Shown piece by piece: positions 1 through 64,000 of a stretch of 64,000 nucleotides of DNA. The number at the start of each line of letters is the position of its first letter. The stretch's first letter is position 1. This DNA is from Candidatus Rokubacteria bacterium 13_1_40CM_69_27 (GTDB lineage: Bacteria > Methylomirabilota > Methylomirabilia > Rokubacteriales > CSP1-6): contig MNEF01000124.1 of the NCBI GenBank assembly GCA_001917535.1, forward strand, positions 1 through 64,000, written 5' to 3'. The position numbers were made by a program, and so were the translations under genes. The notes under the pieces were generated by a model. It was not told where the DNA came from, searched no databases, and was given only the letters and a program-made list of their open reading frames with translations.

Positions 1-889
1 TCGCGGCAGGCGCCCTCAAAGGCCGTCCGGATGTTGCCCCACGAACCAATCGCCGTGTCGCTTGCGGAACACGAGGCCGGTCGGGTCCGCGGCCTTCTCG
101 CCAGACTCGGGCTTCGGGAGCGCGGCACGGGCCGTGGCGTAGAGCGGCTGGAGCGCATCGTATACTGCTCGATTCATCGGGACTTCGCGCCGACGCCCGC
201 TCTTGGTCTGCTCCAGCAGCAGGACGCCGCGGGAGAGGTCGACGTGGTCCCAGGTCAATCCGAGGATCTCCCCTTTCCGCATGCCCGTGTTGAGAGCGAT
301 CGTGACAATCGGGTGAAGATACGGGCTCTTACGTCGTCGGTCTTCACATGCGATGAGAAGGCGCTGGATCTCGTCCTCGCTGAGGAACCGGAGGCGACCC
401 TCTGGCTCCTTTAGCCCCACTCCTCGGCGAGCCGGAGCATGTGCCTGAGAATGGCGAGCTCCAGGTTCACGGTCGACGACGTCACTAGCCGACCAAGCCG
501 CGACATCTGCGTGACGCGGTCCCGATCGTACTGCGCAATCCGCTGAGCGGTGATCTCGGTCACAGGCGTCTCGGCACCGACGCCGCATTTGAGCTTCTCG
601 CTGATCTGCTCGTCCTGGCGGATCGAGCGCTTCCCTTTCGCTCGCTTGTAATCTAGGTACTCGGTCACAAGCGCGGCGAGCGTCTTTGATCTCGCCGGCG
701 GAGGTGGCGCGTCCCGCTCGAGCAGTCGCTTCGCCAGCGCCTCCTCAGCATCCCGCCGCGACCACGCAGCGTCGCAGCGCCGCTCCTGCTGCCCGTTGAC
801 CTGGAGCGTATAGCCCCAGGCCGCCTTGCGGACCCTCTATGTCCTGTCGGCCCGCGGCTACACCACGTTCGTTTCACGACAGCGGCCAT
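1..889 (-). pseudogene. Tyrosine recombinase (phage-type integrase), frameshifted and cut by the window edge
   Basis: The start is an ATG at 889 behind a strong AGGAGGGGG ribosome site, giving MAAVVKRTW. The reading then has to change frame three times: near 835-840, at 411-415 where LRLAEEWG meets a TAA and continues as LKEPEGRLRFLSEDE in another frame, and near 38-45 where it continues as SWGNIRTAFEGACR. The N-terminal arm-type domain (KAAWGYTLQVNG), the core-binding helices (about 660-411) and the first half of the catalytic domain, with the catalytic Arg of NTGMRKGEILGLTW, are recognisable. The HxxR and Tyr motifs would lie beyond the left edge. Two of the three breaks sit at G-runs, so sequencing indels cannot be excluded. 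It is the integrase of the element that ends at the tRNA-Arg scar. Confidence 0.8.
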
Positions 890-918
890 GTCCCCCTCCT
901 TTCCGTTCGCGGTCGTTA

Positions 919-947
919 TGGAGATCCACACCCGGAGTGTGTATACT
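919..947 (+). promoter_or_regulatory. Promoter of the toxin-antitoxin pair
   Basis: A sigma70-like promoter is readable: -35 TGGAGA (919-924), a 17-nt spacer and -10 TATACT (942-947), followed by a GAGGAGCAAGGA ribosome site and the antitoxin ATG at 975. It is divergent from the integrase start at 889. Confidence 0.55.
927..941. promoter_or_regulatory. Inverted repeat, likely antitoxin operator
   Basis: CACAC-ccgga-GTGTG is a perfect 5-bp dyad located between the -35 and -10 boxes of the toxin-antitoxin promoter. Ribbon-helix-helix antitoxins commonly bind such dyads to autorepress; that use here is inferred from position. Confidence 0.45.
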
Positions 948-974
948 GCGCTTACTACGAGAGGAGCAAGGACC

Positions 975-1220
975 ATGCATCGACGGGTGAACATTACTCT
1001 TCCCGAAGAGACGATTCGCCTGATTGACCGTGTCGCAGCGAAAGGCGACCGAAGCCACTTTATCGCCGAGGCTGTCCGCCACTATGTTGGCGCTCGCGGC
1101 CGCGCCAAGCTCCGGAGGCGCCTCCGCGAGGGCGCGGTGCGCCGGGCCGAGCGCGACCTGCAAGTCGTCGCCGATTGGTCCTCACTCGATGAGGAGGCAT
1201 GGCAGCGCAGCAAACGATAG
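975..1220 (+). CDS. Antitoxin, ribbon-helix-helix (CopG/MazE-like)
   Basis: A protein of 81 residues. The start is set at ATG 975 because of the GAGGAGCAAGGA site just upstream; an earlier in-frame ATG at 888 would run through the promoter. MHRRVNITLPEETIRLID is a ribbon-helix-helix beta-strand plus helix, followed by a second helix (SHFIAEAVRHYV), which together form the dimeric DNA-binding fold. The Arg-rich middle and the acidic, Trp-containing tail (DWSSLDEEAW) are the expected toxin-wrapping segment. It overlaps the toxin by 22 nt, the usual antitoxin-first arrangement. It probably neutralises the MazF-like partner and represses its own promoter. Confidence 0.8.
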   Translation: MHRRVNITLPEETIRLIDRVAAKGDRSHFIAEAVRHYVGARGRAKLRRRLREGAVRRAERDLQVVADWSSLDEEAWQRSKR

Positions 1221-1570
1221 CGAGACCTCTTCGCGGCGAGGTGTACTTCGTCGCCTTTGATCCTACGCTGGGTGCCGAGATCAGGAAGACGCGCCCCGCG
1301 TTGCTTCTCCAAAACGATGTTGCAAATCGCTCCAGCCCGATCACCATCGTCGCCGCCATCACCACCAAGTTCGATCAGGAGCTCTATCCAACTGAGGTGC
1401 TCGTCCGAGCGCCAGAGGGTGGGCTCGACACAGATTCTGCTATTCTCCTCAATCAGATTCGTTCCGTTGATCGCCGGCGCCTCACGCGCCGCACTGGCCG
1501 GCTGACGCGGGAGACGATGCGTCTCGTCGATCGCGCGCTGATGCTTAGCCTCGGCTTGATCGAGTTGTAA
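1199..1570 (+). CDS. Toxin, MazF/PemK-like endoribonuclease
   Basis: A protein of 123 residues with the PemK/MazF signature: RGEVYFVAFDPTLGAEIRKTRPALLLQND near residues 12-40, containing the conserved Gly-Glu and the KTRP...D segment that form the RNA-binding cleft. A central Thr/Ser-rich strand (SSPITIVAAITT) and the C-terminal LLNQIRSVDRRRL helix follow. Family members are ribosome-independent or mRNA-cleaving endoribonucleases held inactive by the co-translated antitoxin. The start overlaps the end of the antitoxin. The gene is intact although the integrase next to it is broken, consistent with addiction genes outlasting their element. Confidence 0.87.
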   Translation: MAAQQTIARPLRGEVYFVAFDPTLGAEIRKTRPALLLQNDVANRSSPITIVAAITTKFDQELYPTEVLVRAPEGGLDTDSAILLNQIRSVDRRRLTRRTGRLTRETMRLVDRALMLSLGLIEL

Positions 1571-1582
1571 AACTGTTCGAGA

Positions 1583-1882
1583 TCATCTGTCTCTCGCTGC
1601 GCGCCGACGATGCATCTCCTGGACTGAACTTCGCGACCGCGAGCGCCCGTTTCCGCATTCGGGGCCGCCCGAACCCTGCTCGCGCTCGCGGAGCCAGCGT
1701 ATCACGCGTTCGCGGGGAAAGCGGACGGTCCTGCGGATTTTGAGCATCGGGAACGTCGGGTCACCGGCTGCCCAGCGATACGCGCTCTTCTCGCTAACCT
1801 GGAGCAGTTCGGCGATCTGGGCGGCGGTGAGGTATCCGGCCATCGCTCCCGCCGTCGGCTGGGGCTTTGGGCGAGTGCTCAC
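1583..1882 (-). CDS. Excisionase/AlpA-like helix-turn-helix protein
   Basis: A protein of 99 residues starting at GTG 1882 (an internal ATG at 1843 gives MAGYLTAAQIAELL and is also possible). The segment YLTAAQIAELLQVSEKSAYRWAAGDPTFPMLKI followed by RRTVRFPRERVIRWL is the winged MerR-type/AlpA helix-turn-helix of recombination directionality factors. The basic, low-complexity tail after residue 75 has no recognisable domain. It points the same way as the integrase, and element excisionases commonly sit just upstream of the integrase; the toxin-antitoxin pair lies between them here. It could instead be a small transcriptional regulator of the element. Confidence 0.7.
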   Translation of the reverse strand: MSTRPKPQPTAGAMAGYLTAAQIAELLQVSEKSAYRWAAGDPTFPMLKIRRTVRFPRERVIRWLREREQGSGGPECGNGRSRSRSSVQEMHRRRAARDR

Positions 1883-1958
1883 GACGCCGCGGACCGGGCC
1901 GCCGTGGTGATCAAAGCGGGTCGGCTGATCTGCTTTCCCCCGCGGTGATTCTGCGTTA

Positions 1959-2183
1959 GTGGACTCGCTCAGCCCGTTGCCTTACGTGTTTGCGACTTTC
2001 CCGGATGCCCACTGGGGAGGAGCGCGGCACTTCATCAGCGGAAATCGGGGCGTTTCTGAGTGGACGTTCACAGGGACCCGGGCTGACGGCGTTCGCTCAG
2101 AGGTGACAGGCCGCGACCTGTTCGCCTTCAAGGACGGGAAGATCGCAATCAAGAACTCCTACCGGAAGAATCGGACGGTGTGA
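1959..2183 (+). pseudogene. NTF2-fold/SnoaL-like protein, C-terminal fragment
   Basis: The 74 residues from a GTG at 1959 contain FPDAHW and then GNRGVSEWTFTGTRADG and GRDLFAFKDGKIAIKNSYRKNR, the C-terminal half of small SnoaL-like/NTF2-fold proteins, which normally reach about 130-140 residues. The N-terminal half is missing; the frame upstream (back to a stop at 1926) does not resemble the family. The fold often binds small hydrophobic ligands, but no activity can be claimed for half a domain. It reads opposite to the neighbouring excisionase-like gene and lies against the truncated tRNA, so it is probably cargo or host debris at the element boundary. Confidence 0.55.
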
Positions 2184-2402
2184 CAGGAGTAGTGCTCCGG
2201 GAGAAGGTCGGTCTACTGACCAAGGCCCATCTTTGTGCTGGACCATGTGCTGAACAGGCCGGCGTTGCATGCGATCAGAGGGCCGTTGCGAGAAAACTGT
2301 CCATGAGTGAGACAAACGGTTCAGCACACGGAACGGAATGAACGAAGCGGGGTCACGAAACACGCCCGAAAAGTTGCCGTGTTCCGCAACTCCGCTGGGT
2401 TG

Positions 2403-2443
2403 GTTTAGGAAACTGCCGCTCTATCCACCTGAGCTACGGGGGC
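2403..2443 (-). pseudogene. 5' part of tRNA-Arg(CCU), cut after the anticodon loop
   Basis: Reading leftward from 2443 there is a normal acceptor 5' strand (GCCCCCG), a D-arm (GCTC/GAGC), the anticodon 5' stem GCAGT and the loop TTCCTAA with anticodon CCT (2409-2407). Two pairing bases of the 3' stem (AC) follow, and then the sequence leaves the tRNA: no T-arm and no complementary acceptor strand follow. The break coincides with the border of the integrase/toxin-antitoxin segment, so this is best explained as an attachment-site half. The interval 2184-2402 beyond it holds no gene I can support, only a small GTTGC/GCAAC dyad near 2373-2390. Confidence 0.7.
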
Positions 2444-3045
2444 ATGCCGAGACGCGCAGGCTTCAGTGTAGCACCAGGCGGGACACGCCACAGGAAGACG
2501 CGGTGAGCGCGCTCGGCGAGAGGCACCAGGACCGTCCGCTCCGGCAGCCAATCGCCCAGGTCGTACTCGTGGGAGACGATGCGGCTGCCGGGGCGGAGCT
2601 CGCGCAGAAGCTTGGGCCGCAACTTTAAGTTCACCTCGGGCGAGAGATACAGCGCGACCACCGTGGCCTCGCGGAGGTCGGTGGCGAACAGGTCCTGCTC
2701 CCGGAAGGTCACCCGGTCGGCGACGCCGGCCTTGACCGCGTTCTGCCGAGCCTGGCGCAGCAACTCGGGGTCGAGGTCGACGCCGACCGCGCGCGCTCCG
2801 AATCGTTCGGCGGCGACGATCACGATCCGGCCGTCCCCGCAGCCGAGGTCGTAGACCACGTCACCGGGGCCGACCTCGGCGACCCGCAGCATCTGCATCA
2901 CCACGGCGAGATCGCTCGCCACCCAGATCACGTCCAGGCGCGGCGCCGCCACCGGAATCGGCGGCGGCGCGGTCAGTCGCGCGCATCCGATCGTGGTCAG
3001 GCCAATGGCGACGAGGCCGACGAGCGTGGCGTTCAGCCTGCGCAC
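2434..3045 (-). CDS. SAM-dependent methyltransferase with lipoprotein signal
   Basis: A protein of 203 residues. The N-terminus is a lipoprotein-like signal peptide ending in TTIGC (Cys21). The class I methyltransferase core follows: motif I VVYDLGCGDG (residues 63-72) and the acidic loop VGVDLDPE (88-94). The lower part is compatible with the small 'class I SAM-dependent methyltransferase' proteins often annotated near housekeeping genes; the substrate is unknown. The last codons and the TAG stop (2434-2436) lie inside the 5' end of the tRNA-Arg remnant. It follows the sigma factor gene by 11 nt and is probably co-transcribed with it. Confidence 0.78.
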   Translation of the reverse strand: MRRLNATLVGLVAIGLTTIGCARLTAPPPIPVAAPRLDVIWVASDLAVVMQMLRVAEVGPGDVVYDLGCGDGRIVIVAAERFGARAVGVDLDPELLRQARQNAVKAGVADRVTFREQDLFATDLREATVVALYLSPEVNLKLRPKLLRELRPGSRIVSHEYDLGDWLPERTVLVPLAERAHRVFLWRVPPGATLKPARLGMPP

Positions 3046-3056
3046 GGCGCGGCCTC

Positions 3057-3971
3057 TCAGAAGAAATCGGCCGGGTCGACGCCGCGGGCCCGCAGCAGCG
3101 CGCGGAGCTTGCGGAGGGCCGCCGCCTCGATCTGGCGTACGCGCTCGCGGGTGAGACCGAGCTGGCGCCCGATGGCCTCGAGCGTCTCGGGCTCGTTGCC
3201 CTCCAGCCCGAAGCGCCGGCGGAGCACCCGGCGCTCGTTCTCGGCCAGATCGTCCAGCACCGACACCAGGTCGGCGCGCTCAAGGAAGAACGCGGTCAGC
3301 GCAGCGTTGGGATCGGCGGAGGTGTCGGGGACGAGGTCCGCCACCCGCCCCTGCCCCGACATGGGCGCGTCGAGCGACACGGGCGGCTGGCGGACCTCCT
3401 CCAGCTCCCGCACCTGCTCCTCGGTCGTCCCCAGGGCAGCGGCCAACTCCGCCGTCGTCGGCAGGCGCCCCAGGGCCTGGGTGAGCCGCTGCTGCTCCTT
3501 GGCGTACCGTCCCAGCAGCATCTCGACATGCACCGGTAGCCGGATCGTCCGCGCCTGGTTGGCCAGCGCCCGCATGACGGCGTGTCGGATCCACCAGGTG
3601 GCATAGGTGGAAAAGCGCAGGCCGCGCTCGGGATCGAACTTATCGACGGCCCGCAGCAGCCCGATGTTGCCCTCCTCGATGAGGTCGGGCAAGGGCAGCC
3701 CACGATTGAGATAGCGCCGCGCGACCTGGACGACGAGGCGCAGGTTGGCCTCGATGAGGCGCGACTTGGCGGCGGCGTCACCGGCCCGGGCGCGGCGCGC
3801 CAGCTCGACCTCCTCCTCGCGCGAGAGCAACGGGATGCGGCCGATCTCGCGCAGGTAGACGGCCAGGTTGGCGCGGCTGGTCTCCCGCGTCTCTTCGCGG
3901 ACGTCCTCGTCCAACGCGTCGACGAGGACATCGAGGGGCTCGTCGGGCAGCACGTCCTCGTCGTCACTCAT
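3057..3971 (-). CDS. rpoS: RNA polymerase sigma factor, RpoS-like (sigma70 group 2)
   Basis: A protein of 304 residues. After a short acidic N-terminus come region 1.2 ([16 protein letters not shown], 35-50), region 2 with the -10-binding helix ([12 protein letters not shown] to [16 protein letters not shown], 76-136), region 3 (about 150-225) and region 4 with the -35 helix-turn-helix [24 protein letters not shown] (263-286). It lacks the long region 1.1 and non-conserved insert of a housekeeping RpoD. Position after surE-pcm-nlpD is the diagnostic RpoS context. The ATG overlaps the end of the nlpD-like gene by 8 nt (ATGAGTGA), implying coupled translation. It likely directs stationary-phase or stress transcription. 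Confidence 0.88.
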
Positions 3972-4776
3972 CGGGCTCCTCGTGCTCCACCATCTCGCTG
4001 TCGTCGATCAAGACGACCCGTGGCGGCAGCGGCAGTAGATAGAGGGGGTTATAGGTGAGCCCACCGTGCCGGATCTCGAAGTGGAGGTGGTAGGCCGTGG
4101 CGCGGCCGGTGCGGCCGATGACCGCGATCGTCTGTCCCGTCGAGACGTACTCGCCCACCTCGACCAGGTTGTGATCGTTGTGGGCGTAGACGGTCACGAA
4201 CCCGTGGGCGTGCTCGATCTTGACGACCCGGCCGTAGCGCCGCTCGACGCCGCTGGCGATCACGAGGCCCGGCGCCGCCGCCAGCACCGGCGCGCCATGG
4301 TCCGCCTTGATGTCGACGCCGCGATGCCACCCGCTCCGACGCCGCCCGAACTTCGAGCTGATGGCTCCGTCCACGGGCCACGCAAAGAGCGGCTGGAGGT
4401 CGCCGAAGTCGGGCACGGCCAGCACCAGACTGGTGGGCGGCCTCGGCGGACTGCGCCGCGGCGCGTCGCGCGCCGGCGGCCTCGCGTTGGCGGCGGCCGG
4501 CGCGGGCGGCGGAATAGTGAGCCGCCGGCCGATCCGCAAGACGACCTCATCGCCGGCCAGGCGATTCGCCGCCACGATGGCCGCGACGCTCACGCCGTAC
4601 TTCTGGGCGATCGCGCTCAGGGTGTCGCCCGGCTTCACTTCGTGAACACGCTCGGGCGCGCGGGGGGGCGGGTCGGCAGGGCTCGGCCCCGGGGTCGCCG
4701 CGTGGGCCAGCAGCACGGTGAGACCCACCACGGCGCTCCGGAGCGCGCGCCGGTGCCGGGCGGCGGGCGGCGTCAC
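3964..4776 (-). CDS. nlpD: LysM + M23 (LytM) murein endopeptidase, NlpD-like
   Basis: A protein of 270 residues from GTG 4776, chosen because it forms a GTGA overlap with the acylphosphatase stop and opens a signal peptide. A LysM domain ([16 protein letters not shown] to RLTIP, 45-89) binds peptidoglycan. A Pro/Ala-rich linker leads to an M23 domain (about 130-250) in which HRGVD (His151/Asp155), YAHN (His199) and HLHFE (His230/His232) keep the zinc ligands and catalytic residues. E. coli NlpD is catalytically degenerate and acts as an amidase activator; this protein looks able to cut peptidoglycan itself. It is periplasmic and lies directly upstream of rpoS. Confidence 0.9.
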
Positions 4777-5072
4777 CGCTCGAACTCGGCGAAGCGGATG
4801 TCGAAGGCGCTGAACCGTCCCGTGGGCGGCAGCCATCGCACGCTGACGCGCTCGACCCGCGACAGCGGCGGCCCCTTTTCCAGGTGGCGGGCCAGCTCCT
4901 CGATCAGCGCGCGGGAACCTTCGGCGTGCACGCGCACGCGCCCGTCCTTGAGGTTCATCACGTAGCCGGCCAGGCCCAGGAGCAATGCCCGGCGCTGGAC
5001 GTGGCTGCGGAACCCGACGCCCTGCACACGGCCCTCGACGATGATCTCAGCGGCAGCGCATTGCTCGTTCAT
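4773..5072 (-). CDS. acyP: Acylphosphatase
   Basis: A protein of 99 residues with the complete acylphosphatase fold. [18 protein letters not shown] carries the phosphate-binding loop and catalytic Arg22, and [17 protein letters not shown] carries catalytic Asn40. It hydrolyses acyl-phosphate bonds such as acetyl or carbamoyl phosphate in the cytosol. It sits between tRNA-Pro(CGG) and the nlpD-like gene, an insertion into the usual pcm-nlpD junction, and its TGA overlaps the next start. Confidence 0.92.
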
Positions 5073-5145
5073 GGAGGATCGACAGAGACGGCGGCGGCGA
5101 TCGCCGACCGGCCGCGTGGTGCCGGCCGGCCGGCGCTCAAGAACG

Positions 5146-5222
<77 letters not shown>

Positions 5223-5235
5223 CACCGACCCGCCT

Positions 5236-5241
5236 ATTGTA
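5236..5241 (-). promoter_or_regulatory. -10 box for tRNA-Pro(CGG)
   Basis: TACAAT (5 of 6 to consensus) lies 14 nt upstream of the mature tRNA 5' end, inside the pcm-tRNA gap. No good -35 is visible at 16-18 nt, so the tRNA may also depend on read-through from surE-pcm. Confidence 0.35.
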
Positions 5242-5246
5242 CAGGC

Positions 5247-5897
5247 TCACGTCTCCCAAGCATACTTGCCCACCAGCTTCACGAACATGCAATCGCCGCA
5301 GGGGGTAAACCGCATCTCGCCGCCCACGTGCTCGACGAGAGTCAGCGTCTGATTGCTGGTGTCCCCGATGGGAAGGACCATGCGCCCGCTTTTGGCCAGC
5401 TGCTCGAACAGGGGCGGCGGCATGCTCGGCGCACCAGCGGCGACGAGAATCCGGTCGAAGGGCGCCTCGTCCGGCCAGCCCAGCGTGCCGTTGCCGACGC
5501 GGATCCAGACGTTGTTGTAGCCGAAGCCTTCCAGGACGGCGCGCGCCCGCAGGGCCAGGCTGGGCAGCCGCTCGATCGAGCAGATGCGCCGCGCCAGCAG
5601 GGCCAGGATCGCGGTCTGGTAGCCGGAGCCCGTGCCGACCTCCAGCACCTTCTCCTGGCCGTCGAGGGCCAGGAGGGAGGTCATCAGCGCCACGATGTAG
5701 GGCTGGGAGATGGTCTGCTGCTCGCCGATGGGCAGCGGATGGTCGCCGTAGGCGCGGTCCCGCAGCGCCTCCTCGACGAAGAGATGGCGCGGCACCCGGC
5801 GCATCGCGTCCAGCACGCGGGCGTCGGTGATCCCGCGGCGGACCAGCTGCTCCTCGACCATCCGCTCGCGCTCGCGCTCGAAGCCGCCGCGCTCCAT
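5247..5897 (-). CDS. pcm: Protein-L-isoaspartate O-methyltransferase
   Basis: A protein of 216 residues. It transfers a methyl group from SAM to L-isoaspartyl residues, starting repair of aged proteins. The family block [14 protein letters not shown] (57-70) with the conserved Ser64, motif [17 protein letters not shown] (84-99) and the C-terminal [15 protein letters not shown] strand are all present, and the length matches the bacterial enzyme. The start is ATG 5897, 3 nt after the surE stop. It is part of the surE-pcm-nlpD-rpoS stress cluster. Confidence 0.95.
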
Positions 5898-5900
5898 CGC

Positions 5901-6671
5901 TCAGTCGGCCCGGCCCCGCGACCGCTCGAGCTGCGCGGTGAGCGCTCTCGACCAGTCGGCCATCTGGGCCAGCGCCCGGTGGTGCGTGAGATCCAGGTGG
6001 ACCGGCGTCACAGCCACGAAGCCCTCGTGGACCGCCGCCAGGTCGGTGCCCTCCAGCGCCTCCCAGCGGGGCTCCCCGCCCCCGATCCAGTAGTACGCGC
6101 GCCCCCGCGGGTCGCGCTGTTCCACGATCTTCTCCGTGTAGACGCGGTGGCCCTGGCGGGTGATCCGGATGCCGCGCGGGACGCCGGGCGGGACGTTCAC
6201 GTTGAGCAGCGTCTTGGTGGGCAACCCCTCGACGAGGACGCGGGTGGCGATGAGCCGCGCCACCCGGGCGGCCTCCCCGAAGTCGTCGCCGTCGGCGAGC
6301 GAGATGGCCACCGAGGGCACGCCGAGGAGGGTGCCCTCCATCGCCCCCGACACCGTCCCCGAGTAGGTGACGTCATCGGCGAGGTTCGATCCGTGATTGA
6401 TGCCCGACACGACGAGGACGGGCGCCGCGGGCAGGAACCCGAGCACGCCGAGGTTGACGCAGTCGGACGGAGTGCCGTTGGCAGCGAACCACCGCTCGCG
6501 GATGCGGTCGACCCGGAGCGGGCGGTGCAGCGTCAGCGCATGACCGCAGGCGCTCTGCTCGCGCTCGGGCGCGATGACGTAGACCTCGCCCAGGTCCTCG
6601 AGCGCGCTGGCCAGCACGGCCAGGCCGGCTGCGTGGACCCCGTCGTCGTTGGTGAGGAGCAGGACGGACAT
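5901..6671 (-). CDS. surE: 5'/3'-nucleotidase SurE
   Basis: A protein of 256 residues. It dephosphorylates nucleoside 5'/3'-monophosphates and short polyphosphates, metal dependent. The metal site is visible: TNDDGVHA (Asp9/Asp10), APEREQSACGHALT (Ser40) and SGINHGSNLADDVTYSGTV (Asn92). The start ATG at 6671 follows tRNA-Pro(GGG) by 13 nt, so tRNA and message are probably made as one transcript. It pairs with pcm as in many Proteobacteria. Confidence 0.95.
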   Translation of the reverse strand: MSVLLLTNDDGVHAAGLAVLASALEDLGEVYVIAPEREQSACGHALTLHRPLRVDRIRERWFAANGTPSDCVNLGVLGFLPAAPVLVVSGINHGSNLADDVTYSGTVSGAMEGTLLGVPSVAISLADGDDFGEAARVARLIATRVLVEGLPTKTLLNVNVPPGVPRGIRITRQGHRVYTEKIVEQRDPRGRAYYWIGGGEPRWEALEGTDLAAVHEGFVAVTPVHLDLTHHRALAQMADWSRALTAQLERSRGRAD

Positions 6672-6684
6672 TCAGGGAGAAAAA

Positions 6685-6761
<77 letters not shown>

Positions 6762-6775
6762 ACCGCCGAGGCTAG

Positions 6776-6804
6776 ATTGTCCCAGAAAGCCTGCGCCGTC
6801 TCAA
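6776..6804 (-). promoter_or_regulatory. Promoter upstream of tRNA-Pro(GGG)
   Basis: On the minus strand TTGAGA (6804-6799), a 17-nt spacer and GACAAT (6781-6776) make a good sigma70 promoter ending 15 nt before the tRNA. The -35 overlaps the stop codon of the merR-like gene. It could drive tRNA-Pro(GGG), surE, pcm and the genes beyond. Confidence 0.5.
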
Positions 6805-7154
6805 GAACCAAGCCGCGCGCGCAGCCCGGTCAGGCGGTCACGGATCCGGCGCAGGGCGTTGGCGTAGCTGACCTCGCGCAGTCCGAGCTGGAGCTGCTCG
6901 GCCTTGCGCGACTCGGCCAGCAGCCGCTTCTTGGCGCCCTCCAGGGTCAGCCGGTCGTCGTAGAGCAGCGTCTTGATGCGCATGATCATGTCGACGTCGC
7001 GCCGGCGATAGATGCGCTGGCCGGCCGGGTTCTTCTTGGGGCGGAGCAGCTTGAATTCGGATTCCCAGTACCGGAGCACGTAGGCGGGCACGCCGGTCAT
7101 CGCCTCCACCTCGCCGATCCGGTAGTAGAGCTTTTCCGCCGGCTCCGCGGTCAC
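6801..7154 (-). CDS. MerR-family transcriptional regulator
   Basis: A protein of 117 residues from GTG 7154, whose GTGA overlaps the ihfA stop. The winged helix YYRIGEVEAMTGVPAYVLRYWESEF with its wing (GQRIYRRRDVDMIMRIK) is a typical MerR DNA-binding domain. A short LTLEGAKKRL helix and a basic coiled tail (to residue 117) follow, with no effector-binding domain or metal-binding cysteines. This small MerR-like protein commonly follows ihfA in didermic bacteria; its targets are not known to me. Confidence 0.88.
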   Translation of the reverse strand: MTAEPAEKLYYRIGEVEAMTGVPAYVLRYWESEFKLLRPKKNPAGQRIYRRRDVDMIMRIKTLLYDDRLTLEGAKKRLLAESRKAEQLQLGLREVSYANALRRIRDRLTGLRARLGS

Positions 7155-7429
7155 GAATGACTGTTGATTCGTTGCTTCAGCCCCTTGCTCGGCTTGAACG
7201 TCAGCACCTTGCGGGCGGTGATCTCGATGCTGTCGCCCGTCTGCGGATTGCGCCCGCGCCGCGATGCCTTGTGCCGGATCCGGAAGTGACCGAACCCGAC
7301 GATCTTCACGTCCTCGCCCTTCTCGAAACAGCGAAAGATGATGTCGAAGACGGACTCGACCACCGAGGCCGACTGCCGTTTCGAGAGCCCGTGGGCCGCT
7401 ACGGCGTTGACGAGATCGTTCTTGGTCAC
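7151..7429 (-). CDS. ihfA: Integration host factor alpha / HU-family protein
   Basis: A protein of 92 residues starting at GTG 7429, which forms GTGA with the cutA stop. The DNABII fold is complete: helices MTKNDLVNAVAAHGLSKRQ and VVESVFDIIFRCF, the strand VKIVGFGHFRIRHKASRRGRNPQTGD leading into the intercalating beta-arm, and the C-terminal helix. With ihfB at 20062 it can form the heterodimer that bends DNA. The adjoining merR-like gene supports the IHF-alpha rather than HU assignment. Confidence 0.88.
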   Translation of the reverse strand: MTKNDLVNAVAAHGLSKRQSASVVESVFDIIFRCFEKGEDVKIVGFGHFRIRHKASRRGRNPQTGDSIEITARKVLTFKPSKGLKQRINSHS

Positions 7430-7767
7430 AGCGACGGTTCACCTCCCCCCGGAGCCACGGTCTGGCGCACCCAGTCCACATAGGCCGGGGCGCCCGAATC
7501 GATGGAGACGGCAACGATCTCGGGCACAGAATAGGAGTGGAGCTCCTGGATTCGTCTGGCCAGGTCAGGATAGCGGTCGCGCCTCGTCTTGATCATCAGC
7601 AGCGCCTCGTCCGCCTCCTGTAGCTCACCCTCCCAGAGGTACACCGAGCGCGCCGACGGGACGACGCTGACGCAGGCCGCGAGCCGCTCCTCGACCAGGC
7701 GGCGGCCGATCCCCAGGCCTTCCTCGGCCGACGCCGCCGTGGAGAGGACGAGGACGAGGTCCGTCAT
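7426..7767 (-). CDS. cutA: Divalent-cation tolerance protein CutA
   Basis: A protein of 113 residues with the trimeric CutA1 fold: VLSTAASAEEGLGIGRRLVEERLAACVSVV, the WEGELQEADEALLMIKT strand pair and the signature HSYSVPEIVAVSIDSG near the C-terminus. It is linked to copper and other metal tolerance; the biochemical role is poorly defined. It overlaps the SPOR gene by ATGA and ihfA by GTGA. Confidence 0.92.
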   Translation of the reverse strand: MTDLVLVLSTAASAEEGLGIGRRLVEERLAACVSVVPSARSVYLWEGELQEADEALLMIKTRRDRYPDLARRIQELHSYSVPEIVAVSIDSGAPAYVDWVRQTVAPGGGEPSL

Positions 7768-8684
7768 TCGTTGCCTCGGGCAATGTACGCCTTGTAGCCC
7801 TTCGCCTCCAACTCGTTCATCGCCGTCTGCGCGGCGGCCCGGTCGGGGAAGCTCCCGATCCGGACGCGATAGAACGTGTCGCCGGCCGTAGCCGTCGCTG
7901 GAGCCGGGGTCGTCGCCGCGGCCCGGCGCACCTGCACCCTCAGGCCCTCCCCCGCCAGGTCGCGCGAGAGCGCTACCGCGTCACGCAGCGGCAGGCTCGG
8001 CTTGATCACGACGCCGCCCGCAACCGGATCCGCCGCCAGGCCCTTGGCGGTGAGCTTGGTGGTGAGCTCGGCCGGCGCCATGCCGGACACGAAGACGTTG
8101 TAGCGGTCGGCCGGCATGCTCGAGGGGGCGGACGCGGGCGCCGCCCCGCTCCCGGCCTTCACCGACTCCACCACCTTGTAGTTCTGTTCGCGGAGGCGAT
8201 CGGCCAGGCGCTTGGCCGCGCCCTGATCTTTGAACGCACCCACCTGCACCCAGAACGGCCCCGTGACCGCCGGCCTCTTGGCCTTCGCGGGCGCCGTCAC
8301 CGCCGGCTTCGTGGTTGCGACCTGGGTCGGGGCCGGCTCGGCCCGGGCCGGCGGCGCGGGCTTCGCCGCCTCCACGGACTTGTCCGGAAGCAGCGGCGGC
8401 GGAGTCGGAGCCGAAGTCGCCGGAGGTGCCTCGGGCGTCGCCGACGGCTGCCCCGGTGTGGGGGGCGGTGCCGACGGCCTGGGCGGCGTGGGCGGAGCCG
8501 CGGGCTTGACCGCGATCTGCTTCGACACCGGTGGGTTCAGCATGTCGAGGACGTACGGGACCACCACCACCGCGATGACACCGAGCACGACGATCACGAG
8601 GAAAGCACGGAACCAGAGCGACGAGAAGATCGACCGCGGAGGCTCGTCGTAGATGTCCCGGTTGGCTGCCGCCATGCGCGTCAT
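7764..8684 (-). CDS. Inner-membrane SPOR-domain protein
   Basis: A protein of 306 residues. A short cytoplasmic N-terminus and one membrane helix (about 25-47) precede a Pro/Ala-rich periplasmic linker (50-140). SPOR-type modules follow: GPFWVQVGAFKDQGAAKRLADRL (142-164) with its second half, and a second one at the C-terminus (FYRVRIGSFPDRAAAQTAMNEL, 271-292). SPOR domains bind glycan strands stripped of stem peptides at division sites, so it is probably a cell-division or cell-wall protein. ATG 8675 is an alternative start three codons in. Confidence 0.82.
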   Translation of the reverse strand: MTRMAAANRDIYDEPPRSIFSSLWFRAFLVIVVLGVIAVVVVPYVLDMLNPPVSKQIAVKPAAPPTPPRPSAPPPTPGQPSATPEAPPATSAPTPPPLLPDKSVEAAKPAPPARAEPAPTQVATTKPAVTAPAKAKRPAVTGPFWVQVGAFKDQGAAKRLADRLREQNYKVVESVKAGSGAAPASAPSSMPADRYNVFVSGMAPAELTTKLTAKGLAADPVAGGVVIKPSLPLRDAVALSRDLAGEGLRVQVRRAAATTPAPATATAGDTFYRVRIGSFPDRAAAQTAMNELEAKGYKAYIARGNE

Positions 8685-8713
8685 CTTAGCATAGACGTTG
8701 GGCTTCTCGCCCC

Positions 8714-9517
8714 TCAGGAGCGCGAGAATCTGAGGTCGCCGATCAGGGTCTCGGCGGTCCCCCCGGTGTCGTCGGTGTCGATCATCAGGGCGATGCTCCC
8801 CACCCGGGGCGGTCGCCGCCCGAAGAGGGCGATATAGTCGTCACGGACGTTCCGCTGCCCCCGCCGCCACGTCCCGAGCCCGCGCGCCCCCGACTCGACC
8901 ACGATGATCCGGACGTTGGAGGCCTTGGCGCTGACGAGCCGTGTGTCCACGGGCGCGGTCGTGTCCCACACGTACCCGATCACGTCGCTCTTCGTCCGGG
9001 GTGAGGGCCACCGGGGAAAGACGACGTAGACCTGCGCCGCCTGGTCATCGGTCGCGTGGTGGCGGACGTCTCCCCGGACCGGCAGCTGCATGACCTTCCA
9101 CCACCACGACAGGACGGGGAACTCGTCGAGGTCGACGACGGCGTCGTGGTAGAGCGCAAAGGAGGTCCGCTCGCTCCTGAGTCTCAGGACGAGGCCGGGC
9201 TCGGCCTGCATCAGCGTGACGGAGGCGTGGCCGCTGAACTCCTTCAGCGCCCAGCCCCGCGGCACCGCCTCCACCGGCAGGTACGGGGGCACCGAATCGG
9301 CGATGCGGATGCGCAGCTGAGCGGTGGCGGGAGCGTGCTCCGGCTGCGTCGAGGCTGCCCCCGTCCCCAGCGCGGCGGCCGGTACGGGGCCGGCCGCGTC
9401 CGTCGCCACCCCTCGCGAGATCGCCCGACCGGCGTGAAACGAGCGCTGCGCCACGACCGCGGCCAGCGCCGCGGTGACGACGACGAGACCGAACGCGGCC
9501 GCCCCGCGGCCCGTCAG
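8714..9517 (-). CDS. DUF3047 protein, probably exported
   Basis: The conserved DUF3047 core is clear: VPRGWALKEFSGHASVTL, FPVLSWWWKVMQLPVRGDVRHHATDDQAAQVYVVFPRW, SDVIGYVWDTT and the ending IALMIDTDDTGGTAETLIGDLRFSR. The frame upstream of the GTG at 9454 stays open and encodes TGRGAAAFGLVVVTAALAAVV, an obvious signal or membrane segment. I therefore extend it to CTG 9517, which overlaps the der stop as CTGA; with GTG 9454 the signal would be lost. The function is unknown; the domain resembles carbohydrate-binding jelly-roll proteins only in general features. Confidence 0.7.
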   Translation of the reverse strand: MTGRGAAAFGLVVVTAALAAVVAQRSFHAGRAISRGVATDAAGPVPAAALGTGAASTQPEHAPATAQLRIRIADSVPPYLPVEAVPRGWALKEFSGHASVTLMQAEPGLVLRLRSERTSFALYHDAVVDLDEFPVLSWWWKVMQLPVRGDVRHHATDDQAAQVYVVFPRWPSPRTKSDVIGYVWDTTAPVDTRLVSAKASNVRIIVVESGARGLGTWRRGQRNVRDDYIALFGRRPPRVGSIALMIDTDDTGGTAETLIGDLRFSRS

Positions 9518-10860
9518 CGCCGCACCCGGCGTCGGCGCGCCCGGGGACCGGCCGCCCTTCGGAAGGACAGACGGATCGGTGAGCCCGCAAATCCGAAGGC
9601 CCGGCGGAGCGCGTTGACGAGGTAGCGCTCGTAGGAGAAGTGGATCTGGTCGGGCTTGTTCACGCGCACGGCGAAGGTCGGCGGTCCGGTCCCGACCTGG
9701 ACCGCCGACTGGATGGTGAGCGGCACGCCCCCGACCGTCATCGGCCGTCGCGCCAGCGCGCCGAGCAGCGCCTCGGCCACGGCGCCGGTCGGCACGCGCC
9801 GCCGCGCCTCCGCCGCCACCGTGTCGACGGCGTCGAACAGCTCAGGCAGCCCCTCGGCGCGCGTGGCCGAGGTGAAGCAGATGGGCGCGTACTCGAGGAA
9901 GGGCAGGCGCTCGCGGATCTGCTCGACGACTTCGGCCTTGCGCACCATGCCCGGCGGCACCAGGTCCCATTTGTTGACGGCGATCACCGTGGCCCGCCCG
10001 GCCTCGTTCGCGTAGCCGGCGATGTGGGCGTCCTGGGCGGTGAGCCCCTCGGAGGCGTCGAGGACCAGGACGGCCACCTGGCAGCGCTCGAGGCTCTTGA
10101 GGGCCATCACCACGGCGAGCTTCTCCAGGGGCTCGCTCACGCGTCCCTTGCGCCGGATGCCCGCGGTATCGACGAGCACGTACGGCCGGCCCCGGTAGAC
10201 GAGCGCGGTGTCGACGGCGTCGCGCGTGGTCCCCGGCGCCTCGTGCACGAGGACGCGCTCGGTGCCCACCATCGCGTTGAGCAGCGACGACTTGCCGACG
10301 TTCGGCCGGCCGATGATCGCGATGTGCACGGGCGCGGCGGCGGCCGCGGGTGGAGCGGCCGGCTGGGGGCACCGCGCCCGCACCGCCTCCAGCATCTCGG
10401 CTACGCCCCGCCCGTGCTCCGCCGAAACTGGAATCAGCTCGCCCAGGCCGAGCCGATAGAAGTCGCCGAGCGCCGGCTCCTGGGCCGCGTCCTCCACCTT
10501 GTTGGCCACCAGCACGACGGGCCGTCCGGACTTCCGCAGAATGCGCGCGATCTCCTCATCGAGGGCCGTGATCCCCTCCCGCGCGTCCACGACGAGGAGC
10601 ACCAGGTCCGCCTCATCGACGGCCACCAGCACCTGCCGCCGCACCGCCTCGACCAGCGGCTCCTCGGACGACGGATCGAAGCCACCCGTGTCGACCACCG
10701 TCGCCTGCCAGCGCTCGAACGCCACCTGGCCGTAGAGCCGATCACGCGTGACGCCGGGGACATCGCGCACGAGCGCTCGCCGGCGCCCCACCAGCCGGTT
10801 GAAGAGTGACGACTTGCCGACGTTCGGGCGACCGACAATCGCAATGATCGGGCGAAGCAT
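9514..10860 (-). CDS. der: GTPase Der (EngA)
   Basis: A protein of 448 residues from ATG 10860; a GTG at 10899 that overlaps the upstream stop by 4 nt would add 13 residues. There are two tandem GTPase domains: IIAIVGRPNVGKSSLFN with NKVED and HIAIIGRPNVGKSSLLN with NKWDLV, then a C-terminal KH-like domain (VNKPDQIHFSYERYLVNALRRAFGF) and a basic tail. Der is required for assembly of the 50S ribosomal subunit. It lies in a line with pgsA and the DUF512 gene. Confidence 0.95.
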   Translation of the reverse strand: MLRPIIAIVGRPNVGKSSLFNRLVGRRRALVRDVPGVTRDRLYGQVAFERWQATVVDTGGFDPSSEEPLVEAVRRQVLVAVDEADLVLLVVDAREGITALDEEIARILRKSGRPVVLVANKVEDAAQEPALGDFYRLGLGELIPVSAEHGRGVAEMLEAVRARCPQPAAPPAAAAAPVHIAIIGRPNVGKSSLLNAMVGTERVLVHEAPGTTRDAVDTALVYRGRPYVLVDTAGIRRKGRVSEPLEKLAVVMALKSLERCQVAVLVLDASEGLTAQDAHIAGYANEAGRATVIAVNKWDLVPPGMVRKAEVVEQIRERLPFLEYAPICFTSATRAEGLPELFDAVDTVAAEARRRVPTGAVAEALLGALARRPMTVGGVPLTIQSAVQVGTGPPTFAVRVNKPDQIHFSYERYLVNALRRAFGFAGSPIRLSFRRAAGPRARRRRVRR

Positions 10861-10895
10861 GGCTCTACCGGGTGCGGGCGGGCTCCCCGACCCCC

Positions 10896-12233
10896 TCACG
10901 ACCCCCGAAGCGCCCGGAGCAGGGCCCGGGAGGAGGGCTCGACGACCCGCACCGGCACTCCGAGGTCTCGCGCCAGGTCGCCCGGCGTCCGATCGTCGAG
11001 GAAGACACCATCGACGTCGCGCACCGCCATCGCCGGGACCAGCACCTCCTCGCCCAGATCGGGCAGGCTGGCCAGCTGACGCTGGATGTCCTGGCCGGTC
11101 AGGAGGCCGGCGACGCCGATCGTGCGCCCGAAGAAGTCGTTGGGCACGACGGCCACGCGCGCCGTCACCCCGACGGGCTCGAGCGGCGCGAGCCAGCGGG
11201 CCAGGCGCGCGCCGTACATCTCTCCGCTCACCAGCGTGACCATCCGCCGCCGGGGAGGCGGCCCGAACCTACGGAGCGCGCGCTCGAGATCATCCTCGAA
11301 ACGCCTCACCAGGCCGACGCCGTCTTCGGCGATGGCAAACCCCTCGTAGGCCGCCGCGGGCGGCAGGGCCCGTCCGGCCAGCAGATGAATCTCGTCAGCC
11401 GCGAAGACGAAGCGGCTCCCCAGGCGATCGAGGAACCCCGCCTGCCAGACCTGGACGGTGTCGACGAGAGCACCCGCCTCGTCGGGGGCGAGGAGCCGGA
11501 GCGACGGCAGCCGCTCGCGGTGGCGAGTGAGGCCGACCGGGACGATCGCCACCGTCGCCACCTGGGGGTGCAGCGGGACCAGGTCGAAGACGGTGCGCTC
11601 GAGCCGGGAGCCGTCGTTGAGATCCGGGCAGAGCACGATCTGGGCGTGCATGCGGATGCCGGCCTTGCTGAGCCGCTCCAGGCGCGGCAGGATCTCGGCG
11701 CTCCCGCGGGGCCGTCCCAGCAGCCGGTGGCGCAGCTCCGGATCGGTGGCGTGCACGGAGATGTAGAGCGGGGACAGCCGCTGCTCCTCGATACGACGGA
11801 GCGCTGCCTCGTCGAGATCCGTGAGCGTGATGTAGTTGCCGTGCAGGAACGACAGGCGGAAGTCGTCGTCCTTCACGTAGAGGCTCCGCCGCATCCCCTT
11901 GGGGTTCTGGTGGATGAAGCAGAAGACGCATTTGTTTGCGCACGTCGAGATCTCGCGGGGGCGGGGCGGCTCGAGCTCGACGCCGACGTCGGGCCCGTGG
12001 CGGACGAGCGCCAGCGCCCTCCGTCCATCCTCGCGGGCGACCGTCAGCCGGAGGCGAGGCTCGGCAGCGTAGAACTGGAAGTCGATGGCGTCTCGGAGCG
12101 CGTGGCCGTTGATGGCGAGGATCACATCGCCGGGATGGAGTCCGGCGCTGGCCGCCGGCGTCCGGCGCCGGACCGCCGCCACCACCACCCCCTCGGGCGC
12201 CGCGCCCTTATCCTCGGAGCAGCGTGCTCTCAT
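10896..12233 (-). CDS. DUF512 radical-SAM protein with N-terminal PDZ domain
   Basis: A protein of 445 residues. A PDZ-like domain (about 15-75; GLHPGDVILAINGHALRDAIDF) precedes a radical-SAM cysteine cluster CANKCVFCFIHQNPKGMRR (Cys98, Cys102, Cys105). A TIM-barrel half follows (YVKDDDFRLSFLHGNYITLTDL, YISVHATDPELRHRLLG, LCPDLNDGSRLERTV), then the DUF512 C-terminal domain (PNDFFGRTIGVAGLLTGQDI, LDDRTPGDLARDLGV). The family is widespread in anaerobic and deep-branching bacteria, often beside der, and its substrate is unknown. The start overlaps pgsA by 26 nt; a GTG near 12191 is possible. Confidence 0.88.
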   Translation of the reverse strand: MRARCSEDKGAAPEGVVVAAVRRRTPAASAGLHPGDVILAINGHALRDAIDFQFYAAEPRLRLTVAREDGRRALALVRHGPDVGVELEPPRPREISTCANKCVFCFIHQNPKGMRRSLYVKDDDFRLSFLHGNYITLTDLDEAALRRIEEQRLSPLYISVHATDPELRHRLLGRPRGSAEILPRLERLSKAGIRMHAQIVLCPDLNDGSRLERTVFDLVPLHPQVATVAIVPVGLTRHRERLPSLRLLAPDEAGALVDTVQVWQAGFLDRLGSRFVFAADEIHLLAGRALPPAAAYEGFAIAEDGVGLVRRFEDDLERALRRFGPPPRRRMVTLVSGEMYGARLARWLAPLEPVGVTARVAVVPNDFFGRTIGVAGLLTGQDIQRQLASLPDLGEEVLVPAMAVRDVDGVFLDDRTPGDLARDLGVPVRVVEPSSRALLRALRGS

Positions 12234-12792
12234 GGGCCTCGTGCTCCGCGTCGTTCGCGGCGTTGAGGAAGCGCATGCCCTGGAGCAGGTACTGAAATCC
12301 CGACACGACCGTGAAGATGGCCGCCAGCCACATGATCGTCCGCGGCGCCAGCACCACGTGGAAATACCGCGAGAGCAGTCCGGTCAGCACCGTAAGGATC
12401 TGAAAGAACGTCGTCGCCTTCCCGGCCCACGTCGGCCGGGGGTAGATGCGCCCACCGACCATGAGCACCAGGAGGGCGCCGACGACCAGCAGCGTGTCCC
12501 GCGTCAGCACCACCGCGGTGATCCAGAAGGGCAGCGCCTTGAGGTACGTGAGGGTCACGAACGAGGCGGTGAGCAGCAGCTTGTCGGCCATGGGGTCCAG
12601 AAAGGCCCCGAGCCGGCTCGATATGCCCCGGTGGCGGGCCACCCAGCCGTCGAGGAGATCCGTCAGAGCCGCCCCCACGAAGACGGCCAGCGCCCAGCCC
12701 GGCTTCTGGTACACGAGGAGTGTCACGAAAAGCGGGACCAGGAGGATGCGGAGCACGGTCAGCCAATTGGCGAGCCCCATACGAAGCTCCAA
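12208..12792 (-). CDS. pgsA: CDP-diacylglycerol-glycerol-3-phosphate 3-phosphatidyltransferase
   Basis: A protein of 194 residues that makes phosphatidylglycerol phosphate in the inner membrane. The full CDP-alcohol phosphotransferase motif is present: Asp45, Asp48-Gly49, Ala52-Arg53, Gly62, Asp66 and Asp70 (TDLLDGWVARHRG, RLGAFLDPMAD). Several hydrophobic helices flank it. The start is ATG 12792 (ATG 12780, MGLANWLTVLRI, is also plausible). It follows hflX by 9 nt. Confidence 0.93.
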   Translation of the reverse strand: MELRMGLANWLTVLRILLVPLFVTLLVYQKPGWALAVFVGAALTDLLDGWVARHRGISSRLGAFLDPMADKLLLTASFVTLTYLKALPFWITAVVLTRDTLLVVGALLVLMVGGRIYPRPTWAGKATTFFQILTVLTGLLSRYFHVVLAPRTIMWLAAIFTVVSGFQYLLQGMRFLNAANDAEHEAHESTLLRG

Positions 12793-12801
12793 GTGTACCC
12801 G

Positions 12802-14085
12802 TTACATACGGTAGGAGGCCAGGGCGTCCCGGAGCGACGGCGGCAGCTCCACCTCGAGCCGCACGTGGTCGGCGTCGTCGGTCCGCGCGAGCACGCGGCC
12901 GCGGGCGTAGCAGAGCGCCAGCGCCGTGCCCTCCCCGTGCGGGATCCGCAGCGTCACCGCGCCCCCTGGCCGCCGGAGGGCCGCCTCGACGGTGCTCCGC
13001 AGGTGGTCGAATCCCTCGCCGGTGACCGCCGAGACCGGCACGCCCCCGCGGGCTTCGACGAGCCGGTCGATGGCGCGGGGCTCGTGGACCCGGTCGATCT
13101 TGTTCAGCACGAGCAGCGTCGGGCGATCGTCGATCTCGAGCTCGCGCAGCAGGCCCTGCACCGCCGCCATGTGCTCCTCCAGCGCCGGGTGACTGGCGTC
13201 CACCACATGCAGGAGGATGTCGGCCTCGGCCAGCTCCTCGAGGGTGGCGCGGAAGGCGGCGATCAGCTCGTGCGGCAGCTTGCGGATGAATCCGACGGTG
13301 TCGGTGAGGATGAACGGCTGGCGGCTGTCGCCGCTGACGAGCCGCGCGGCCGGATCGAGCGTCACGAAGAGCTGATCGGCCGCGACCAGGCGCGAGCCCG
13401 TGAGCCGGTTGAGCAGCGTGGTCTTGCCGGCGTTGGTGTAGCCGACGAGCGCCACCACGGGCAGCCCGGCGCGGCGCCGTCCCTCGCGCTGCACGCGCCG
13501 ATGCACGCGCACGTGCTCCAGCTCGCGGCGAATCTGCATGATGCGTCGGCGGATGACGCGCCGGTCGGATTCCAGCTGGGTCTCGCCCGGCCCCCGGGTA
13601 CCGATCCCGCCGCCCAGGCGCTCCAGGTGGGTCCACTGGCCGACCAGCCGGGGCAGCAGATACGTGAGCTGGGCCAGCTCGACCTGAAGCTTGCCCTCGC
13701 TGGTGCGCGCCCGCTGGGCGAAGATGTCCAGGATGAGCGCCGTCCGGTCGATCACCTTGATGCCCAGGGCCTGGGAGACGTTGCGCTCCTGGACGGGCGA
13801 GAGCGCATCGTCGCAGATCAGGAGGTTGGCGTCGGTCTGGCGCGCGGTCTCGCCGATCTCGGCGATCTTGCCCCGCCCGAAGTAGAGCGCGGGCGTGGGG
13901 GCTTGGCGCTCCTGCACCACGCGGTGCACGACGGTGGCGCCGGCCGCGGAGGTGAGCCCCCCCAGCTCGTCGAGCGACTCTTCGACCTCCCAGCGACCCT
14001 GCGACGGCAGCTTGACCGCCGCGATCACCGCTCGCTCGCGCTCGGCGCGGGTCAGTACGGCGCCGTTGCCACGCCCGTTCTTCAC
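12802..14085 (-). CDS. hflX: GTPase HflX
   Basis: A protein of 427 residues from GTG 14085, chosen because it makes GTGA with the miaA stop; the open frame further upstream is antisense-like. An HflX N-terminal domain contains FGRGKIAEI and the family motif GGGIGTRGPGETQLESDRR. A coiled segment follows, then a GTPase domain with VALVGYTNAGKTTLLNRLTG (G1 at about 215-222), DTVGFIRKLPHELIAAF and NKIDRV. HflX splits stalled or hibernating ribosomes. Its place after miaA repeats the miaA-(hfq)-hflX order, but no hfq lies between them. Confidence 0.95.
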   Translation of the reverse strand: MKNGRGNGAVLTRAERERAVIAAVKLPSQGRWEVEESLDELGGLTSAAGATVVHRVVQERQAPTPALYFGRGKIAEIGETARQTDANLLICDDALSPVQERNVSQALGIKVIDRTALILDIFAQRARTSEGKLQVELAQLTYLLPRLVGQWTHLERLGGGIGTRGPGETQLESDRRVIRRRIMQIRRELEHVRVHRRVQREGRRRAGLPVVALVGYTNAGKTTLLNRLTGSRLVAADQLFVTLDPAARLVSGDSRQPFILTDTVGFIRKLPHELIAAFRATLEELAEADILLHVVDASHPALEEHMAAVQGLLRELEIDDRPTLLVLNKIDRVHEPRAIDRLVEARGGVPVSAVTGEGFDHLRSTVEAALRRPGGAVTLRIPHGEGTALALCYARGRVLARTDDADHVRLEVELPPSLRDALASYRM

Positions 14086-15020
14086 CCGATCAGGCCCCCC
14101 TCCCGGAGCCGGCGCTCCAGCATGACCGCGGCGCCCTCCGGACCTCCGGCGAGCGCGAGGTCGAGCCACTGGATGTCCGGCTCGCGTGTGAACCACGTCC
14201 ACTGCCGCTTGGCGTAGCGCATGGTGTCGCGCTGCATGAGCCTCAGCGCCTCCGCCTCCCCGAGCGTCCCTTGCACGACCCGGGCGAACTCCCGGTACCC
14301 GATCCCCTGCATCGACGGCAGCGAGGGGTCGTAGCCGCGCGCGAGGAGTCCCCTGACCTCATCGGCGAGCCCGCCGGCGACCATCGCCGCCGCCCGCTCG
14401 CCGAGGCGCCGCCGGAGCGCGCCCCGCTCCATCGTCAGCCCGACATAGACCACGTCGTACTCCTCCGAGCGCCGGCGCCACTCTACCTGCTCCGTCGCCA
14501 CCGCGCTCCCCGCCCGGATGAGCTCGAGAGCCCGCATCACCCGCACGTAGTCGTTCGGATGCAGGCGGTACGCCAGCTCGGGCGCCTCGCGGACCAGGCG
14601 CGCGTGGAGCGCCTGGCGGCCTTGCCGGGCGGCCAGGGCGGTCAGCTCGCGGCGGAACTCCGGGTCGGCCGGCGGCGCCGGATCGAGCCCACGCAGCAGC
14701 GTCCGGATGTAGAGGCCGGTGCCCCCGACGACGGCGGGCAGGAGCGCCCGTCCCCGGATCGCCGCGATGATCCGGCGCGCGTCGCTGCGGAAGCGCGCCG
14801 CGTGGTACTGATCGTCGGGGTCCACGATGTCGATCAGGTGGTGCGCGACCGCGCGCCGCTCGGCAGCGGTCGGCTTGCCCGTCGCCAGATCCATGCCGCG
14901 GTACACTTGACGCGAGTCGGCGCTGATCACCTCGAGGTCCACCCGGCTGGCGAGCGCGACCGCGGTGGCCGTCTTGCCGACCCCCGTCGGGCCCGCGATG
15001 ACGAGAAGGGGAATCTTCAT
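14082..15020 (-). CDS. miaA: tRNA dimethylallyltransferase
   Basis: A protein of 312 residues. It prenylates A37 of tRNAs that read UNN codons. It shows the P-loop [12 protein letters not shown] (9-20), the substrate motif SADSRQVYRGMDLATGKP (34-51), GGTGLYIRTLLRGLDPAPPAD and a C-terminal QRDTMRYAKRQWTWF, which is normal for the family. It follows mutL by 16 nt; mutL-miaA-hflX is a conserved order. Confidence 0.95.
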   Translation of the reverse strand: MKIPLLVIAGPTGVGKTATAVALASRVDLEVISADSRQVYRGMDLATGKPTAAERRAVAHHLIDIVDPDDQYHAARFRSDARRIIAAIRGRALLPAVVGGTGLYIRTLLRGLDPAPPADPEFRRELTALAARQGRQALHARLVREAPELAYRLHPNDYVRVMRALELIRAGSAVATEQVEWRRRSEEYDVVYVGLTMERGALRRRLGERAAAMVAGGLADEVRGLLARGYDPSLPSMQGIGYREFARVVQGTLGEAEALRLMQRDTMRYAKRQWTWFTREPDIQWLDLALAGGPEGAAVMLERRLREGGLIG

Positions 15021-15036
15021 CCGCTCCGCTTCAACT

Positions 15037-16719
15037 CTACCAGAGTCGTCGAACCTCCCGCCGGACGTCCTGGAGCGAGATCCGGCTCATCGTCGGACGC
15101 CCGTGGGGACAGAAGTACGGAGTCCCGGTGGCGGTCAGCTCGGCCACCAGCCGCTCCATTTCCTCGCGCGCCAGTGGCGTGTTGGCCTTGATGGCGGCGC
15201 GGCAGGCGACGAAGGCCAGCGCGCGATCGAGCACCGGCTGCCCGCCCTTGGCGCCCGCCAGCTCGTCCACCGCCGCCTCGATGAGCCGCTTGGGCTCGTC
15301 GGCCTCGAGCACGCTCGGGACCGCGCGCAGGACGATCGTGTCGCCCCCGAATCCCTCGAAGGCGAACCCCAGGCGCTCGAGCGGCTCGCGCCAACGCTCG
15401 AGCAGGGCGCGGGCCGCAGGCGCCAGCGCCAGCGGCTCTGGAAACAGGAGCGCCTGGGAGGCGGGGGCGCCGGCGGCAACCTCGGTCTCCAGGCGCTCGA
15501 AGACGACCCGCTCGTGGGCGGCGTGCTGGTCGAGGAAGAACACCTCCTTGTCGGACGCCGAGACGATGAAGGTGTCCTGCACCTGGCCGAGCACCCGGCC
15601 GAAGTCGGCGGCCCCGTAGGCGGCGGGAGCTTCGGCGAACAGCGTCGCCGGCTCCAGGGTCTCGAGCGTACCGGGCATCCGATCGTCCCGGCACGTCCCG
15701 GAGGGCGCGACCTCGACGGCGGGGACGACGGCCTTCTGGTGCAGCGCCTCGGCCAGCGCCGCCACCACCATCTCGTGGACGAGTCGCGGGTGGCGGAAGC
15801 GCACCCAGGCCTTGGTCGGATGGACGTTGACGTCGACGTCGGCGAAGGGCAGCGCGATGGTCAGCGCGACCAGGGGGAAGCGGTCGCGCGGGAGCAGCGG
15901 CCGGTAGGCTTCGAGCACCGCCTGGAAGAGCGCGGGATCGCGCACCGGCCGCCCGTTGACGACGATGACGACGTCGTCGCGGCCGCCCCGCGTCAGGTCG
16001 GGCGGGCTGGCCACGCCCCGCACATCGACCCCGTGCTCGGCGCGGCCTATGCGCAGGAGGCGCTCGCCGACCTCGTAGCCCCACAGCGCGCCCACGCGCG
16101 ACCTCATGTCCCGGGCCACCGGCGCCGTGAGCGTGACGCGGTTGTCGCTCGTCACGCGGAACTGCACCTCCGGATGGGCGATGGCGAGCTGGGTCAGCAG
16201 CCTCAGGCAGGCGCCGACTTCGGTGGCCGGCGATTTCAAGAATTTCAGCCGCGCGGGAGTGTTGAAGAAGAGGTCGGCCACCTCCACCGTCGTGCCGACC
16301 TCCGCCGGCAGCGTCAGGCGCTGGCCGATGCTCCCGCCGGCGCCGGCGATGCGCGTGCCCTCGGCGGCGCCGCGCGCGCGGGTCGTGATGGTGAAGCGGC
16401 AGACGGCACAGATCGCCGGCAGCGCCTCCCCGCGGAAGCCCAGGGTGCCGATCGCCGCCAGATCCTCCTCGCTGGCGAGCTTGGAGGTCGCGTGGCGCTC
16501 CAGGGCCAGGGCGAGCTCCGCGCCGGTCATGCCCAGGCCGTCGTCGGCGATGCGGACCAGCGCCGTCCCGCCGTCGCGCAGATCGATGGCAATGGCCCGG
16601 GCCTCGGCGTCCAGCGCGTTCTCGACCAGCTCCTTGACCACGGAGGCCGGCCGCTCGACGACCTCGCCGGCGGCGATCTTGTTGATCAGGTGGTCGGGGA
16701 GCCGCCGGATTCGACTCAT
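15037..16719 (-). CDS. mutL: DNA mismatch repair protein MutL
   Basis: A protein of 560 residues from ATG 16719 (GAGGAG site upstream). The GHKL ATPase has ELVENALDA (30-38), IADDGLGM (57-64) and GFRGEAL (94-100). After a short linker the C-terminal domain carries FLDQHAAHERVVFE, a full DQHA(x)2E(x)4E metal-binding endonuclease motif, so this MutL should nick DNA itself, as in bacteria without MutH. The 18-codon start region is duplicated 161 bp upstream (see the fragment at 16722-16880). Confidence 0.95.
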   Translation of the reverse strand: MSRIRRLPDHLINKIAAGEVVERPASVVKELVENALDAEARAIAIDLRDGGTALVRIADDGLGMTGAELALALERHATSKLASEEDLAAIGTLGFRGEALPAICAVCRFTITTRARGAAEGTRIAGAGGSIGQRLTLPAEVGTTVEVADLFFNTPARLKFLKSPATEVGACLRLLTQLAIAHPEVQFRVTSDNRVTLTAPVARDMRSRVGALWGYEVGERLLRIGRAEHGVDVRGVASPPDLTRGGRDDVVIVVNGRPVRDPALFQAVLEAYRPLLPRDRFPLVALTIALPFADVDVNVHPTKAWVRFRHPRLVHEMVVAALAEALHQKAVVPAVEVAPSGTCRDDRMPGTLETLEPATLFAEAPAAYGAADFGRVLGQVQDTFIVSASDKEVFFLDQHAAHERVVFERLETEVAAGAPASQALLFPEPLALAPAARALLERWREPLERLGFAFEGFGGDTIVLRAVPSVLEADEPKRLIEAAVDELAGAKGGQPVLDRALAFVACRAAIKANTPLAREEMERLVAELTATGTPYFCPHGRPTMSRISLQDVRREVRRLW

Positions 16720-16820
16720 CGTCACCCGCGCTCCTCGTTTTCGCCGCTTCGAGCGCGGGCTTCGCCCGCGCACTCCTGGGGGGAGGCTTCGGAAGGGGGG
16801 CGAAGCCTCCCTCCGAGGTT
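16665..16820. repeat. Direct repeat, copy 1 (mutL start + family A element)
   Basis: The run from mutL codon 18 back through the start codon and the GC-rich dyad element is repeated, with scattered differences, at 16826-17024. The offset is 161 bp at the mutL start; identity is nearly complete over the first 55 bp and high through the dyad at 16753-16771. Confidence 0.85.
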
Positions 16821-16880
16821 CACCGCGCCGGCGGCGATCTTGTTGATCAGGTGGTCGGGGAGCCTGCGGATCCGGCTCAT
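16722..16880 (-). pseudogene. Duplicated mutL 5' end: 52-codon ORF between mutS and mutL
   Basis: ATG 16880 overlaps the mutS stop (ATGA) and opens a 52-codon frame. Its first 18 residues are identical to MutL (MSRIRRLPDHLINKIAAG). It then jumps to AVNLGGRLRPPSEASPQ, which copies the repeat-derived MutS tail, and ends with a TGA 2 nt before the real mutL ATG. Sequence and spacing show a tandem copy of the mutS-tail/repeat/mutL-start junction. It has its own GAGGAG site and may be translated as a coupling peptide; I doubt it has a function as a protein. Confidence 0.75.
16753..16820. repeat. Family A dyad element, copy A1
   Basis: Hairpin I is GCGCGGGC-ttc-GCCCGCGC (16753-16771). A CTCCTGGG spacer follows, then hairpin II GGGAGGCTTCG (16781-16791) pairing with CGAAGCCTCCC (16801-16811), then CTCCGAGGTT. 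No U-run follows either stem on either strand, so it is not a plain intrinsic terminator. Confidence 0.8.
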
Positions 16881-17024
16881 CCTCGGCGCTCCTCGTCTTC
16901 ACCGCGTTCGAGCGCGGGCTTTGCCCGCGCAATCCTGGGGGAGGTCTCGGAGGGGGCCGCCGAGGCCCCTTCCGACGGAGGAAGGGGGGCGGAGCCCCCC
17001 TTCGAGGAAAGCCCCCCTCCGAGG
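16826..17024. repeat. Direct repeat, copy 2 (inside mutS 3' end)
   Basis: This is the partner of 16665-16820. It is longer because its family A element holds an extra hairpin. It contains the mutS stop codon and the duplicated mutL start. Both copies end in CCGAGGTTC at the joint with unique mutS sequence, a short homology that could have seeded the duplication. Confidence 0.8.
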
Positions 17025-19570
17025 TTCTGTTGCCACTTGGCGAGCAGGTTGAGCGCCTCGATCGGCGTGAGGTGCGCGAGGTCGAGCCGGGCCAGCTCCG
17101 GCGCGATCGGGTCCGGCGACGGCGCGAAGAGGCCCAGCTGGGTGGCGTCGTGGGCATCGGCGGAGAGCTGACCTGCCGTCTCCAGCTCGGTCAGCAGCGC
17201 CTTGGCGCGCGTGATCACCGGCGCCGGCAGCCCGGCCAGGCGCGCCACCTGGATCCCGTAGCTGCGGTCGGTGGAGCCGGAGCGCACCTTGTGCAGGAAG
17301 ATGATCTCGTCGTTCCACTCGCGCACGGCGACGTGGAAGTTGCGCACCCCGGGCAGCCGGTGGGCGAGCTGGGTGAGCTCGTGGAAGTGCGTGGCGAAGA
17401 GCACCTTGGCCCCCGCGCGCTCCTGCAGGGCTTCGACGACCGCCCAGGCGATGGCGAGCCCGTCGAAGGTCGAGGTGCCACGCCCCACCTCGTCGAGGAG
17501 GACGAGGCTGCGCGCGGTGACGTTGTTCAGGATGTTGGCCGTCTCGACCATCTCGACGAGAAACGTGCTCTGGCCCCGCCCGAGGTTGTCCTGGGCGCCG
17601 ACCCGCGTGAAGACGCGATCGACCACGCCGATCCGGGCCTCGCGGGCGGGGACGAAGGCGCCCATCTGGGCCAGAATGACGATGTGCCCCGTCTGCCGCA
17701 GGTAGACGGACTTGCCGGACATGTTGGGGCCGGTGAGGATGACGATGCGCGCGTCGCCGTCGAGCGCGAGATCGTTCGGCGCGACGGGCTCGCCGGCGCG
17801 GGCCTCGAGCACGGGATGGCGGCCGTCGACGATCACGAGCGCCTCGCCCCGGTCCACGGTCGGGCGCACGTGACCCCGGACATGGGCCACCTCGGCCAGC
17901 GCCGCCAGGACGTCGAGCCGCGCGAGCGCCCGGGCCGTCGTGAGCAGCTCGCCCGCGCGCCCGGCGACGCGCCGCCGTACCTCCTCGAACAGCTCGTACT
18001 CCAGCCGCCGTCGGCGCTCCTCGGCGCCCAGCACCGTGGCCTCGTACTCCTTGAGCTCGGGCGTGATGTAGCGCTCGGCGCCGGTGAGGGTCTGGCGGCG
18101 GACGTACTCCGCGGGCACGCGGGAGACCTGGGCGTGGGTCACCTCGATCCCGTAGCCGAAGACGCGGTTGAAGCGCACGCGGAGGCTCGGGATGCCGGTG
18201 CGGGCGCGTTCCCGCTCCTCGAGGCCGGCGATCCACTGGCGCGCCGCCCGGGCGTCGTCGACGATCGCGGTGAGCGCCTCGCTCCAGCCCTGGCGGATGA
18301 TCCCGCCCTCGTGCAGCGCGAGCGGTGGCTCGTCCAGGAGAGCGTCGCGGAGCAGGGCGTGCAGCTCACCGAGGGGCACCAGGTCTTCCCGGGCGGCGGC
18401 GATCAGCGCGGGCCTCATCTCCACGACGCCCGCACGGATCTCGTCGAGCGGCTCCAGGCACGCGCGCAGCCCGACGAGGTCGCGAGCGTGGGCCACGCCG
18501 AGCGTGGCCCGGCTCGTCAGCCGCTCCAGATCCCCCACGCGCTCGAGCAGCGCCCGCAGCCGGCCGCGGGCGGCCGGCGCCTCGATCAGAGCCCCGATCG
18601 CGTCCTGGCGCTCGCCGATCGCCGCCGGATCGAGCAGGGGCTGCAGCAGCCACTGCCGGAGCAGCCGGCCCCCCATCGGCGTGACCGTCTCGTTGATGAC
18701 GCCGAGGAGTGACGTGCGGCCGTCGCCCTCCCGGGATTCCAGCAGCTCGAGCGTCTCCGCTGCCGTCCGATCGACGGTCATGACGTCGGCGGTAGCGAGT
18801 CGCTGGAGCCTCGTCAAGTGGTTGAGCGTGGCGTCCTGAGTGGCGCGCACGTACGCGAGCGCCCCACCCGCTGCCGAGAGTCCTCCTGTCATGTCGGCGA
18901 GCCCGAAGGCGTCCAGCGTGGGCACGGCGAAGTGGGCGGCGAGGTCGGCGGCGGCGCGGCGGAGGGCGAAGGGCGCCGGGTCCCAGAAGGTCAGCGTCGC
19001 GCCGGTGGCCTGGAGACGCCCGAGGAGGTCGGGGCTCTCCCGCAGCGACTCGGGGACGACGATCTCCGCGGGCCGGCGCAGGAGCGCCGCATCCAGCACG
19101 CCGGCCTCCCCGGGTCGATCCTCGCCGACCCAGAACTCGCCGGTGGAGACGTCCAGCAGCGCAACGCCGGTCGCCTCACGGAGCCGCGCCACCGCCAACA
19201 GGAAATTGTTGGCGACCCCCTTGAGGTACGCAGTGTCGGTGATGGTTCCCGGCGTGATGAGCCGGACCACGTCGCGCCGCAGGAGCTTCTTGCCCTTCCC
19301 CGGCGCCTCCATCTGCTCGCACAGCGCGATCTTCCAGCCCGCCTGCACGAGCCGGGCGATGTAGGCATCGGCGGCGTGGTGCGGGATGCCCGCCATCGGG
19401 GCGCCCTGGCGGGCGGTGAGCGTGATCTGCAGCTGTCGCGCCCCTTGCTCGGCGTCCTCGAAGAACAGCTCGTAGAAGTCGCCGAGGCGGAAGAGAAGCA
19501 GGTAGTCGGGAAAACGGCGCTTGAGCTCCCGATACTGCCGCATCATCGGACCGCCGGGGGACTCAGCCAC
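16877..19570 (-). CDS. mutS: DNA mismatch repair protein MutS
   Basis: A protein of 897 residues. The mismatch-binding domain I starts near residue 10 and has the Phe-x-Glu motif in LGDFYELFFEDA. Connector, lever and clamp domains follow (ITPELKEYEATVLGAEERRRRLEYELF). The ABC ATPase has TGPNMSGKSVYLRQ, FLVEMVETANILNN, LVLLDEVGRGTSTFDGLAIAWA and ATHFHEL. The normal family end is near LLAKWQQNL; residues 851-897 are encoded by a family A repeat (Gly/Pro/Ser-rich, then acidic-basic). It recognises mismatches with MutL. It overlaps the HIT gene by 8 nt. Confidence 0.96.
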   Translation of the reverse strand: MAESPGGPMMRQYRELKRRFPDYLLLFRLGDFYELFFEDAEQGARQLQITLTARQGAPMAGIPHHAADAYIARLVQAGWKIALCEQMEAPGKGKKLLRRDVVRLITPGTITDTAYLKGVANNFLLAVARLREATGVALLDVSTGEFWVGEDRPGEAGVLDAALLRRPAEIVVPESLRESPDLLGRLQATGATLTFWDPAPFALRRAAADLAAHFAVPTLDAFGLADMTGGLSAAGGALAYVRATQDATLNHLTRLQRLATADVMTVDRTAAETLELLESREGDGRTSLLGVINETVTPMGGRLLRQWLLQPLLDPAAIGERQDAIGALIEAPAARGRLRALLERVGDLERLTSRATLGVAHARDLVGLRACLEPLDEIRAGVVEMRPALIAAAREDLVPLGELHALLRDALLDEPPLALHEGGIIRQGWSEALTAIVDDARAARQWIAGLEERERARTGIPSLRVRFNRVFGYGIEVTHAQVSRVPAEYVRRQTLTGAERYITPELKEYEATVLGAEERRRRLEYELFEEVRRRVAGRAGELLTTARALARLDVLAALAEVAHVRGHVRPTVDRGEALVIVDGRHPVLEARAGEPVAPNDLALDGDARIVILTGPNMSGKSVYLRQTGHIVILAQMGAFVPAREARIGVVDRVFTRVGAQDNLGRGQSTFLVEMVETANILNNVTARSLVLLDEVGRGTSTFDGLAIAWAVVEALQERAGAKVLFATHFHELTQLAHRLPGVRNFHVAVREWNDEIIFLHKVRSGSTDRSYGIQVARLAGLPAPVITRAKALLTELETAGQLSADAHDATQLGLFAPSPDPIAPELARLDLAHLTPIEALNLLAKWQQNLGGGLSSKGGSAPLPPSEGASAAPSETSPRIARAKPALERGEDEERRG
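16912..17024. repeat. Family A dyad element, copy A2 (translated in MutS)
   Basis: Hairpin I is GCGCGGGC-ttt-GCCCGCGC (16912-16930), followed by AATCCTGGGGGAGG. Hairpin II is CGGAGGGGGCC pairing with GGCCCCTTCCG, and an additional hairpin AAGGGGGGC-gga-GCCCCCCTT and a GCCCCCCTCCGAGG end complete it. On the minus strand it lies in the mutS reading frame. Confidence 0.8.
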
Positions 19571-20045
19571 CCCGGCGGCTCCGCAGGCGGTCGTAGGTCA
19601 CCTCGAGCGCCTCGGGCAGCACGCGCACCTGGCCCAGCACGGGCATGAAGTTCGAATCGCCATGCCAGCGGGGGACCACGTGCACGTGCAGATGGTCCTC
19701 GATTCCCGCGCCGGCCACGCGCCCCTGGTTGATGCCGATATTGAATCCGTCAGCGCGGTATTCGGCGGCGAGCGTCGAGGTGGCGACGGCCACCAGGCGC
19801 ATCACGTCGGCCAACTCCTCCGACGTGGTCTCGGCGACCGTGCCGACGTGGCGGTTGACCGCCGACATCAGGTGGCCGGGCGTGTACGGGTAGGCATTGA
19901 GGATCAGGAAGGAGTGCGCGGAGCGCAGCAGGACCAGGGACTTGCGGTCGTCGCCGGCCGCGAGCGCGTTGCAGAAGATGCAACCGGGAGCGGAGCCGGC
20001 GCTGGCGACGTAGGCCATCCGCCACGGCGCCCAGAGGCGTTTCAC
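19563..20045 (-). CDS. HIT-family hydrolase/AP4A phosphorylase-like
   Basis: A protein of 160 residues. MKRLWAPWRMAYV is followed by a CxxC pair (GCIFC, Cys22/Cys25), the nucleotide-binding NAYPYTPGHLM and the histidine triad HLHVHVVPRWHGDSNFMP. Zinc-binding bacterial HIT proteins of this type cleave dinucleoside polyphosphates or AMP conjugates; the exact substrate is not visible from sequence. It lies between ihfB and mutS. Confidence 0.9.
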   Translation of the reverse strand: MKRLWAPWRMAYVASAGSAPGCIFCNALAAGDDRKSLVLLRSAHSFLILNAYPYTPGHLMSAVNRHVGTVAETTSEELADVMRLVAVATSTLAAEYRADGFNIGINQGRVAGAGIEDHLHVHVVPRWHGDSNFMPVLGQVRVLPEALEVTYDRLRSRRGG

Positions 20046-20061
20046 GCGGCCGGCAGCGGCC

Positions 20062-20337
20062 TCACGTGTTCACGAGCTCGCGCAGGCGCTTGCCGACCTT
20101 GAAAAAGGGGACGCGCTTTTCCGGTACGTCGACGCTCGAACCCGTCTTCGGATTGCGTCCCTTCCGTGAATTGCGGTGGCGGATCCGGAAGCTGCCGAAG
20201 CCCCGAAGCTCGACCTTGTCCCCCTGGGCGAGGGCATCCGTGATGTTGTCGAAGATCGTGTTGACGATCGTCTCGGTCTCTTTTTTGGTGAGACTCGAGA
20301 CTTTCGAGACCTCGTCGATCAGCTCCGCTTTCGTCAT
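20062..20337 (-). CDS. ihfB: Integration host factor beta / HU-family protein
   Basis: A protein of 91 residues with a DNABII fold: MTKAELIDEVSKVSSLTKKE, IVNTIFDNITDALAQGDKVELRGFGSFRIRHRNSRKGRNPKTGSSVDVPEK and the C-terminal VGKRLRELVN. Position downstream of aroA-cmk-rpsA matches the ihfB location in Gammaproteobacteria, hence IHF-beta; a plain HU would look similar. It has its own promoter at 20384-20413. Confidence 0.9.
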   Translation of the reverse strand: MTKAELIDEVSKVSSLTKKETETIVNTIFDNITDALAQGDKVELRGFGSFRIRHRNSRKGRNPKTGSSVDVPEKRVPFFKVGKRLRELVNT

Positions 20338-20383
20338 CGTCCACTCCGTCCCACGTCGGAGACCCGTCGGGAAACTCGACGAG

Positions 20384-20413
20384 AACCTAGCACGCTGACC
20401 GCGAGAATGTCAA
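20384..20413 (-). promoter_or_regulatory. Promoter of ihfB
   Basis: On the minus strand a perfect TTGACA (20413-20408), an 18-nt spacer and TAGGTT (20389-20384) lie 47 nt before the ihfB ATG. It probably drives ihfB-HIT-mutS-mutL. The remaining gap 20414-20543, downstream of sppA, is comparatively AT-rich; I see no gene or convincing terminator in it. Confidence 0.7.
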
Positions 20414-20543
20414 CCAGCATAAGGGGTTAGAGACCACGGGCCGCCCAGCACCGTCCGCACAATGGCGAAATTAGTTCGTATTTTAGCTCCCTTGGACGAT
20501 GACGCCACGTACACAACTCGAGGTTCCACCCTGCGGGTGCCGG

Positions 20544-21428
20544 TCAGTCCATCAGATACAGGGGCGTCTTGAAGACGGGGAGAACGGGCGCGAGGGCACG
20601 CCCCCCCATCAGCCCCAGCTGGTTGCGGAGCAGGTCCAGGATCGACAGGCGGCGCCGCGCGGGAATGACCCGAGGCGGAATATCCAGGCCGGCCAGCTTC
20701 GCCGCCCGGTTGACCGCGTCCTCCAGTCCGCCCAGCTCGTCGACCATGCTCAGCGCCTTGGCCTGCGCGCCCGAGAAGATCCGGCCGTCGGCGAACTGCA
20801 CCACCCGGGCCCGGTCCAGCTTGCGCCCTTCGGTCACGGCGGTGATGAACTGGGCGTGGACGTCGTCCAGTAGCGCCTGCAGCACGCGGCGCTCCTCGGC
20901 GGTCATCGATCGCGCGATGTTGCCCATGTCCTTGAAGTGCCCGGCCTTGACGACCACGTAATCCACGCCGACCTTCTTCATGAGGTTCTCGAGGTTGGCC
21001 ATCTGCATGATGACGCCGATCGAGCCCGTCAGCGTGCCCGGGTTGGCGTAGATCTGATCGGCGGCGACGGCGACGTAGTAGCCGCCCGAGGCGGCGACGG
21101 CGCCGAGCGAGGCGACGACCGGCTTGCCCGCCTGGCGCACGCGACGAATGGCGTCGTGCAGCTCCTGGGTGGGCCCGACGATCCCGCCGGGGCTGTTGAT
21201 CCGGATGACGACGGCCCGGACCAAGGGGTTGTCACGGTGGCCCTTGAGATCCTTGAGGAGCTCCTCGACGTCGACGATGATGCCTTCCAGCTCGACGATG
21301 GCGACGCGGGCGCCGAAGCCGCCGCCCTCGGGACCCTGGAGCATGGCGGAGACGACGGCGAGGAACACGACCACCACGCCGAGGTAGATGGCCACCGTGA
21401 CGCCGACGACGGTGAGCCGCCGCGCCAC
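20544..21428 (-). CDS. sppA: Signal peptide peptidase SppA, short form
   Basis: A protein of 294 residues with one N-terminal membrane anchor (about 5-30). This is the short, single-domain SppA that cleaves remnant signal peptides in the membrane. INSPGGIVGPTQELHDAI, the nucleophile segment VAASGGYYVA (Ser114), the TGSIGVI strand and KAGHFKDMGN (general-base Lys166 by family) are in place. It is 8 nt after rpsA and ends the aromatic/rpsA operon. Confidence 0.9.
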   Translation of the reverse strand: MARRLTVVGVTVAIYLGVVVVFLAVVSAMLQGPEGGGFGARVAIVELEGIIVDVEELLKDLKGHRDNPLVRAVVIRINSPGGIVGPTQELHDAIRRVRQAGKPVVASLGAVAASGGYYVAVAADQIYANPGTLTGSIGVIMQMANLENLMKKVGVDYVVVKAGHFKDMGNIARSMTAEERRVLQALLDDVHAQFITAVTEGRKLDRARVVQFADGRIFSGAQAKALSMVDELGGLEDAVNRAAKLAGLDIPPRVIPARRRLSILDLLRNQLGLMGGRALAPVLPVFKTPLYLMD

Positions 21429-21436
21429 GTCAGCGG

Positions 21437-23158
21437 CTACTCCTCATCGTCATAGTCGTACTCGTCGCGCTGCTTGCCGCGCTTGCCGCGCCGGGTGTGC
21501 CCGCGCTCCTCCCCCTCGCGCCCGAGGTCCACAGCGTGGGCCAGCTCCTTGAGACTGAGCCCGATGCGCCGCTCGTTGGGATCGACACGGATGACCAGCA
21601 GCGCCAGCTCGTCGCCAACGTTGACGATCTCGTCCGCGCGGCTGATCGGCCGGTTGGCCATCTGCGAGATGTGCAGCAGCCCGTCCACGCCCGGCTCCAG
21701 CTCCACGAAGGCGCCGAAGTCGGTGAGCCGGACCACCTTGCCCGTCACCCGGGAGCCCATCGGGAAGCGCAGGGCCACTGTGCTCCACGGGTCCGGCTGG
21801 ATCTGCTTGAACCCCAGCGAGATCCGCTTGTTCTCCCGGTCGACGTTGAGGATCTGCGTCTCGATCTCCTGGCCCTTCTTGAGGAGCTCCGAGGGGTGCC
21901 CGACCGACCGCGTCCACGACAGGTCGGAGATGTGCAGGAGGCCGTCCACGCCCGGCTCCAGCTCGATGAACGCGCCGAAGTCGGTGAGGTTGCGCACCCG
22001 ACCCGTCACCCGCATGCCCGGCTTGTAGCGCTCCTCGATCGTCTGCCAGGGATCGGGCTCCACTTGCTTCATGCCCAGCGAGATCCGCTTGGCCGCCCGG
22101 TTGACGTCGAGCACGACCACATCGACGTCGTCGCCCACGTTGACGAGCTTCGACGGATGGCGTACCCGCCGCGTCCACGACATCTCCGAGACGTGCACGA
22201 GCCCCTCCACGCCCGGCTCCAGCTCGATGAAGGCGCCGTAGTTGGTGAGGCTCACCACGCGCCCGCGCGCCTTGGTACCCGCCGCGTACTTCTTCTCCAC
22301 GTGCTCCCAGGGGTCCGAGGACTTTTGCTTGTAGCCGAGCGAGACGCGACCCGTCTCGCGGTCGAAGTGCAGCACCACCACCTCGACCTGGTCACCCACC
22401 TGGAAGATCTCGGAGGGATGGCCCACGCGACCCCAGCTCATGTCGGTGACGTGCAGGAGGCCGTCGATGCCCCCGAGGTCGATGAAGGCGCCGTAGTCGG
22501 TGATGTTCTTCACCGTGCCCGTCAGCACCATACCCTCGTGGAGCACCTCGAGCGTGTGCTTCTTCTTCTCCTCGCGCTCCTCCTCCAGCATCGCCCGCCG
22601 GGAGAGGACGACGTTACCGCGCCGGCGGTTGAGCTTGATGACCTTGGCCCGGATGATCTGGCCGACCATCGAGGGCAGGTTCTTCACCGGACGCAGATCG
22701 ACCTGGGAGCCGGGCAGGAACGCCTTGACCCCGACGTCTACCGCGAGCCCTCCCTTGACGACCTCGACGACGCGCCCGTCGACCGGGCTGCCCTTGTCGT
22801 AGGCCTGGGAGATGGCGTCCCAGACCTTGATCTTGTCAGCCTTCTCCTTGGAGAGGACGATCAGTCCTTCGGCATCTTCCTTGGCCTCGAGGTAGACGTC
22901 CAGCTCGTCGCCGACCTTGGGCAGCGTCCCCGAGCGGTGGAACTCCTCGATGGGGATGGCCCCCTCGCTCTTGTAGCCGACGTCGATCAGCACTTCGCTG
23001 GTGCCGACGTGAACGACCCGGCCACGGACCACCTCGCCCTCCTCGAACTCGGTGATCCCGGTGGCGCCGTACCAATCCTCCATCCGGTCCTCGGGCGGGC
23101 CTGGGGTCGCCTCCTTTCGCTGGCCGCCGAGGTTGTTGCGTGGTTCACCCTTCTCCAT
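21437..23158 (-). CDS. rpsA: 30S ribosomal protein S1
   Basis: A protein of 573 residues with six S1/OB repeats in order, each about 80-85 residues: EEGEVVRGRVVHVGTSEVLIDVG, DGRVVEVVKGGLAVDVG, LTGTVKNITDYGAFIDLGG, ARGRVVSLTNYGAFIELEPG, VTGRVRNLTDFGAFIELEPG and VTGKVVRLTDFGAFVELEPG. A charged tail ends in acidic residues. It binds mRNA and helps initiation. The DNA of repeats 4-6 is similar enough to make direct sequence repeats. It lies between plsC and sppA. Confidence 0.96.
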   Translation of the reverse strand: MEKGEPRNNLGGQRKEATPGPPEDRMEDWYGATGITEFEEGEVVRGRVVHVGTSEVLIDVGYKSEGAIPIEEFHRSGTLPKVGDELDVYLEAKEDAEGLIVLSKEKADKIKVWDAISQAYDKGSPVDGRVVEVVKGGLAVDVGVKAFLPGSQVDLRPVKNLPSMVGQIIRAKVIKLNRRRGNVVLSRRAMLEEEREEKKKHTLEVLHEGMVLTGTVKNITDYGAFIDLGGIDGLLHVTDMSWGRVGHPSEIFQVGDQVEVVVLHFDRETGRVSLGYKQKSSDPWEHVEKKYAAGTKARGRVVSLTNYGAFIELEPGVEGLVHVSEMSWTRRVRHPSKLVNVGDDVDVVVLDVNRAAKRISLGMKQVEPDPWQTIEERYKPGMRVTGRVRNLTDFGAFIELEPGVDGLLHISDLSWTRSVGHPSELLKKGQEIETQILNVDRENKRISLGFKQIQPDPWSTVALRFPMGSRVTGKVVRLTDFGAFVELEPGVDGLLHISQMANRPISRADEIVNVGDELALLVIRVDPNERRIGLSLKELAHAVDLGREGEERGHTRRGKRGKQRDEYDYDDEE

Positions 23159-23174
23159 CCCGCCCGTTCCTCCC

Positions 23175-23828
23175 TTAGCTATGATGGGGCGAGGTCGAGG
23201 GTGCTCTCACCCCCGCCTCGCCGACTGCTCGATCCTTGAGGCGCGCGATCGCCGCCATCATCTCCCGACTGGCGGCCTCGTAGGAGTCTTTTCTGCTGGC
23301 ACCGTTGCCGGCGCCGAACCGCACCGTCGGCCCGAACACTACCGTGATCCTGCCCGGGCGCGGCAGCCGCCCGCGCGCCCACGCGCGCCCGCTGCCCCGC
23401 ACGTAGACGGGCACCACCAGCGCGCCAGTCGACACGGCGAGCATGCCGGCGCCGAGCTTCGGCGGACGCAGGACGCCCTCCTCGCCCCGCGTGCCCTCCG
23501 GGAACACCAGGAGCGTACCGCCTTCCCGGAGCACGCGCAGCGCCGTCCGCAGCGCTCCCGGATCGCCCCCCTCCCGACGCACCGGCCACGCCCCCAGCCT
23601 TCGAATGAGCCCTCCCAGCAGCGGGACGTCGAACAGTTCGGCCTTGGCCATGAACGACACCTGGCGCGGCGCCAGGCCCGCGACCAGCGGCGGGTCCAGG
23701 AGGCTGGAGTGGTTGGCGACCAGCAAGACGGGCCCGTTCCCGGGCACGTGCTCCTGGCCACGAACCTCCAGCCTCCAGAAGAGCCGCATCACTACGACCG
23801 CGAGCGTTTTCAGGACCGTGTACAGCAT
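23175..23828 (-). CDS. plsC: 1-acyl-glycerol-3-phosphate acyltransferase
   Basis: A protein of 217 residues. A hydrophobic N-terminal helix is followed by the HX4D catalytic box NHSSLLD (His40, Asp45), the glycerol-phosphate-binding segment GGTLLVFPEGTRGEEG and VVPVYVRGSG. It makes phosphatidic acid at the inner membrane. It sits between cmk and rpsA, where many didermic bacteria keep a plsC homologue, and overlaps cmk by 19 nt. Confidence 0.9.
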   Translation of the reverse strand: MLYTVLKTLAVVVMRLFWRLEVRGQEHVPGNGPVLLVANHSSLLDPPLVAGLAPRQVSFMAKAELFDVPLLGGLIRRLGAWPVRREGGDPGALRTALRVLREGGTLLVFPEGTRGEEGVLRPPKLGAGMLAVSTGALVVPVYVRGSGRAWARGRLPRPGRITVVFGPTVRFGAGNGASRKDSYEAASREMMAAIARLKDRAVGEAGVRAPSTSPHHS

Positions 23829-24493
23829 CGCTGCTCGATGAACCTGACCATCTCGTCGACGACATCATCGACGGTCCGGTTGGTCGTGTCGATTTCCTTC
23901 GCGCCTTCGGCCTTGCGGAGTGGCGCGATCGCTCGGGTTCTGTCCTGGAGGTCGCGCGCACCGATTTCACCACGGGCGACCGCGAGCTCGACATTGACCC
24001 CCCGGGCGCGAAAATCGGCCTGGCGCCGACGGGCCCTCTCCTCCAGGTCGGCGTCGAGATAGAACTTCACGTCCGCGTCAGGGCAGACGACCGTCCCCGT
24101 GTCACGTCCCTCCAGAATGACGCCTCCCGCTGCCGCCAGACGACGCTGGATCGGCGTGATCTTGGCGCGCACCGGCTCCAGCGTCGTGAGGTCCGAGGTC
24201 ATTCGGTCGATGGCCCGGGTGCGGATCTCCTCCGTCACGTCGCGCCCGTTCACGTGGACTCGCCCATCCCGGACTTCGATCTCGACTGACTCCAGGTGCC
24301 GACGGAGCTTGGGGGTGTCCTCGGCCGAAAGGTCCTTCGCTTGGACCACACTCCAGGCCAGGGCCCGGTACATCGCGCCGGTATCGACGAGCCGGTATCC
24401 TAATCGCTCGGCCAAAGCGCGGGCCGCTGTCGTCTTCCCCGCGCCCGCTGGCCCGTCGATGGTGATCACCGGTTCGCGTTCCCCGGCCCTCAT
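23810..24493 (-). CDS. cmk: Cytidylate kinase
   Basis: A protein of 227 residues from ATG 24493 (AGGTG site upstream). It phosphorylates CMP/dCMP. The P-loop DGPAGAGKTTAARAL (13-27), YRLVDTGAMYRALAW, ILEGRDTGTVVCPDADVKFYLDA and the DLQDR segment are standard; the length equals the family norm. A family A repeat fills the gap to aroA. aroA-cmk-rpsA is a conserved trio. Confidence 0.95.
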   Translation of the reverse strand: MRAGEREPVITIDGPAGAGKTTAARALAERLGYRLVDTGAMYRALAWSVVQAKDLSAEDTPKLRRHLESVEIEVRDGRVHVNGRDVTEEIRTRAIDRMTSDLTTLEPVRAKITPIQRRLAAAGGVILEGRDTGTVVCPDADVKFYLDADLEERARRRQADFRARGVNVELAVARGEIGARDLQDRTRAIAPLRKAEGAKEIDTTNRTVDDVVDEMVRFIEQRCCTRS

Positions 24494-24500
24494 CACCTGT

Positions 24501-24570
24501 CGGAGGGGGCCTCGGCGGCCCCCTCCGAAACCTCCCCCGGGACCGGTTGCGCCGGCGGAGCCGGCGCTCG
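24501..24570. repeat. Family A dyad element, copy A3 (aroA-cmk junction)
   Basis: CGGAGGGGGCC (24501-24511) pairs perfectly with GGCCCCCTCCG (24517-24527). AAACCTCCCCCGGGACC follows, then hairpin I GCGCCGGC-gga-GCCGGCGC (24549-24567). The order is inverted relative to A1/A2. It lies in the transcribed gap between aroA and cmk, ending 8 nt from the cmk ATG. Confidence 0.8.
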
Positions 24571-24605
24571 GAACCTGCCCAAACGGTCGGTCGATGCCCG
24601 AGCCC

Positions 24606-25919
24606 TCATGGCTCCATGGTGACGGCCGGCTCGCCGGCCAGCGCGTTGAGCAGCTCGGCGAACTGGGGAAAGGACGTCGCGATGCAGTCGGTGTCTTCCA
24701 CCACCGTCTCACCCTCGGCGACCAGGCCCGCGACGGCCAGGGCCATCGCGATACGGTGATCGCCGCCGCTGGCGACACGCGCCCCCCGCAGGCGAGCGCC
24801 GCCCTCGATGAGGAGCCCGTCCGGCCGCTCGGCGATCCGCGCCCCCATGGCCCCCAACTCCCGCGCCAGCGCGGCGACACGGTCGGACTCCTTCACGCGC
24901 AGCTCGGCGGCGTCGCGAATCTCGGTCCGGCCCCGCGCGACGAGCGCGGCCACCGCCAGCGCCGGGATCTCGTCGATGAGCCTGGGCACCAGGGCTCCCG
25001 CGACCGTCGTGCCCACGAGCTCGCTGCCGGCGGCGGTGATCGCGCCGCTGGGCTCCCCCACGCCTCCGCGCGCCGCCGGCGCGATCTCCAGGCGCGCGCC
25101 CATGGCGCCGAGCGCCTCCAGCACGCCCGCGCGGGTGGGGTTCAACCCCACGCCGGCGACCGTGACCCGCGCGTCGGCGACGATCAGCCCGGCCACCAGG
25201 AGGAACGCGGCCGAGGAAATGTCGCCAGGCACGATCACCGTCGTTCCCGCCAGGGCGCCGGGGCTCACCGTCGTCGTGAGGCCCCGCGTCTCGAGCCGCG
25301 CCCCGAACTGTCGCAGCATGCGCTCCGAGTGGTCTCGCGACTGCGCCGGCTCGGTGACCGACACCGGCCCGTCGGCGCAGAGGCCGGCGAGCAGGATCGC
25401 GGATTTCACCTGGGCCGACGCGATCGGCAGCTCGTAGGCGAGGGTCGTCGGTCTCTCCGCGCCCCGGACGGCCAGCGGGAGGCGACCGCCTTCCGCGCGC
25501 CCGACGATCGTGGCCCCCATGCGCCGGAGCGGCTCGGCGACACGCCCCATCGGGCGGCGCCGGAGCGACTCGTCGCCGGTGAGGAACGTCCAGAACGGCT
25601 GGCCCGCCAGCGCTCCCAGGAGCAGCCGCGCCGTGGTGCCGGAATTCCCGCAGTCGATGACGTTCGCCGGCTCCCCGAGCCCCCGCAGACCGGCGCCCGC
25701 GATGCGGTACTCGCCGGGGCCCTTGCGGGTGACGTCCACGCCCAGCGCCTCGACGGCCGCGATCGTCCGCAGACAATCCTCGGCCTCGAGGTAGCCGCGG
25801 ATCTCCGTCACGCCCTCGGCCAGCGCACCCACCAGCGCCGCCCGATGCGAAATCGACTTGTCCCCTGGCACCTCGACCTGGCCACCCAGCCGGCTCACCG
25901 GATGGATCCGGAGCCTCAC
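24606..25919 (-). CDS. aroA: 3-phosphoshikimate 1-carboxyvinyltransferase (EPSP synthase)
   Basis: A protein of 437 residues starting at GTG 25919, in GTGA overlap with tyrA. The sixth step of the shikimate pathway. GDKSISHRAALVGAL carries the substrate-binding Lys and Arg; DCGNSGTTARLLLGALAG, GDESLRRRPMGRVAEPLRRMGA and RVKESDRVAALARELGAMG are family hallmarks. Two six-strand-repeat domains give normal length. Confidence 0.95.
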   Translation of the reverse strand: MRLRIHPVSRLGGQVEVPGDKSISHRAALVGALAEGVTEIRGYLEAEDCLRTIAAVEALGVDVTRKGPGEYRIAGAGLRGLGEPANVIDCGNSGTTARLLLGALAGQPFWTFLTGDESLRRRPMGRVAEPLRRMGATIVGRAEGGRLPLAVRGAERPTTLAYELPIASAQVKSAILLAGLCADGPVSVTEPAQSRDHSERMLRQFGARLETRGLTTTVSPGALAGTTVIVPGDISSAAFLLVAGLIVADARVTVAGVGLNPTRAGVLEALGAMGARLEIAPAARGGVGEPSGAITAAGSELVGTTVAGALVPRLIDEIPALAVAALVARGRTEIRDAAELRVKESDRVAALARELGAMGARIAERPDGLLIEGGARLRGARVASGGDHRIAMALAVAGLVAEGETVVEDTDCIATSFPQFAELLNALAGEPAVTMEP

Positions 25920-26767
25920 GGCAGCGCCTCGCGCTGAGCCTTGATCCGCGCCAGGGCGGCCCGGAGCCCGGCGGCATCACCGGCGTCGATCAGCTTCGAC
26001 AGCTCGGCGAGCGCGCGGAGGAACTCCCGAATGGTGGGCCCGAGCGCGTCGCGATTGGCGAGGAAGATCTCTTCCCACACCTCGGGGTCGGAGGCGGCGA
26101 TACGGGTGGTGTTGCGGAAGCCCCGCGCGGCCACCTCGAACGCCGCCGGATCGAAGCGGGCGACGCCGTCGACGAGGGCGCAGGCGACGAGGTGCGGCAG
26201 GTGGCTGACTGCGGCCACCGCGCGGTCGTGGGCGTCGGGATCGAGCGCCAGGATCCGTCCTGCCCCGAGCGCTTCCCAGAAGGCCGTGATCCCCTTCACC
26301 GCCGCCGGCGCGCTGCTCTCGCTCGGCGTGACGATGACCGTGGCGCCGTGGAAGAGGTCGGCCCGGGCCACCGCGTAGCCGCTCCGTTCCGAGCCGGCCA
26401 TCGGGTGGCTCCCGACGAACTGCAGCGGACGCCCGGCCGCGAGCCGCTGAGCGGCCCGCACGATCCCGCCCTTGGTGGAGCCGACGTCGGTGAGGAGGGC
26501 GTCGGCCGGGGCCGCGCGCCACACCTCCCCGAGCAGATGCTCGATGGCCGCCACCGGGGCCGCCAGAACGACGAAGTCGGCGCCGGCGACGCCCGTGGTG
26601 AGGTCGGTCGTCGCGCGGTCGAGGGCGCCGTCGCGGAGGGCGGGCTCGAGGCGGCGCCCGTCGCGTCCGATGCCGACGATCTCCCGGGCCAGGCCCTGCG
26701 CGCGCGCCGCCTTGGCCACCGAGCCGCCCAGGAGTCCCACGCCGACGACGGCGAGCCGCTGAATCAC
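25916..26767 (-). CDS. tyrA: Prephenate dehydrogenase
   Basis: A protein of 283 residues. NAD(P)-dependent oxidative decarboxylation of prephenate in tyrosine synthesis. It shows the Rossmann motif VVGVGLLGGSVAKAAR (7-22), VLAAPVAAIEHLL, the active-site block QFVGSHPMAGSERSGYAVA and RFDPAAFEVAARGFRNTTRIAASDPEVW. There is no ACT or chorismate mutase domain. It lies between hisC and aroA in the aromatic supraoperon. Confidence 0.94.
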   Translation of the reverse strand: MIQRLAVVGVGLLGGSVAKAARAQGLAREIVGIGRDGRRLEPALRDGALDRATTDLTTGVAGADFVVLAAPVAAIEHLLGEVWRAAPADALLTDVGSTKGGIVRAAQRLAAGRPLQFVGSHPMAGSERSGYAVARADLFHGATVIVTPSESSAPAAVKGITAFWEALGAGRILALDPDAHDRAVAAVSHLPHLVACALVDGVARFDPAAFEVAARGFRNTTRIAASDPEVWEEIFLANRDALGPTIREFLRALAELSKLIDAGDAAGLRAALARIKAQREALP

Positions 26768-26768
26768 A

Positions 26769-27875
26769 CTAGGCCTGCTTCCCGAGCGCGGCCCGCAGCC
26801 CTTTGATGAGCCGCCGGTTCTCCTCGGGTGTGCCGACCGTGATGCGGAGCGTGCTCTCCATGCCGAAGGGCGTCATGGGGCGCACGATGACGCCCCCGTG
26901 CAGGAGCTTCTGGTAGATCTCGGCGGCGCTCCGACCGACGTCGACGAGGATGAAGTTCGCGCGCGAGGGGACGTACTTGAGCCCCAGCGCCTTGAACTCG
27001 TCGTAGAGGAAGTGGCGCCCGGCCTCGATCATCCGCACGCACTCCAGCACGTGCGCGTCGTCCTCCAGCGCCGCCAGCGCCGCCGCCTGGGCCAGGGAGT
27101 TGACGTTGAAAGGCTGGCGGATGCGGTTCATGAGCGCGATCGCGTCGGCATCGGCGACGCCGTAGCCCACGCGCAGCCCGGCCAGGCTGTTGGCCTTGGA
27201 GAAGGTCCGGAGGACGATGACCTTGCGGCCCTGCTTGACGTACGCGAGCGCGTCCGGGAAATCGGGTCCCTGGGCGAACTCGAGGTACGCCTCGTCGAAG
27301 ACGACGATGGTCCGCTCGGGCACCCGCGCCATGAAGTGCTCGACCTCCTCCGCCGTCACGATCGTCGCGGTGGGGTTGTTCGGGTTGGCGATGAAGATGA
27401 TCTTCGTGAGGGGCGTGATGGCCCGGGCCATGGCCTCCAGGTCGAGCCGGTAGTCCTTCAGCATCACCATCACGCGGATGCCGCCGGCCGCCTGCACAAC
27501 CATCGGGTACACCACGAAGGAGGGATGCGGCACGATAGCCTCGTCCCCGGGCTTGAGGAAGGTGCGGACCAGCAGCTCGATCAGCTCGTTCGAGCCGTTG
27601 CCCAGGATCACGTGCTCGGGCGTCACGCCGTGCTTCTTGGCCAGGGCCTGCCGCAGGTAGAAGGCGCTACCGTCCGGGTAGCGGTTGAGGATGCTGAGCG
27701 CGGCCGCGACAGCCTTCTGCACCCGGTCGGAGGGGGCCAGCGGGTTTTCGTTGGAGGCCAGCTTGATGGCGTCCGCGATCCCGAGCTCGCGCTCCAGCTC
27801 CTCGATCGGCTTCCCCGGCTCGTAGGGCGCGATCCCCAGGATGTGCTCGTTCGCCAGCGACTCCCACTGTGTCAT
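26769..27875 (-). CDS. hisC: Histidinol-phosphate/aromatic aminotransferase
   Basis: A protein of 368 residues, a fold-type I PLP enzyme: NENPLAPSDRVQKAV, YPDGSAFYLRQALAKKHG, NGSNELIELLVRTFL, NPNNPTATIV, the Schiff-base segment VLRTFSKANSLAGLRVGYG and a C-terminal RITVGTPEENRRLIKGL. Its place between pheA and tyrA suggests it may transaminate phenylpyruvate or hydroxyphenylpyruvate as well as imidazole-acetol phosphate, as proposed for the hisC copies in such operons. Confidence 0.9.
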   Translation of the reverse strand: MTQWESLANEHILGIAPYEPGKPIEELERELGIADAIKLASNENPLAPSDRVQKAVAAALSILNRYPDGSAFYLRQALAKKHGVTPEHVILGNGSNELIELLVRTFLKPGDEAIVPHPSFVVYPMVVQAAGGIRVMVMLKDYRLDLEAMARAITPLTKIIFIANPNNPTATIVTAEEVEHFMARVPERTIVVFDEAYLEFAQGPDFPDALAYVKQGRKVIVLRTFSKANSLAGLRVGYGVADADAIALMNRIRQPFNVNSLAQAAALAALEDDAHVLECVRMIEAGRHFLYDEFKALGLKYVPSRANFILVDVGRSAAEIYQKLLHGGVIVRPMTPFGMESTLRITVGTPEENRRLIKGLRAALGKQA

Positions 27876-27884
27876 GCTCGCTCC

Positions 27885-28946
27885 TTATCCGGTGGGGTAC
27901 GAGCCCAGGACTTTCAAAAAGAGGGTGCGCTCGCCGATCTCGCCCAGCGCCGAGGCGACCGTGGGCGTGTCGCGATGGCCCTCGAAGTCCACGAACATCA
28001 CGTACTCCCACGACCTGCGCTTCGCCGGCCGCGATTCGATCTTGGTCAGGTTCAGTCCACGCCGCGCGAAGGGCTCGAGGATGCGGTAGAGCGCGCCGGG
28101 TTCGTTGCGCATCGCGAACAGGATCGAGGTCTTGTCGCGCCCGCTGGGCCCGGCGGCGCGCCGCCCGATGACGAGGAAGCGCGTCGAGTTGTAAGGGTTG
28201 TCCTCGATCCGCGGTCTCAGCACGGGCACGCCGTACAGCTCTGCCGCCAGCTCGGAGGCGATCGCCGCCGCCGTGACGTCGCCGGCGGCGAGCTCCGCCG
28301 CCGCGGCCGTCGAGGTCAGCTCCTGCGTCGGCACGTCCGGCAGATGCTGGGCCAGCCAGCCGCGGCACTGCGCCAGCGCCTGGGGGTGGGAGACGACGAC
28401 CTTGATCTCCCCGAGGTCGCGGGCCAGCGAGAGCAGGTGCTGGGTGATCGTGAGGTACCGCTCGCCGCAGATGAGCGCGTCGGAGTCGATCAGCCGGTCC
28501 AGCGTGACGTTCACGGCGCCTTCGGTGCTGTTCTCGACCGGCACGACGCCGTACTCCACACGTCCGTGCTCAACATCGTCGAAGATGTCGGCGATCGACC
28601 GTAACCCCGAGTACGCGGCCGAGGAGCCGAAGTGCTGGAGGGCGGCCTGGTGGCTGAAGGTCGCGCGGGGGCCGAGGTAGCCCACCGTCAACGGACCCTC
28701 CAGCGCGCGGCAGCCGGACAGGATTTCGCTCCAGATCGCGCGCACGGCCTCGGCCGAGAGGGGGCCGGGGCTGAGCGCGGTCAAACGGGCGACGATCTCG
28801 GCTTCCCGCTCGGCGGCATACGACGGCATATCCTGCCGTCGTTTGAGGTCTCCGATGTTGAGGGCGGCCTCGGCGCGCTGGTTGAGGAGGTGAAGGATTT
28901 GGTTGTCGAGCTCATTGATCCTGGAACGCCAATCGTCCAGGTTCAT
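27885..28946 (-). CDS. pheA: Bifunctional chorismate mutase/prephenate dehydratase (P-protein)
   Basis: A protein of 353 residues from ATG 28946 (AGGAG site; the promoter lies just upstream). Three domains: AroQ chorismate mutase (LDDWRSRINELDNQILHLLNQRAEAALNIGDLKR, 2-80), prephenate dehydratase (VGYLGPRATFSHQAAL to YNSTRFLVIG, about 88-270) and a regulatory ACT domain with LTKIESRPAKRRSWEYVMF (about 275-353), normally the phenylalanine sensor. It opens the aromatic operon. Confidence 0.95.
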   Translation of the reverse strand: MNLDDWRSRINELDNQILHLLNQRAEAALNIGDLKRRQDMPSYAAEREAEIVARLTALSPGPLSAEAVRAIWSEILSGCRALEGPLTVGYLGPRATFSHQAALQHFGSSAAYSGLRSIADIFDDVEHGRVEYGVVPVENSTEGAVNVTLDRLIDSDALICGERYLTITQHLLSLARDLGEIKVVVSHPQALAQCRGWLAQHLPDVPTQELTSTAAAAELAAGDVTAAAIASELAAELYGVPVLRPRIEDNPYNSTRFLVIGRRAAGPSGRDKTSILFAMRNEPGALYRILEPFARRGLNLTKIESRPAKRRSWEYVMFVDFEGHRDTPTVASALGEIGERTLFLKVLGSYPTG

Positions 28947-28979
28947 AGGGACTCCTGCCCGCTCTGCTGAATACCGCGC

Positions 28980-29009
28980 ATTATAGGCTAACGCTTCGAG
29001 CGGGCGCAA
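28980..29009 (-). promoter_or_regulatory. Promoter of the pheA-hisC-tyrA-aroA-cmk-plsC-rpsA-sppA operon
   Basis: On the minus strand a perfect TATAAT (28985-28980) sits 18 nt from a weak TTGCGC -35 (29009-29004) and 33 nt ahead of the pheA ATG. No leader peptide with a run of Phe codons, and no attenuator hairpin, is visible in the short leader. Confidence 0.6.
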
Positions 29010-29036
29010 GCGAGTGGGACTGCGAAGCCGCAGGGC

Positions 29037-29124
29037 GCCAGCGGAGCCGCAGGCGACGCCCGCCCGAGGCGAGCCTGAGTGCCAGCGGAGCCGCAGGCGA
29101 CGCCCGCCCGAGGCGAGCCTGAGT
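29037..29124. repeat. Family B repeat: two perfect 44-bp tandem copies
   Basis: The 44-bp unit at 29037-29080, beginning GCCAGCGGAGCCGCAGGC and ending GAGGCGAGCCTGAGT, is repeated exactly at 29081-29124. Partial copies flank it (CGAAGCCGCAGGGCG before, GTGCGAAGCCGCC after). The region 29010-29158 between rluB and pheA holds only this repeat. Confidence 0.9.
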
Positions 29125-29158
29125 GAATCGTGCGAAGCCGCCGGGGCGCCACCCGAGG

Positions 29159-29899
29159 TCAGCGTCGCGCCCCCGGCGCCGCCGCCACCGCCCGCCGAAG
29201 CGCGGCGATCTCCCCAGGCGTGAGGGGGCGCGAGGCGCCCACCAGCAGGTTGCCGAGCTTCACCGGACCGAAGGCGATCCGGCGCAGACGTACCACCGGA
29301 TGGCCGAGCGCCGCGCAGTAGCGCTTCACCTCGTGCTTGCGCCCCTCGGCGAACGTCAGGCGAAGCTGGCTCCCCGAGGGCGACGCGCCGAGGGGCTCCA
29401 CCGCCACCGGCACCGCGGGACCGTCGTCGAGCATCGTGCCCCGCCGCCAGCGCGCGAGATCCGTCCGCGCGATCGCGCCCACCACCTCCGCTTCGTAGAC
29501 GCGCGGCAGGCCGTAGCGCGGATGCAGGAGGCGATGAGTCAGGGCGCCATCGTTGGTCAGGAGCAGCGCACCCTCGACGTCGGCGTCGAGGCGTCCCACC
29601 GGATAGAGGCGCGCCACCGGCGGAACGAGGTCAGTGACGACCCGGCGTCCCCGCGGGTCGCCGCGTGACGTGAGATAACCACGTGGCTTGTTGAGGAGGA
29701 TGTAGTGCTTCGCCTCGGCGCCCGGGATCGCGCGTCCGTCGACGGTGACGGTGTCGACGAGAGGATCGGCGACCGTTCCCGGCTCGCGCGTCACCACGCC
29801 GTTGACGGCGACGCGCCCGTCGAAGATCAGCCGATCAGCCGCTCGCCGGGACGCCAGCCCCGCTTGCGCCAGAATCTTGTTCAGTCGCAGCTTCGCCAT
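29159..29899 (-). CDS. rluB: 23S rRNA pseudouridine synthase, RluB-like
   Basis: A protein of 246 residues. An N-terminal S4 RNA-binding domain (RLNKILAQAGLASRRAADRLIFDGRVAVNG) and the RsuA/RluB catalytic domain with YPVGRLDADVEGALLLTNDG (catalytic Asp in GRLD) and KHEVKRYCAALGHPVVRLRRIAFG. It follows scpA-scpB, its usual partners in many bacteria; the ATG lies 65 nt inside the scpB end. RluB versus RsuA/RluE specificity is inferred from context. Confidence 0.9.
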   Translation of the reverse strand: MAKLRLNKILAQAGLASRRAADRLIFDGRVAVNGVVTREPGTVADPLVDTVTVDGRAIPGAEAKHYILLNKPRGYLTSRGDPRGRRVVTDLVPPVARLYPVGRLDADVEGALLLTNDGALTHRLLHPRYGLPRVYEAEVVGAIARTDLARWRRGTMLDDGPAVPVAVEPLGASPSGSQLRLTFAEGRKHEVKRYCAALGHPVVRLRRIAFGPVKLGNLLVGASRPLTPGEIAALRRAVAAAPGARR

Positions 29900-30443
29900 C
29901 GACAGCGGCGGTTGCCGGAATCTCCGGAACGATCAGCTCGCCCTCGGCCTTGGGCAGGTCGCCCAGGTCGCGCAGGCCGAAGGCGACGAGAAACTCGCGC
30001 GTCGTCTCATAGAGGAAGGGCCGGCCGGGCGCGTCCTTGCGTCCGGCGATGCGGATCAGCCGCCGCTCGAGGAGATTCTCCAGCACGGCCTCCGAGTTCA
30101 CGCCACGAATCGCGTCAACTTCCGGGCGCGACACCGGTTGGCGGTAGGCGACGATGGCGAGCGTCTCCAGGGCGGGACGCGAGAGGCGGGCGCGCGTCCG
30201 GGCCTTGGCCAGCCGCAGCAGCCACGGCGCGATCTCGGGCCGCGTCACCATGCGGTAGCCGCCGGCGACGTCGACAATCGTCAGCGGGCTGTCGGCCGCC
30301 GCATAGCGCGCCCGCAGCTCTTCGAGGAGGCCGCGCGCCGCGGCGACGTCCGGCAGGTCCAGCACCTCGCGGATGCGCGCGGCCTCCAGCGGCGTATCGG
30401 AGGCGAACAGCAGGGCCTCGACGACGTCAGTCGGAGTCGGCAA
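29835..30443 (-). CDS. scpB: Segregation and condensation protein B
   Basis: A protein of 202 residues with two winged-helix domains (VVEALLFASDTPLEAARIREVLD; LSRPALETLAIVAYRQPVSRPEVDAIRGVNSEAVLENLLERRLIRIAGRKDAPGRPFLYETT). It forms the SMC-ScpAB complex that compacts chromosomes. The Ala/Glu-rich tail after about residue 180 overlaps rluB by 65 nt. The start overlaps scpA by 17 nt. Confidence 0.92.
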   Translation of the reverse strand: MPTPTDVVEALLFASDTPLEAARIREVLDLPDVAAARGLLEELRARYAAADSPLTIVDVAGGYRMVTRPEIAPWLLRLAKARTRARLSRPALETLAIVAYRQPVSRPEVDAIRGVNSEAVLENLLERRLIRIAGRKDAPGRPFLYETTREFLVAFGLRDLGDLPKAEGELIVPEIPATAAVDGEAATEQDSGASGAGVPASG

Positions 30444-31236
30444 TGGTGGCCTCGCTCGTCGTGGGTTGGGCGGCGCTGGCCGCGCTCGCGGGCGGCTCGG
30501 CGCGCCGCTCGATGACGATGTCCCCGAACAGCTCGCTCTGCTGGGCGCGGATGTTGCCCAGCCTCACCAGTTCCAGGACCGCCAACAACGTCACCACCAC
30601 CTCGGACCGTACGCGCTCGGTGCCGGTCAGCGACGAGAACAGCAGCGACCAGGTGTCGCGCAGCACGGCCAGGATCTCGGCCATCCGCTCCAGGAGCGAC
30701 ATCGGCTCCGGCTCGATTTCCCGGGGCTTCCGCCGCGCCTGCTCGTCGATGAGGCGCCGGAGCGCGCGTTCGAGCAGGTGCAGGCTCAGGTCCTCCAAGG
30801 GCACGTCGTCGGGCGGCGGCAGATCGCTCAGCGGGCGGCCCCAGACGAGCGCCTGCTCGGCCTCGCGGTCGGCGAGCCAGCCGCCGAGCGTCTTCACCCG
30901 CGCGTACTCCCGGAGGCGCTCCTCCAGCTCCCGACGGAGCGCCTCGGCGTCCTCGTCGAGCTGCTCCTCGTTCTCATCCGGCGGCACCAGCAGCTTGGAC
31001 TTCAGATAGACCAGCGTCGCAGCCATGACCAGGTAGGCGCCGGCCGTCTCCAGATCCTGGAATTCCAGCGCCTCGAGGTGGGCGAGATATTGGTCGGTGA
31101 TCGTCCGGATCGGCAGCGCGGCGAGGTCGATCTCGTTCGTCCGGCAGAGATGCAGCAGGAGGTCGAGCGGTCCCTCGAACTGCCCCACCCGCAGCGTCAA
31201 CGCCGGCGGCGTCGTGGTGGCCGCGGTCGCCGTCAT
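30427..31236 (-). CDS. scpA: Segregation and condensation protein A (kleisin)
   Basis: A protein of 269 residues. LRVGQFEGPLDLLLHLCRTNEIDLAALPIRTITDQYLAHLE is the kleisin N-terminal helix bundle. An acidic middle (PPDENEEQLDEDAEALRREL) and a C-terminal winged helix (EVVVTLLAVLELVRLGNIRAQQSELFGDIVIE) follow. It bridges the SMC heads with ScpB. ATGA overlap with trpS. Confidence 0.92.
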   Translation of the reverse strand: MTATAATTTPPALTLRVGQFEGPLDLLLHLCRTNEIDLAALPIRTITDQYLAHLEALEFQDLETAGAYLVMAATLVYLKSKLLVPPDENEEQLDEDAEALRRELEERLREYARVKTLGGWLADREAEQALVWGRPLSDLPPPDDVPLEDLSLHLLERALRRLIDEQARRKPREIEPEPMSLLERMAEILAVLRDTWSLLFSSLTGTERVRSEVVVTLLAVLELVRLGNIRAQQSELFGDIVIERRAEPPASAASAAQPTTSEATIADSD

Positions 31237-32219
31237 GGGGTGAGCGTCACCACCCGCCGGACCTCGTCCATGGTGGCCTGGGCCACCCGGCGGGCCCGGG
31301 CCGAGCCCTCGCGCAGGATGTCGGCGATCATGTCAGGCTTCTCGGCGAAGCCCTGCCGCCGCTCGCGGATCGGGGCCAGCGCCGGCTCGAGGTGCTTGAG
31401 GAGCACGTCCTTGCAGTCCAGGCACCCGATCCCGGCGGTGCGGCATCCCGTGGCGCAATACTCGCGGTCACCGGCGGGCGTGAAGATCTTGTGCAGGTCG
31501 AACACGGGGCAGACCTCGGGGTTGCCGGGATCCGAGCGCCGCTTGCGGGCGGGGTCGGTCACCATCGGTCGCACCTTCTGCCGGATGGTCTCCGCGGAGT
31601 CCGAGAGGTAGATCGCATTGCCATACGACTTGGACATCTTGCGACCGTCCGTCCCCGGCACCTTCGGAATCTCCGTCAGCTTGGCCTGGGGTTCGGGAAA
31701 GACCTCCCCGAAGGTGTGGTTGAACCGGCGCGCGACCTCCCGCGTCAGCTCGATGTGGGGCACCTGGTCGATCCCCACCGGCACCCACGTGGGCTTGTAG
31801 ATGAGGATGTCCGCCGCCTGAAGCAGCGGGTAGCCGAGCAGGCCGTACGAGGGCGACTCGATGCCGAGCTGCTCCACCATCTCCTTGTAGGTCGGCACCC
31901 GCTCGAGCCAGCCGACCGGCGTGATCATCGAGAAGAGCAGGTGCAGCTCGGCGTGCTCGGGGACCAGCGACTGGATGAACATCGTGCACCGCTGCGGCTC
32001 GAGGCCGGCGCCGAGCCAGTCGGCAACCATCTCGATCGTGTTGCCCGCCACCTCCCGGATGTTCTCGGCGTCGGTTGTCAGCGCGTGCCAGTTGGCGATG
32101 AAGAAGAAGCAGTCGTGCGACTCCTGCAACCGCACCCAGTTGTCGAGGGCGCCGAGATAGTTTCCGAGATGGAGCTTGCCCGTCGGACGCATCCCCGACA
32201 GGACGCGATCCCTGGCCAT
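31233..32219 (-). CDS. trpS: Tryptophanyl-tRNA synthetase
   Basis: A protein of 328 residues from ATG 32219 (TGATG overlap with the upstream glycosyltransferase). Class I synthetase: MRPTGKLHLGNYLGAL (HIGH motif variant), DILIYKPTWVPVGIDQVPHIELTREVARRFN and DGRKMSKSYGNAI (KMSKS). A CRTAGIGCLDCK segment near the C-terminus occurs in many bacterial TrpRS. trpS-scpA-scpB-rluB is a common order. Confidence 0.96.
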   Translation of the reverse strand: MARDRVLSGMRPTGKLHLGNYLGALDNWVRLQESHDCFFFIANWHALTTDAENIREVAGNTIEMVADWLGAGLEPQRCTMFIQSLVPEHAELHLLFSMITPVGWLERVPTYKEMVEQLGIESPSYGLLGYPLLQAADILIYKPTWVPVGIDQVPHIELTREVARRFNHTFGEVFPEPQAKLTEIPKVPGTDGRKMSKSYGNAIYLSDSAETIRQKVRPMVTDPARKRRSDPGNPEVCPVFDLHKIFTPAGDREYCATGCRTAGIGCLDCKDVLLKHLEPALAPIRERRQGFAEKPDMIADILREGSARARRVAQATMDEVRRVVTLTP

Positions 32220-32971
32220 CAGCGCCTCGCCTGCTCCAGGATCTTGGCCGATCGCACGAACACATAGTACGCGTAGAGTCCTGCGAGCAGAAGCCCCCTC
32301 CAGCCGTCGAGGAAGCCCCGGCGCAGGACGTACATGCCGACGAAGCGCCCGAGCGGTCGCAGCACGAGATCGCGAGCGCGGGCGCGCCGGCCGCTCTTCA
32401 CCCATTCGCCAGCGGCCAGCGTCGAGTACCGGTCGGCCCGGGCGAGGAAGTCCGCCACGTCGCGGTAGCTGCGGTGGAGGAGCGCCCCCCGGAGCCGCCC
32501 GACGCGCCCGTCGACCCGCAAGGACTCGTGAACATCCCGCTCGACGAAGCGCGCCCGGCCACGCCGGAAGAGCCGGACCTGCCAGTCGGGGTAGAGGCCG
32601 CCGCGGCGCACCCACCGTCCCCAGAAGATGTTCTTCCGCGGCAGGGCGTACGCCTCGCAGGCGACGCCGCCGGCCAGCAGGGCGCGGATCTCGTGCCTCA
32701 GCTCCGGCGACACCTCCTCGTCGGCGTCGAGCGACAGGATCCAGTCGCCGCTGGCCCGCTCCAGCGCGAAGTTCTTCTGGCGGGCGAAGCCCGGCCACGG
32801 ACGGACGATCACGTGATCGGTGAACTCGCGGGCGATCTGGACCGTTTTGTCCTGGGATTCGGCGTCGACGACGACGATCTCGTCCGCCCAGGGGACGCTC
32901 TCCAGGCAGCCGCGCAGCCGCTCCTCCTCGTTATAGGTGACGACCACGACGCTCAGACGCGGCGCCGTCAT
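32219..32971 (-). CDS. Glycosyltransferase family 2, LPS core type
   Basis: A protein of 250 residues from ATG 32971 (ATGA overlap with waaC). GT-A fold: LSVVVVTYNEEERLRGCLESVPWADEIVVVDAESQDKTV, ASGDWILSLDADEEVSPEL (metal-binding DAD) and RGGLYPDWQVRLFRRGRARFVERDVHESL. C-terminal basic/hydrophobic helices suggest membrane association. It resembles WaaE/KdtX-type core glucosyltransferases that modify heptose; the sugar cannot be read from sequence. Confidence 0.85.
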   Translation of the reverse strand: MTAPRLSVVVVTYNEEERLRGCLESVPWADEIVVVDAESQDKTVQIAREFTDHVIVRPWPGFARQKNFALERASGDWILSLDADEEVSPELRHEIRALLAGGVACEAYALPRKNIFWGRWVRRGGLYPDWQVRLFRRGRARFVERDVHESLRVDGRVGRLRGALLHRSYRDVADFLARADRYSTLAAGEWVKSGRRARARDLVLRPLGRFVGMYVLRRGFLDGWRGLLLAGLYAYYVFVRSAKILEQARR

Positions 32972-33972
32972 CCCAGCAGCTCCGTCGCCGCGGCGAACAC
33001 CGCCTCGATGCCTACCGCGTCGACCCGGCCGCCCGGCCCCTGGAGCACGCGGTGGCCGGCGCCATAGGGACCGTTGCGCTCGGCGCGCGTCGGCCCATAG
33101 ATCCCCACGCACGGCGTGCCCAGCGCCGCCGCCAGGTGGAGCGGGCCGGTGTCGCCGGCGACGAGCAGGCTGGCGCGCCGGAGGACCGCCATCAGGTCGT
33201 AGAGGGTCGTGTCCGGCGCCAGCACCCGCCGGCCGGTGGCGGGCTCGGCGACGATCGCCCGCGCCGCCGCTTCTTCGCCGGGTCCCCACACGACGAGCAC
33301 GTGCGCCGCCGCCTCGTCGGCGAGCCACATCGCCAGCGCGCGGAAGCGCTCGGTCGGCCAGCGCTTGTTCCGTCGCCCGGCGCCCGGGTTGAGCACCACC
33401 ACCCGATTACGCGGCTTGAGCCCGGCCGCCGCGAAGAAGTCGTCGATCCTCGTCTCGGCGCCCGGATCGGACGGCAGGTTGAACTCGACGACGCGCTCGC
33501 GGACGCCCAGCGGCTCGAGCAGGGCCAGGTACTGATCCACGACGTGCGCCGCCTCGGGTGGAGGCGTCACGCGACGGTTGGTGAAGAGCGCACTCAACGG
33601 CTCCCGACAGAAGCCGGCATTGAAGCCGATGCGAATCGGAGCGCGCGTCAGCCTGACCAGCAGCCCGCTCTTCAGCAGTCCCTGCAGATCGAGCGCGACG
33701 TCGAAGCGCCCTGCCTCGAGTCGCCGCCGGAGCCTGCCCACCGCGCCGGCCGCGCCGGCGATGCCGCGGGCACTCCGCGCCCGCCGCCAGAGGCGAGTGT
33801 CCACCGTCAGCACCTCGTCGAGCCCGGGATGGCCGACCAGCAAGGTCGCCTCGCGCCGCTCGACGATCCAGCTGAGCCGCACGCCGGGTAGCCGCGCCCG
33901 CAGCGTCGCAGCCACCGGCAGGGCGTGGACGACGTCACCCAGCGACGAGAGCTTGACGAGAGCTATGTTCAT
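32968..33972 (-). CDS. waaC: ADP-heptose:LPS heptosyltransferase I
   Basis: A protein of 334 residues from ATG 33972. GT9 family: MNIALVKLSSLGDVVHALPVAATLRARLP, DVALDLQGLLKSGLL, VVLNPGAGRRNKRWPTERFRALA and the nucleotide-sugar-binding LLVAGDTGPLHLAAALGTPCVGIYGPT. The SSLGDVVH start with LDLQGL favours WaaC, which adds the first heptose to Kdo. A family B repeat abuts its start codon and supplies the GAGG preceding it. Confidence 0.88.
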   Translation of the reverse strand: MNIALVKLSSLGDVVHALPVAATLRARLPGVRLSWIVERREATLLVGHPGLDEVLTVDTRLWRRARSARGIAGAAGAVGRLRRRLEAGRFDVALDLQGLLKSGLLVRLTRAPIRIGFNAGFCREPLSALFTNRRVTPPPEAAHVVDQYLALLEPLGVRERVVEFNLPSDPGAETRIDDFFAAAGLKPRNRVVVLNPGAGRRNKRWPTERFRALAMWLADEAAAHVLVVWGPGEEAAARAIVAEPATGRRVLAPDTTLYDLMAVLRRASLLVAGDTGPLHLAAALGTPCVGIYGPTRAERNGPYGAGHRVLQGPGGRVDAVGIEAVFAAATELLG

Positions 33973-34018
33973 AGGCTCGCCTCGGGCGGGCGGGGCCCAG
34001 CCCGCCGGCACCCTGCGG
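33973..34018. repeat. Family B repeat, divergent copy at the waaC start
   Basis: On the minus strand the element shares GAGCCGCAGG and CGCCCGCCCGAGGCGAGCCT with the 29037-29124 tandem, but the middle differs (GTGCCGGCGGGCTGGGCC). The last base touches the waaC ATG, so the repeat forms its 5' leader and ribosome site. Confidence 0.7.
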
Positions 34019-34033
34019 CTCGCACGACCACAT

Positions 34034-34573
34034 TCATCTGAAGCGCTCGCGGATCTGGGCGATCAGGTCGCGCGTCGAATGGCTCTTGGGATCGCCAGCG
34101 ATGGCGACCTGACCGCCGATGGCCCGAACGCTCCCCCGCTCCGGCACCGACTCGACCGTGTAGTCCGTGCCCTTGGCGTGCACGTGCGGGCGGAGACGCG
34201 CCACCAGGCGGTCGGCCGTGTCGTCGTCGAAGACGACCACGTGGTCGACGTCCCGCAGCGCTCCGAGCAACTCCGCACGCTCGGCCGCGGGCATCAGCGG
34301 GCGCCCGGAGCCCTTGAGGCGGGTGACGGAAGCATCGGCGTTGAGGCCGACGAAGAGGACATCGCCGAGCGCGCGGGCGTCTTTTAGATAGCGGACGTGG
34401 CCGACGTGCAGGAGATCGAAGCATCCGTTGGCCAGGACGATTCGCTTGCCCTCGGCGCGGAATCGCTCCGCCAGCGCGGCGGCCTCCTCCACGGTCAGGA
34501 ACGCGGCCGCGCGATTCCTCACCGGTCGGCGGCGCGGCGCTCGCGCTCCCCTCGACCGCGTCTCAGCGCGCAC
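34034..34573 (-). CDS. rfaE2: D-glycero-beta-D-manno-heptose 1-phosphate adenylyltransferase
   Basis: A protein of 179 residues. Nucleotidyltransferase: [38 protein letters not shown] (HxGH motif), [21 protein letters not shown] and [14 protein letters not shown]. It makes ADP-heptose. In E. coli it is fused to the kinase as HldE; here the two are separate genes 30 nt apart. The basic first 20 residues are probably not conserved, and a start nearer [11 protein letters not shown] is possible. Confidence 0.92.
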
Positions 34574-34603
34574 GACCCGTCGACCGGTGCCCGGCTCCCG
34601 TCT

Positions 34604-35608
34604 TCACGGGCTGCCGTCGCTGAGCGCCTGGGCCAGCTCGGTGTGGGCGACGGTCGCGGTCCCGCGCTTCATCACCACGATCCCCCCGGCCATGTTCGCC
34701 AGCGTCGCCGCCTCTACGGGGCTGGCGCCGCTGGCCAGCGCCAACGTGAAGGTGCTGAGGACGGTGTCGCCGGCACCGGTGACGTCGGCGATCTCGTCCG
34801 TGCCGAAGATCGGGATGAAGGTGGCGCCCCCCTCGCGCTCCAGGAGCGCGACGCCCTGACTGCCACGGGTGACGAGCAGCATGCCGGCGTCGAGGCGCTC
34901 GAGCAGCTGTCGCCCCGCCTTCTCCACCGACCGCTCATCGTCGACGGGACTGCCCGTCAGCTCCGCCAGCTCGGCCTCGTTCGGCGTCGCCGCGGACACT
35001 CCGGTGAAGCGCGGCAGCTCGTAGCGGCTGTCGACGCTGACGATGACGCTACGCTTGCGGGCGATGGCCCGGATGCGCTCGAAGATGCGGGGCGTGACCG
35101 TCCCGTACCCGTAGTCGGAGACCACGATGGCGTCGGCGCGCGTGGCCAGCGTGGTCAGGCACGCCAGCAGCGCGTCTTCGGCCATGGGGGAAAGCTCGCC
35201 GGAAGGCTCGCGATCGATCCGCACCACCTGCTGACGCGTCGCCTGGTAGCCGCCGGCCATGATGCGCGTCTTCACGGGCGTCGTCCGCCCCGCTTCGGTC
35301 ACGATGCCGTCCGTCGGAACGCCGGCGGTGCGGAAGAGGGTCAGCAGCTCTTCGCCCGCGCGATCGCGCCCCACCACGCCGATCGGCACGACCCGGGCGC
35401 CGAGCGCGTGGATGTTGTTGACGGCGTTGGCGGCGCCGCCCAGCCTCACGTCGCGGTCGGTGAATTTCAAGATGATGACGGGCGCCTCGCGCGAGATCCG
35501 CCCGGGCTTGCCGATGAGGTACTCGTCGGTGATCAGATCGCCGACGACGACGAGCACGCGACCGGCGAAGCGGTCGATGACGGCGCGGAGCCGCCTGGCT
35601 TGGGCCAT
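34604..35608 (-). CDS. rfaE1: D-glycero-beta-D-manno-heptose-7-phosphate kinase
   Basis: A protein of 334 residues from ATG 35608 (TGATG overlap with gmhB; the preceding GTG 35611 is also possible). PfkB-family kinase: VVGDLITDEYLIGKPGRISREAPV, LGGAANAVNNIHALGA, VVSDYGYGTVTPRI and the catalytic DVTGAGDTVLSTFTLALASG. It makes heptose 1,7-bisphosphate, the substrate of GmhB next to it. Confidence 0.93.
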   Translation of the reverse strand: MAQARRLRAVIDRFAGRVLVVVGDLITDEYLIGKPGRISREAPVIILKFTDRDVRLGGAANAVNNIHALGARVVPIGVVGRDRAGEELLTLFRTAGVPTDGIVTEAGRTTPVKTRIMAGGYQATRQQVVRIDREPSGELSPMAEDALLACLTTLATRADAIVVSDYGYGTVTPRIFERIRAIARKRSVIVSVDSRYELPRFTGVSAATPNEAELAELTGSPVDDERSVEKAGRQLLERLDAGMLLVTRGSQGVALLEREGGATFIPIFGTDEIADVTGAGDTVLSTFTLALASGASPVEAATLANMAGGIVVMKRGTATVAHTELAQALSDGSP

Positions 35609-36225
35609 CACCGTGCGCGCTCTCCGAGGATCCACTCGACGGCGTCGAGCAGATCGCTCGCGACGTGATCGGGCATGGCCGGGAAGCTCGCCCGGCGGTA
35701 CTCCCACTCGCCTCGGCCGTAGCCCGTCAAGACGAGGACGCTCCGGGCGCCGACGGCGCCGGCGACGACGAGGTCGGACGGCTTGTCGCCGACGACCGCC
35801 GAGGCCCGCAAGTCCAGCCCCAGCTCCGAGGCTGCGCGCAGCAGCAGCCCGGGCTTGGGCTTGCGGCAGTCGCAGTCGGCCCGGTACGGCGGCTGGCCAT
35901 CGGTCGGGTGGTGCGGACAGACATAGATCCCATCCAGGTGGGCGCCCGCCTGCTTGAGTTGAGCGATCAGCTCGGCGTTGACCGCGTGCAGCACCTCCTC
36001 GGAAAAGTACCCGCGCGCCACGCCCGCCTGGTTGGTGACCACGACCGCCGCCACCCCCGCGCTGTTCAGCGCTCTGACGGCCTGGGCCGCGCGCGGCAGA
36101 AGCTGGAGTCGCGTGGGATGGTTGACGTATCCCACTTCCTCAGTGAGAGTTCCGTCGCGGTCGATGAACACCCCGAGCCGGGACGCCACTTTTTGCAGTC
36201 TAAGGCCAAGCCTCGGTTTTCTCAA
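35608..36225 (-). CDS. gmhB: D-glycero-D-manno-heptose 1,7-bisphosphate 7-phosphatase
   Basis: A HAD-IIIA phosphatase: VFIDRDGTLTEEVGYV (nucleophile and acid Asp), VVTNQAGVARGYFS, a zinc loop CPHHPTDGQPPYRADCDCRKPKPGLL and VVGDKPSDLVVAGAVGA. The start is uncertain. I take TTG 36225 because it makes a TTGA overlap with the upstream stop behind a GGGGAGG site (205 residues); GTG 36252 and GTG 36189 are in frame. gmhB-rfaE1-rfaE2 supplies ADP-heptose. Confidence 0.9.
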   Translation of the reverse strand: MRKPRLGLRLQKVASRLGVFIDRDGTLTEEVGYVNHPTRLQLLPRAAQAVRALNSAGVAAVVVTNQAGVARGYFSEEVLHAVNAELIAQLKQAGAHLDGIYVCPHHPTDGQPPYRADCDCRKPKPGLLLRAASELGLDLRASAVVGDKPSDLVVAGAVGARSVLVLTGYGRGEWEYRRASFPAMPDHVASDLLDAVEWILGERAR

Positions 36226-37340
36226 GACAAATGGGCCCTCCCCGCGACGCACTCCGCGTAGAGCCGCCCCAGGGCCGCGACCTGAGCGGCATAGGTGAAG
36301 GGTTCGGCCGAGGCGCGGGCCGCCGCCGCCATCTCGGCAGCGCGCGACGGCGAAAGGTCGCGCACGGCCTGCAGCGCCGCCGCGACGGCACGCGGGTCGC
36401 GGGGGTCCGTGACGGCGCCGTTGACGCCCGGCCGCACGACCTCGCTGCCCCCCGCCAGGAGGCTGGTGACGACGGCGAGCCCCGAGGCCAGAGCCTCCAG
36501 GTGGACGTTGCCGAACGGCTCATAACGCGTCGGGAGGACGCAGACGTCGGCCGCCGCATACCACCGCTCGATGTCGGGGCGCGGCCCCAGCCACATCACG
36601 CGCTCGGTGAGCCCCAGCCGCGCCGCCAGCGCGCCGTAGGGGGCGGTGTCGCCCTTGCCCACGACGAGCAGGCGGCTTGCCCGGTCCTCGAGCGCGGCGA
36701 GGGCCTCGATCGCCGCCGCCAACCCCTTCCGCTCGAACCCGCTGCCGACGAAGAGCACGGCCCAGGCCCGGGCGGGAATTCCCGCCTCCTCCCGAGCGGC
36801 CGGGCGCAGCGCCGCGCGGTGGCGCGGGTGAAAGCGCTCCAGGTCCACGCCGTTATAGACGACGGAGACGCGCCCCGGGTCGACATGGTAGAGCGTCTCG
36901 ATCTCGCGCTTTCCGGCGCGCGCGATGGCGACGATGCGCAGGGTTCGCTCGAAGACCCGGCGCTCGAGCGCAAGCACGACGCGATGGTAGAGACCGCGCG
37001 CCGCCGGGCGGTCACGGCTCGCCAGGTAGGCGCGGTGGCATCCTTCCCCGGCCCGGTAGATCTGCTGGCAGAGCGTGCGCTCGTGGCTCTGCACCACGTC
37101 CCAGCCGCCGCTCGCGACGAGACGGCGCGCGGCCACCGCCAGCGCCAGCACGCGACCGACCGCGGGGAGCGGCGGGACGGGCAGCCGGTGGAGCGTCGCG
37201 CCGGAAATCGGCGGCTGCCCGGGCGGGCTCGCCAGGTGGACGTCGTAGCCATGCTCCACCAGGGCCTGCACCAGACCGGCGGTCGCATGCTCGACACCAC
37301 CGTGGAACACGAACGGCCGAGCGATGATGAGCAGCCTCAT
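36222..37340 (-). CDS. Glycosyltransferase family 4 (WaaG-like)
   Basis: A protein of 372 residues from ATG 37340. GT-B fold: PFVFHGGVEHATAGLVQALVEHGYDVHLA, VVQSHERTLCQQIYRAGEGCHRAYL (a motif shared with WaaG core glucosyltransferases), VVYNGVDLERFHP, VLFVGSGFERKGLAAAIEAL and PTRYEPFGNVHLEALASGLAVV. It probably adds the first outer-core hexose to heptose. ATGA overlap with the previous GT gene. Confidence 0.88.
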   Translation of the reverse strand: MRLLIIARPFVFHGGVEHATAGLVQALVEHGYDVHLASPPGQPPISGATLHRLPVPPLPAVGRVLALAVAARRLVASGGWDVVQSHERTLCQQIYRAGEGCHRAYLASRDRPAARGLYHRVVLALERRVFERTLRIVAIARAGKREIETLYHVDPGRVSVVYNGVDLERFHPRHRAALRPAAREEAGIPARAWAVLFVGSGFERKGLAAAIEALAALEDRASRLLVVGKGDTAPYGALAARLGLTERVMWLGPRPDIERWYAAADVCVLPTRYEPFGNVHLEALASGLAVVTSLLAGGSEVVRPGVNGAVTDPRDPRAVAAALQAVRDLSPSRAAEMAAAARASAEPFTYAAQVAALGRLYAECVAGRAHLS

Positions 37341-38464
37341 CGGACGGCGGCCGCGATTTTCTCCATCAGCGGGTAGAGCTGCGCGCGGGCTGCGGTGAAG
37401 CCGTACTCGGCCATGCAGCGCCGGCGCGCTCGCCGCCCGAGGGCGGCCGCAGCATCCCGGTCGTCCAGCAGCCGCCCGAGCGCCGCCGCGAGCTGGCCGA
37501 CGTCGCCGGCCGCCACGACGAGACCGCAACCATCCAGGATCTCGGGAATCATCGAGACAGCCGTGGCCACGATCGGCCGGCCGAGGGCCATGGCGTCGAA
37601 GAGCTTGGCGGGCACCTGCCCCATGGTATCCGTCGTGGCGCGCTGGGGCACGGCGACGACGTCGGCGGCGACGAGGTAACGCGGGACGTCGTCGAAGGGG
37701 ACCTCGCCGACGATCCTCACGAACGGGCGCGAGGCCCACCGCCGCGCGGCCGGCGTCGCAGGTTTCACGCCGATCAGCGCCAGCACCACGTCGCCCCCGA
37801 GCCGGCCGACGGCGTCGACGAGATCGTCCACGCCCTTGTAAGCGCGCGGCGTGCCCAGGAACATCACCAGGGGGCGTCGGCCCACGCCCAGCCGCGCGCG
37901 AGCGGCCTCGGGGTCGAAGCGGGCGGGATCCCAGACCTCGGTGTCGCGCACGTGCGGGACCAGGGCGCCGCCGAACCGGCGCTCGAGAAACCGTGAGGCC
38001 ACGGTGAGGGCGTCGGCCGCTCCCACCAGTCTCTCGCACAGCCACGTCCAGGGCAGGCCGTTGGGGTTGCCGAGGTTCAGGGCACGGCCCACCCGCCCCC
38101 AGAATCCCGCGCGATAGAAGAAGCCGAGCTCCCAGTCGTCGATGTCGAGGACGAGCGGCCGGCGTCGCTGCCGTCGGGCCAGGAGCGCCAGGCCATAGCT
38201 CGTCGGCCGTGGCTTCGAGGCGTAGATGATGTCGCCGTCGGCGAGCCGCAGGAGCGCCGGCAGATCGGCCAGAAAGCGGGGGAGGCGCCGCGCCGCCACG
38301 CTGCGGTGCTCGATTGCGCTGCTCGCCACCGGCGCCCAGAGCCCCGGGCCGAACCGGGGTCCGACGACGGCGACCTCGTACCGGGGTGCGAGCAGCCGGG
38401 CGAGCAGCTCGGCCCGGCCAACGGCGTTGTCCGAGAGATCGAACGCCAGGATCGAGATCTTCAC
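37337..38464 (-). CDS. Glycosyltransferase family 4
   Basis: A protein of 375 residues from GTG 38464 (GTGA overlap). The donor domain has RRPLVMFLGTPRAYKGVDDLVDAV, VPFDDVPRYLVAADVVAVPQRATTDTMGQVPAKLFDAMALGRPIVAT; the acceptor domain has the acidic DIDDWELGFFYRAGFWG. Second of four consecutive GT4 genes between gmhB and waaF; acceptor and sugar are unknown. Confidence 0.82.
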   Translation of the reverse strand: MKISILAFDLSDNAVGRAELLARLLAPRYEVAVVGPRFGPGLWAPVASSAIEHRSVAARRLPRFLADLPALLRLADGDIIYASKPRPTSYGLALLARRQRRRPLVLDIDDWELGFFYRAGFWGRVGRALNLGNPNGLPWTWLCERLVGAADALTVASRFLERRFGGALVPHVRDTEVWDPARFDPEAARARLGVGRRPLVMFLGTPRAYKGVDDLVDAVGRLGGDVVLALIGVKPATPAARRWASRPFVRIVGEVPFDDVPRYLVAADVVAVPQRATTDTMGQVPAKLFDAMALGRPIVATAVSMIPEILDGCGLVVAAGDVGQLAAALGRLLDDRDAAAALGRRARRRCMAEYGFTAARAQLYPLMEKIAAAVR

Positions 38465-39570
38465 GAGACGAGCCGGCGGTAATGCTCCTCCAGGGCGGCG
38501 GCGACGCGGGCGCCCGAGTAGCGCTCCAGAACCAGCCGCCGGCCCGCCTGGGCCAGCGTGTGGCGGAGCGTCGCATCCTGAACGAGGCGCCTCAGCGCCG
38601 CCGCCAGCGCCTCGCCGTCCCCCGCGGGGACCAGCAGGGCGTGCTCGTCGTCCACCAGAGCCTCGGCGACGGCGCCTACCCGCGACGCGATCAGCGCCCG
38701 CCCGGCCGCCAGATACTCCCAGACGACGCGCGACATACCGTCGGACTCGAGCGGGACGTAGAGCGCGACATCCAGCGCCGCGATCACCGCGGGCAGGTCG
38801 TCCACGAAGCCCGTGAGCGTGAATTGCCCGCTGAGCCCGGAACCATGGAGCCTCTCGCGAATCGCGCTCTCCTGGCTTCCCCGGCCGACGACGACGAAGC
38901 GCGGGCGGAGCCCTGCCCCGGCCAGGCGCCCCGCCGCCTCGACGACCACCCGATGGCCCTTCATGACGCGCAGCCCGCCGATGATGCCGACCAGCGGCTC
39001 GTCGCTGCGCGCTCCGAGACGGCGCCGCACCTCGGGGTCGGCGGCGAGCGGACGAAACCGTTCCGTATCGGCCCCCCCTGCGAGCGCCACCACGCGCTCC
39101 GCCGGCAGCAGCCCCGAGGCCAGGTACTGCCGGCGAATCGCCTCGGTCACGGTGACGACCAGTGCCGTCGCCCGGCGATAGAGCCACTGGTTGGCCCGGT
39201 GCGGTCTCACGGCCTGGGCGATGTGACGCGTTCGCACGATCGGTCGCGGCATGACGCTCAAACGATTTGCCACCGCCGCCAGCCAGTGCTCCTTGGCACG
39301 GTGCACGTGCACCACGTCGGTCGTCGCCAGCCAGGCCCGCAGGCGGCGCAGATCGGCGACGTCGGACGGCTTGACGCCGCCGCCCAGGCCGAGCGTGGCG
39401 ATGCGATCGACGCCCTCCTGCCTCGCGGGCTCCATGACGGGCACCTCGGTCCCCGCCCGGCACGCGAGCGTCACCTCGTGGCCACGGCGCGCCAGCTCGC
39501 GGCTGACACGCGCGGCCCAGTACGCGTCCGACGACCAACCCCGGCACGACACCAGATGAAGGATCCTCAT
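38461..39570 (-). CDS. Glycosyltransferase family 4
   Basis: A protein of 369 residues from ATG 39570 (ATGA overlap). The N-terminal domain has MRILHLVSCRGWSSDAYWAARVSRELARRGHEV and DVVHVHRAKEHWLAAVANRL; the donor domain has LVGIIGGLRVMKGHRVVVEAAGRL, GFVDDLPAVIAALDVALYVPLESDGMSRVVWEYLAAGRALIAS. No membrane helices. Related in layout to the GT4 gene that precedes it in the operon (39567-40682), suggesting an old gene duplication. Confidence 0.83.
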   Translation of the reverse strand: MRILHLVSCRGWSSDAYWAARVSRELARRGHEVTLACRAGTEVPVMEPARQEGVDRIATLGLGGGVKPSDVADLRRLRAWLATTDVVHVHRAKEHWLAAVANRLSVMPRPIVRTRHIAQAVRPHRANQWLYRRATALVVTVTEAIRRQYLASGLLPAERVVALAGGADTERFRPLAADPEVRRRLGARSDEPLVGIIGGLRVMKGHRVVVEAAGRLAGAGLRPRFVVVGRGSQESAIRERLHGSGLSGQFTLTGFVDDLPAVIAALDVALYVPLESDGMSRVVWEYLAAGRALIASRVGAVAEALVDDEHALLVPAGDGEALAAALRRLVQDATLRHTLAQAGRRLVLERYSGARVAAALEEHYRRLVS

Positions 39571-40682
39571 ACGAGCGTCCGGTACACCGCTTCCACGGTC
39601 GCCACCGAGCGCTCCGGGCTGAACTCCGTCTCCGCTCGACGCCGGCCAGCCAGCCCCATGGCGCGCGCCCGGGCAGGATCGCCCAGGATCGTGGCCAGCG
39701 CGTCGGCGACGCTCTCGGGCCGATCGTCGTCGACGAGCAGGCCCGTCTCGCCGTGGACCACGGTCTCGGGCAGCGCGCCGACACGGCGGGCGACGACGGG
39801 GCGCGCGGCGGCCATGGCCTCCAGCGCCGCTCGGCAGGACTCGTCCGATCCCGCCGCCATCAGGGCGAAGCAGTCCCCGGCGGCGAGCACGGCGGGCAGA
39901 TCGCGATCGCGGTAACCGGTGAAGACGACGCGGTCGGCCAGCCCCATGTCGGCGACGAGCTGCTCGAGCCGCGGGCGCGTCTCGCCCTTGCCCACCAGCA
40001 GCAGCCGCGCCTGGGGCAGCGTGCCGAGCAGCAGTCGGAACGCGGAGAGCAGCACCTCGTGCCCGCGATTGGGCGCCAGCCGCGACACCGAGACGATGAC
40101 GGGCGCCCGCCCCAGCCCGAACTCCTGGCGGATGGGCGCGGGGTCGGCGTCGCCGCCGAAGCGGGGCAGATCCGCGGCGCCCGGAATCCAGAACGTGCGC
40201 TCGGGAGGGATGCCCGCCTGCCGGCACCGCGCCTCGATCTGGCGCGAGGCCGCGAAGAGCGCGACCGTACGCCGGTAGAGCCACGCGGCGACGCGGTCGC
40301 GCCGGACCGAGCGGAAGTTGTGGAACGTCCGCACCAGGGGAACGGGATCGGCGGCGACCGATGCCCCGCGGACCAGCAGCGCGAGCCAGTGATCGTGCGA
40401 ATGATGGCAGTGGATGACGTCCACCCCTTCGTCCCTCACGACGGCGCGAAGCCGTCGCACGTCGCCGGCAAACGCCGCGGGCGCCAGGCGCGTCCGGAGA
40501 TGGAGACCCGGGATGGGATCGAGCCCGGCCTCGCGCGCCTTGGCCTCGAAGCGGTCGCCCGGGATCACTCCCAGCAGGACGCGGTGGCCCCGCCGGCGAA
40601 GCCCGCCGGCGAGCCGGATGACCGGATCGGCGCTACCCGTCCACCAGCGATTGGCCGCCAGGTGCAGGACCGTGAGTCCCAT
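39567..40682 (-). CDS. Glycosyltransferase family 4
   Basis: A protein of 371 residues from ATG 40682 (TGATG with waaF). It has VLHLAANRWWTGSADPVIRLAGGLRRRGHRV, VDVIHCHHSHDHWLALL, VSVSRLAPNRGHEVLLSAFRLLL and ALMAAGSDESCRAALEAMAAARPVVARRVGALPE. It shares the HLxxxRW/WxxSA-type N-terminus with the 38461-39570 product. Presumably an LPS core or surface glycan transferase. Confidence 0.83.
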   Translation of the reverse strand: MGLTVLHLAANRWWTGSADPVIRLAGGLRRRGHRVLLGVIPGDRFEAKAREAGLDPIPGLHLRTRLAPAAFAGDVRRLRAVVRDEGVDVIHCHHSHDHWLALLVRGASVAADPVPLVRTFHNFRSVRRDRVAAWLYRRTVALFAASRQIEARCRQAGIPPERTFWIPGAADLPRFGGDADPAPIRQEFGLGRAPVIVSVSRLAPNRGHEVLLSAFRLLLGTLPQARLLLVGKGETRPRLEQLVADMGLADRVVFTGYRDRDLPAVLAAGDCFALMAAGSDESCRAALEAMAAARPVVARRVGALPETVVHGETGLLVDDDRPESVADALATILGDPARARAMGLAGRRRAETEFSPERSVATVEAVYRTLV

Positions 40683-41683
40683 CAACCCAGTAGCCGCTGC
40701 AGCCGCGCGGCGGCTTCGGCGGCCGTGATGGAGGCCAGACACGGATGCTCGATGGGGCAGGTGCGATAGAAGCACGGGGAACACGGAGTGGGATGGCTCA
40801 GGACCTCCACGCGGCCCCGCGGTGCCGTGAGGCGCGGGTCGGTCGGTCCGAAGAGCGTTACCACCGGCGTGCCGAGCGCCGCGGCCAGATGGCCCACGCC
40901 CGTGTCGCCGCACACGAGGGCGTCGATCTCCGCAAGGACGGCCGGCAGCAAGGCGGGATTGTCGCGGCCGACGAGGCTCGCGGCCGGAGCGGCCCTCATG
41001 ATGGCCGCCGCCAGCGCCAGGTCCTCGCACGCGCCGAGCAGCACCGGCACGCCGCCACCGACGGCCACGATGTGACAGAATTCTACGATCCGCTCGGACG
41101 GCCAGAGCTTCGATGGTCCGAAGGCCGCGCCGAGGTGCACGCCCACGCGCGGCCGTGGTCCCCCGTTCGTCGTCGCCGCGCCGACCTCGCGGAGCAGCGC
41201 GCGGACCATCGTGCGTGCCTCGGTCTCTTCGCCCGGAGGGCTGAGGTGAGGCTGGCGGGCCACCGGAGCGATCCCGAGGCGTTCGATCAGCAGCAGATAC
41301 TCGTCGACCTGGTGCCGCCGCGGCGACGGCAGCCCTACCGCGTCCGTGAGCAGCCACGACCGGCCTTCGGCGGCGAACCCGATCCGTCGCCGCGCGCGCC
41401 AGTACCACGCCGCCAGCGCCGCCTCCAGGGAGTTCGGCAGGAGCAGCGCCGTGTCGGGCGCGAAGTCGCGCACGGCGTCCGCCGTCCGCAGGCGGCCGCT
41501 CCACCGGCGGGGATACGTGACCAGCAGGTCGGCCAGCCCTTGCCCGGCCAGGAGCGACGCCCAGGGACCGGCGAGTCCGACGCGGGCGCCCGGTAGCCCG
41601 CTGCGCAGGGAGCGAAGCGCCGGCACCGCCATGACGGTGTCGCCGAGCCAGTTCGGAAGCCGAACGATCACGGTCTCGGGCAT
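40682..41683 (-). CDS. waaF: ADP-heptose:LPS heptosyltransferase II
   Basis: A protein of 333 residues from ATG 41683. GT9: VIVRLPNWLGDTVMAVPALRSLR (the RLPNWLGD start is the WaaF signature), DTALLLPNSLEAALAAWYW, VGVHLGAAFGPSKLWPSERIVEF, VCGDTGVGHLAAALGTPVVTLFGPT and a C-terminal CSPCFYRTCPIEHPCL cysteine cluster typical of WaaF. It adds the second inner-core heptose. The start overlaps the lpxK end by 16 nt. Confidence 0.92.
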   Translation of the reverse strand: MPETVIVRLPNWLGDTVMAVPALRSLRSGLPGARVGLAGPWASLLAGQGLADLLVTYPRRWSGRLRTADAVRDFAPDTALLLPNSLEAALAAWYWRARRRIGFAAEGRSWLLTDAVGLPSPRRHQVDEYLLLIERLGIAPVARQPHLSPPGEETEARTMVRALLREVGAATTNGGPRPRVGVHLGAAFGPSKLWPSERIVEFCHIVAVGGGVPVLLGACEDLALAAAIMRAAPAASLVGRDNPALLPAVLAEIDALVCGDTGVGHLAAALGTPVVTLFGPTDPRLTAPRGRVEVLSHPTPCSPCFYRTCPIEHPCLASITAAEAAARLQRLLG

Positions 41684-42765
41684 ACGCGCTCGAACGCCTT
41701 CCGCCACTCACCGTGGCCGGTGGAGAGCTCCAGCCGCACGCTGATCACGTAGAGGGGCCGCTTCGGCAACGGCAATCGCCGGAGCCGCACCCAGTCCTTT
41801 TCGGTGGTGACGAGCCCCTCGGCGCGGAGAGCCACCACCCGCGCGTCGAGGGCCCGGAGATCCTCCGGCGAGTACCAGTGGTGGTCGGGGAACGTCGCCA
41901 TCTCGACGACGCCGACCTCCAGACCCATGAGCGTCAGCTCAAAGGCCTCGGGCGAGGCGATCCCGGCGAAGCCGAGCAGGCGGGCGCCGGCGAGCTCGGA
42001 CAACGCGCGCATCCGCATCCGGTCGGCCTCCCAGCACTCGACGGGGGCGTAGTGGGCCGCAAGCACGGGCACGCCGGGGGCGTGCAGCGCCGTCGCCGCT
42101 TCGATCTCGGCCAGATCGCTGGCACCGCGGGCGCCGGTGGCGACGATCAGGTCCGCCTTGGCCAGCGCCGACAGCGGCTCGCGCAGCGGTCCGCCCGGGA
42201 GCAGCTGGCCGTTGCCCCAGGGACTCCGGGCGCGGGCCATGACGATCTCCAGGTCTTTCCTCAAAGTCCGATGCTGGAAGCCGTCGTCGAGGACGACTGC
42301 CGTGACGGCGAAGCGCTCGATGGCCAGGCGCGCGGCGTCGTGACGGTTCCCGCCCACCACCACCGGCACTCCGGGCAGCCGGCGCGCCAGCAGAAACGGC
42401 TCATCGCCTGCATCCTCGGGGTCGAGCCTGATCGAGCTGGTGTCGGCGACAATCTGCACACCGCTGCTCTGCCGCCGGTAGCCGCGGCTCACGACCGCGG
42501 GCCGATGGCCGAGGTCGGCCAGCGTCTGGACCGCCCGCTCCACGGCGGGCGTCTTGCCCGTCCCTCCAACCGTCAGATTGCCCACCGAGACGACGGCGCA
42601 CGGTAGCGCGCGCGAGCTCAGGACGCCGCGCGCATACAGCCACTCGCGCGCGCCCAGAAACCCGCGGTACCCGCCGGCGAGCGCACCCAGCAGGAGCGTG
42701 GGGCCGGGGCCGAAGCCGCGCTCCCAGCCGCGCGTGAACCGGCCGCTGCCGTCCGCTCGCTTCAC
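41668..42765 (-). CDS. lpxK: Tetraacyldisaccharide 4'-kinase
   Basis: A protein of 365 residues starting at GTG 42765 (GTGA with waaA). N-terminal membrane-associated helix, then the unusual Walker A SVGNLTVGGTGKTPAVE (about 60-76), VVSRGYRRQSSGVQIV, VVLDDGFQHRTLRKDLEIVMARA and LVTTEKDWVRL. It phosphorylates the 4' position of the lipid A precursor at the inner membrane before WaaA acts. Confidence 0.94.
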   Translation of the reverse strand: MKRADGSGRFTRGWERGFGPGPTLLLGALAGGYRGFLGAREWLYARGVLSSRALPCAVVSVGNLTVGGTGKTPAVERAVQTLADLGHRPAVVSRGYRRQSSGVQIVADTSSIRLDPEDAGDEPFLLARRLPGVPVVVGGNRHDAARLAIERFAVTAVVLDDGFQHRTLRKDLEIVMARARSPWGNGQLLPGGPLREPLSALAKADLIVATGARGASDLAEIEAATALHAPGVPVLAAHYAPVECWEADRMRMRALSELAGARLLGFAGIASPEAFELTLMGLEVGVVEMATFPDHHWYSPEDLRALDARVVALRAEGLVTTEKDWVRLRRLPLPKRPLYVISVRLELSTGHGEWRKAFERVCPRP

Positions 42766-44042
42766 GTCGCGTCTCCGGGCCGCAGGAAACGCGCGACCAG
42801 TTCCAGGGTGGCCCGGACGGCGCCGTGGCGCGAGGCGACTGCCTCGGCGGCGGCGGCGCCCAGCGTCTCGCGCAGCCGAGCGTCGGCGAGGAGCCGCTTG
42901 AGCTGGGCGGTCAGCTCGGCGCCGTCGCGCACCACGATCCCGCCCCCGCTCTCGACGAGGACCCCGGCCGCCTCGCGGAAGTTGCTCGTGTGCGGTCCGA
43001 AGAGTACGGGCTTTCCCCGGAGGGCGGGCTCGAGCATGTTGTGGCCCCCGACCTCGACCAGGCTACCGCCCATGAAGACCACGTCGGCAAGGGCGTAGAG
43101 CGGGGCCAACTCGCCCACCGTGTCGAGCACGATGACCGCCTCGCGGGTGCGTTGGCGCGGCAGCTCGCTCCGGCGCACCGCCGGCCAGCCCCGGGCGCTC
43201 AGCAGGCTCAGGACCTCGGGCACGCGCTCGGGATGGCGGGGCGCCAGGACCAGCACCAGGCCCCGACACTCGTCGCGCACGGCGCGGTGCGCTTCCAGGA
43301 TAACCTCCTCTTCGCCCCGGTGGGTGCTCCCGGCGATCCAGACGCGCTGCCCGCTCCCGAGGCCGAGGAGCCGGTGCCATAGCTCCACCGACCCGGCCGC
43401 GTCCGGCCGCGGCTCGGTCTTGATGTTGCCGGTGACGAAGACGCGCTCCCGGCGCGCCCCCAGCGTGATCATGCGCCGGGCGTCCTCCTCCGACTGCATG
43501 GCGAAGACGCGCACATCGTCGAGCATCGGGCGCAGGAACCGGCCGGCCAGCCGGTAGCTGCGGAAGGAGCGGTCCGAGAGCCGCCCGTTGGCGATCATGA
43601 CGGGAATGCCGCGCCGGGCGACGATACGGAGCGTGTTGGGCCACAGCTCCGTCTCCATGCAGACGAGGAACGCCGGCTCGATCGCCGCGACCACGCGCCG
43701 CACTGCCCCCGGGAAATCGAGCGGAAAGAAGCGGTGCGTGGCCAGGCCGGCCAAGCGCTCCCGCACGACGCGCGCTCCCGTCTCCGTCACCGTGGTCATG
43801 ACCACCGGAAGCTCCGGATACATCCGCCGCAGCCCATCGACGAGCGGCTCGGCCGCGATCGTCTCACCGACGGAGACCGCGTGCACCCAGGCCGAGGGGC
43901 CGCCGGTGGGGGGCGGGCCGTCGAAGCCCAGCCGGGCGCGGAGGTTCAGCGGCACGCCCCGCGCGAGCCGGCGATAGAGCGCCGTCGGCAGATACCCCGC
44001 AGTCAGCAGGGCGAAGGCGGCGGTGTAGAGCGGGTAGATCAT
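42762..44042 (-). CDS. waaA: 3-deoxy-D-manno-octulosonic acid (Kdo) transferase
   Basis: A protein of 426 residues, GT30. N-terminal membrane anchor (IYPLYTAAFALLTAGYLPTALYRRLA), the catalytic-base region AVSVGETIAAEPLVDGLR, VMTTVTETGARVVRERL, ANGRLSDRSFRSYR, GSTHRGEEEVILEAHRAVR, APRHPERVPEVLSLL and FMGGSLVEVGGHNMLEPALRGKPVLFGPHTSNFREAA. Transfers Kdo to lipid IVA. ATGA overlap with the DUF374 gene. Confidence 0.95.
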   Translation of the reverse strand: MIYPLYTAAFALLTAGYLPTALYRRLARGVPLNLRARLGFDGPPPTGGPSAWVHAVSVGETIAAEPLVDGLRRMYPELPVVMTTVTETGARVVRERLAGLATHRFFPLDFPGAVRRVVAAIEPAFLVCMETELWPNTLRIVARRGIPVMIANGRLSDRSFRSYRLAGRFLRPMLDDVRVFAMQSEEDARRMITLGARRERVFVTGNIKTEPRPDAAGSVELWHRLLGLGSGQRVWIAGSTHRGEEEVILEAHRAVRDECRGLVLVLAPRHPERVPEVLSLLSARGWPAVRRSELPRQRTREAVIVLDTVGELAPLYALADVVFMGGSLVEVGGHNMLEPALRGKPVLFGPHTSNFREAAGVLVESGGGIVVRDGAELTAQLKRLLADARLRETLGAAAAEAVASRHGAVRATLELVARFLRPGDAT

Positions 44043-44695
44043 GCCGACACGCGCCGATCAGCCGCCGCCGTCACGTCGTTGAGCGCCTGCTCCAGCTCCT
44101 TGCCCGCGCGATCGCGATCGGCGTCGCTGGAGAGCGCGATGGGCTCGCCGAAGACGACAGCGCAGCGCGCGAAGGGCAGCGGGACGAGGAACTCGTCCCA
44201 GGTGGCGAGACGGCGGGCCGGCCGCGCCGCGAAGGCCATCGGCACCACGGGCGCCCCCGTGAGCGAGGCCAGCGCGACGATCCCGGCCTGTAGCTGCTGA
44301 CGCGGGCCGCGGGGGCCGTCGGGAACGACCACTACGTCCTCGCCCGCCCGCACCACGGCGACGAGTCGACGGAGAGCGCCGGCGCCGCCGCGGGACGACG
44401 AGCCTCGTACGACGTCGAGGCCGAAGCGTCGCACGTACCGCGCGCCGAACTCGCCGTCGCGGGACCGGCTGGCCAGGACCGCGACCCGCCGCGCACCCTG
44501 CCGGCGGCGGAGCCAGGCGTTCACCCAGGGCATCATGAGGATGCGCCCGTGCCAGACGGCGTAGATCAGCGGGCGCCGCGCCGTCCAGAGAGGGACCAGC
44601 GGCTCGGTCCCGGCCACAGCGATGCGCGTGGTGGCGGCCAGGAGACGGACCATCGTCGCCGCCCCCGCTGCCAGCATCGCCGGCCCCACGCTCAC
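44039..44695 (-). CDS. DUF374 lysophospholipid acyltransferase-family protein
   Basis: A protein of 218 residues from GTG 44695 (GTGA with lpxB). IYAVWHGRILMMPW (HxxxxxP-type variant of the acyltransferase box), ASRSRDGEFGARYVRRFGLDVVRGSSSRGGAGALRRLV and VVVPDGPRGPRQQLQAGIVALASLTGAPVVPM are the DUF374/LPLAT signature. Position between lpxB and waaA suggests it acylates a lipid A intermediate and may stand in for a late acyltransferase; no lpxL-type gene is present in the window. Confidence 0.85.
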   Translation of the reverse strand: MSVGPAMLAAGAATMVRLLAATTRIAVAGTEPLVPLWTARRPLIYAVWHGRILMMPWVNAWLRRRQGARRVAVLASRSRDGEFGARYVRRFGLDVVRGSSSRGGAGALRRLVAVVRAGEDVVVVPDGPRGPRQQLQAGIVALASLTGAPVVPMAFAARPARRLATWDEFLVPLPFARCAVVFGEPIALSSDADRDRAGKELEQALNDVTAAADRRVSA

Positions 44696-45855
44696 GCCCG
44701 GGCTCCCGCCACCGCGAGCACCAGGCGGGCGGCGCGCTCGCCGACGCCCGGGCGGCCGAGCCGGTCGCTGAGTTCACCGAACGCCTGACGCTGGGCCTCC
44801 AGGGCCCCCGGCGTGTCCAGCAGGGCCAGCGCTTCTCGGGCGACGCGGTCGGCCGTGGCATCCCGCCGCTGGTACAGCTCGGGCACGACGGCGCGCCCGA
44901 GCACGATGTTGGCCAGGCTGATCCACGGAACCCGTACCACGAGACGGCCGATCAGCTCGCTCAAGAGGGACACGCGATAGCATACGACCATCGGTGTGCC
45001 CAGCAGCGCCGCCTCGAGGGTCGCCGTGCCCGACGTGACGAGCAGCAGGTCAGCCGCGCGCATCACGGCATAGGTCCGGTCGGCGACCACCTCGATCGGC
45101 GGGCGCGCGTCCAGATGTTCCTCCACGGCGCGCCGGTCGACCGTAGGGGCCAGGCCCAGCACGAAGCGCGCCCGGGAGTGGACGGCGGCGATCCGCGCCG
45201 CCGCGTCCCGCATCAGCGGGGTCATGCGCTCGATCTCCTGGCGGCGACTGCCCGGCAACAGGCCGATGAGCAGGGTGTCCTCCTCCACACCCAGCTCGCG
45301 GCGGGCGGCGCTCCGCTCCGGCGCCGCCGCCAGCGCATCCAGCACCGGGTGGCCCACGAACTCCGCGGCCACTCCCGCGCTTCGATAGAGCGCGCGCTCG
45401 AAGGGAAAGACGGCGAGCACGAGCGCCACGTGTCGTCGAATGGTCTTCACCCGTCCCGGCCGCCAGGCCCAGATCTGCGGCGGAATGAAGTACACGACGG
45501 GGACGCCGGCCGCGCGCGCGGTGGCCGCCAGGCGCAGGTTCATCCCCGGGTAGTCGATCAGGACCAGCACGGCCGGCCGCTCGCTGAGGATCGCCGAGCC
45601 CAGGCGGCGGTAGGTCCGGCGCAGGGCGGGCAGACGACGAACGACTTCGCTGATGCCCACGATCGCCGTGTCGCCGATGTCAGCCAGAAGCTGCATGCCG
45701 GCCGTCGCCATTCGGCTGCCCCCCATCCCGAAGAGGTGCGCCCCGGGCGCCTGCGTCTTCAGCGCGCGGCAGAGGGCGGCGCCGTGCAGATCCCCCGACG
45801 CCTCCCCGGCCACGAGCATGATTCGCAGCTCCGGCGGCCACTCAACTCGCGTCAT
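44692..45855 (-). CDS. lpxB: Lipid A disaccharide synthase
   Basis: A protein of 387 residues, GT19. LRIMLVAGEASGDLHGAALCRAL, LFGMGGSRMATAGM, GISEVVRRLPALRR, LVLIDYPGMNLRLAATARAAGVPVVYFIPPQIWAWRPGRV, VGHPVLDAL, LLPGSRRQEIERM and LLLVTSGTATLEAALLGTPMVVCYRVS. Condenses UDP-diacyl-GlcN with lipid X. ATG 45855 overlaps lpxI by 14 nt; family alignment would also allow a CTG directly before RIMLVAGEASGD. Confidence 0.95.
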   Translation of the reverse strand: MTRVEWPPELRIMLVAGEASGDLHGAALCRALKTQAPGAHLFGMGGSRMATAGMQLLADIGDTAIVGISEVVRRLPALRRTYRRLGSAILSERPAVLVLIDYPGMNLRLAATARAAGVPVVYFIPPQIWAWRPGRVKTIRRHVALVLAVFPFERALYRSAGVAAEFVGHPVLDALAAAPERSAARRELGVEEDTLLIGLLPGSRRQEIERMTPLMRDAAARIAAVHSRARFVLGLAPTVDRRAVEEHLDARPPIEVVADRTYAVMRAADLLLVTSGTATLEAALLGTPMVVCYRVSLLSELIGRLVVRVPWISLANIVLGRAVVPELYQRRDATADRVAREALALLDTPGALEAQRQAFGELSDRLGRPGVGERAARLVLAVAGARA

Positions 45856-46651
45856 CCACGCCCACGAGCGCCAGGCCGGCCGCATCGGCAGCACGGGCCG
45901 TGGCCTCCCTGTCGAGAAGGAGCACGCGGCCCGCCTCGACGGCGAGCACCGCGGCCCGACCGGCCGCCGCCGCGGCGACGGTCTCCTCGCCGATCACCGG
46001 CGTATCGAACCGGTAATCGTGGTCACGCGCCACCGCCTTGACGATCACGGCGCCGGGCCCGCCGAGGGCGGCGCCGCGGCGGACCGCCTCGGTGGTGCCC
46101 TCGGCCGCCTCGACGGCGGTGATGGCGCCACAGCGCAGCACGACCGTTTGCCCGATCCGGGCGTCGGCCATCATCCGCGCCAGCCCCAGCCCGCGGCGAA
46201 TCTCTTCCCACTCCTCGCCGGTCGGCGGCCGGCGCGACCAGCAGCCGGCGGTGGCGAGCAGGTCGGCGAGGAACGTCCGCTGGTCGAGCACCGCCACCCC
46301 CACCGACGCGAAGGTCGAGATGACGATCTCGATGAGCTTCACGTCGATGCGCGACCCCGCCCGCGCGGCCATCTGGCGGGCGACGGCGTCCTCGGCCTCC
46401 GCCCGGAGCACGTCGCGCATCGCGAACTTGCCGCACAGCACCACGGCCGACACGCGCTCTTCCTGGAAGGCTTCGAGGATGGGGCCGGCATCGGTAAATC
46501 GGCTGGGGATGGTACGGTCGGCGTGCGCGCTCATGTCGGGGGCGCCGGGGAACGTGAAGGCCACCAGGCGCCATCCCTGACGGCGCGCCCGGCCCGCGAT
46601 GAGCGCCGGCAGGACGCCGGCGCCGCACATCAGGCCGAGACCGCGCTCCAC
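45842..46651 (-). CDS. lpxI: UDP-2,3-diacylglucosamine pyrophosphatase LpxI (DUF1009)
   Basis: A protein of 269 residues from GTG 46651, which gives ERGLGLMCGAGVLPALIAGRARRQGW in line with the family start; ATG 46630 (TGATG with the upstream stop) would cut the first strand. VVLCGKFAMRDVL, VGVAVLDQRTFLADLLA, GLGLARMMADARIGQTVVLRCGAITAVEAAEGTTEAVRRG, VIVKAVARDHDYRFDTPVIGEETV. Alternative to LpxH/LpxG for making lipid X; lpxI is the variant of alphaproteobacteria and several other phyla. Confidence 0.93.
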   Translation of the reverse strand: MERGLGLMCGAGVLPALIAGRARRQGWRLVAFTFPGAPDMSAHADRTIPSRFTDAGPILEAFQEERVSAVVLCGKFAMRDVLRAEAEDAVARQMAARAGSRIDVKLIEIVISTFASVGVAVLDQRTFLADLLATAGCWSRRPPTGEEWEEIRRGLGLARMMADARIGQTVVLRCGAITAVEAAEGTTEAVRRGAALGGPGAVIVKAVARDHDYRFDTPVIGEETVAAAAAGRAAVLAVEAGRVLLLDREATARAADAAGLALVGVDDAS

Positions 46652-47655
46652 GGCCAGTCCGGAGGAAAGACGGTCTCGCAGCGGCCGTCGCGGATCATGC
46701 GCTCGATCTCGAGCGCCATCGCCAGCGAGCGAAGGTCCTCGGCCTCGGCCAGTTCGACCGGCTGGCCGGCCCGCATCCGCTGTACGGTCCGGATCAGGTT
46801 CAGGATCTCGAGCTTGAGGGGGTTGTCCTTGTGCACGAACAGATGCTCGACGAAGGAGGCCTGCCGGTAACGGATCGCCTCGCGGTTCGGGGTGGCTTCC
46901 TGGGCCGCGCGCCGATGGATCTGGATATCCTGCACGAGGTAGTCGAGCACGATGTAGGCGTCGGGCTGCGTGATGGCCAGCGTGCGGATCTTCTCCTCGG
47001 TGGCCCGGCTGGCGGTGATGGTGGCGATCGTGCCCCCCTCGAACCAGAGCTGCACGTTGGCGACGTCGGTGACGTCCGAGTGCACGGCGGCGCCGAACGC
47101 CGTCAGCCGCAGCGGACGGCCCGGCACCAGGGCCAGCACGATGTCGAGGTCGTGGATCATGAGATCCATCACCACGGTGTCCTTCTGGACGCGCGGAACG
47201 AACGGCCCCAGGCGTCGCGATTCGACCAGGATGGGCTGCTCGACGATCTTCCGCAGCTCCTGGACGGCGCCGTTGAACCGCTCCACGTGGCCGACCTGGA
47301 GGGCAGCCCCCGCGCCGCGCGCGATGGCGAACAGCTCGCGGGCCTCCTCGAGCGTGGGCGTCATCGGCTTCTCGACGAGCACGCCGATGCCGGCCTCTAG
47401 CAGATCCCGGGCGACGTGGAAATGCTGCTCGGTGGGCACCGAGACGCTGACGACGTCGACCCGGCCGACGAGGTCCCGGTGATCGGTGAAGGCCAGCGTG
47501 TCGTAATGCCGGGCGACGTCGGCCGCCCGGTCGCCGTCGATGTCGGCAACTCCCACCAGGTCGACGTCCCACAGCTCCGCGTACACCCGGGCGTGGTACT
47601 GGCCCATGTGCCCGACGCCGACCACGCCGGCCCGAATACGCCCCGATCCGGCCAT
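46630..47655 (-). CDS. Gfo/Idh/MocA-family NAD(P) oxidoreductase
   Basis: A protein of 341 residues. The Rossmann domain has AGVVGVGHMGQYHARVYAEL, SVSVPTEQHFHVARDLLEAGIGVLVEKPMTPTLEEA; the C-terminal domain has LQVGHVERFNGAVQEL, VVMDLMIHDLDIVLALV and FEGGTIATITASRATEEKIRTL. It is fixed between lpxA and lpxI. GnnA, which oxidises UDP-GlcNAc at C3 on the way to amide-linked lipid A, belongs to this family and also sits beside lpxA; no GnnB-type aminotransferase follows here, so that role is only a hypothesis. Confidence 0.88.
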   Translation of the reverse strand: MAGSGRIRAGVVGVGHMGQYHARVYAELWDVDLVGVADIDGDRAADVARHYDTLAFTDHRDLVGRVDVVSVSVPTEQHFHVARDLLEAGIGVLVEKPMTPTLEEARELFAIARGAGAALQVGHVERFNGAVQELRKIVEQPILVESRRLGPFVPRVQKDTVVMDLMIHDLDIVLALVPGRPLRLTAFGAAVHSDVTDVANVQLWFEGGTIATITASRATEEKIRTLAITQPDAYIVLDYLVQDIQIHRRAAQEATPNREAIRYRQASFVEHLFVHKDNPLKLEILNLIRTVQRMRAGQPVELAEAEDLRSLAMALEIERMIRDGRCETVFPPDWPWSAVSA

Positions 47656-48512
47656 CAGATCACCCTCTCACGCTCGGCGTCCTCGGTGGCGTCCCCGCTG
47701 GAAGCCGAGTCGCGCCAGCCGTCGGGCGGAGGACAGATCCCCCGCCGCGACGACGCCACGAACTGGATCAGCTGCTCCACGAGTGGATTGGCGGGCAGCT
47801 CGGCGCGAATGCGCTCGAGCGCCTTGCCGGGGCTGAGGCCGCCCCGGTAGAGCAAGCGGTGCGCCTCCTGCAGGGCGCGCCGGTCCGGCGCGGCAATGCC
47901 GGCCCGACGGAGACCGATGACGTTCACACCGCGCACCGTCGCCGGCGTGCCGTCGGCGAGCATGAAGGGCGGCAGGTCGGCGGCGATCTTGCCGCATCCG
48001 CCCATGTACGCGTAGGCGCCCACCCGTACGAAGGGGACGATGCCCGTGTAGCCACCGATCGTCGCGTGGTCGCCGATCTGGCAGTGGCCGGTGATGCCGG
48101 CGTAGTTGATGATGATGACGCCGTTGCCCACGCGGCAGTCGTGGGCGATGTGGCTGAGCGCCATGATGAGGCAGCGGGCACCGATCTCCGTCCAGCCCTC
48201 CGGCTGCGTCGCCCGGTGAATAGTGACGTACTCCCGGATGACCGTCTCCGCGCCGATCTTCACCCCCGACGGCGTTCCCGGCTTGAACTTCAAGTCTTGA
48301 GGCTCGCCGCCGATCACGGCACCGTGGCCCACCTTGACCCGCGGCTCCAGGACCACGCGCCCCTCGAGCACCACGTGGTGCCCGATCTCGACGCCGGCGC
48401 CGAGGGTCACCTCCGGCCCGATGATCGAAAACGCCCCGACGCGCACGCCGGGGCCGAGCGTAGCCTTCGGATCCACGAGCGCCCTCGGATGGATGATCTC
48501 AGGCGTCGTCAT
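47655..48512 (-). CDS. lpxA: UDP-N-acetylglucosamine O-acyltransferase
   Basis: A protein of 285 residues. Left-handed beta-helix of hexapeptide repeats ([43 protein letters not shown]), [38 protein letters not shown] with the catalytic His of SHIAHDC, and a C-terminal helical domain ([28 protein letters not shown]). First acyl transfer of lipid A synthesis. The tail after about residue 262 is not conserved. Overlaps lpxD by ATGA. Confidence 0.95.
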
Positions 48513-49495
48513 CGGCCTCTCCAGTGGCGGGGCCGCCCAGGCGAGCCTCGATCCGGGCCAGGCGGCGGCCGGATCGGCGTTCCGAGGACTTTCTCGCCGG
48601 CGGCGATGTCCGCGTGCACTCCCGACTGGGCCCCCACCATCACGCCGTCGCCGATGGTGACGTGATCGGCCACACCCACTTGGCCGGCCAGCGTCACTCT
48701 CCGTCCCAGGCGGCTGGATCCGGAGATCCCGACCTGGGCGACCAGGAGCGAGTGCTCGCCGATCTCGACGTTATGGCCGACCTGCACCAGATTGTCGATC
48801 TTCGTGCCCTGGCCGACCACGGTCTCGCCGAGCGTCGCCCGGTCGATCGTCGTGTTGGCGCCAATCTCCACGTCGTCTTCGATCCGGACCCCTCCCACCT
48901 GGGGGATCTTCCGGTGGCGGGCGCCGTCGAAGGCGTACCCGAATCCGTCGGCGCCGATCACCGCGCCCGGATGCACGACCACGCGCCGGCCCACCCGCAC
49001 CCCCTCCCGGACGACGACGTGCGGATAGAGGACCGAGGCCTCGCCGATCTCGGCCCCGGCGCCGACGTACACCAGCGGATGCAGCCGCACGCCGGGGCCG
49101 ATCAGGGCACCCGACTCCACGACCGTCAGCGCCCCCACCGACGCGGTCGGTGCCACCTGGGCGTCGACGGCGACGATCGCGGACGGATGGACGCCGGGCA
49201 CGACGGCGGCGGGCGGATGGAAGAGCGCGAGGAGGTCCACCAGGGCCAGCCGCGGGAACTGACAGTGGAGCGTGGGCGCCGGCAGGCCGGTGACTTCGGC
49301 GGGGGCGATGAAGGCGCCCGCCCGCGAGGCGCGGGCCGCCTGGCCGAAGCGCGGATCGGTCAGGAACGAGATGTGCGTCGGACCGGCGGACTCCAGCGGC
49401 GCCACCCCGGTGACGACGCGGGAGGGATCTCCCTCGAGCGTGGCTCCCAGCGCCGCCGCGATCTGGCCCAGTGTGAGGCCGACCCCTTCTCCCAT
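48509..49495 (-). CDS. lpxD: UDP-3-O-acylglucosamine N-acyltransferase, altered C-terminus
   Basis: A protein of 328 residues. The uridine-binding N-domain ([39 protein letters not shown]) precedes a hexapeptide beta-helix and the catalytic His in [32 protein letters not shown]. The last 22 residues (after [27 protein letters not shown]) do not look like the normal LpxD end, whereas the +2 frame over the same bases reads [13 protein letters not shown], like the usual C-terminal trimer helix. A small deletion or frameshift near 48,560-48,590 is likely. Confidence 0.9.
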
Positions 49496-49501
49496 CGCGG
49501 G

Positions 49502-50059
49502 CTACTTCTTCCCTTTCGTCGCCGACTCCTGGTCGTAGGCGCGGATGATCTCCTCGGTGAGGTCGGCCTCGGGGGCGCTGTAGAGTATGCCGCCGCCCCG
49601 GCGCTCCACGATCAGGTAGTATCCCTTCTCCTTGCCGATGCGCTCGATGACACCGGAGAGATCCTGCAGGACTCGGGAGGCGAGCTGTTGCTCCTTCCGC
49701 GCCAACTCGCGCTGGAAGTCGTCGGCCAGCCGGGTGGCATCGCGCCGCTTGCGCTCGAGCGTCTCCTCCTTCTCGCGGCGAGCGTCGCCGGTCAGCAGCG
49801 CGCTCTTCTTCTCCAACTCGTCGCGGAGCTTGTCGATCTCCAGGCGCTTGGCGTCCATCTCCTTCTGCATACCCGCCTTGTCCTTCTCGAGCTGCTCCCG
49901 CGCCGCCACGCCGGCCGCCGAGCGGGCGAGCACGCGCGAGACGTCGATGTACACGATCTTCGGCGAGGACACCGGCTGCGCCGGAGTCTGCGCCCATCCC
50001 AGGGCCCCGAAGATGAGAGCGCTCGCGACGAAGGCGGCCGCGGCCCCTGCTCCCTTCAT
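49502..50059 (-). CDS. skp: OmpH/Skp-family periplasmic chaperone
   Basis: A protein of 185 residues. Signal peptide (AAAAFVASALIFGALGWAQ), then KIVYIDVSRVLARSAAGVAAREQLEKDK and a long charged coiled coil (to about residue 140), closing with GYYLIVERRGGGILYSAPEADLTEEIIRAYD, the trimer body strand. Holds unfolded outer-membrane proteins for BamA, encoded 9 nt upstream. Confidence 0.93.
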   Translation of the reverse strand: MKGAGAAAAFVASALIFGALGWAQTPAQPVSSPKIVYIDVSRVLARSAAGVAAREQLEKDKAGMQKEMDAKRLEIDKLRDELEKKSALLTGDARREKEETLERKRRDATRLADDFQRELARKEQQLASRVLQDLSGVIERIGKEKGYYLIVERRGGGILYSAPEADLTEEIIRAYDQESATKGKK

Positions 50060-50068
50060 ACCACCCTC

Positions 50069-52321
50069 CTAGAACGGTGACCCGACCGAAAACTGCAGCG
50101 CGCCGAAGTCCTCGCCCTTCCGTCGATCGAGGTTGACACCGTAGTCGATTCGAATGGGGCCGAACGGGGACTGCCAGCGGATCCCCGCCCCCGCCGCCTC
50201 TCGGAGATCGGTCGGATCGAACTTGGTGTTGAAGCCGTAGACGTTGCCGATGTCGAAGAAGCCCGCGATGCGGATGTTGAACGGCAACGGGATGATGTAT
50301 TCGAGGTTGCCGAGCAGCTCGCTGGTGCCGCCGATCCTCACTCCGGTGTCGTCGCGCGGCGAGATCTTCCGGAACTTGAAGCCCCGGATGCTGTTGGGGC
50401 CGCCGAGGTAGAACCGCTCGAAGATCGGCAGCGGCCTGTCGGCCCATCCGAACCCGTAGCCGGCCTCGCCGCGCCCGGACAGGATGTGATCGAGCCAGAT
50501 CGGCTTGAAGTAGCTCATGGATCCCACCGACTTCACGAACTGCGAGTCGCCGCCGAGCCCGGCGAAGTCCACATTCAGTGACACCTGCCCGCCCCGGGTG
50601 GGGGAGATGACGCTGTCGCGGCTTTCCCGCGTCAGCGCGCCGGATACGAGCGAGGTCACCCGGGTGCCAGCCTCCTCGCGGAGAAACGGGTCCGAGTCAT
50701 CCCGGAGGTGGCTGATGGTGTCGCGGGTAAGGCGATAGCCCGTGTGCCAGCGCCAGTACTCCGCGAACGGACGGCTGAGCCGCAGGCCGCCGCCCAGCGT
50801 CTCGTAATCGTACTCGATGAACTGGCGTGCGGTGCTGAAGATATCGAACCCGGCGGACAGCGGTCGGTCGAAGAGCCAGGGCTCGGTGAAGCTGATGATG
50901 CCCTGCTGGGTGTTCGCCCCCGCCCGGATGCGGATCGAGGCCTCCCAGCCGCGCCCCAGGAAATTGCGCTGCGACAGGTCGATCGTGCCGATGAAGCTGT
51001 CCACCGAGGAATAGCCGCCGCCGATGCTGAAGATGCCGGTCGGCCGCTCGGTGACCTCGACGTTGACGACGATCCGGGTCTTGTCGGAGCCGGGCTGGGT
51101 GGCCACGTCGACGTTCTCGAAGTATCCCAGGTTCAGCAGGCGCTGGCGCGCCCGCTGCAGCTTCTGCAGGGTGAACAGGTCGCCCTCGGCCATCGGGATC
51201 TCACGACGAAGAATTTTGTCCTGCGAGCGGAGGTTCCCGCTGATGTTGATGCGCTCCACGTAGACCTCAGGACCCTCGTTGATCTCGAGGAAGATGTTCA
51301 CCTTGGCCGTGGCCTGAAGCTGGTCCGTCTTGGGGTTGATGTCCACGGACGCCCGGCCGACGGTGCTGTAGAGGTCGGTGATCTGCCGGATGCTCTCGCG
51401 CAGCTTCGTCCGGGAGTAGACGTCGCCGGGCTTGAGGCTGACCAGGCGCCGCACCTCGCTCTCGGGGAAGAGCGTCACCCCGGTGATCGTGACCTCGCCC
51501 ACCCGGTACTGCGGCCCCTCCACCACGGTGAACGTGAGCGTGACCCGCGCCTTCTCCCGATCGACGGCGACGTCGTATCCGTCGACCCGAGCCTGGACGT
51601 AGCCGTGATCGTTGTAGAGGGCCAGGATCCGCTCGACGTCCTCGTCGAGCTTCTGGCGCTGGAGCTTGCCCCGGAGGATGAAGTACTCGCGCTCCCGCGT
51701 CGCCAGCGCTTTCTTGATCTCACGGTCGGTGAGGCCCTTGTTGCCCTGGATCACGATGCGGTCGATGGTGATCTGCCGCCCCTCGTTGATGCTGAAGACC
51801 ACCCGGACGTCGCCGTCGGCGAACTTCTCTACCTCCGGCGTGATCTGCACTTCGAAGTACCCCTCCTGCTCGTAGAACTCGGTCAGCCTTTCCTTGGCCT
51901 TCTGGACATCGACGGGGTTGTAGACGCTGCCGAGCTTGAGGTCGATCTTATCTTGTAATTCGCTCGTCGTGACCTTCTTGTTCCCCACGAAGTCGACGTC
52001 GCGCACGAAGGGGCGCTCCACGACGACGAAGATCACCCTGACGCCTCCCTCGAAGTCCTCGACCTTGAGCTGGACGTCGTCGAAGAAGCCGAGGCCGAAG
52101 ATCGATCGGAGGTCTTCACTGAGCTGGGAGGGATTGAAGGGCGAGCCGATCTTGGCCTGCACCCGACCGAGAATCACCGCCTCCTGGACCCGGCGGTTGC
52201 CCTCGACGCCGATCTCTTTCACGAGGATGGAACGCTGCTGCGCCGCCGCCCGTCCGGTGGGGACGAACAGGGCCACGCACGCAAAAAAAATGGAGAGGCG
52301 CACTCTCCCCCTGATCCTCAC
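50069..52321 (-). CDS. bamA: Outer membrane protein assembly factor BamA
   Basis: A protein of 750 residues. Signal peptide with a hydrophobic core to ..TGRAAAQ, five POTRA domains (starting ILVKEIGVEGNRRVQEAVILGRVQAKIGSPFNPSQLSEDLRSI; VRDVDFVGNKKV; ITIDRIVIQGNKGLTDREIKKAL; YRVGEVTITGVTLFPESEVRRLV; VYVERINISGNLRSQDKILRREI) and a C-terminal barrel with the RGF motif (NSIRGFKFRKISP) and a terminal Phe. Folds outer-membrane proteins. clpC-bamA-skp-lpxD-lpxA order. Confidence 0.96.
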   Translation of the reverse strand: MRIRGRVRLSIFFACVALFVPTGRAAAQQRSILVKEIGVEGNRRVQEAVILGRVQAKIGSPFNPSQLSEDLRSIFGLGFFDDVQLKVEDFEGGVRVIFVVVERPFVRDVDFVGNKKVTTSELQDKIDLKLGSVYNPVDVQKAKERLTEFYEQEGYFEVQITPEVEKFADGDVRVVFSINEGRQITIDRIVIQGNKGLTDREIKKALATREREYFILRGKLQRQKLDEDVERILALYNDHGYVQARVDGYDVAVDREKARVTLTFTVVEGPQYRVGEVTITGVTLFPESEVRRLVSLKPGDVYSRTKLRESIRQITDLYSTVGRASVDINPKTDQLQATAKVNIFLEINEGPEVYVERINISGNLRSQDKILRREIPMAEGDLFTLQKLQRARQRLLNLGYFENVDVATQPGSDKTRIVVNVEVTERPTGIFSIGGGYSSVDSFIGTIDLSQRNFLGRGWEASIRIRAGANTQQGIISFTEPWLFDRPLSAGFDIFSTARQFIEYDYETLGGGLRLSRPFAEYWRWHTGYRLTRDTISHLRDDSDPFLREEAGTRVTSLVSGALTRESRDSVISPTRGGQVSLNVDFAGLGGDSQFVKSVGSMSYFKPIWLDHILSGRGEAGYGFGWADRPLPIFERFYLGGPNSIRGFKFRKISPRDDTGVRIGGTSELLGNLEYIIPLPFNIRIAGFFDIGNVYGFNTKFDPTDLREAAGAGIRWQSPFGPIRIDYGVNLDRRKGEDFGALQFSVGSPF

Positions 52322-52350
52322 CGGCCGCTCAGGCTCGCGCGAACTTTTGC

Positions 52351-54798
52351 CTAGTGTTCTGCAAGCTCGAGAGGCGCGTCGGCGGCCTGGGCCGCGCGGA
52401 ACACGAAGTTGCCCCCTTCGACGTCCACCTCGATCCGCGCGCTCTCCGGAATCTGACCGCGAACGATCGCCTCCGCCAGTGGGTCCTCGATGTGCTTCTG
52501 GATGGTTCGCCTGAGCTGTCGGGCCCCGTAGGTCGCGTCGTAGCCCTTCTCGACCAGCACATTCTCCGCGACCGGCGTCAGGACCAGCTCGATGCCCCGG
52601 TCGGAGAGCTGCTTGTTGATGCGCCGGATCATCAACCGGATGATCTCCTTGATGTGCTCGGCGGTCAGCGCGTGGAAGACCACGCTCTCATCGACCCGGT
52701 TGAGGAACTCCGGCCGGAACGCCCGCTTGAGCTCCTCCATCACGCGGTCCTTCATCTTCTCGTACGAGTGCTCGTCCGACTCCTGGAGGAAGCCCGGCGA
52801 TACGCGCTTGCCGATCAGGCTGGTGCCCAGATTCGAGGTCATGATCAGGATCGTGTTCTTGAAATCGACGACGTGCCCGAGCGAGTCCGTCAGGCGGCCG
52901 TCGTCCAATACCTGGAGCAGCATGTTGAAGACGTCCGGGTGGGCCTTCTCGATCTCGTCGAAGAGCACCACCGAGTACGGGCGCCGCCGCACCTTCTCGG
53001 TCAGGAACCCGCCCTCCTCGTAGCCGACGTAGCCGGGCGGCGCGCCCAGCAGGCGCGAGACGGAGAACTTCTCCATGTACTCCGACATGTCGACGCGGAT
53101 CAGCGCGTTCTCGTCGCCGAAGAGGTACTCGGCCAGCGCCCGGGCCAGCTCCGTCTTGCCCACGCCGGTCGGACCCAGGAAGATGAACGACCCCACCGGC
53201 CGCTTGGCATCCTTGAGGCCGGCCCGCGAACGCCGGATGGCCCGGGACACGGCGGCGACGGCGGCGTCCTGGCCGATGATCCGCCCGTGCAGCGCCTCCT
53301 CCATGCGCGCCAGCTTCGCGGATTCCTTCTCCTCGAGCTTGGCCAGCGGGATGCCCGTCCAGCGGGAAACGATGAACTCGATGTCCTCTTCCTCGACCAG
53401 CTGCTTGCCCTTGCCCTTGTTCTTCTCCCATTCCCGCTTGAGCTCCTCCTCGCGATGGCGGAGGATCTTCTCTTTTTCGCGGAGAGAGGCGGCCTTCTCG
53501 AACTCCTGGGCCTCCAGGTACATGTCCTTCTCCCGGATCACCCGCTCCAGCTCCCGCTCGATCTCCTTCACCTCGGGCGGCGGCGTCAGCGCCATGAGCC
53601 GCGTCCTCGAAGACGCCTCGTCGATGACGTCGATCGCTTTGTCCGGAAGTTGACGATCCGTGATGTAGCGGTCGGCGAGATTGACGGCCGCCGTGATGGC
53701 TTGCTCCGTGATCTTGACGCGGTGGTGCGCCTCGTACTTGTGGCGCAGGCCCCGAATGATCTCGATCGCCTCCGGCACCGACGGCGCCTTCACGATGACC
53801 GGCTGGAAGCGGCGCTCGAGGGCGCCGTCCTTCTCGATGTACTTGCGGTACTCGTCGAGCGTCGTCGCTCCGATCGTCTGGATCTCGCCGCGGGAGAGCG
53901 CCGGCTTGAGCATGTTGGAGGCGTCGATGGCGCCCTCGGCCGCCCCGGCCCCGATGAGCGTGTGCAGCTCGTCGAGGAACAGAATGACGTTCTCCGACTG
54001 GCGGATCTCCTTCATCACGGCCTTGAGCCGCTCCTCGAACTGGCCGCGGTACTTCGTCCCGGCCACCAGCGCACCCAGATCGAGCTGGAGCAGCCGCTTG
54101 TTCAGCAGAACGTCGGGCACGTCGTGGGCGATGATCTTCTGGGCCAGGCCCTCGACGATCGCCGTCTTGCCCACACCCGGCTCGCCGATGAGCACGGGGT
54201 TGTTCTTCGTGCGGCGGGCCAGGATCTGGATGACGCGCTCGATCTCCTGCTCGCGGCCGATCACCGGGTCGAGCTTGCTCTCGCGGGCCAGCTGGGTGAG
54301 GTCGCGGGCGAACTCGTCGAGTACCGGAGTCTGCGAACGCTTCTTGGGCCGGGGGTAGTACTGGTCGCCGAGGAGCGCGAGCGTTTCCTGCCGGACCTCG
54401 TCCAGCCGCGCGCCCAGCGATTCGAGAATCTTGGCCGCGATCGACTGGCCTTCCTTCATGAGCCCGAGCAGGAGGTGCTCGGTACCGATGTAGTTGTGGC
54501 CGAGCTGCCGCGCCTCCTCGATCGACAGCTCGAGGACGCGTTTGGCCTGCGGCGTGAACGGCACCTCACCGAACGTCAGCGTCTTCGGAAAACCTGCCAG
54601 CGCGCGCTCGACTTCCGCCTTGACCGTCTCCAGGCGGAGCCCGAGGCGCTGGAGCACGGCCGTCGCGATGCCTTCGCCGTCACGGATGAGCCCGAGCAGG
54701 ACGTGCTCCGTCCCCACGAAGTCGTGGCGGAAGCGTCCCGCCTCTTCCCGCGCCAAGATGATGACCCGCCGCGCCCGTTCGGTGAATCGTTCGAACAC
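52351..54798 (-). CDS. clpC: ATP-dependent Clp protease ATPase subunit ClpC
   Basis: A protein of 815 residues. Two Clp-N repeats ([72 protein letters not shown]), AAA1 with [20 protein letters not shown], a UVR motif ([26 protein letters not shown]) marking ClpC rather than ClpB, and AAA2 with [24 protein letters not shown]. Unfolds substrates for ClpP; no ctsR/mcsAB lies alongside. Its own -10 box is at 54874-54879. Confidence 0.95.
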
Positions 54799-54873
54799 TG
54801 GTGTGCCCCCCCACCCCTTTCAGTCGCGCCGGATGCCGATTTTTCTTTCCCCGACGGCTAGTTACTGGATTTC

Positions 54874-54902
54874 AGTATAGCCCACGCCCCTACCGGTCGC
54901 CA
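54874..54902 (-). promoter_or_regulatory. Promoter of clpC-bamA-skp-lpx operon
   Basis: On the minus strand TATACT (54879-54874) with a weak TGGCGA -35 (54902-54897) 17 nt upstream, 75 nt before the clpC ATG. The 165-nt gap to lolD holds no gene; no CtsR- or CIRCE-like operator is visible. Confidence 0.45.
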
Positions 54903-54963
54903 GCGTTTTTCTTCCGCCAATCACTAACCCTGCGAAACTCCAGCGGGAAACTCGCCGGTGCCG

Positions 54964-55657
<694 letters not shown>

Positions 55658-55665
<8 letters not shown>

Positions 55666-56883
55666 AGCGCAACACATCCACCGGGATCAGCGCCCCCGCC
55701 CGGCGCGCGGGGAGGATCGTGGCCAGGAACGACAGGAGCAGGGTGGCCCCGACGACGAGGAGGAAGTCCGTGGGCGTCAGCTTCATCGGCAGGTAGTCGA
55801 TCTGGTACACGTCGCCGGCCAGGCGGATGATCTTGTAGGAGTTCTGGATCCAGATCAGCAGGAGGCCGACCGCCGAGCCCGCCACGGTGCCCACGACGCC
55901 GATGGTCATGCCGACGGTGAAGAACACGGCGGTGATGCTGGAGGCCGACGCCCCGATGGCCTTGAGGATCCCGACCTCCTTGCGCTTCTCGGCGACCAGG
56001 AGGACCAGGTGGCCGATGATGGCGAAGGCGGCGACGAGGACGATGATCGTCACGATGACGAAGAGGGCCAGCTTCTCGAGCTGGAGCGCGGCGAACAAGT
56101 TGCGGTTCATGTCCATCCAATCGCGCACCCAGTAGCCGAACCCCAGCTGTCTGGCGATGAGGGCGCCCACGCGCTTGGCCTCGAACGGATCGGTCAGCTT
56201 GACCTCGATGCCGGTGACCCGCCCGGACAGCGCCGCGAACTCCTGGGCCGCCGCCAACGTCAGATAGGCGATCGACGAGTCGTACTCGTACATGCCGACC
56301 TCCACCGTGCCGGCCACGGTGAAGCGGCGCATGCGGGGCACCATACCCACGGCGGTGACGGCGCCCTTGGGCGAGATGACGGTGACGCCGTCGCCGACGA
56401 CCACGCCCAGAGTGCGCGCCAGCTCGACGCCCAGCAGGATCGCCGGCTGGCCGTCGAGGAGCAGGTCGAGGCTGCCCGCGCGGAGCTGGGCGCGGAGGTC
56501 GGCCACCAGGGCGGGCGTGGCCAGGTCCACCCCGCGGACCAAGCCGCCGTGAGCTCCGCCCCCCTCGGTCGTGAAGAGCGCCTGCTGGAGCACGAAGGGC
56601 GTGGCCGATCGTACGCCGGTGACGGTCTTCACCCGGCCGGCGACCGCCTCGGCGTCGGCGACACCGCCCCCGGCGCCGAAGATGAGCAGATGCGGATTCG
56701 CCGCGATGATCTTGTCGCGAATGCCGTCCTGGAAGCCGGTCATCACGGCCAGCACGACGATGAGCGCGGCCACGCCCAGGAAGACGCCGCCGACGCCGAT
56801 CCAGACGAACAGCGATAGGTTCGTCCGCTGGCCGGTCGCCCGCAGGTACCGAAGACCGAGGAACAGCTCGAAGGGTACCCGGC

Positions 56884-56887
<4 letters not shown>
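55658..56887 (-). CDS. lolC: Lipoprotein-releasing permease LolC/LolE
   Basis: A protein of 409 residues from GTG 56887 (GTGA with lysS). [48 protein letters not shown] is the typical N-terminal LolC/E helix; a periplasmic MacB-like domain (about 50-250) and three C-terminal membrane helices with [17 protein letters not shown] and [27 protein letters not shown] follow. Only one permease gene is present, so it may form a homodimer (LolF-like arrangement). Confidence 0.92.
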
Positions 56888-58400
<1,513 letters not shown>

Positions 58401-58404
<4 letters not shown>

Positions 58405-59505
58405 GCCTGGCTCCCGCGCACTCCGAGGAGGAACGCCTTGATGAACGGATCGATCTCACCGTCCATGACGGCCTCGACGTTGCCGATTTCCACACCGGTG
58501 CGATGGTCCTTCACGCGCTGCTCGGGATGGAAGGTGTAGGAGCGGATCTGACTGCCGAAGGCGATCCCCTTCTTCTCCCCCGTGAGCTCCGCCAGCTCCT
58601 CGCGCTGCTTCTTCTGCGCGAGCTCGTAGAGGCGCGCTTTTAAAATCCGCATGGCGGTGTCGCGGTTGCGCAACTGCGAGCGCTCGTTCTGGCACTGCAC
58701 GACGATCCCGGTGGGCAGATGCGTGATCCGCACGGCCGAATCGGCGGTGTTGACGCCCTGTCCGCCCGGGCCCGACGAGCGGAAGACGTCGACGCGAATC
58801 TCGTCCTCCCGCACGTTGACCTCCACGTCGTCGACCTCGGGAACGACGGCGACCGAAGCGAAGCTGGTCTGCCGTCGCCGGGAGGCGTCGAACGGCGAGA
58901 TGCGCACCAGGCGGTGCACGCCGGCCTCGCCGCGCAGGAAGCCGTAAGCGTACTCGCCGGTGACCTCGATCGTCACCGACTTGATCCCGGCCTCCTCCCC
59001 CGGCAGCAGATCGACGACCTCGGCCTTGAAGCCGTTGCGCTCGCACCACCGGAGGTACATGCGCATGAGCATCTGGGCCCAGTCCTGGGACTCGGTGCCG
59101 CCGGCGCCGGGGTGGATGCTGAGGATGGCCGCCTTGCTGTCGTGCGGACCCGAGAGCATGACCTTGAGCTCGAACTCGTCGAGCTCCTTCCTGAGCCGGG
59201 CTACGCCGTCGGAGATCTCGGCGTCCAGGCTGCCGTCGTCGGCCTCCTGGGCCAGCTCGAGCATGACCCCGAGGTCTTGGGCCTGGCGGCCGAGCTCGCT
59301 GAGCCGCGTGACAACCCGGGTCAGCTCCGCGCGCTCGCGAATCAGCTCCTGGGCCCGGCGGTTGTCCTCCCAGAACCCGGGCGAGGCCATTTCCGTGTCG
59401 ATCGCGGCCAGCCGCTGCGCCTTGGCGGCGATGTCAAAGATGCCTCCGCAGATCGTCGACCCGGCGGGTCAGCTCCGCCACGTCCCGCTTCAGCTCGCCC
59501 GCCAT
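58401..59505 (-). CDS. prfB: Peptide chain release factor 2 (programmed +1 frameshift)
   Basis: Coding is joined: ATG 59505 to CTT 59437 (23 codons), then UGA 59436-59434 is bypassed by a +1 shift and decoding resumes at GAC 59435, total 367 residues, close to the E. coli length. [11 protein letters not shown] preceded by RISPF contains the SPF-type UGA-recognition tripeptide, and [20 protein letters not shown] holds GGQ. Releases peptides at UGA/UAA. The ATG overlaps the lnt stop as TAATG. Annotation tools that do not model the shift start the gene at 59390. Confidence 0.95.
59433..59448 (-). promoter_or_regulatory. prfB autoregulatory +1 frameshift site
   Basis: The minus strand reads CGGAGG-CAT-CTT-TGA-C: an internal Shine-Dalgarno-like GGAGG, the slippery CUU codon and an in-frame UGA followed by C. 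These are the established elements of RF2 feedback control: low RF2 slows termination at UGA and favours the shift. Confidence 0.93.
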
Positions 59506-61022
59506 TACCGCGGCCTCCCGAGCGCTGCCGCGCCCAGCGCGCCGGCCGAGACCAGCAGCCCCAGATACGCGAACCAGTCACCGAGACGGGTGTAGAGCGT
59601 CTCGCGCGTACGCAGGGGAACCCGATCGATCAGATTGCCCCGCTCGAAGAGATTCAGCGACTTGACGATCCGTCCGGTCGGCGCGATGAAGGCCGACACC
59701 CCGGTGTTCGCCGCCCGCACCACCGCGACGCGATGCTCGATCGCGCGGAAGGGATACATCGCCAGGTGTTGCAGGGGACCGCTCGTCCGGCCGAACCACG
59801 CGTCATTCGTCATGTTCACCATCAGGCGCGCGCCATTCTTCACGAAGCGGCGCACCAGCGCGGGGAAGATACCCTCATAACAGATCACGACACCGAACGG
59901 GGCTGGCGGACCCGAGAAGACCACCGCGCGGGAGCCGGGCGTCAGCTCAGAGATGAACTCCGCCCAGCCCCGAATGAACCCGATCACTCCCGGCAACGGC
60001 ACGTACTCTCCGAACGGAACCAAGTGGATCTTATCATACCTGTTCACGATACCTCGTTCGGTCAGTAAAAATGCGGTGTTACGAGCCTCCCGGCCCGATC
60101 CCTCACCGATGTCGATCGACCCGACGAGCAGCGCCACGTCATACCTGGCCGCCACGTCCTGAAGGGCCTGGAGGAGGACGGGATCCTGTCTGAGGATCGA
60201 GGGCGACGCCGTCTCGGGCCACACGATGAGGCGGGGATGCTCCCGGGCCGCCCCACGGGTCAAATCACCGTAGATCCCGAGTGTTTGTACCGTGTGGCTA
60301 GCGCTCCACTTGAGGGGTTGCTCGATCGCAGGCTGCATCACGGCAATCGTCGCCTCGCCGGCGGGCGATGCCTCCGTGAGGCGCGACGTCCCGAACCCGA
60401 GCGTCGCCCCCACGACCGCCGTGGCGAGCGCCAGGCCGACCGCGGCCCGCCGCCATGCCAAGACCGCGCAGCCGGCGATCGCAGCGTTGACAGCGAACAC
60501 GACGAAGGAGACCGCGTAGACCCCGGCCAGTTCCGCGACCTGGATCACCGCCAGCTGCCGGTACTGGGAGTAGCCCAGGCTACCCCAGGGAAAGCCGCCC
60601 ATCAGGTGGCCCCGCACCCACTCCGCGCCCACCCAGAGAAACGGTGCGACGAGCAGCGCGCAGGTCGCTCCCCGCCGAGTGGCGATCCAGGAGACGGCGC
60701 CGGCCACGAGACCGGAGTACAGGCCGCAGTACCCCGCCAGCAGCGCCGTCGGCAGCCACGTCAGCGGCCAGGGGATCTCGCTATAGACGCGGAAGGTGAA
60801 GTTCAGCCACCGGAGGAGTAGCAGAAAGAACACGAAGCCCGCGAGCCAGCCCCAGCCCAGCGCCGGGCGCGGCGGCCGCGTGAGGGCCAGGACGAGGACG
60901 GGGCTGAGCGCGATCCAGGCGGCGCCCGCCCAGTCGACACGCGGATAGGCGAGCGCCAGCGCCGCGCCGGCCGCCACCGCCAGCACGGCCACCCCCACCG
61001 CCGCCGCGAGCGCGTCGCGCAG
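59505..61022 (-). CDS. lnt: Apolipoprotein N-acyltransferase
   Basis: A protein of 505 residues if started at CTG 61022, which has GAGGGG 6 nt upstream and gives RDALAAAVGVAVLAVAAGAALALAYPRVDW; GTG 60998 is the next usual start codon and lacks such a site. Six or more membrane helices, then a nitrilase domain with Glu in LIVWPETASPS, Lys in YDKIHLVPFGEYVPLPG and Cys in FGVVICYEGIFPALVR, the catalytic triad. Adds the third acyl chain to lipoproteins. Confidence 0.92.
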   Translation of the reverse strand: MRDALAAAVGVAVLAVAAGAALALAYPRVDWAGAAWIALSPVLVLALTRPPRPALGWGWLAGFVFFLLLLRWLNFTFRVYSEIPWPLTWLPTALLAGYCGLYSGLVAGAVSWIATRRGATCALLVAPFLWVGAEWVRGHLMGGFPWGSLGYSQYRQLAVIQVAELAGVYAVSFVVFAVNAAIAGCAVLAWRRAAVGLALATAVVGATLGFGTSRLTEASPAGEATIAVMQPAIEQPLKWSASHTVQTLGIYGDLTRGAAREHPRLIVWPETASPSILRQDPVLLQALQDVAARYDVALLVGSIDIGEGSGREARNTAFLLTERGIVNRYDKIHLVPFGEYVPLPGVIGFIRGWAEFISELTPGSRAVVFSGPPAPFGVVICYEGIFPALVRRFVKNGARLMVNMTNDAWFGRTSGPLQHLAMYPFRAIEHRVAVVRAANTGVSAFIAPTGRIVKSLNLFERGNLIDRVPLRTRETLYTRLGDWFAYLGLLVSAGALGAAALGRPR

Positions 61023-61032
61023 CGCGCGCCCC

Positions 61033-61758
61033 TCAGCGGCCCGCGGCCAGGCGATCGGCGAGAAACCTGGGCAGCCCAGCGGCGACGATCTTCGCGCGCG
61101 CCGCGTCCAGGTCGTAGGTGACGCGCCTGATCGCCAGGGTTCGCGCCTCGGCGTCCCACAGGGCGTACGCCGCGCGCGGGTCGTGGTCGCGGGGCTGGCC
61201 CACGCTGCCCACATTGATGATGTACCGGCCACCAGGATCGATCGCGACCTTCACGTCCCCGGCCTCGTGCCCCCGGCCCCAGGATCCCTGCACCCACATG
61301 CCTGGCAGGTGCGAGTGGCCGACGAAGCACAGCCGCGTGGTGAACGCCCCGAAGGCCGCGAAGCCGTCCTCGGCAGAGACGAGGTACTCCCACTCCTCCG
61401 GATATGCCGGCGAGGCGTGGACGAGGGTGGCGTCCCCCACCTCGCTCACCAGAGGTAGCGACCCCAGCCACGCGCGCTGGTCGTCGTCGAGGCGGTCGTG
61501 CGTCCACTCGGCGGCCGCCCGCGCGTAGGGGTTGAACCAGTTGAGGTCGATCCGCCCAGCCACGGCCTGCTCGTGGTTGCCGCCGACGACCATCTGACAG
61601 TGCTCGGCCACCAGCTCGATGCACGCCTCGGGATCGGCGCCGTAGCCGACGATGTCGCCCAGGCAGAGGAAGGCGTCAACGCGGTCCCGCGCGTCGGCCA
61701 GGACGGCCCGCAAGGCCTCGAGGTTGCCGTGGATGTCGGACAGGATCGCGTACCGCAC
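61033..61758 (-). CDS. Calcineurin-like metallophosphoesterase
   Basis: A protein of 241 residues. All metal motifs are present: AILSDIHGNLEAL, LGDIVGYGADP, VVGGNHEQAV, LVHASP and FVGHSHLPG. Short cytosolic phosphodiesterase of the YfcE/ApaH-like type; no signal peptide. Lies between nusB and lnt, 9 nt after nusB. The substrate is unknown. Confidence 0.9.
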   Translation of the reverse strand: MRYAILSDIHGNLEALRAVLADARDRVDAFLCLGDIVGYGADPEACIELVAEHCQMVVGGNHEQAVAGRIDLNWFNPYARAAAEWTHDRLDDDQRAWLGSLPLVSEVGDATLVHASPAYPEEWEYLVSAEDGFAAFGAFTTRLCFVGHSHLPGMWVQGSWGRGHEAGDVKVAIDPGGRYIINVGSVGQPRDHDPRAAYALWDAEARTLAIRRVTYDLDAARAKIVAAGLPRFLADRLAAGR

Positions 61759-61767
61759 GGTCCCGGC

Positions 61768-62190
61768 TCAGGACGCCGGACGAAGCTCTTTGTGGATCCG
61801 GTCGAGAACTCCGTTGATGAAGCGGCTCGACTCACCGGTGCCGAACTTTTTCGCGATCTCGATCGCCTCGTTGATGGCCACCTTGGGGGGCACGTCCTCC
61901 TGCCAGAGGAGCTCGTAGACGGCCAGCCGGAGGATGTTCCGGTCGACCACCGCCATGCGCTCGAGGTCCCAATGCTCCGCGTACTGGCGGATCAGCTCGT
62001 CGGTCTTGGCCTGGTGCTGCTTGGTGCCACGCACGAGGGTGTCGGCAAAGACGCGAGTCTCCTCGTCCACCGGATGGCGCGTCCAGAACTCCGCCGCGTG
62101 CGGCGTGGGATCGTCGTCGCCGTGGAGCTCGAGCTGGTAGAGGAACTGCAGCGCGACCTCCCGCGCCTTCCGTCGCCTACCCACGGTCAC
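61768..62190 (-). CDS. nusB: Transcription antitermination factor NusB
   Basis: A protein of 140 residues. All-helical RNA-binding fold with RRKAREVALQFLYQLELHGDD, ELIRQYAEHWDLERMAVVDRNILRLAVYELLWQEDVPPKVAINEAIEIAKKFGTGESSRFINGVLDRIHKEL. Needed for rRNA antitermination. Overlaps ribH by 14 nt; ribBA-ribH-nusB is a conserved order. Confidence 0.95.
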   Translation of the reverse strand: MTVGRRRKAREVALQFLYQLELHGDDDPTPHAAEFWTRHPVDEETRVFADTLVRGTKQHQAKTDELIRQYAEHWDLERMAVVDRNILRLAVYELLWQEDVPPKVAINEAIEIAKKFGTGESSRFINGVLDRIHKELRPAS

Positions 62191-62689
62191 GCACCTTGCG
62201 GACGAACGTGGCCATCTCCAGCGCGGCGTCAGCCGCCTCCTCGCCGCGGTTGCCCACCTCTCCGCCCGCCCGCTCCCACGCCTGCTCCTCCGACAGCGCC
62301 GTGATGACGCCGAACGTCGTCGGCACCCCCGTCGTCAACGCCACGTGGCGGATCCCCGTGGCAGCCTCCCGCGCCACGTGCTCGAAGTGGGGCGTCTGCC
62401 CGCGGATGACGACGCCGACGCAGACGATCCCCGCGTAGCGCCCGGTCGCCGCCAGGTGCGCGGCGGCCTGGGGTAGCTCGAAGGAGCCCGGAACCCAGTG
62501 GACCTCGACGTCGCCCGGCGGGATCTTCGCGCCCGCGAACGCGTGGAGCGCGCCATCGACCAGGCGTTTGGTGATCCGCTCGTTGAAGCGCGCCGCGACG
62601 ATGGCGAACTTCGGGAGCCCGGCGCCCCCCCGCGGTGCGCGGGCGCCGCCCGCCATCGACCGCTGCGGCCTGGGCGCGCGGCCAGCCAT
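62177..62689 (-). CDS. ribH: 6,7-dimethyl-8-ribityllumazine synthase
   Basis: A protein of 170 residues from ATG 62689 (GAGG upstream within the repeat edge; ATG 62656 also in frame). FAIVAARFNERITKRLVDGA, VHWVPGSFELPQAA, GVVIRGQTPHFEHVAREAATGIRHVALTTGVPTTFGVIT and ERAGGEVGNRGEEAADAALEM. Penultimate riboflavin step. The first 20 residues are unconserved. Confidence 0.94.
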   Translation of the reverse strand: MAGRAPRPQRSMAGGARAPRGGAGLPKFAIVAARFNERITKRLVDGALHAFAGAKIPPGDVEVHWVPGSFELPQAAAHLAATGRYAGIVCVGVVIRGQTPHFEHVAREAATGIRHVALTTGVPTTFGVITALSEEQAWERAGGEVGNRGEEAADAALEMATFVRKVRDRG

Positions 62690-62695
62690 CTCAGA

Positions 62696-62809
62696 CCTCG
62701 GAGGGGGGCTTCGCCCCCCTTCCGAAACCTCCCCCCAGGCCAGGATTGCGCCGGCGAAGCCGGCGCTCGAACCACGCCGGCGGTTGCGCCGGCAAAGCCG
62801 GCGCTCGAA
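62696..62809. repeat. Family A dyad element, copy A4 (ribBA-ribH junction)
   Basis: Hairpin II GAGGGGGGC-ttc-GCCCCCCTT (62701-62721), then CCGAAACCTCCCCCCAGGCCAGGATT, hairpin I GCGCCGGC-gaa-GCCGGCGC (62748-62766) and a second hairpin I GCGCCGGC-aaa-GCCGGCGC (62786-62804). It fills the 173-nt gap between ribBA and ribH. Confidence 0.82.
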
Positions 62810-62862
62810 AGCAGGTTGCGAGCGCTGCGCCGGGGCTCCAGACGGTCATGGCGGGGCGCATG

Positions 62863-64000
62863 TCAGGGAAGGGAGGAGAAGAGGTGCCCGAGCTTGTCCC
62901 GCTTGGTGCTCAGGTACTTGCGGTTCTCGGGGTTGGCCGGGATCTCGATGGGCACGCGCTCGACGAAATGGAGCCCGTAGCCCTCGAGCCCGACGATCTT
63001 CTTCGGATTGTTCGTGAGCAGGCGGAGGTTCTTGAGCCCGAGGTCGACGAGGATCTGCGCGCCGATGCCGTAGTCACGCAGGTCGGCCTTGAAGCCGAGC
63101 GCCTGGTTGGCCTCGACCGTGTCCTGGCCCGCATCTTGGAGCTCGTAGGCGCGGATCTTGTTGTGCAGCCCGATCCCCCGCCCTTCCTGCCGGAGATACA
63201 CGACGACGCCGCGCTCCTCCTGCTGGATCAGCAGCAGCGCCTTCTCGAGCTGCTCGCCGCAGTCGCAGCGGCGGGAGTGGAAGACGTCACCCGTGAGGCA
63301 CTCGGAGTGCATGCGCACCAGCACGGGCGTGTCGCCGGCGACCTCCCCCATCACGAGCGCCAGGTGCACGCGGCTGTACACGGTCGCCTCGTAGGCGATG
63401 GCCGTGAACTCGCCGAACTCGGTGGGCAGGCGGGTCGTCGCGATGCGGCGGACCAGCTTCTCCTTCTGGGTGCGGTACTCGATGAGGTCCTTGATCGTGA
63501 TCATCTTGAGGCCGTGCCGCCGACCCAGCTCTTGGAGTTGGGGCACGCGCGCCATGCCGCCTTCCTCGTCCATGACCTCGCAGATCACGCCCGCCGGCGG
63601 GCAGCCGGCCAGCCGGGCCAGATCGACGGCCGCCTCGGTGTGGCCCGCACGCCGCAGCACCCCGCCCGGCATTGCGCGCAGCGGCAGGATGTGGCCGGGA
63701 CGGGTGAGGTCCTCGGCGCGCGAGTGGGGATCGACGAGCGTCCGGATCGTGACCGCACGGTCGTAGGCCGAGGTGCCGGTGGTGACGCCCCGCCGGGCGT
63801 CGACCGTGACGGTGAAGGCGGTCCCCAGCGGCGCAGTGTTGTCGGTGACCATCATCGAGATCTTCAGCTCGTCCAGCCGTTCCCCCGTCATCGGCATGCA
63901 GATGAGCCCCCGGCCATACTTGGCCATGAAGTTCACCGCTTCCGGGGTGGCCTTGTCGGCCGCCATCAGGAGATCGCCCTCGTTCTCGCGATCCTCGTCG
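62863..64000 (-). CDS. ribBA: Bifunctional 3,4-dihydroxy-2-butanone-4-phosphate synthase/GTP cyclohydrolase II (5' end outside window)
   Basis: The frame runs off the right edge: the last bases encode [37 protein letters not shown], so about 20 N-terminal residues are missing. DHBP-synthase domain with [47 protein letters not shown] cyclohydrolase II domain with the zinc Cys of [40 protein letters not shown] and [15 protein letters not shown]. Both committing steps of riboflavin synthesis in one protein. Confidence 0.96.

Follow-up and report, generated by a model that had tools for sequence, protein, structure and literature searches.

The mutS-mutL junction

The window analysed, a stretch of 64,000 nucleotides from Candidatus Rokubacteria bacterium 13_1_40CM_69_27, lies in the source genome that we call G000 and carries mutS and mutL on either side of a short open reading frame, ORF52, and two copies of a repeat element; all of these features are on the minus strand (Table 1). 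A first-pass annotation had described a doubled mutS-mutL junction with a 52-codon reading frame coupled to mutS by ATGA, and this arrangement is present in the sequence as described. The direct repeat (16661-16723 and 16822-16884) is 63 nt long with 90% identity and 161 nt from start to start, and the repeat-element blocks (16748-16816 and 16907-16975) are 75% identical at a spacing of 159 nt. The two copies of MutL codons 1-18 differ at four nucleotides, all four synonymous.

Table 1. Features of the doubled mutS-mutL junction in G000, in window coordinates.
Feature	Position	Strand	Remarks
mutS	16877..19570	minus	MutS I-V domains; E1 encodes the C-terminal tail beyond ...LLAKWQQ
Extra GC-rich half-element, upstream of element copy 1	16976..17027	minus	missing from G001
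E1, two-hairpin element copy 1, within mutS 3' end	16907..16975	minus	orthologous copy in G001
U, remnant (original-position) mutL start, codons 1-18 and flanks	16822..16884	minus	ATG 16880; ends 5 nt before E2
ORF52, 52-codon mini-ORF from the U start through E2	16722..16880	minus	TGA overlaps mutL GTG (GTGA)
E2, two-hairpin element copy 2, first-hairpin subtype unlike E1	16748..16816	minus	MFE -45.7, z -2.9
Spacer with Shine-Dalgarno-like GAGGAG and GTG (16725-16723)	16723..16747	minus	start choice inferred
mutL, intact; start GTG 16725 or ATG 16719; D copy of start 16661-16719	15037..16725	minus	

The mutS stop (TGA, 16879-16877) overlaps the ORF52 ATG (16880) as ATGA. ORF52 ends with a TGA at 16724-16722, and the mutL ATG at 16719 follows 2 nt on, as had been noted; the choice of that ATG as the functional start overlooked a GTG at 16725 that is in frame with mutL. 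This GTG appears to be the likelier mutL start, given its GTGA overlap with the ORF52 stop and the GAGGAG located 5 nt ahead of it. The Shine-Dalgarno sequence is better spaced for the GTG than for the ATG, and the choice is backed by the sister species described below, in which the counterpart of the GTG is the sole possible mutL start. ORF52 had also been said to contain a further copy of the MutS tail that derives from the repeat, which holds for its last few residues only; the hairpin is read in another frame, and the remainder is therefore out of frame. In relatives the MutS tail ends soon after KWQ. Within 16880-17027 of the window, the tail after LLAKWQQ corresponds to element copy 1, which G000 and the sister species read in different frames to the same terminal TGA.

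The junction in a sister species and in other relatives

The single congener compared was a sister species, G001, whose MutL is 94% identical in amino acid sequence to that of G000 and whose four-fold-site divergence from G000 is 11.5% in mutL and 11.0% in mutS. Its junction comprises an ortholog of E1, an additional mutL start that breaks off at about nine codons, a second element of reduced length, and mutL itself, which begins with GTG. The mini-ORF between the genes (MSRIRWLSDREGLRRPSRRSKEERE) has 25 codons, reads the hairpin in another frame than ORF52 and shares no tail with it; it retains ATGA with mutS and GTGA with mutL. Since G001 shares the doubled junction with a different mini-ORF, the comparison indicates that the duplication is real and predates the split of the two congeneric species, and that the mini-ORF is not conserved as a protein. 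The comparison with related genomes that had been proposed thus came out in favor of both copies, and an assembly artefact is ruled out. Chance origin is likewise excluded, because the same architecture occurs in an independent genome and a second MutL-start match of such length is rare (one of 57 family genomes searched).

Among about 40 other relatives scanned, we found no duplicate of the mutL start before mutL, in a scan blind to very short remnants. In those genomes mutS and mutL often overlap, lie very close to each other or are parted by other repeats. Junctions that are very tight or have ATGA or GTGA overlaps occur in other genera and were taken as ancestral. Plasmid DNA compared with the junction gave matches confined to the mutL coding sequence.

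A two-hairpin element widespread in the order

The repeat is an element of about 72 nt with sharp edges, composed of TCGGAGGGGGCCTCGACGGCCCCCTCCGA, a CCTCCCCC linker and GCGC[G/C]GGCRAAGCC[C/G]GCGC-TCGAA; its second stem shows a compensatory C/G swap, and it folds strongly (see E2 in Table 1). Core matches number 169 in G000 and 162 in G001, that is, more than 100 copies per genome. We found the element in 52 of 57 family genomes and in 55 of 60 order genomes, and elsewhere in the class as one copy in one of 35 genomes. Named relatives place the group in Candidatus Rokubacteria/Rokuibacteriota. Copies lie mainly just past a stop codon: 126 of 187 have one no more than 14 nt upstream, compared with 36 in the control. 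The element is also nearly free of stop codons (84 observed versus 346 expected from shuffling), and each of the six frames is open in 89-98% of copies. More copies lie in the window at 24500-24570 and 62698-62809, one of them with a second hairpin copy directly after it.

Short, palindromic, many-copy and mainly extragenic repeats are the hallmark of REP/REPIN sequences, which are associated with RAYT transposases and which this element resembles in its hairpins, its more than 100 copies and its location largely at gene ends. When we searched with PF01797 for a Y1 (TnpA-REP) transposase, G000 (93.6% complete) yielded no match and G001 a single split one; the negative result in G000 disfavors RAYT-driven mobility. 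The GTAG and CGTC tags typical of REP were present at the palindrome foot (last 12 nt) in only 7 and 8 of 187 copies, so the element lacks that tag consensus; it differs from REP/REPIN also in its terminus duplications and near stop-free frames. Rfam contained no family above the gathering threshold for the element, with two sub-threshold chance matches. We found no description of the element or of the insertion process in the open-access literature searched, which does not in itself prove absence.

Duplicated gene termini recur at the element

For each element copy in G000 and G001, a 20-nt stretch whose end lies 2-6 nt short of the element's 5' edge was sought again within 220 nt downstream, with a match defined as at least 16 of 20 positions. 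Anchored duplicates were recovered at 12 of 178 copies (~7%). Controls at offsets of 100-225 nt gave 0-1 matches; those at 60-65 nt gave 4, because this offset falls inside the longer duplications. Between the end of the remnant copy and the 5' edge of the element are 2-5 nt, and the intact copy lies on the far side of the element. By reading order, the duplicate is usually the terminus of the adjacent gene at a co-directional tight or overlapping pair; two of the 12 anchored cases, C9 and C10, are tandem element units and not gene termini. In the genera of G003, G006 and G009, 5 of 48 element copies had such an anchored duplicate, with less clean controls (0-3 at other offsets), and one of these has a near-identical duplicate of ~105 nt. 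Duplications span ~24-105 nt and their copies have often diverged, unlike the fixed-length, identical copies expected of a transposon.

Genes other than mutS and mutL were named from their translations, without family searches. On this reading, C2 is presumably the start of a cobalamin-binding-domain-like gene; C3/C7 and L251 we take to be a gene 3' end at an apparent queA-tgt junction, shared by both species and also present in genus g5; and C8 is presumably the end of hslV and start of hslU, again in both species. Further gene-terminus cases are the mutL start itself, C4, C5, C6 and C11. At C3/C7 (L156:1389-1461 and L148:314-385), the 24-nt copies flanking the orthologous element are identical within each species, and two positions distinguish the species in both copies alike, a pattern that argues for exchange between the copies (concerted evolution). 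At L182 (~5176-5290), a single junction shows a third duplication round: downstream of the second element, a stretch of ~60 nt with the gene's 3' end is itself repeated near-identically in tandem.

The coupling frame is kept through the element

An incidental mini-ORF would place a stop next to a start equally often after removal of 1 or 2 nt from the element. We observed that a mini-ORF through the element links both genes at 11 of the 12 comparable duplicated junctions, the one without a coupling ORF being C11, whereas in silico deletion of 1 nt left 1 of 12 coupled and deletion of 2 nt left 3 of 12. Orthologous junction pairs retain the frame despite unlike lengths of element and spacer. 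The claim that coupling was preserved through the duplication is thus strongly supported, and because of the contrast with the shifted controls, coupling looks to be under selection. The test is strong but not overwhelming, since its 12 rows represent only ~8 independent loci; counted by locus, 7 of 8 are coupled, for which we estimate a chance of ~0.003 at 1/3 per locus.

Empty sites and recoded termini

Orthologous sites without the inserted copy were found for C4 (L184/L232), C11 (L194/L233), C9 (L155/L239) and C5 (L155/L174). At C4 and C5, only the first element is present in the other species, without the inserted copy and its duplicate; at C11, it has no element at all and its genes meet in a TGATG stop/start overlap. 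A site without the inserted copy and with a single terminus in the other species, the pattern of transposon insertion, was observed at C4, C11 and C5. This polarity analysis left out C2, whose G000 orthologue is near a contig end, and C10, whose orthologue was not found in G001.

The ancestral context is preserved at the remnant; it is the intact terminus beyond the element that has been altered. This functional terminus often carries synonymous changes, and the remnant has an ancestral appearance: over mutL codons 3-8, the remnant differs from G001 mutL at 1 of 18 nt and the functional start of G000 at 4 of 18. The new terminus at C11 differs at 12 of 51 nt, compared with 19 of 249 just inside it, and encodes a nearly identical peptide. 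Altogether, codon differences between duplicate copies comprise 33 synonymous and 13 nonsynonymous changes.

Proposed explanation and its alternatives

At the level of sequence, insertion with duplication of the terminus at the element edges, and maintenance of the frame, are evident. We consider it probable that a two-hairpin, nearly stop-free repeat of ~72 nt repeatedly entered tight or overlapping operon junctions with duplication of the adjacent terminus, and that a ribosome relay keeps the genes coupled. At a junction with a 4-nt overlap, an insertion would disrupt one of the genes or the ribosome-binding site of that gene, so that only terminus-duplicating insertions would survive. We infer such survivorship at overlapping junctions, together with a two-step termination-reinitiation in which ribosomes leaving mutS would restart at ATGA, translate the predicted ORF52 across the element and restart at GTGA to produce MutL. 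Selection would act on the frame through the element, and the ORF52 peptide itself would not be the selected product. Different mechanisms may be required for cases with one element and for cases with two. The first-pass annotation was right in its local observation and its coupling reading is largely vindicated, the junction being one case of an order-wide insertion process.

The altered copy might instead have been imported, a possibility that we regard as doubtful. A fragment starting at the 5' edge of the element and carrying a diverged gene terminus would have come from the orthologous junction of a relative, with gene homology fixing one end, end-joining the other, and the resident terminus displaced. 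The remnant that matches the sister or empty site beside a recoded functional copy, at mutL and C11, is what import predicts, and the same contrast at the start and promoter of C5 and the excess of synonymous differences between copies also favor it. A parallel exists in fungal mitochondrial hybrid genes, where the same pattern of recoded and native termini was ascribed to transfer with a mobile endonuclease element (PMC3630166). However, no relative stood out as a donor for the recoded start of mutL or for the terminus at C11 (30 family orthologues compared for C11, whose functional (D) terminus has simply family-typical codons), the copies at C2 and at C3/C7 are identical, and the spacer after the element, by eye, is partly like the resident upstream flank, as expected of local duplication. 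Local duplication could have arisen through hairpin-provoked replication slippage in place, in which the nascent strand, once the element has been copied, folds and primes synthesis anew at an upstream position, giving a tandem of element, spacer and terminus without transposition; we hold this, too, to be rather unlikely. Slippage fits the two similar elements with similar spacers at C2 and C6, the duplicates that begin at the element edge and the repeated duplication rounds at L182, but not the unlike E1 and E2 subtypes at mutL, C4 and C5, the missing first element at C8, C11 and C3/C7, or the empty orthologous site at C11. A simple local tandem duplication of the mutS-tail/repeat/mutL-start unit, as first proposed, is likewise unsupported in view of the differing E1 and E2 subtypes and of the single-element duplications and empty orthologous sites found elsewhere.

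Recombination between the copies had also been suggested to toggle mismatch repair. Precedents are mutL switching through small tandem repeats, by mutL inactivation (PMC2955026), and SpyCI of Streptococcus pyogenes, a phage-like island with an integrase that silences mutL at its 5' end (PMC3430984). A 39-nt exact repeat is a plausible substrate for recombination, and concerted evolution at C3/C7 suggests that copies exchange. By inspection, however, both mutL and mutS stay intact when the 161-bp unit is lost or gained; because removing one unit gives back a normal mutS-ATGA-mutL junction and inactivates nothing, the toggle is unsupported. With mutL intact in both species and the same architecture at genes without a repair role, we consider a switch very improbable. 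ORF52 as a real small protein gene we find scarcely credible: it has an open frame, a start and an SD-like sequence, but no Pfam match, and its conservation, the check proposed for this reading, fails in the 25-codon counterpart of G001.

Relation to known systems

Rickettsia palindromic elements are short palindromic repeats that are open to translation and lie inside genes. The Rokubacteria element is also translatable and lies inside a gene in the mutS tail, but it has another sequence, belongs to another phylum and lies mostly at junctions, with terminus duplication. Like the mORF insertions in atp6, cox2 and nad3 of the fungi Allomyces and Glomus (PMC3630166), it combines a mobile element with a duplicated terminus, of which the native copy is sister-like and the inserted copy diverged; unlike them, it carries no endonuclease gene, spans ~72 nt that are non-coding save for read-through, and affects both gene starts and gene ends. 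Like the SpyCI islands, the insertion at this junction separates mutS from mutL at the 5' end of the latter; unlike them, it has no integrase and leaves mutL intact. As in termination-reinitiation at ATGA or GTGA, 4-nt stop/start overlaps occur at both joints; here, two overlaps stand in series, joined by an element-derived mini-ORF, with reinitiation predicted. We see about an even chance that this is an order-specific mobile hairpin element that enters overlapping junctions, regenerates the terminus by variable-length duplication or import with the frame kept for a ribosome relay, and represents an endonuclease-less bacterial counterpart of the fungal mitochondrial terminus-duplicating elements.

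Compact operons with overlapping genes could thus take insertions, the terminus being duplicated and the stop-free palindromic repeat letting a mini-ORF restore coupling. The recurrent junctions, mutS-mutL included, offer a natural replicated test of the strength of selection on translational coupling, and pairs of empty and filled sites provide a route to catching the insertion mechanism.

Other repeats near the element and the junction

Other repeats were noted in the same surroundings. In other Rokubacteria genera, MutS tails bear a different repeat (mutS 3' ends in L077 and L074), which in L077 forms three tandem units around HPRSEPGDERSHAAPVSG, and the gap downstream of mutL is filled in L013 and L036, also of other genera, by other GC-rich tandem repeats (GCTCGCCTCGCCTGGCGGCTGCG...). 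In G001, elements at L131, L133, L154, L159 and L160 are immediately preceded by a sequence of ~90 nt whose ends are inverted (CTAGTGCCGTTCCAAC...GTTGGAACGGCACTAG) and which looks like a separate miniature transposon. At least three 3' extensions of the element are recurrent (CGGTGGYTACTCCGACGCG..., ACGGCGAGCAGT... and GGAGCACGCTCGGCACGCGATACCAC...; for example at L167:5896, L124 and L211:7571), and their end often coincides with the stop codon of the following gene.
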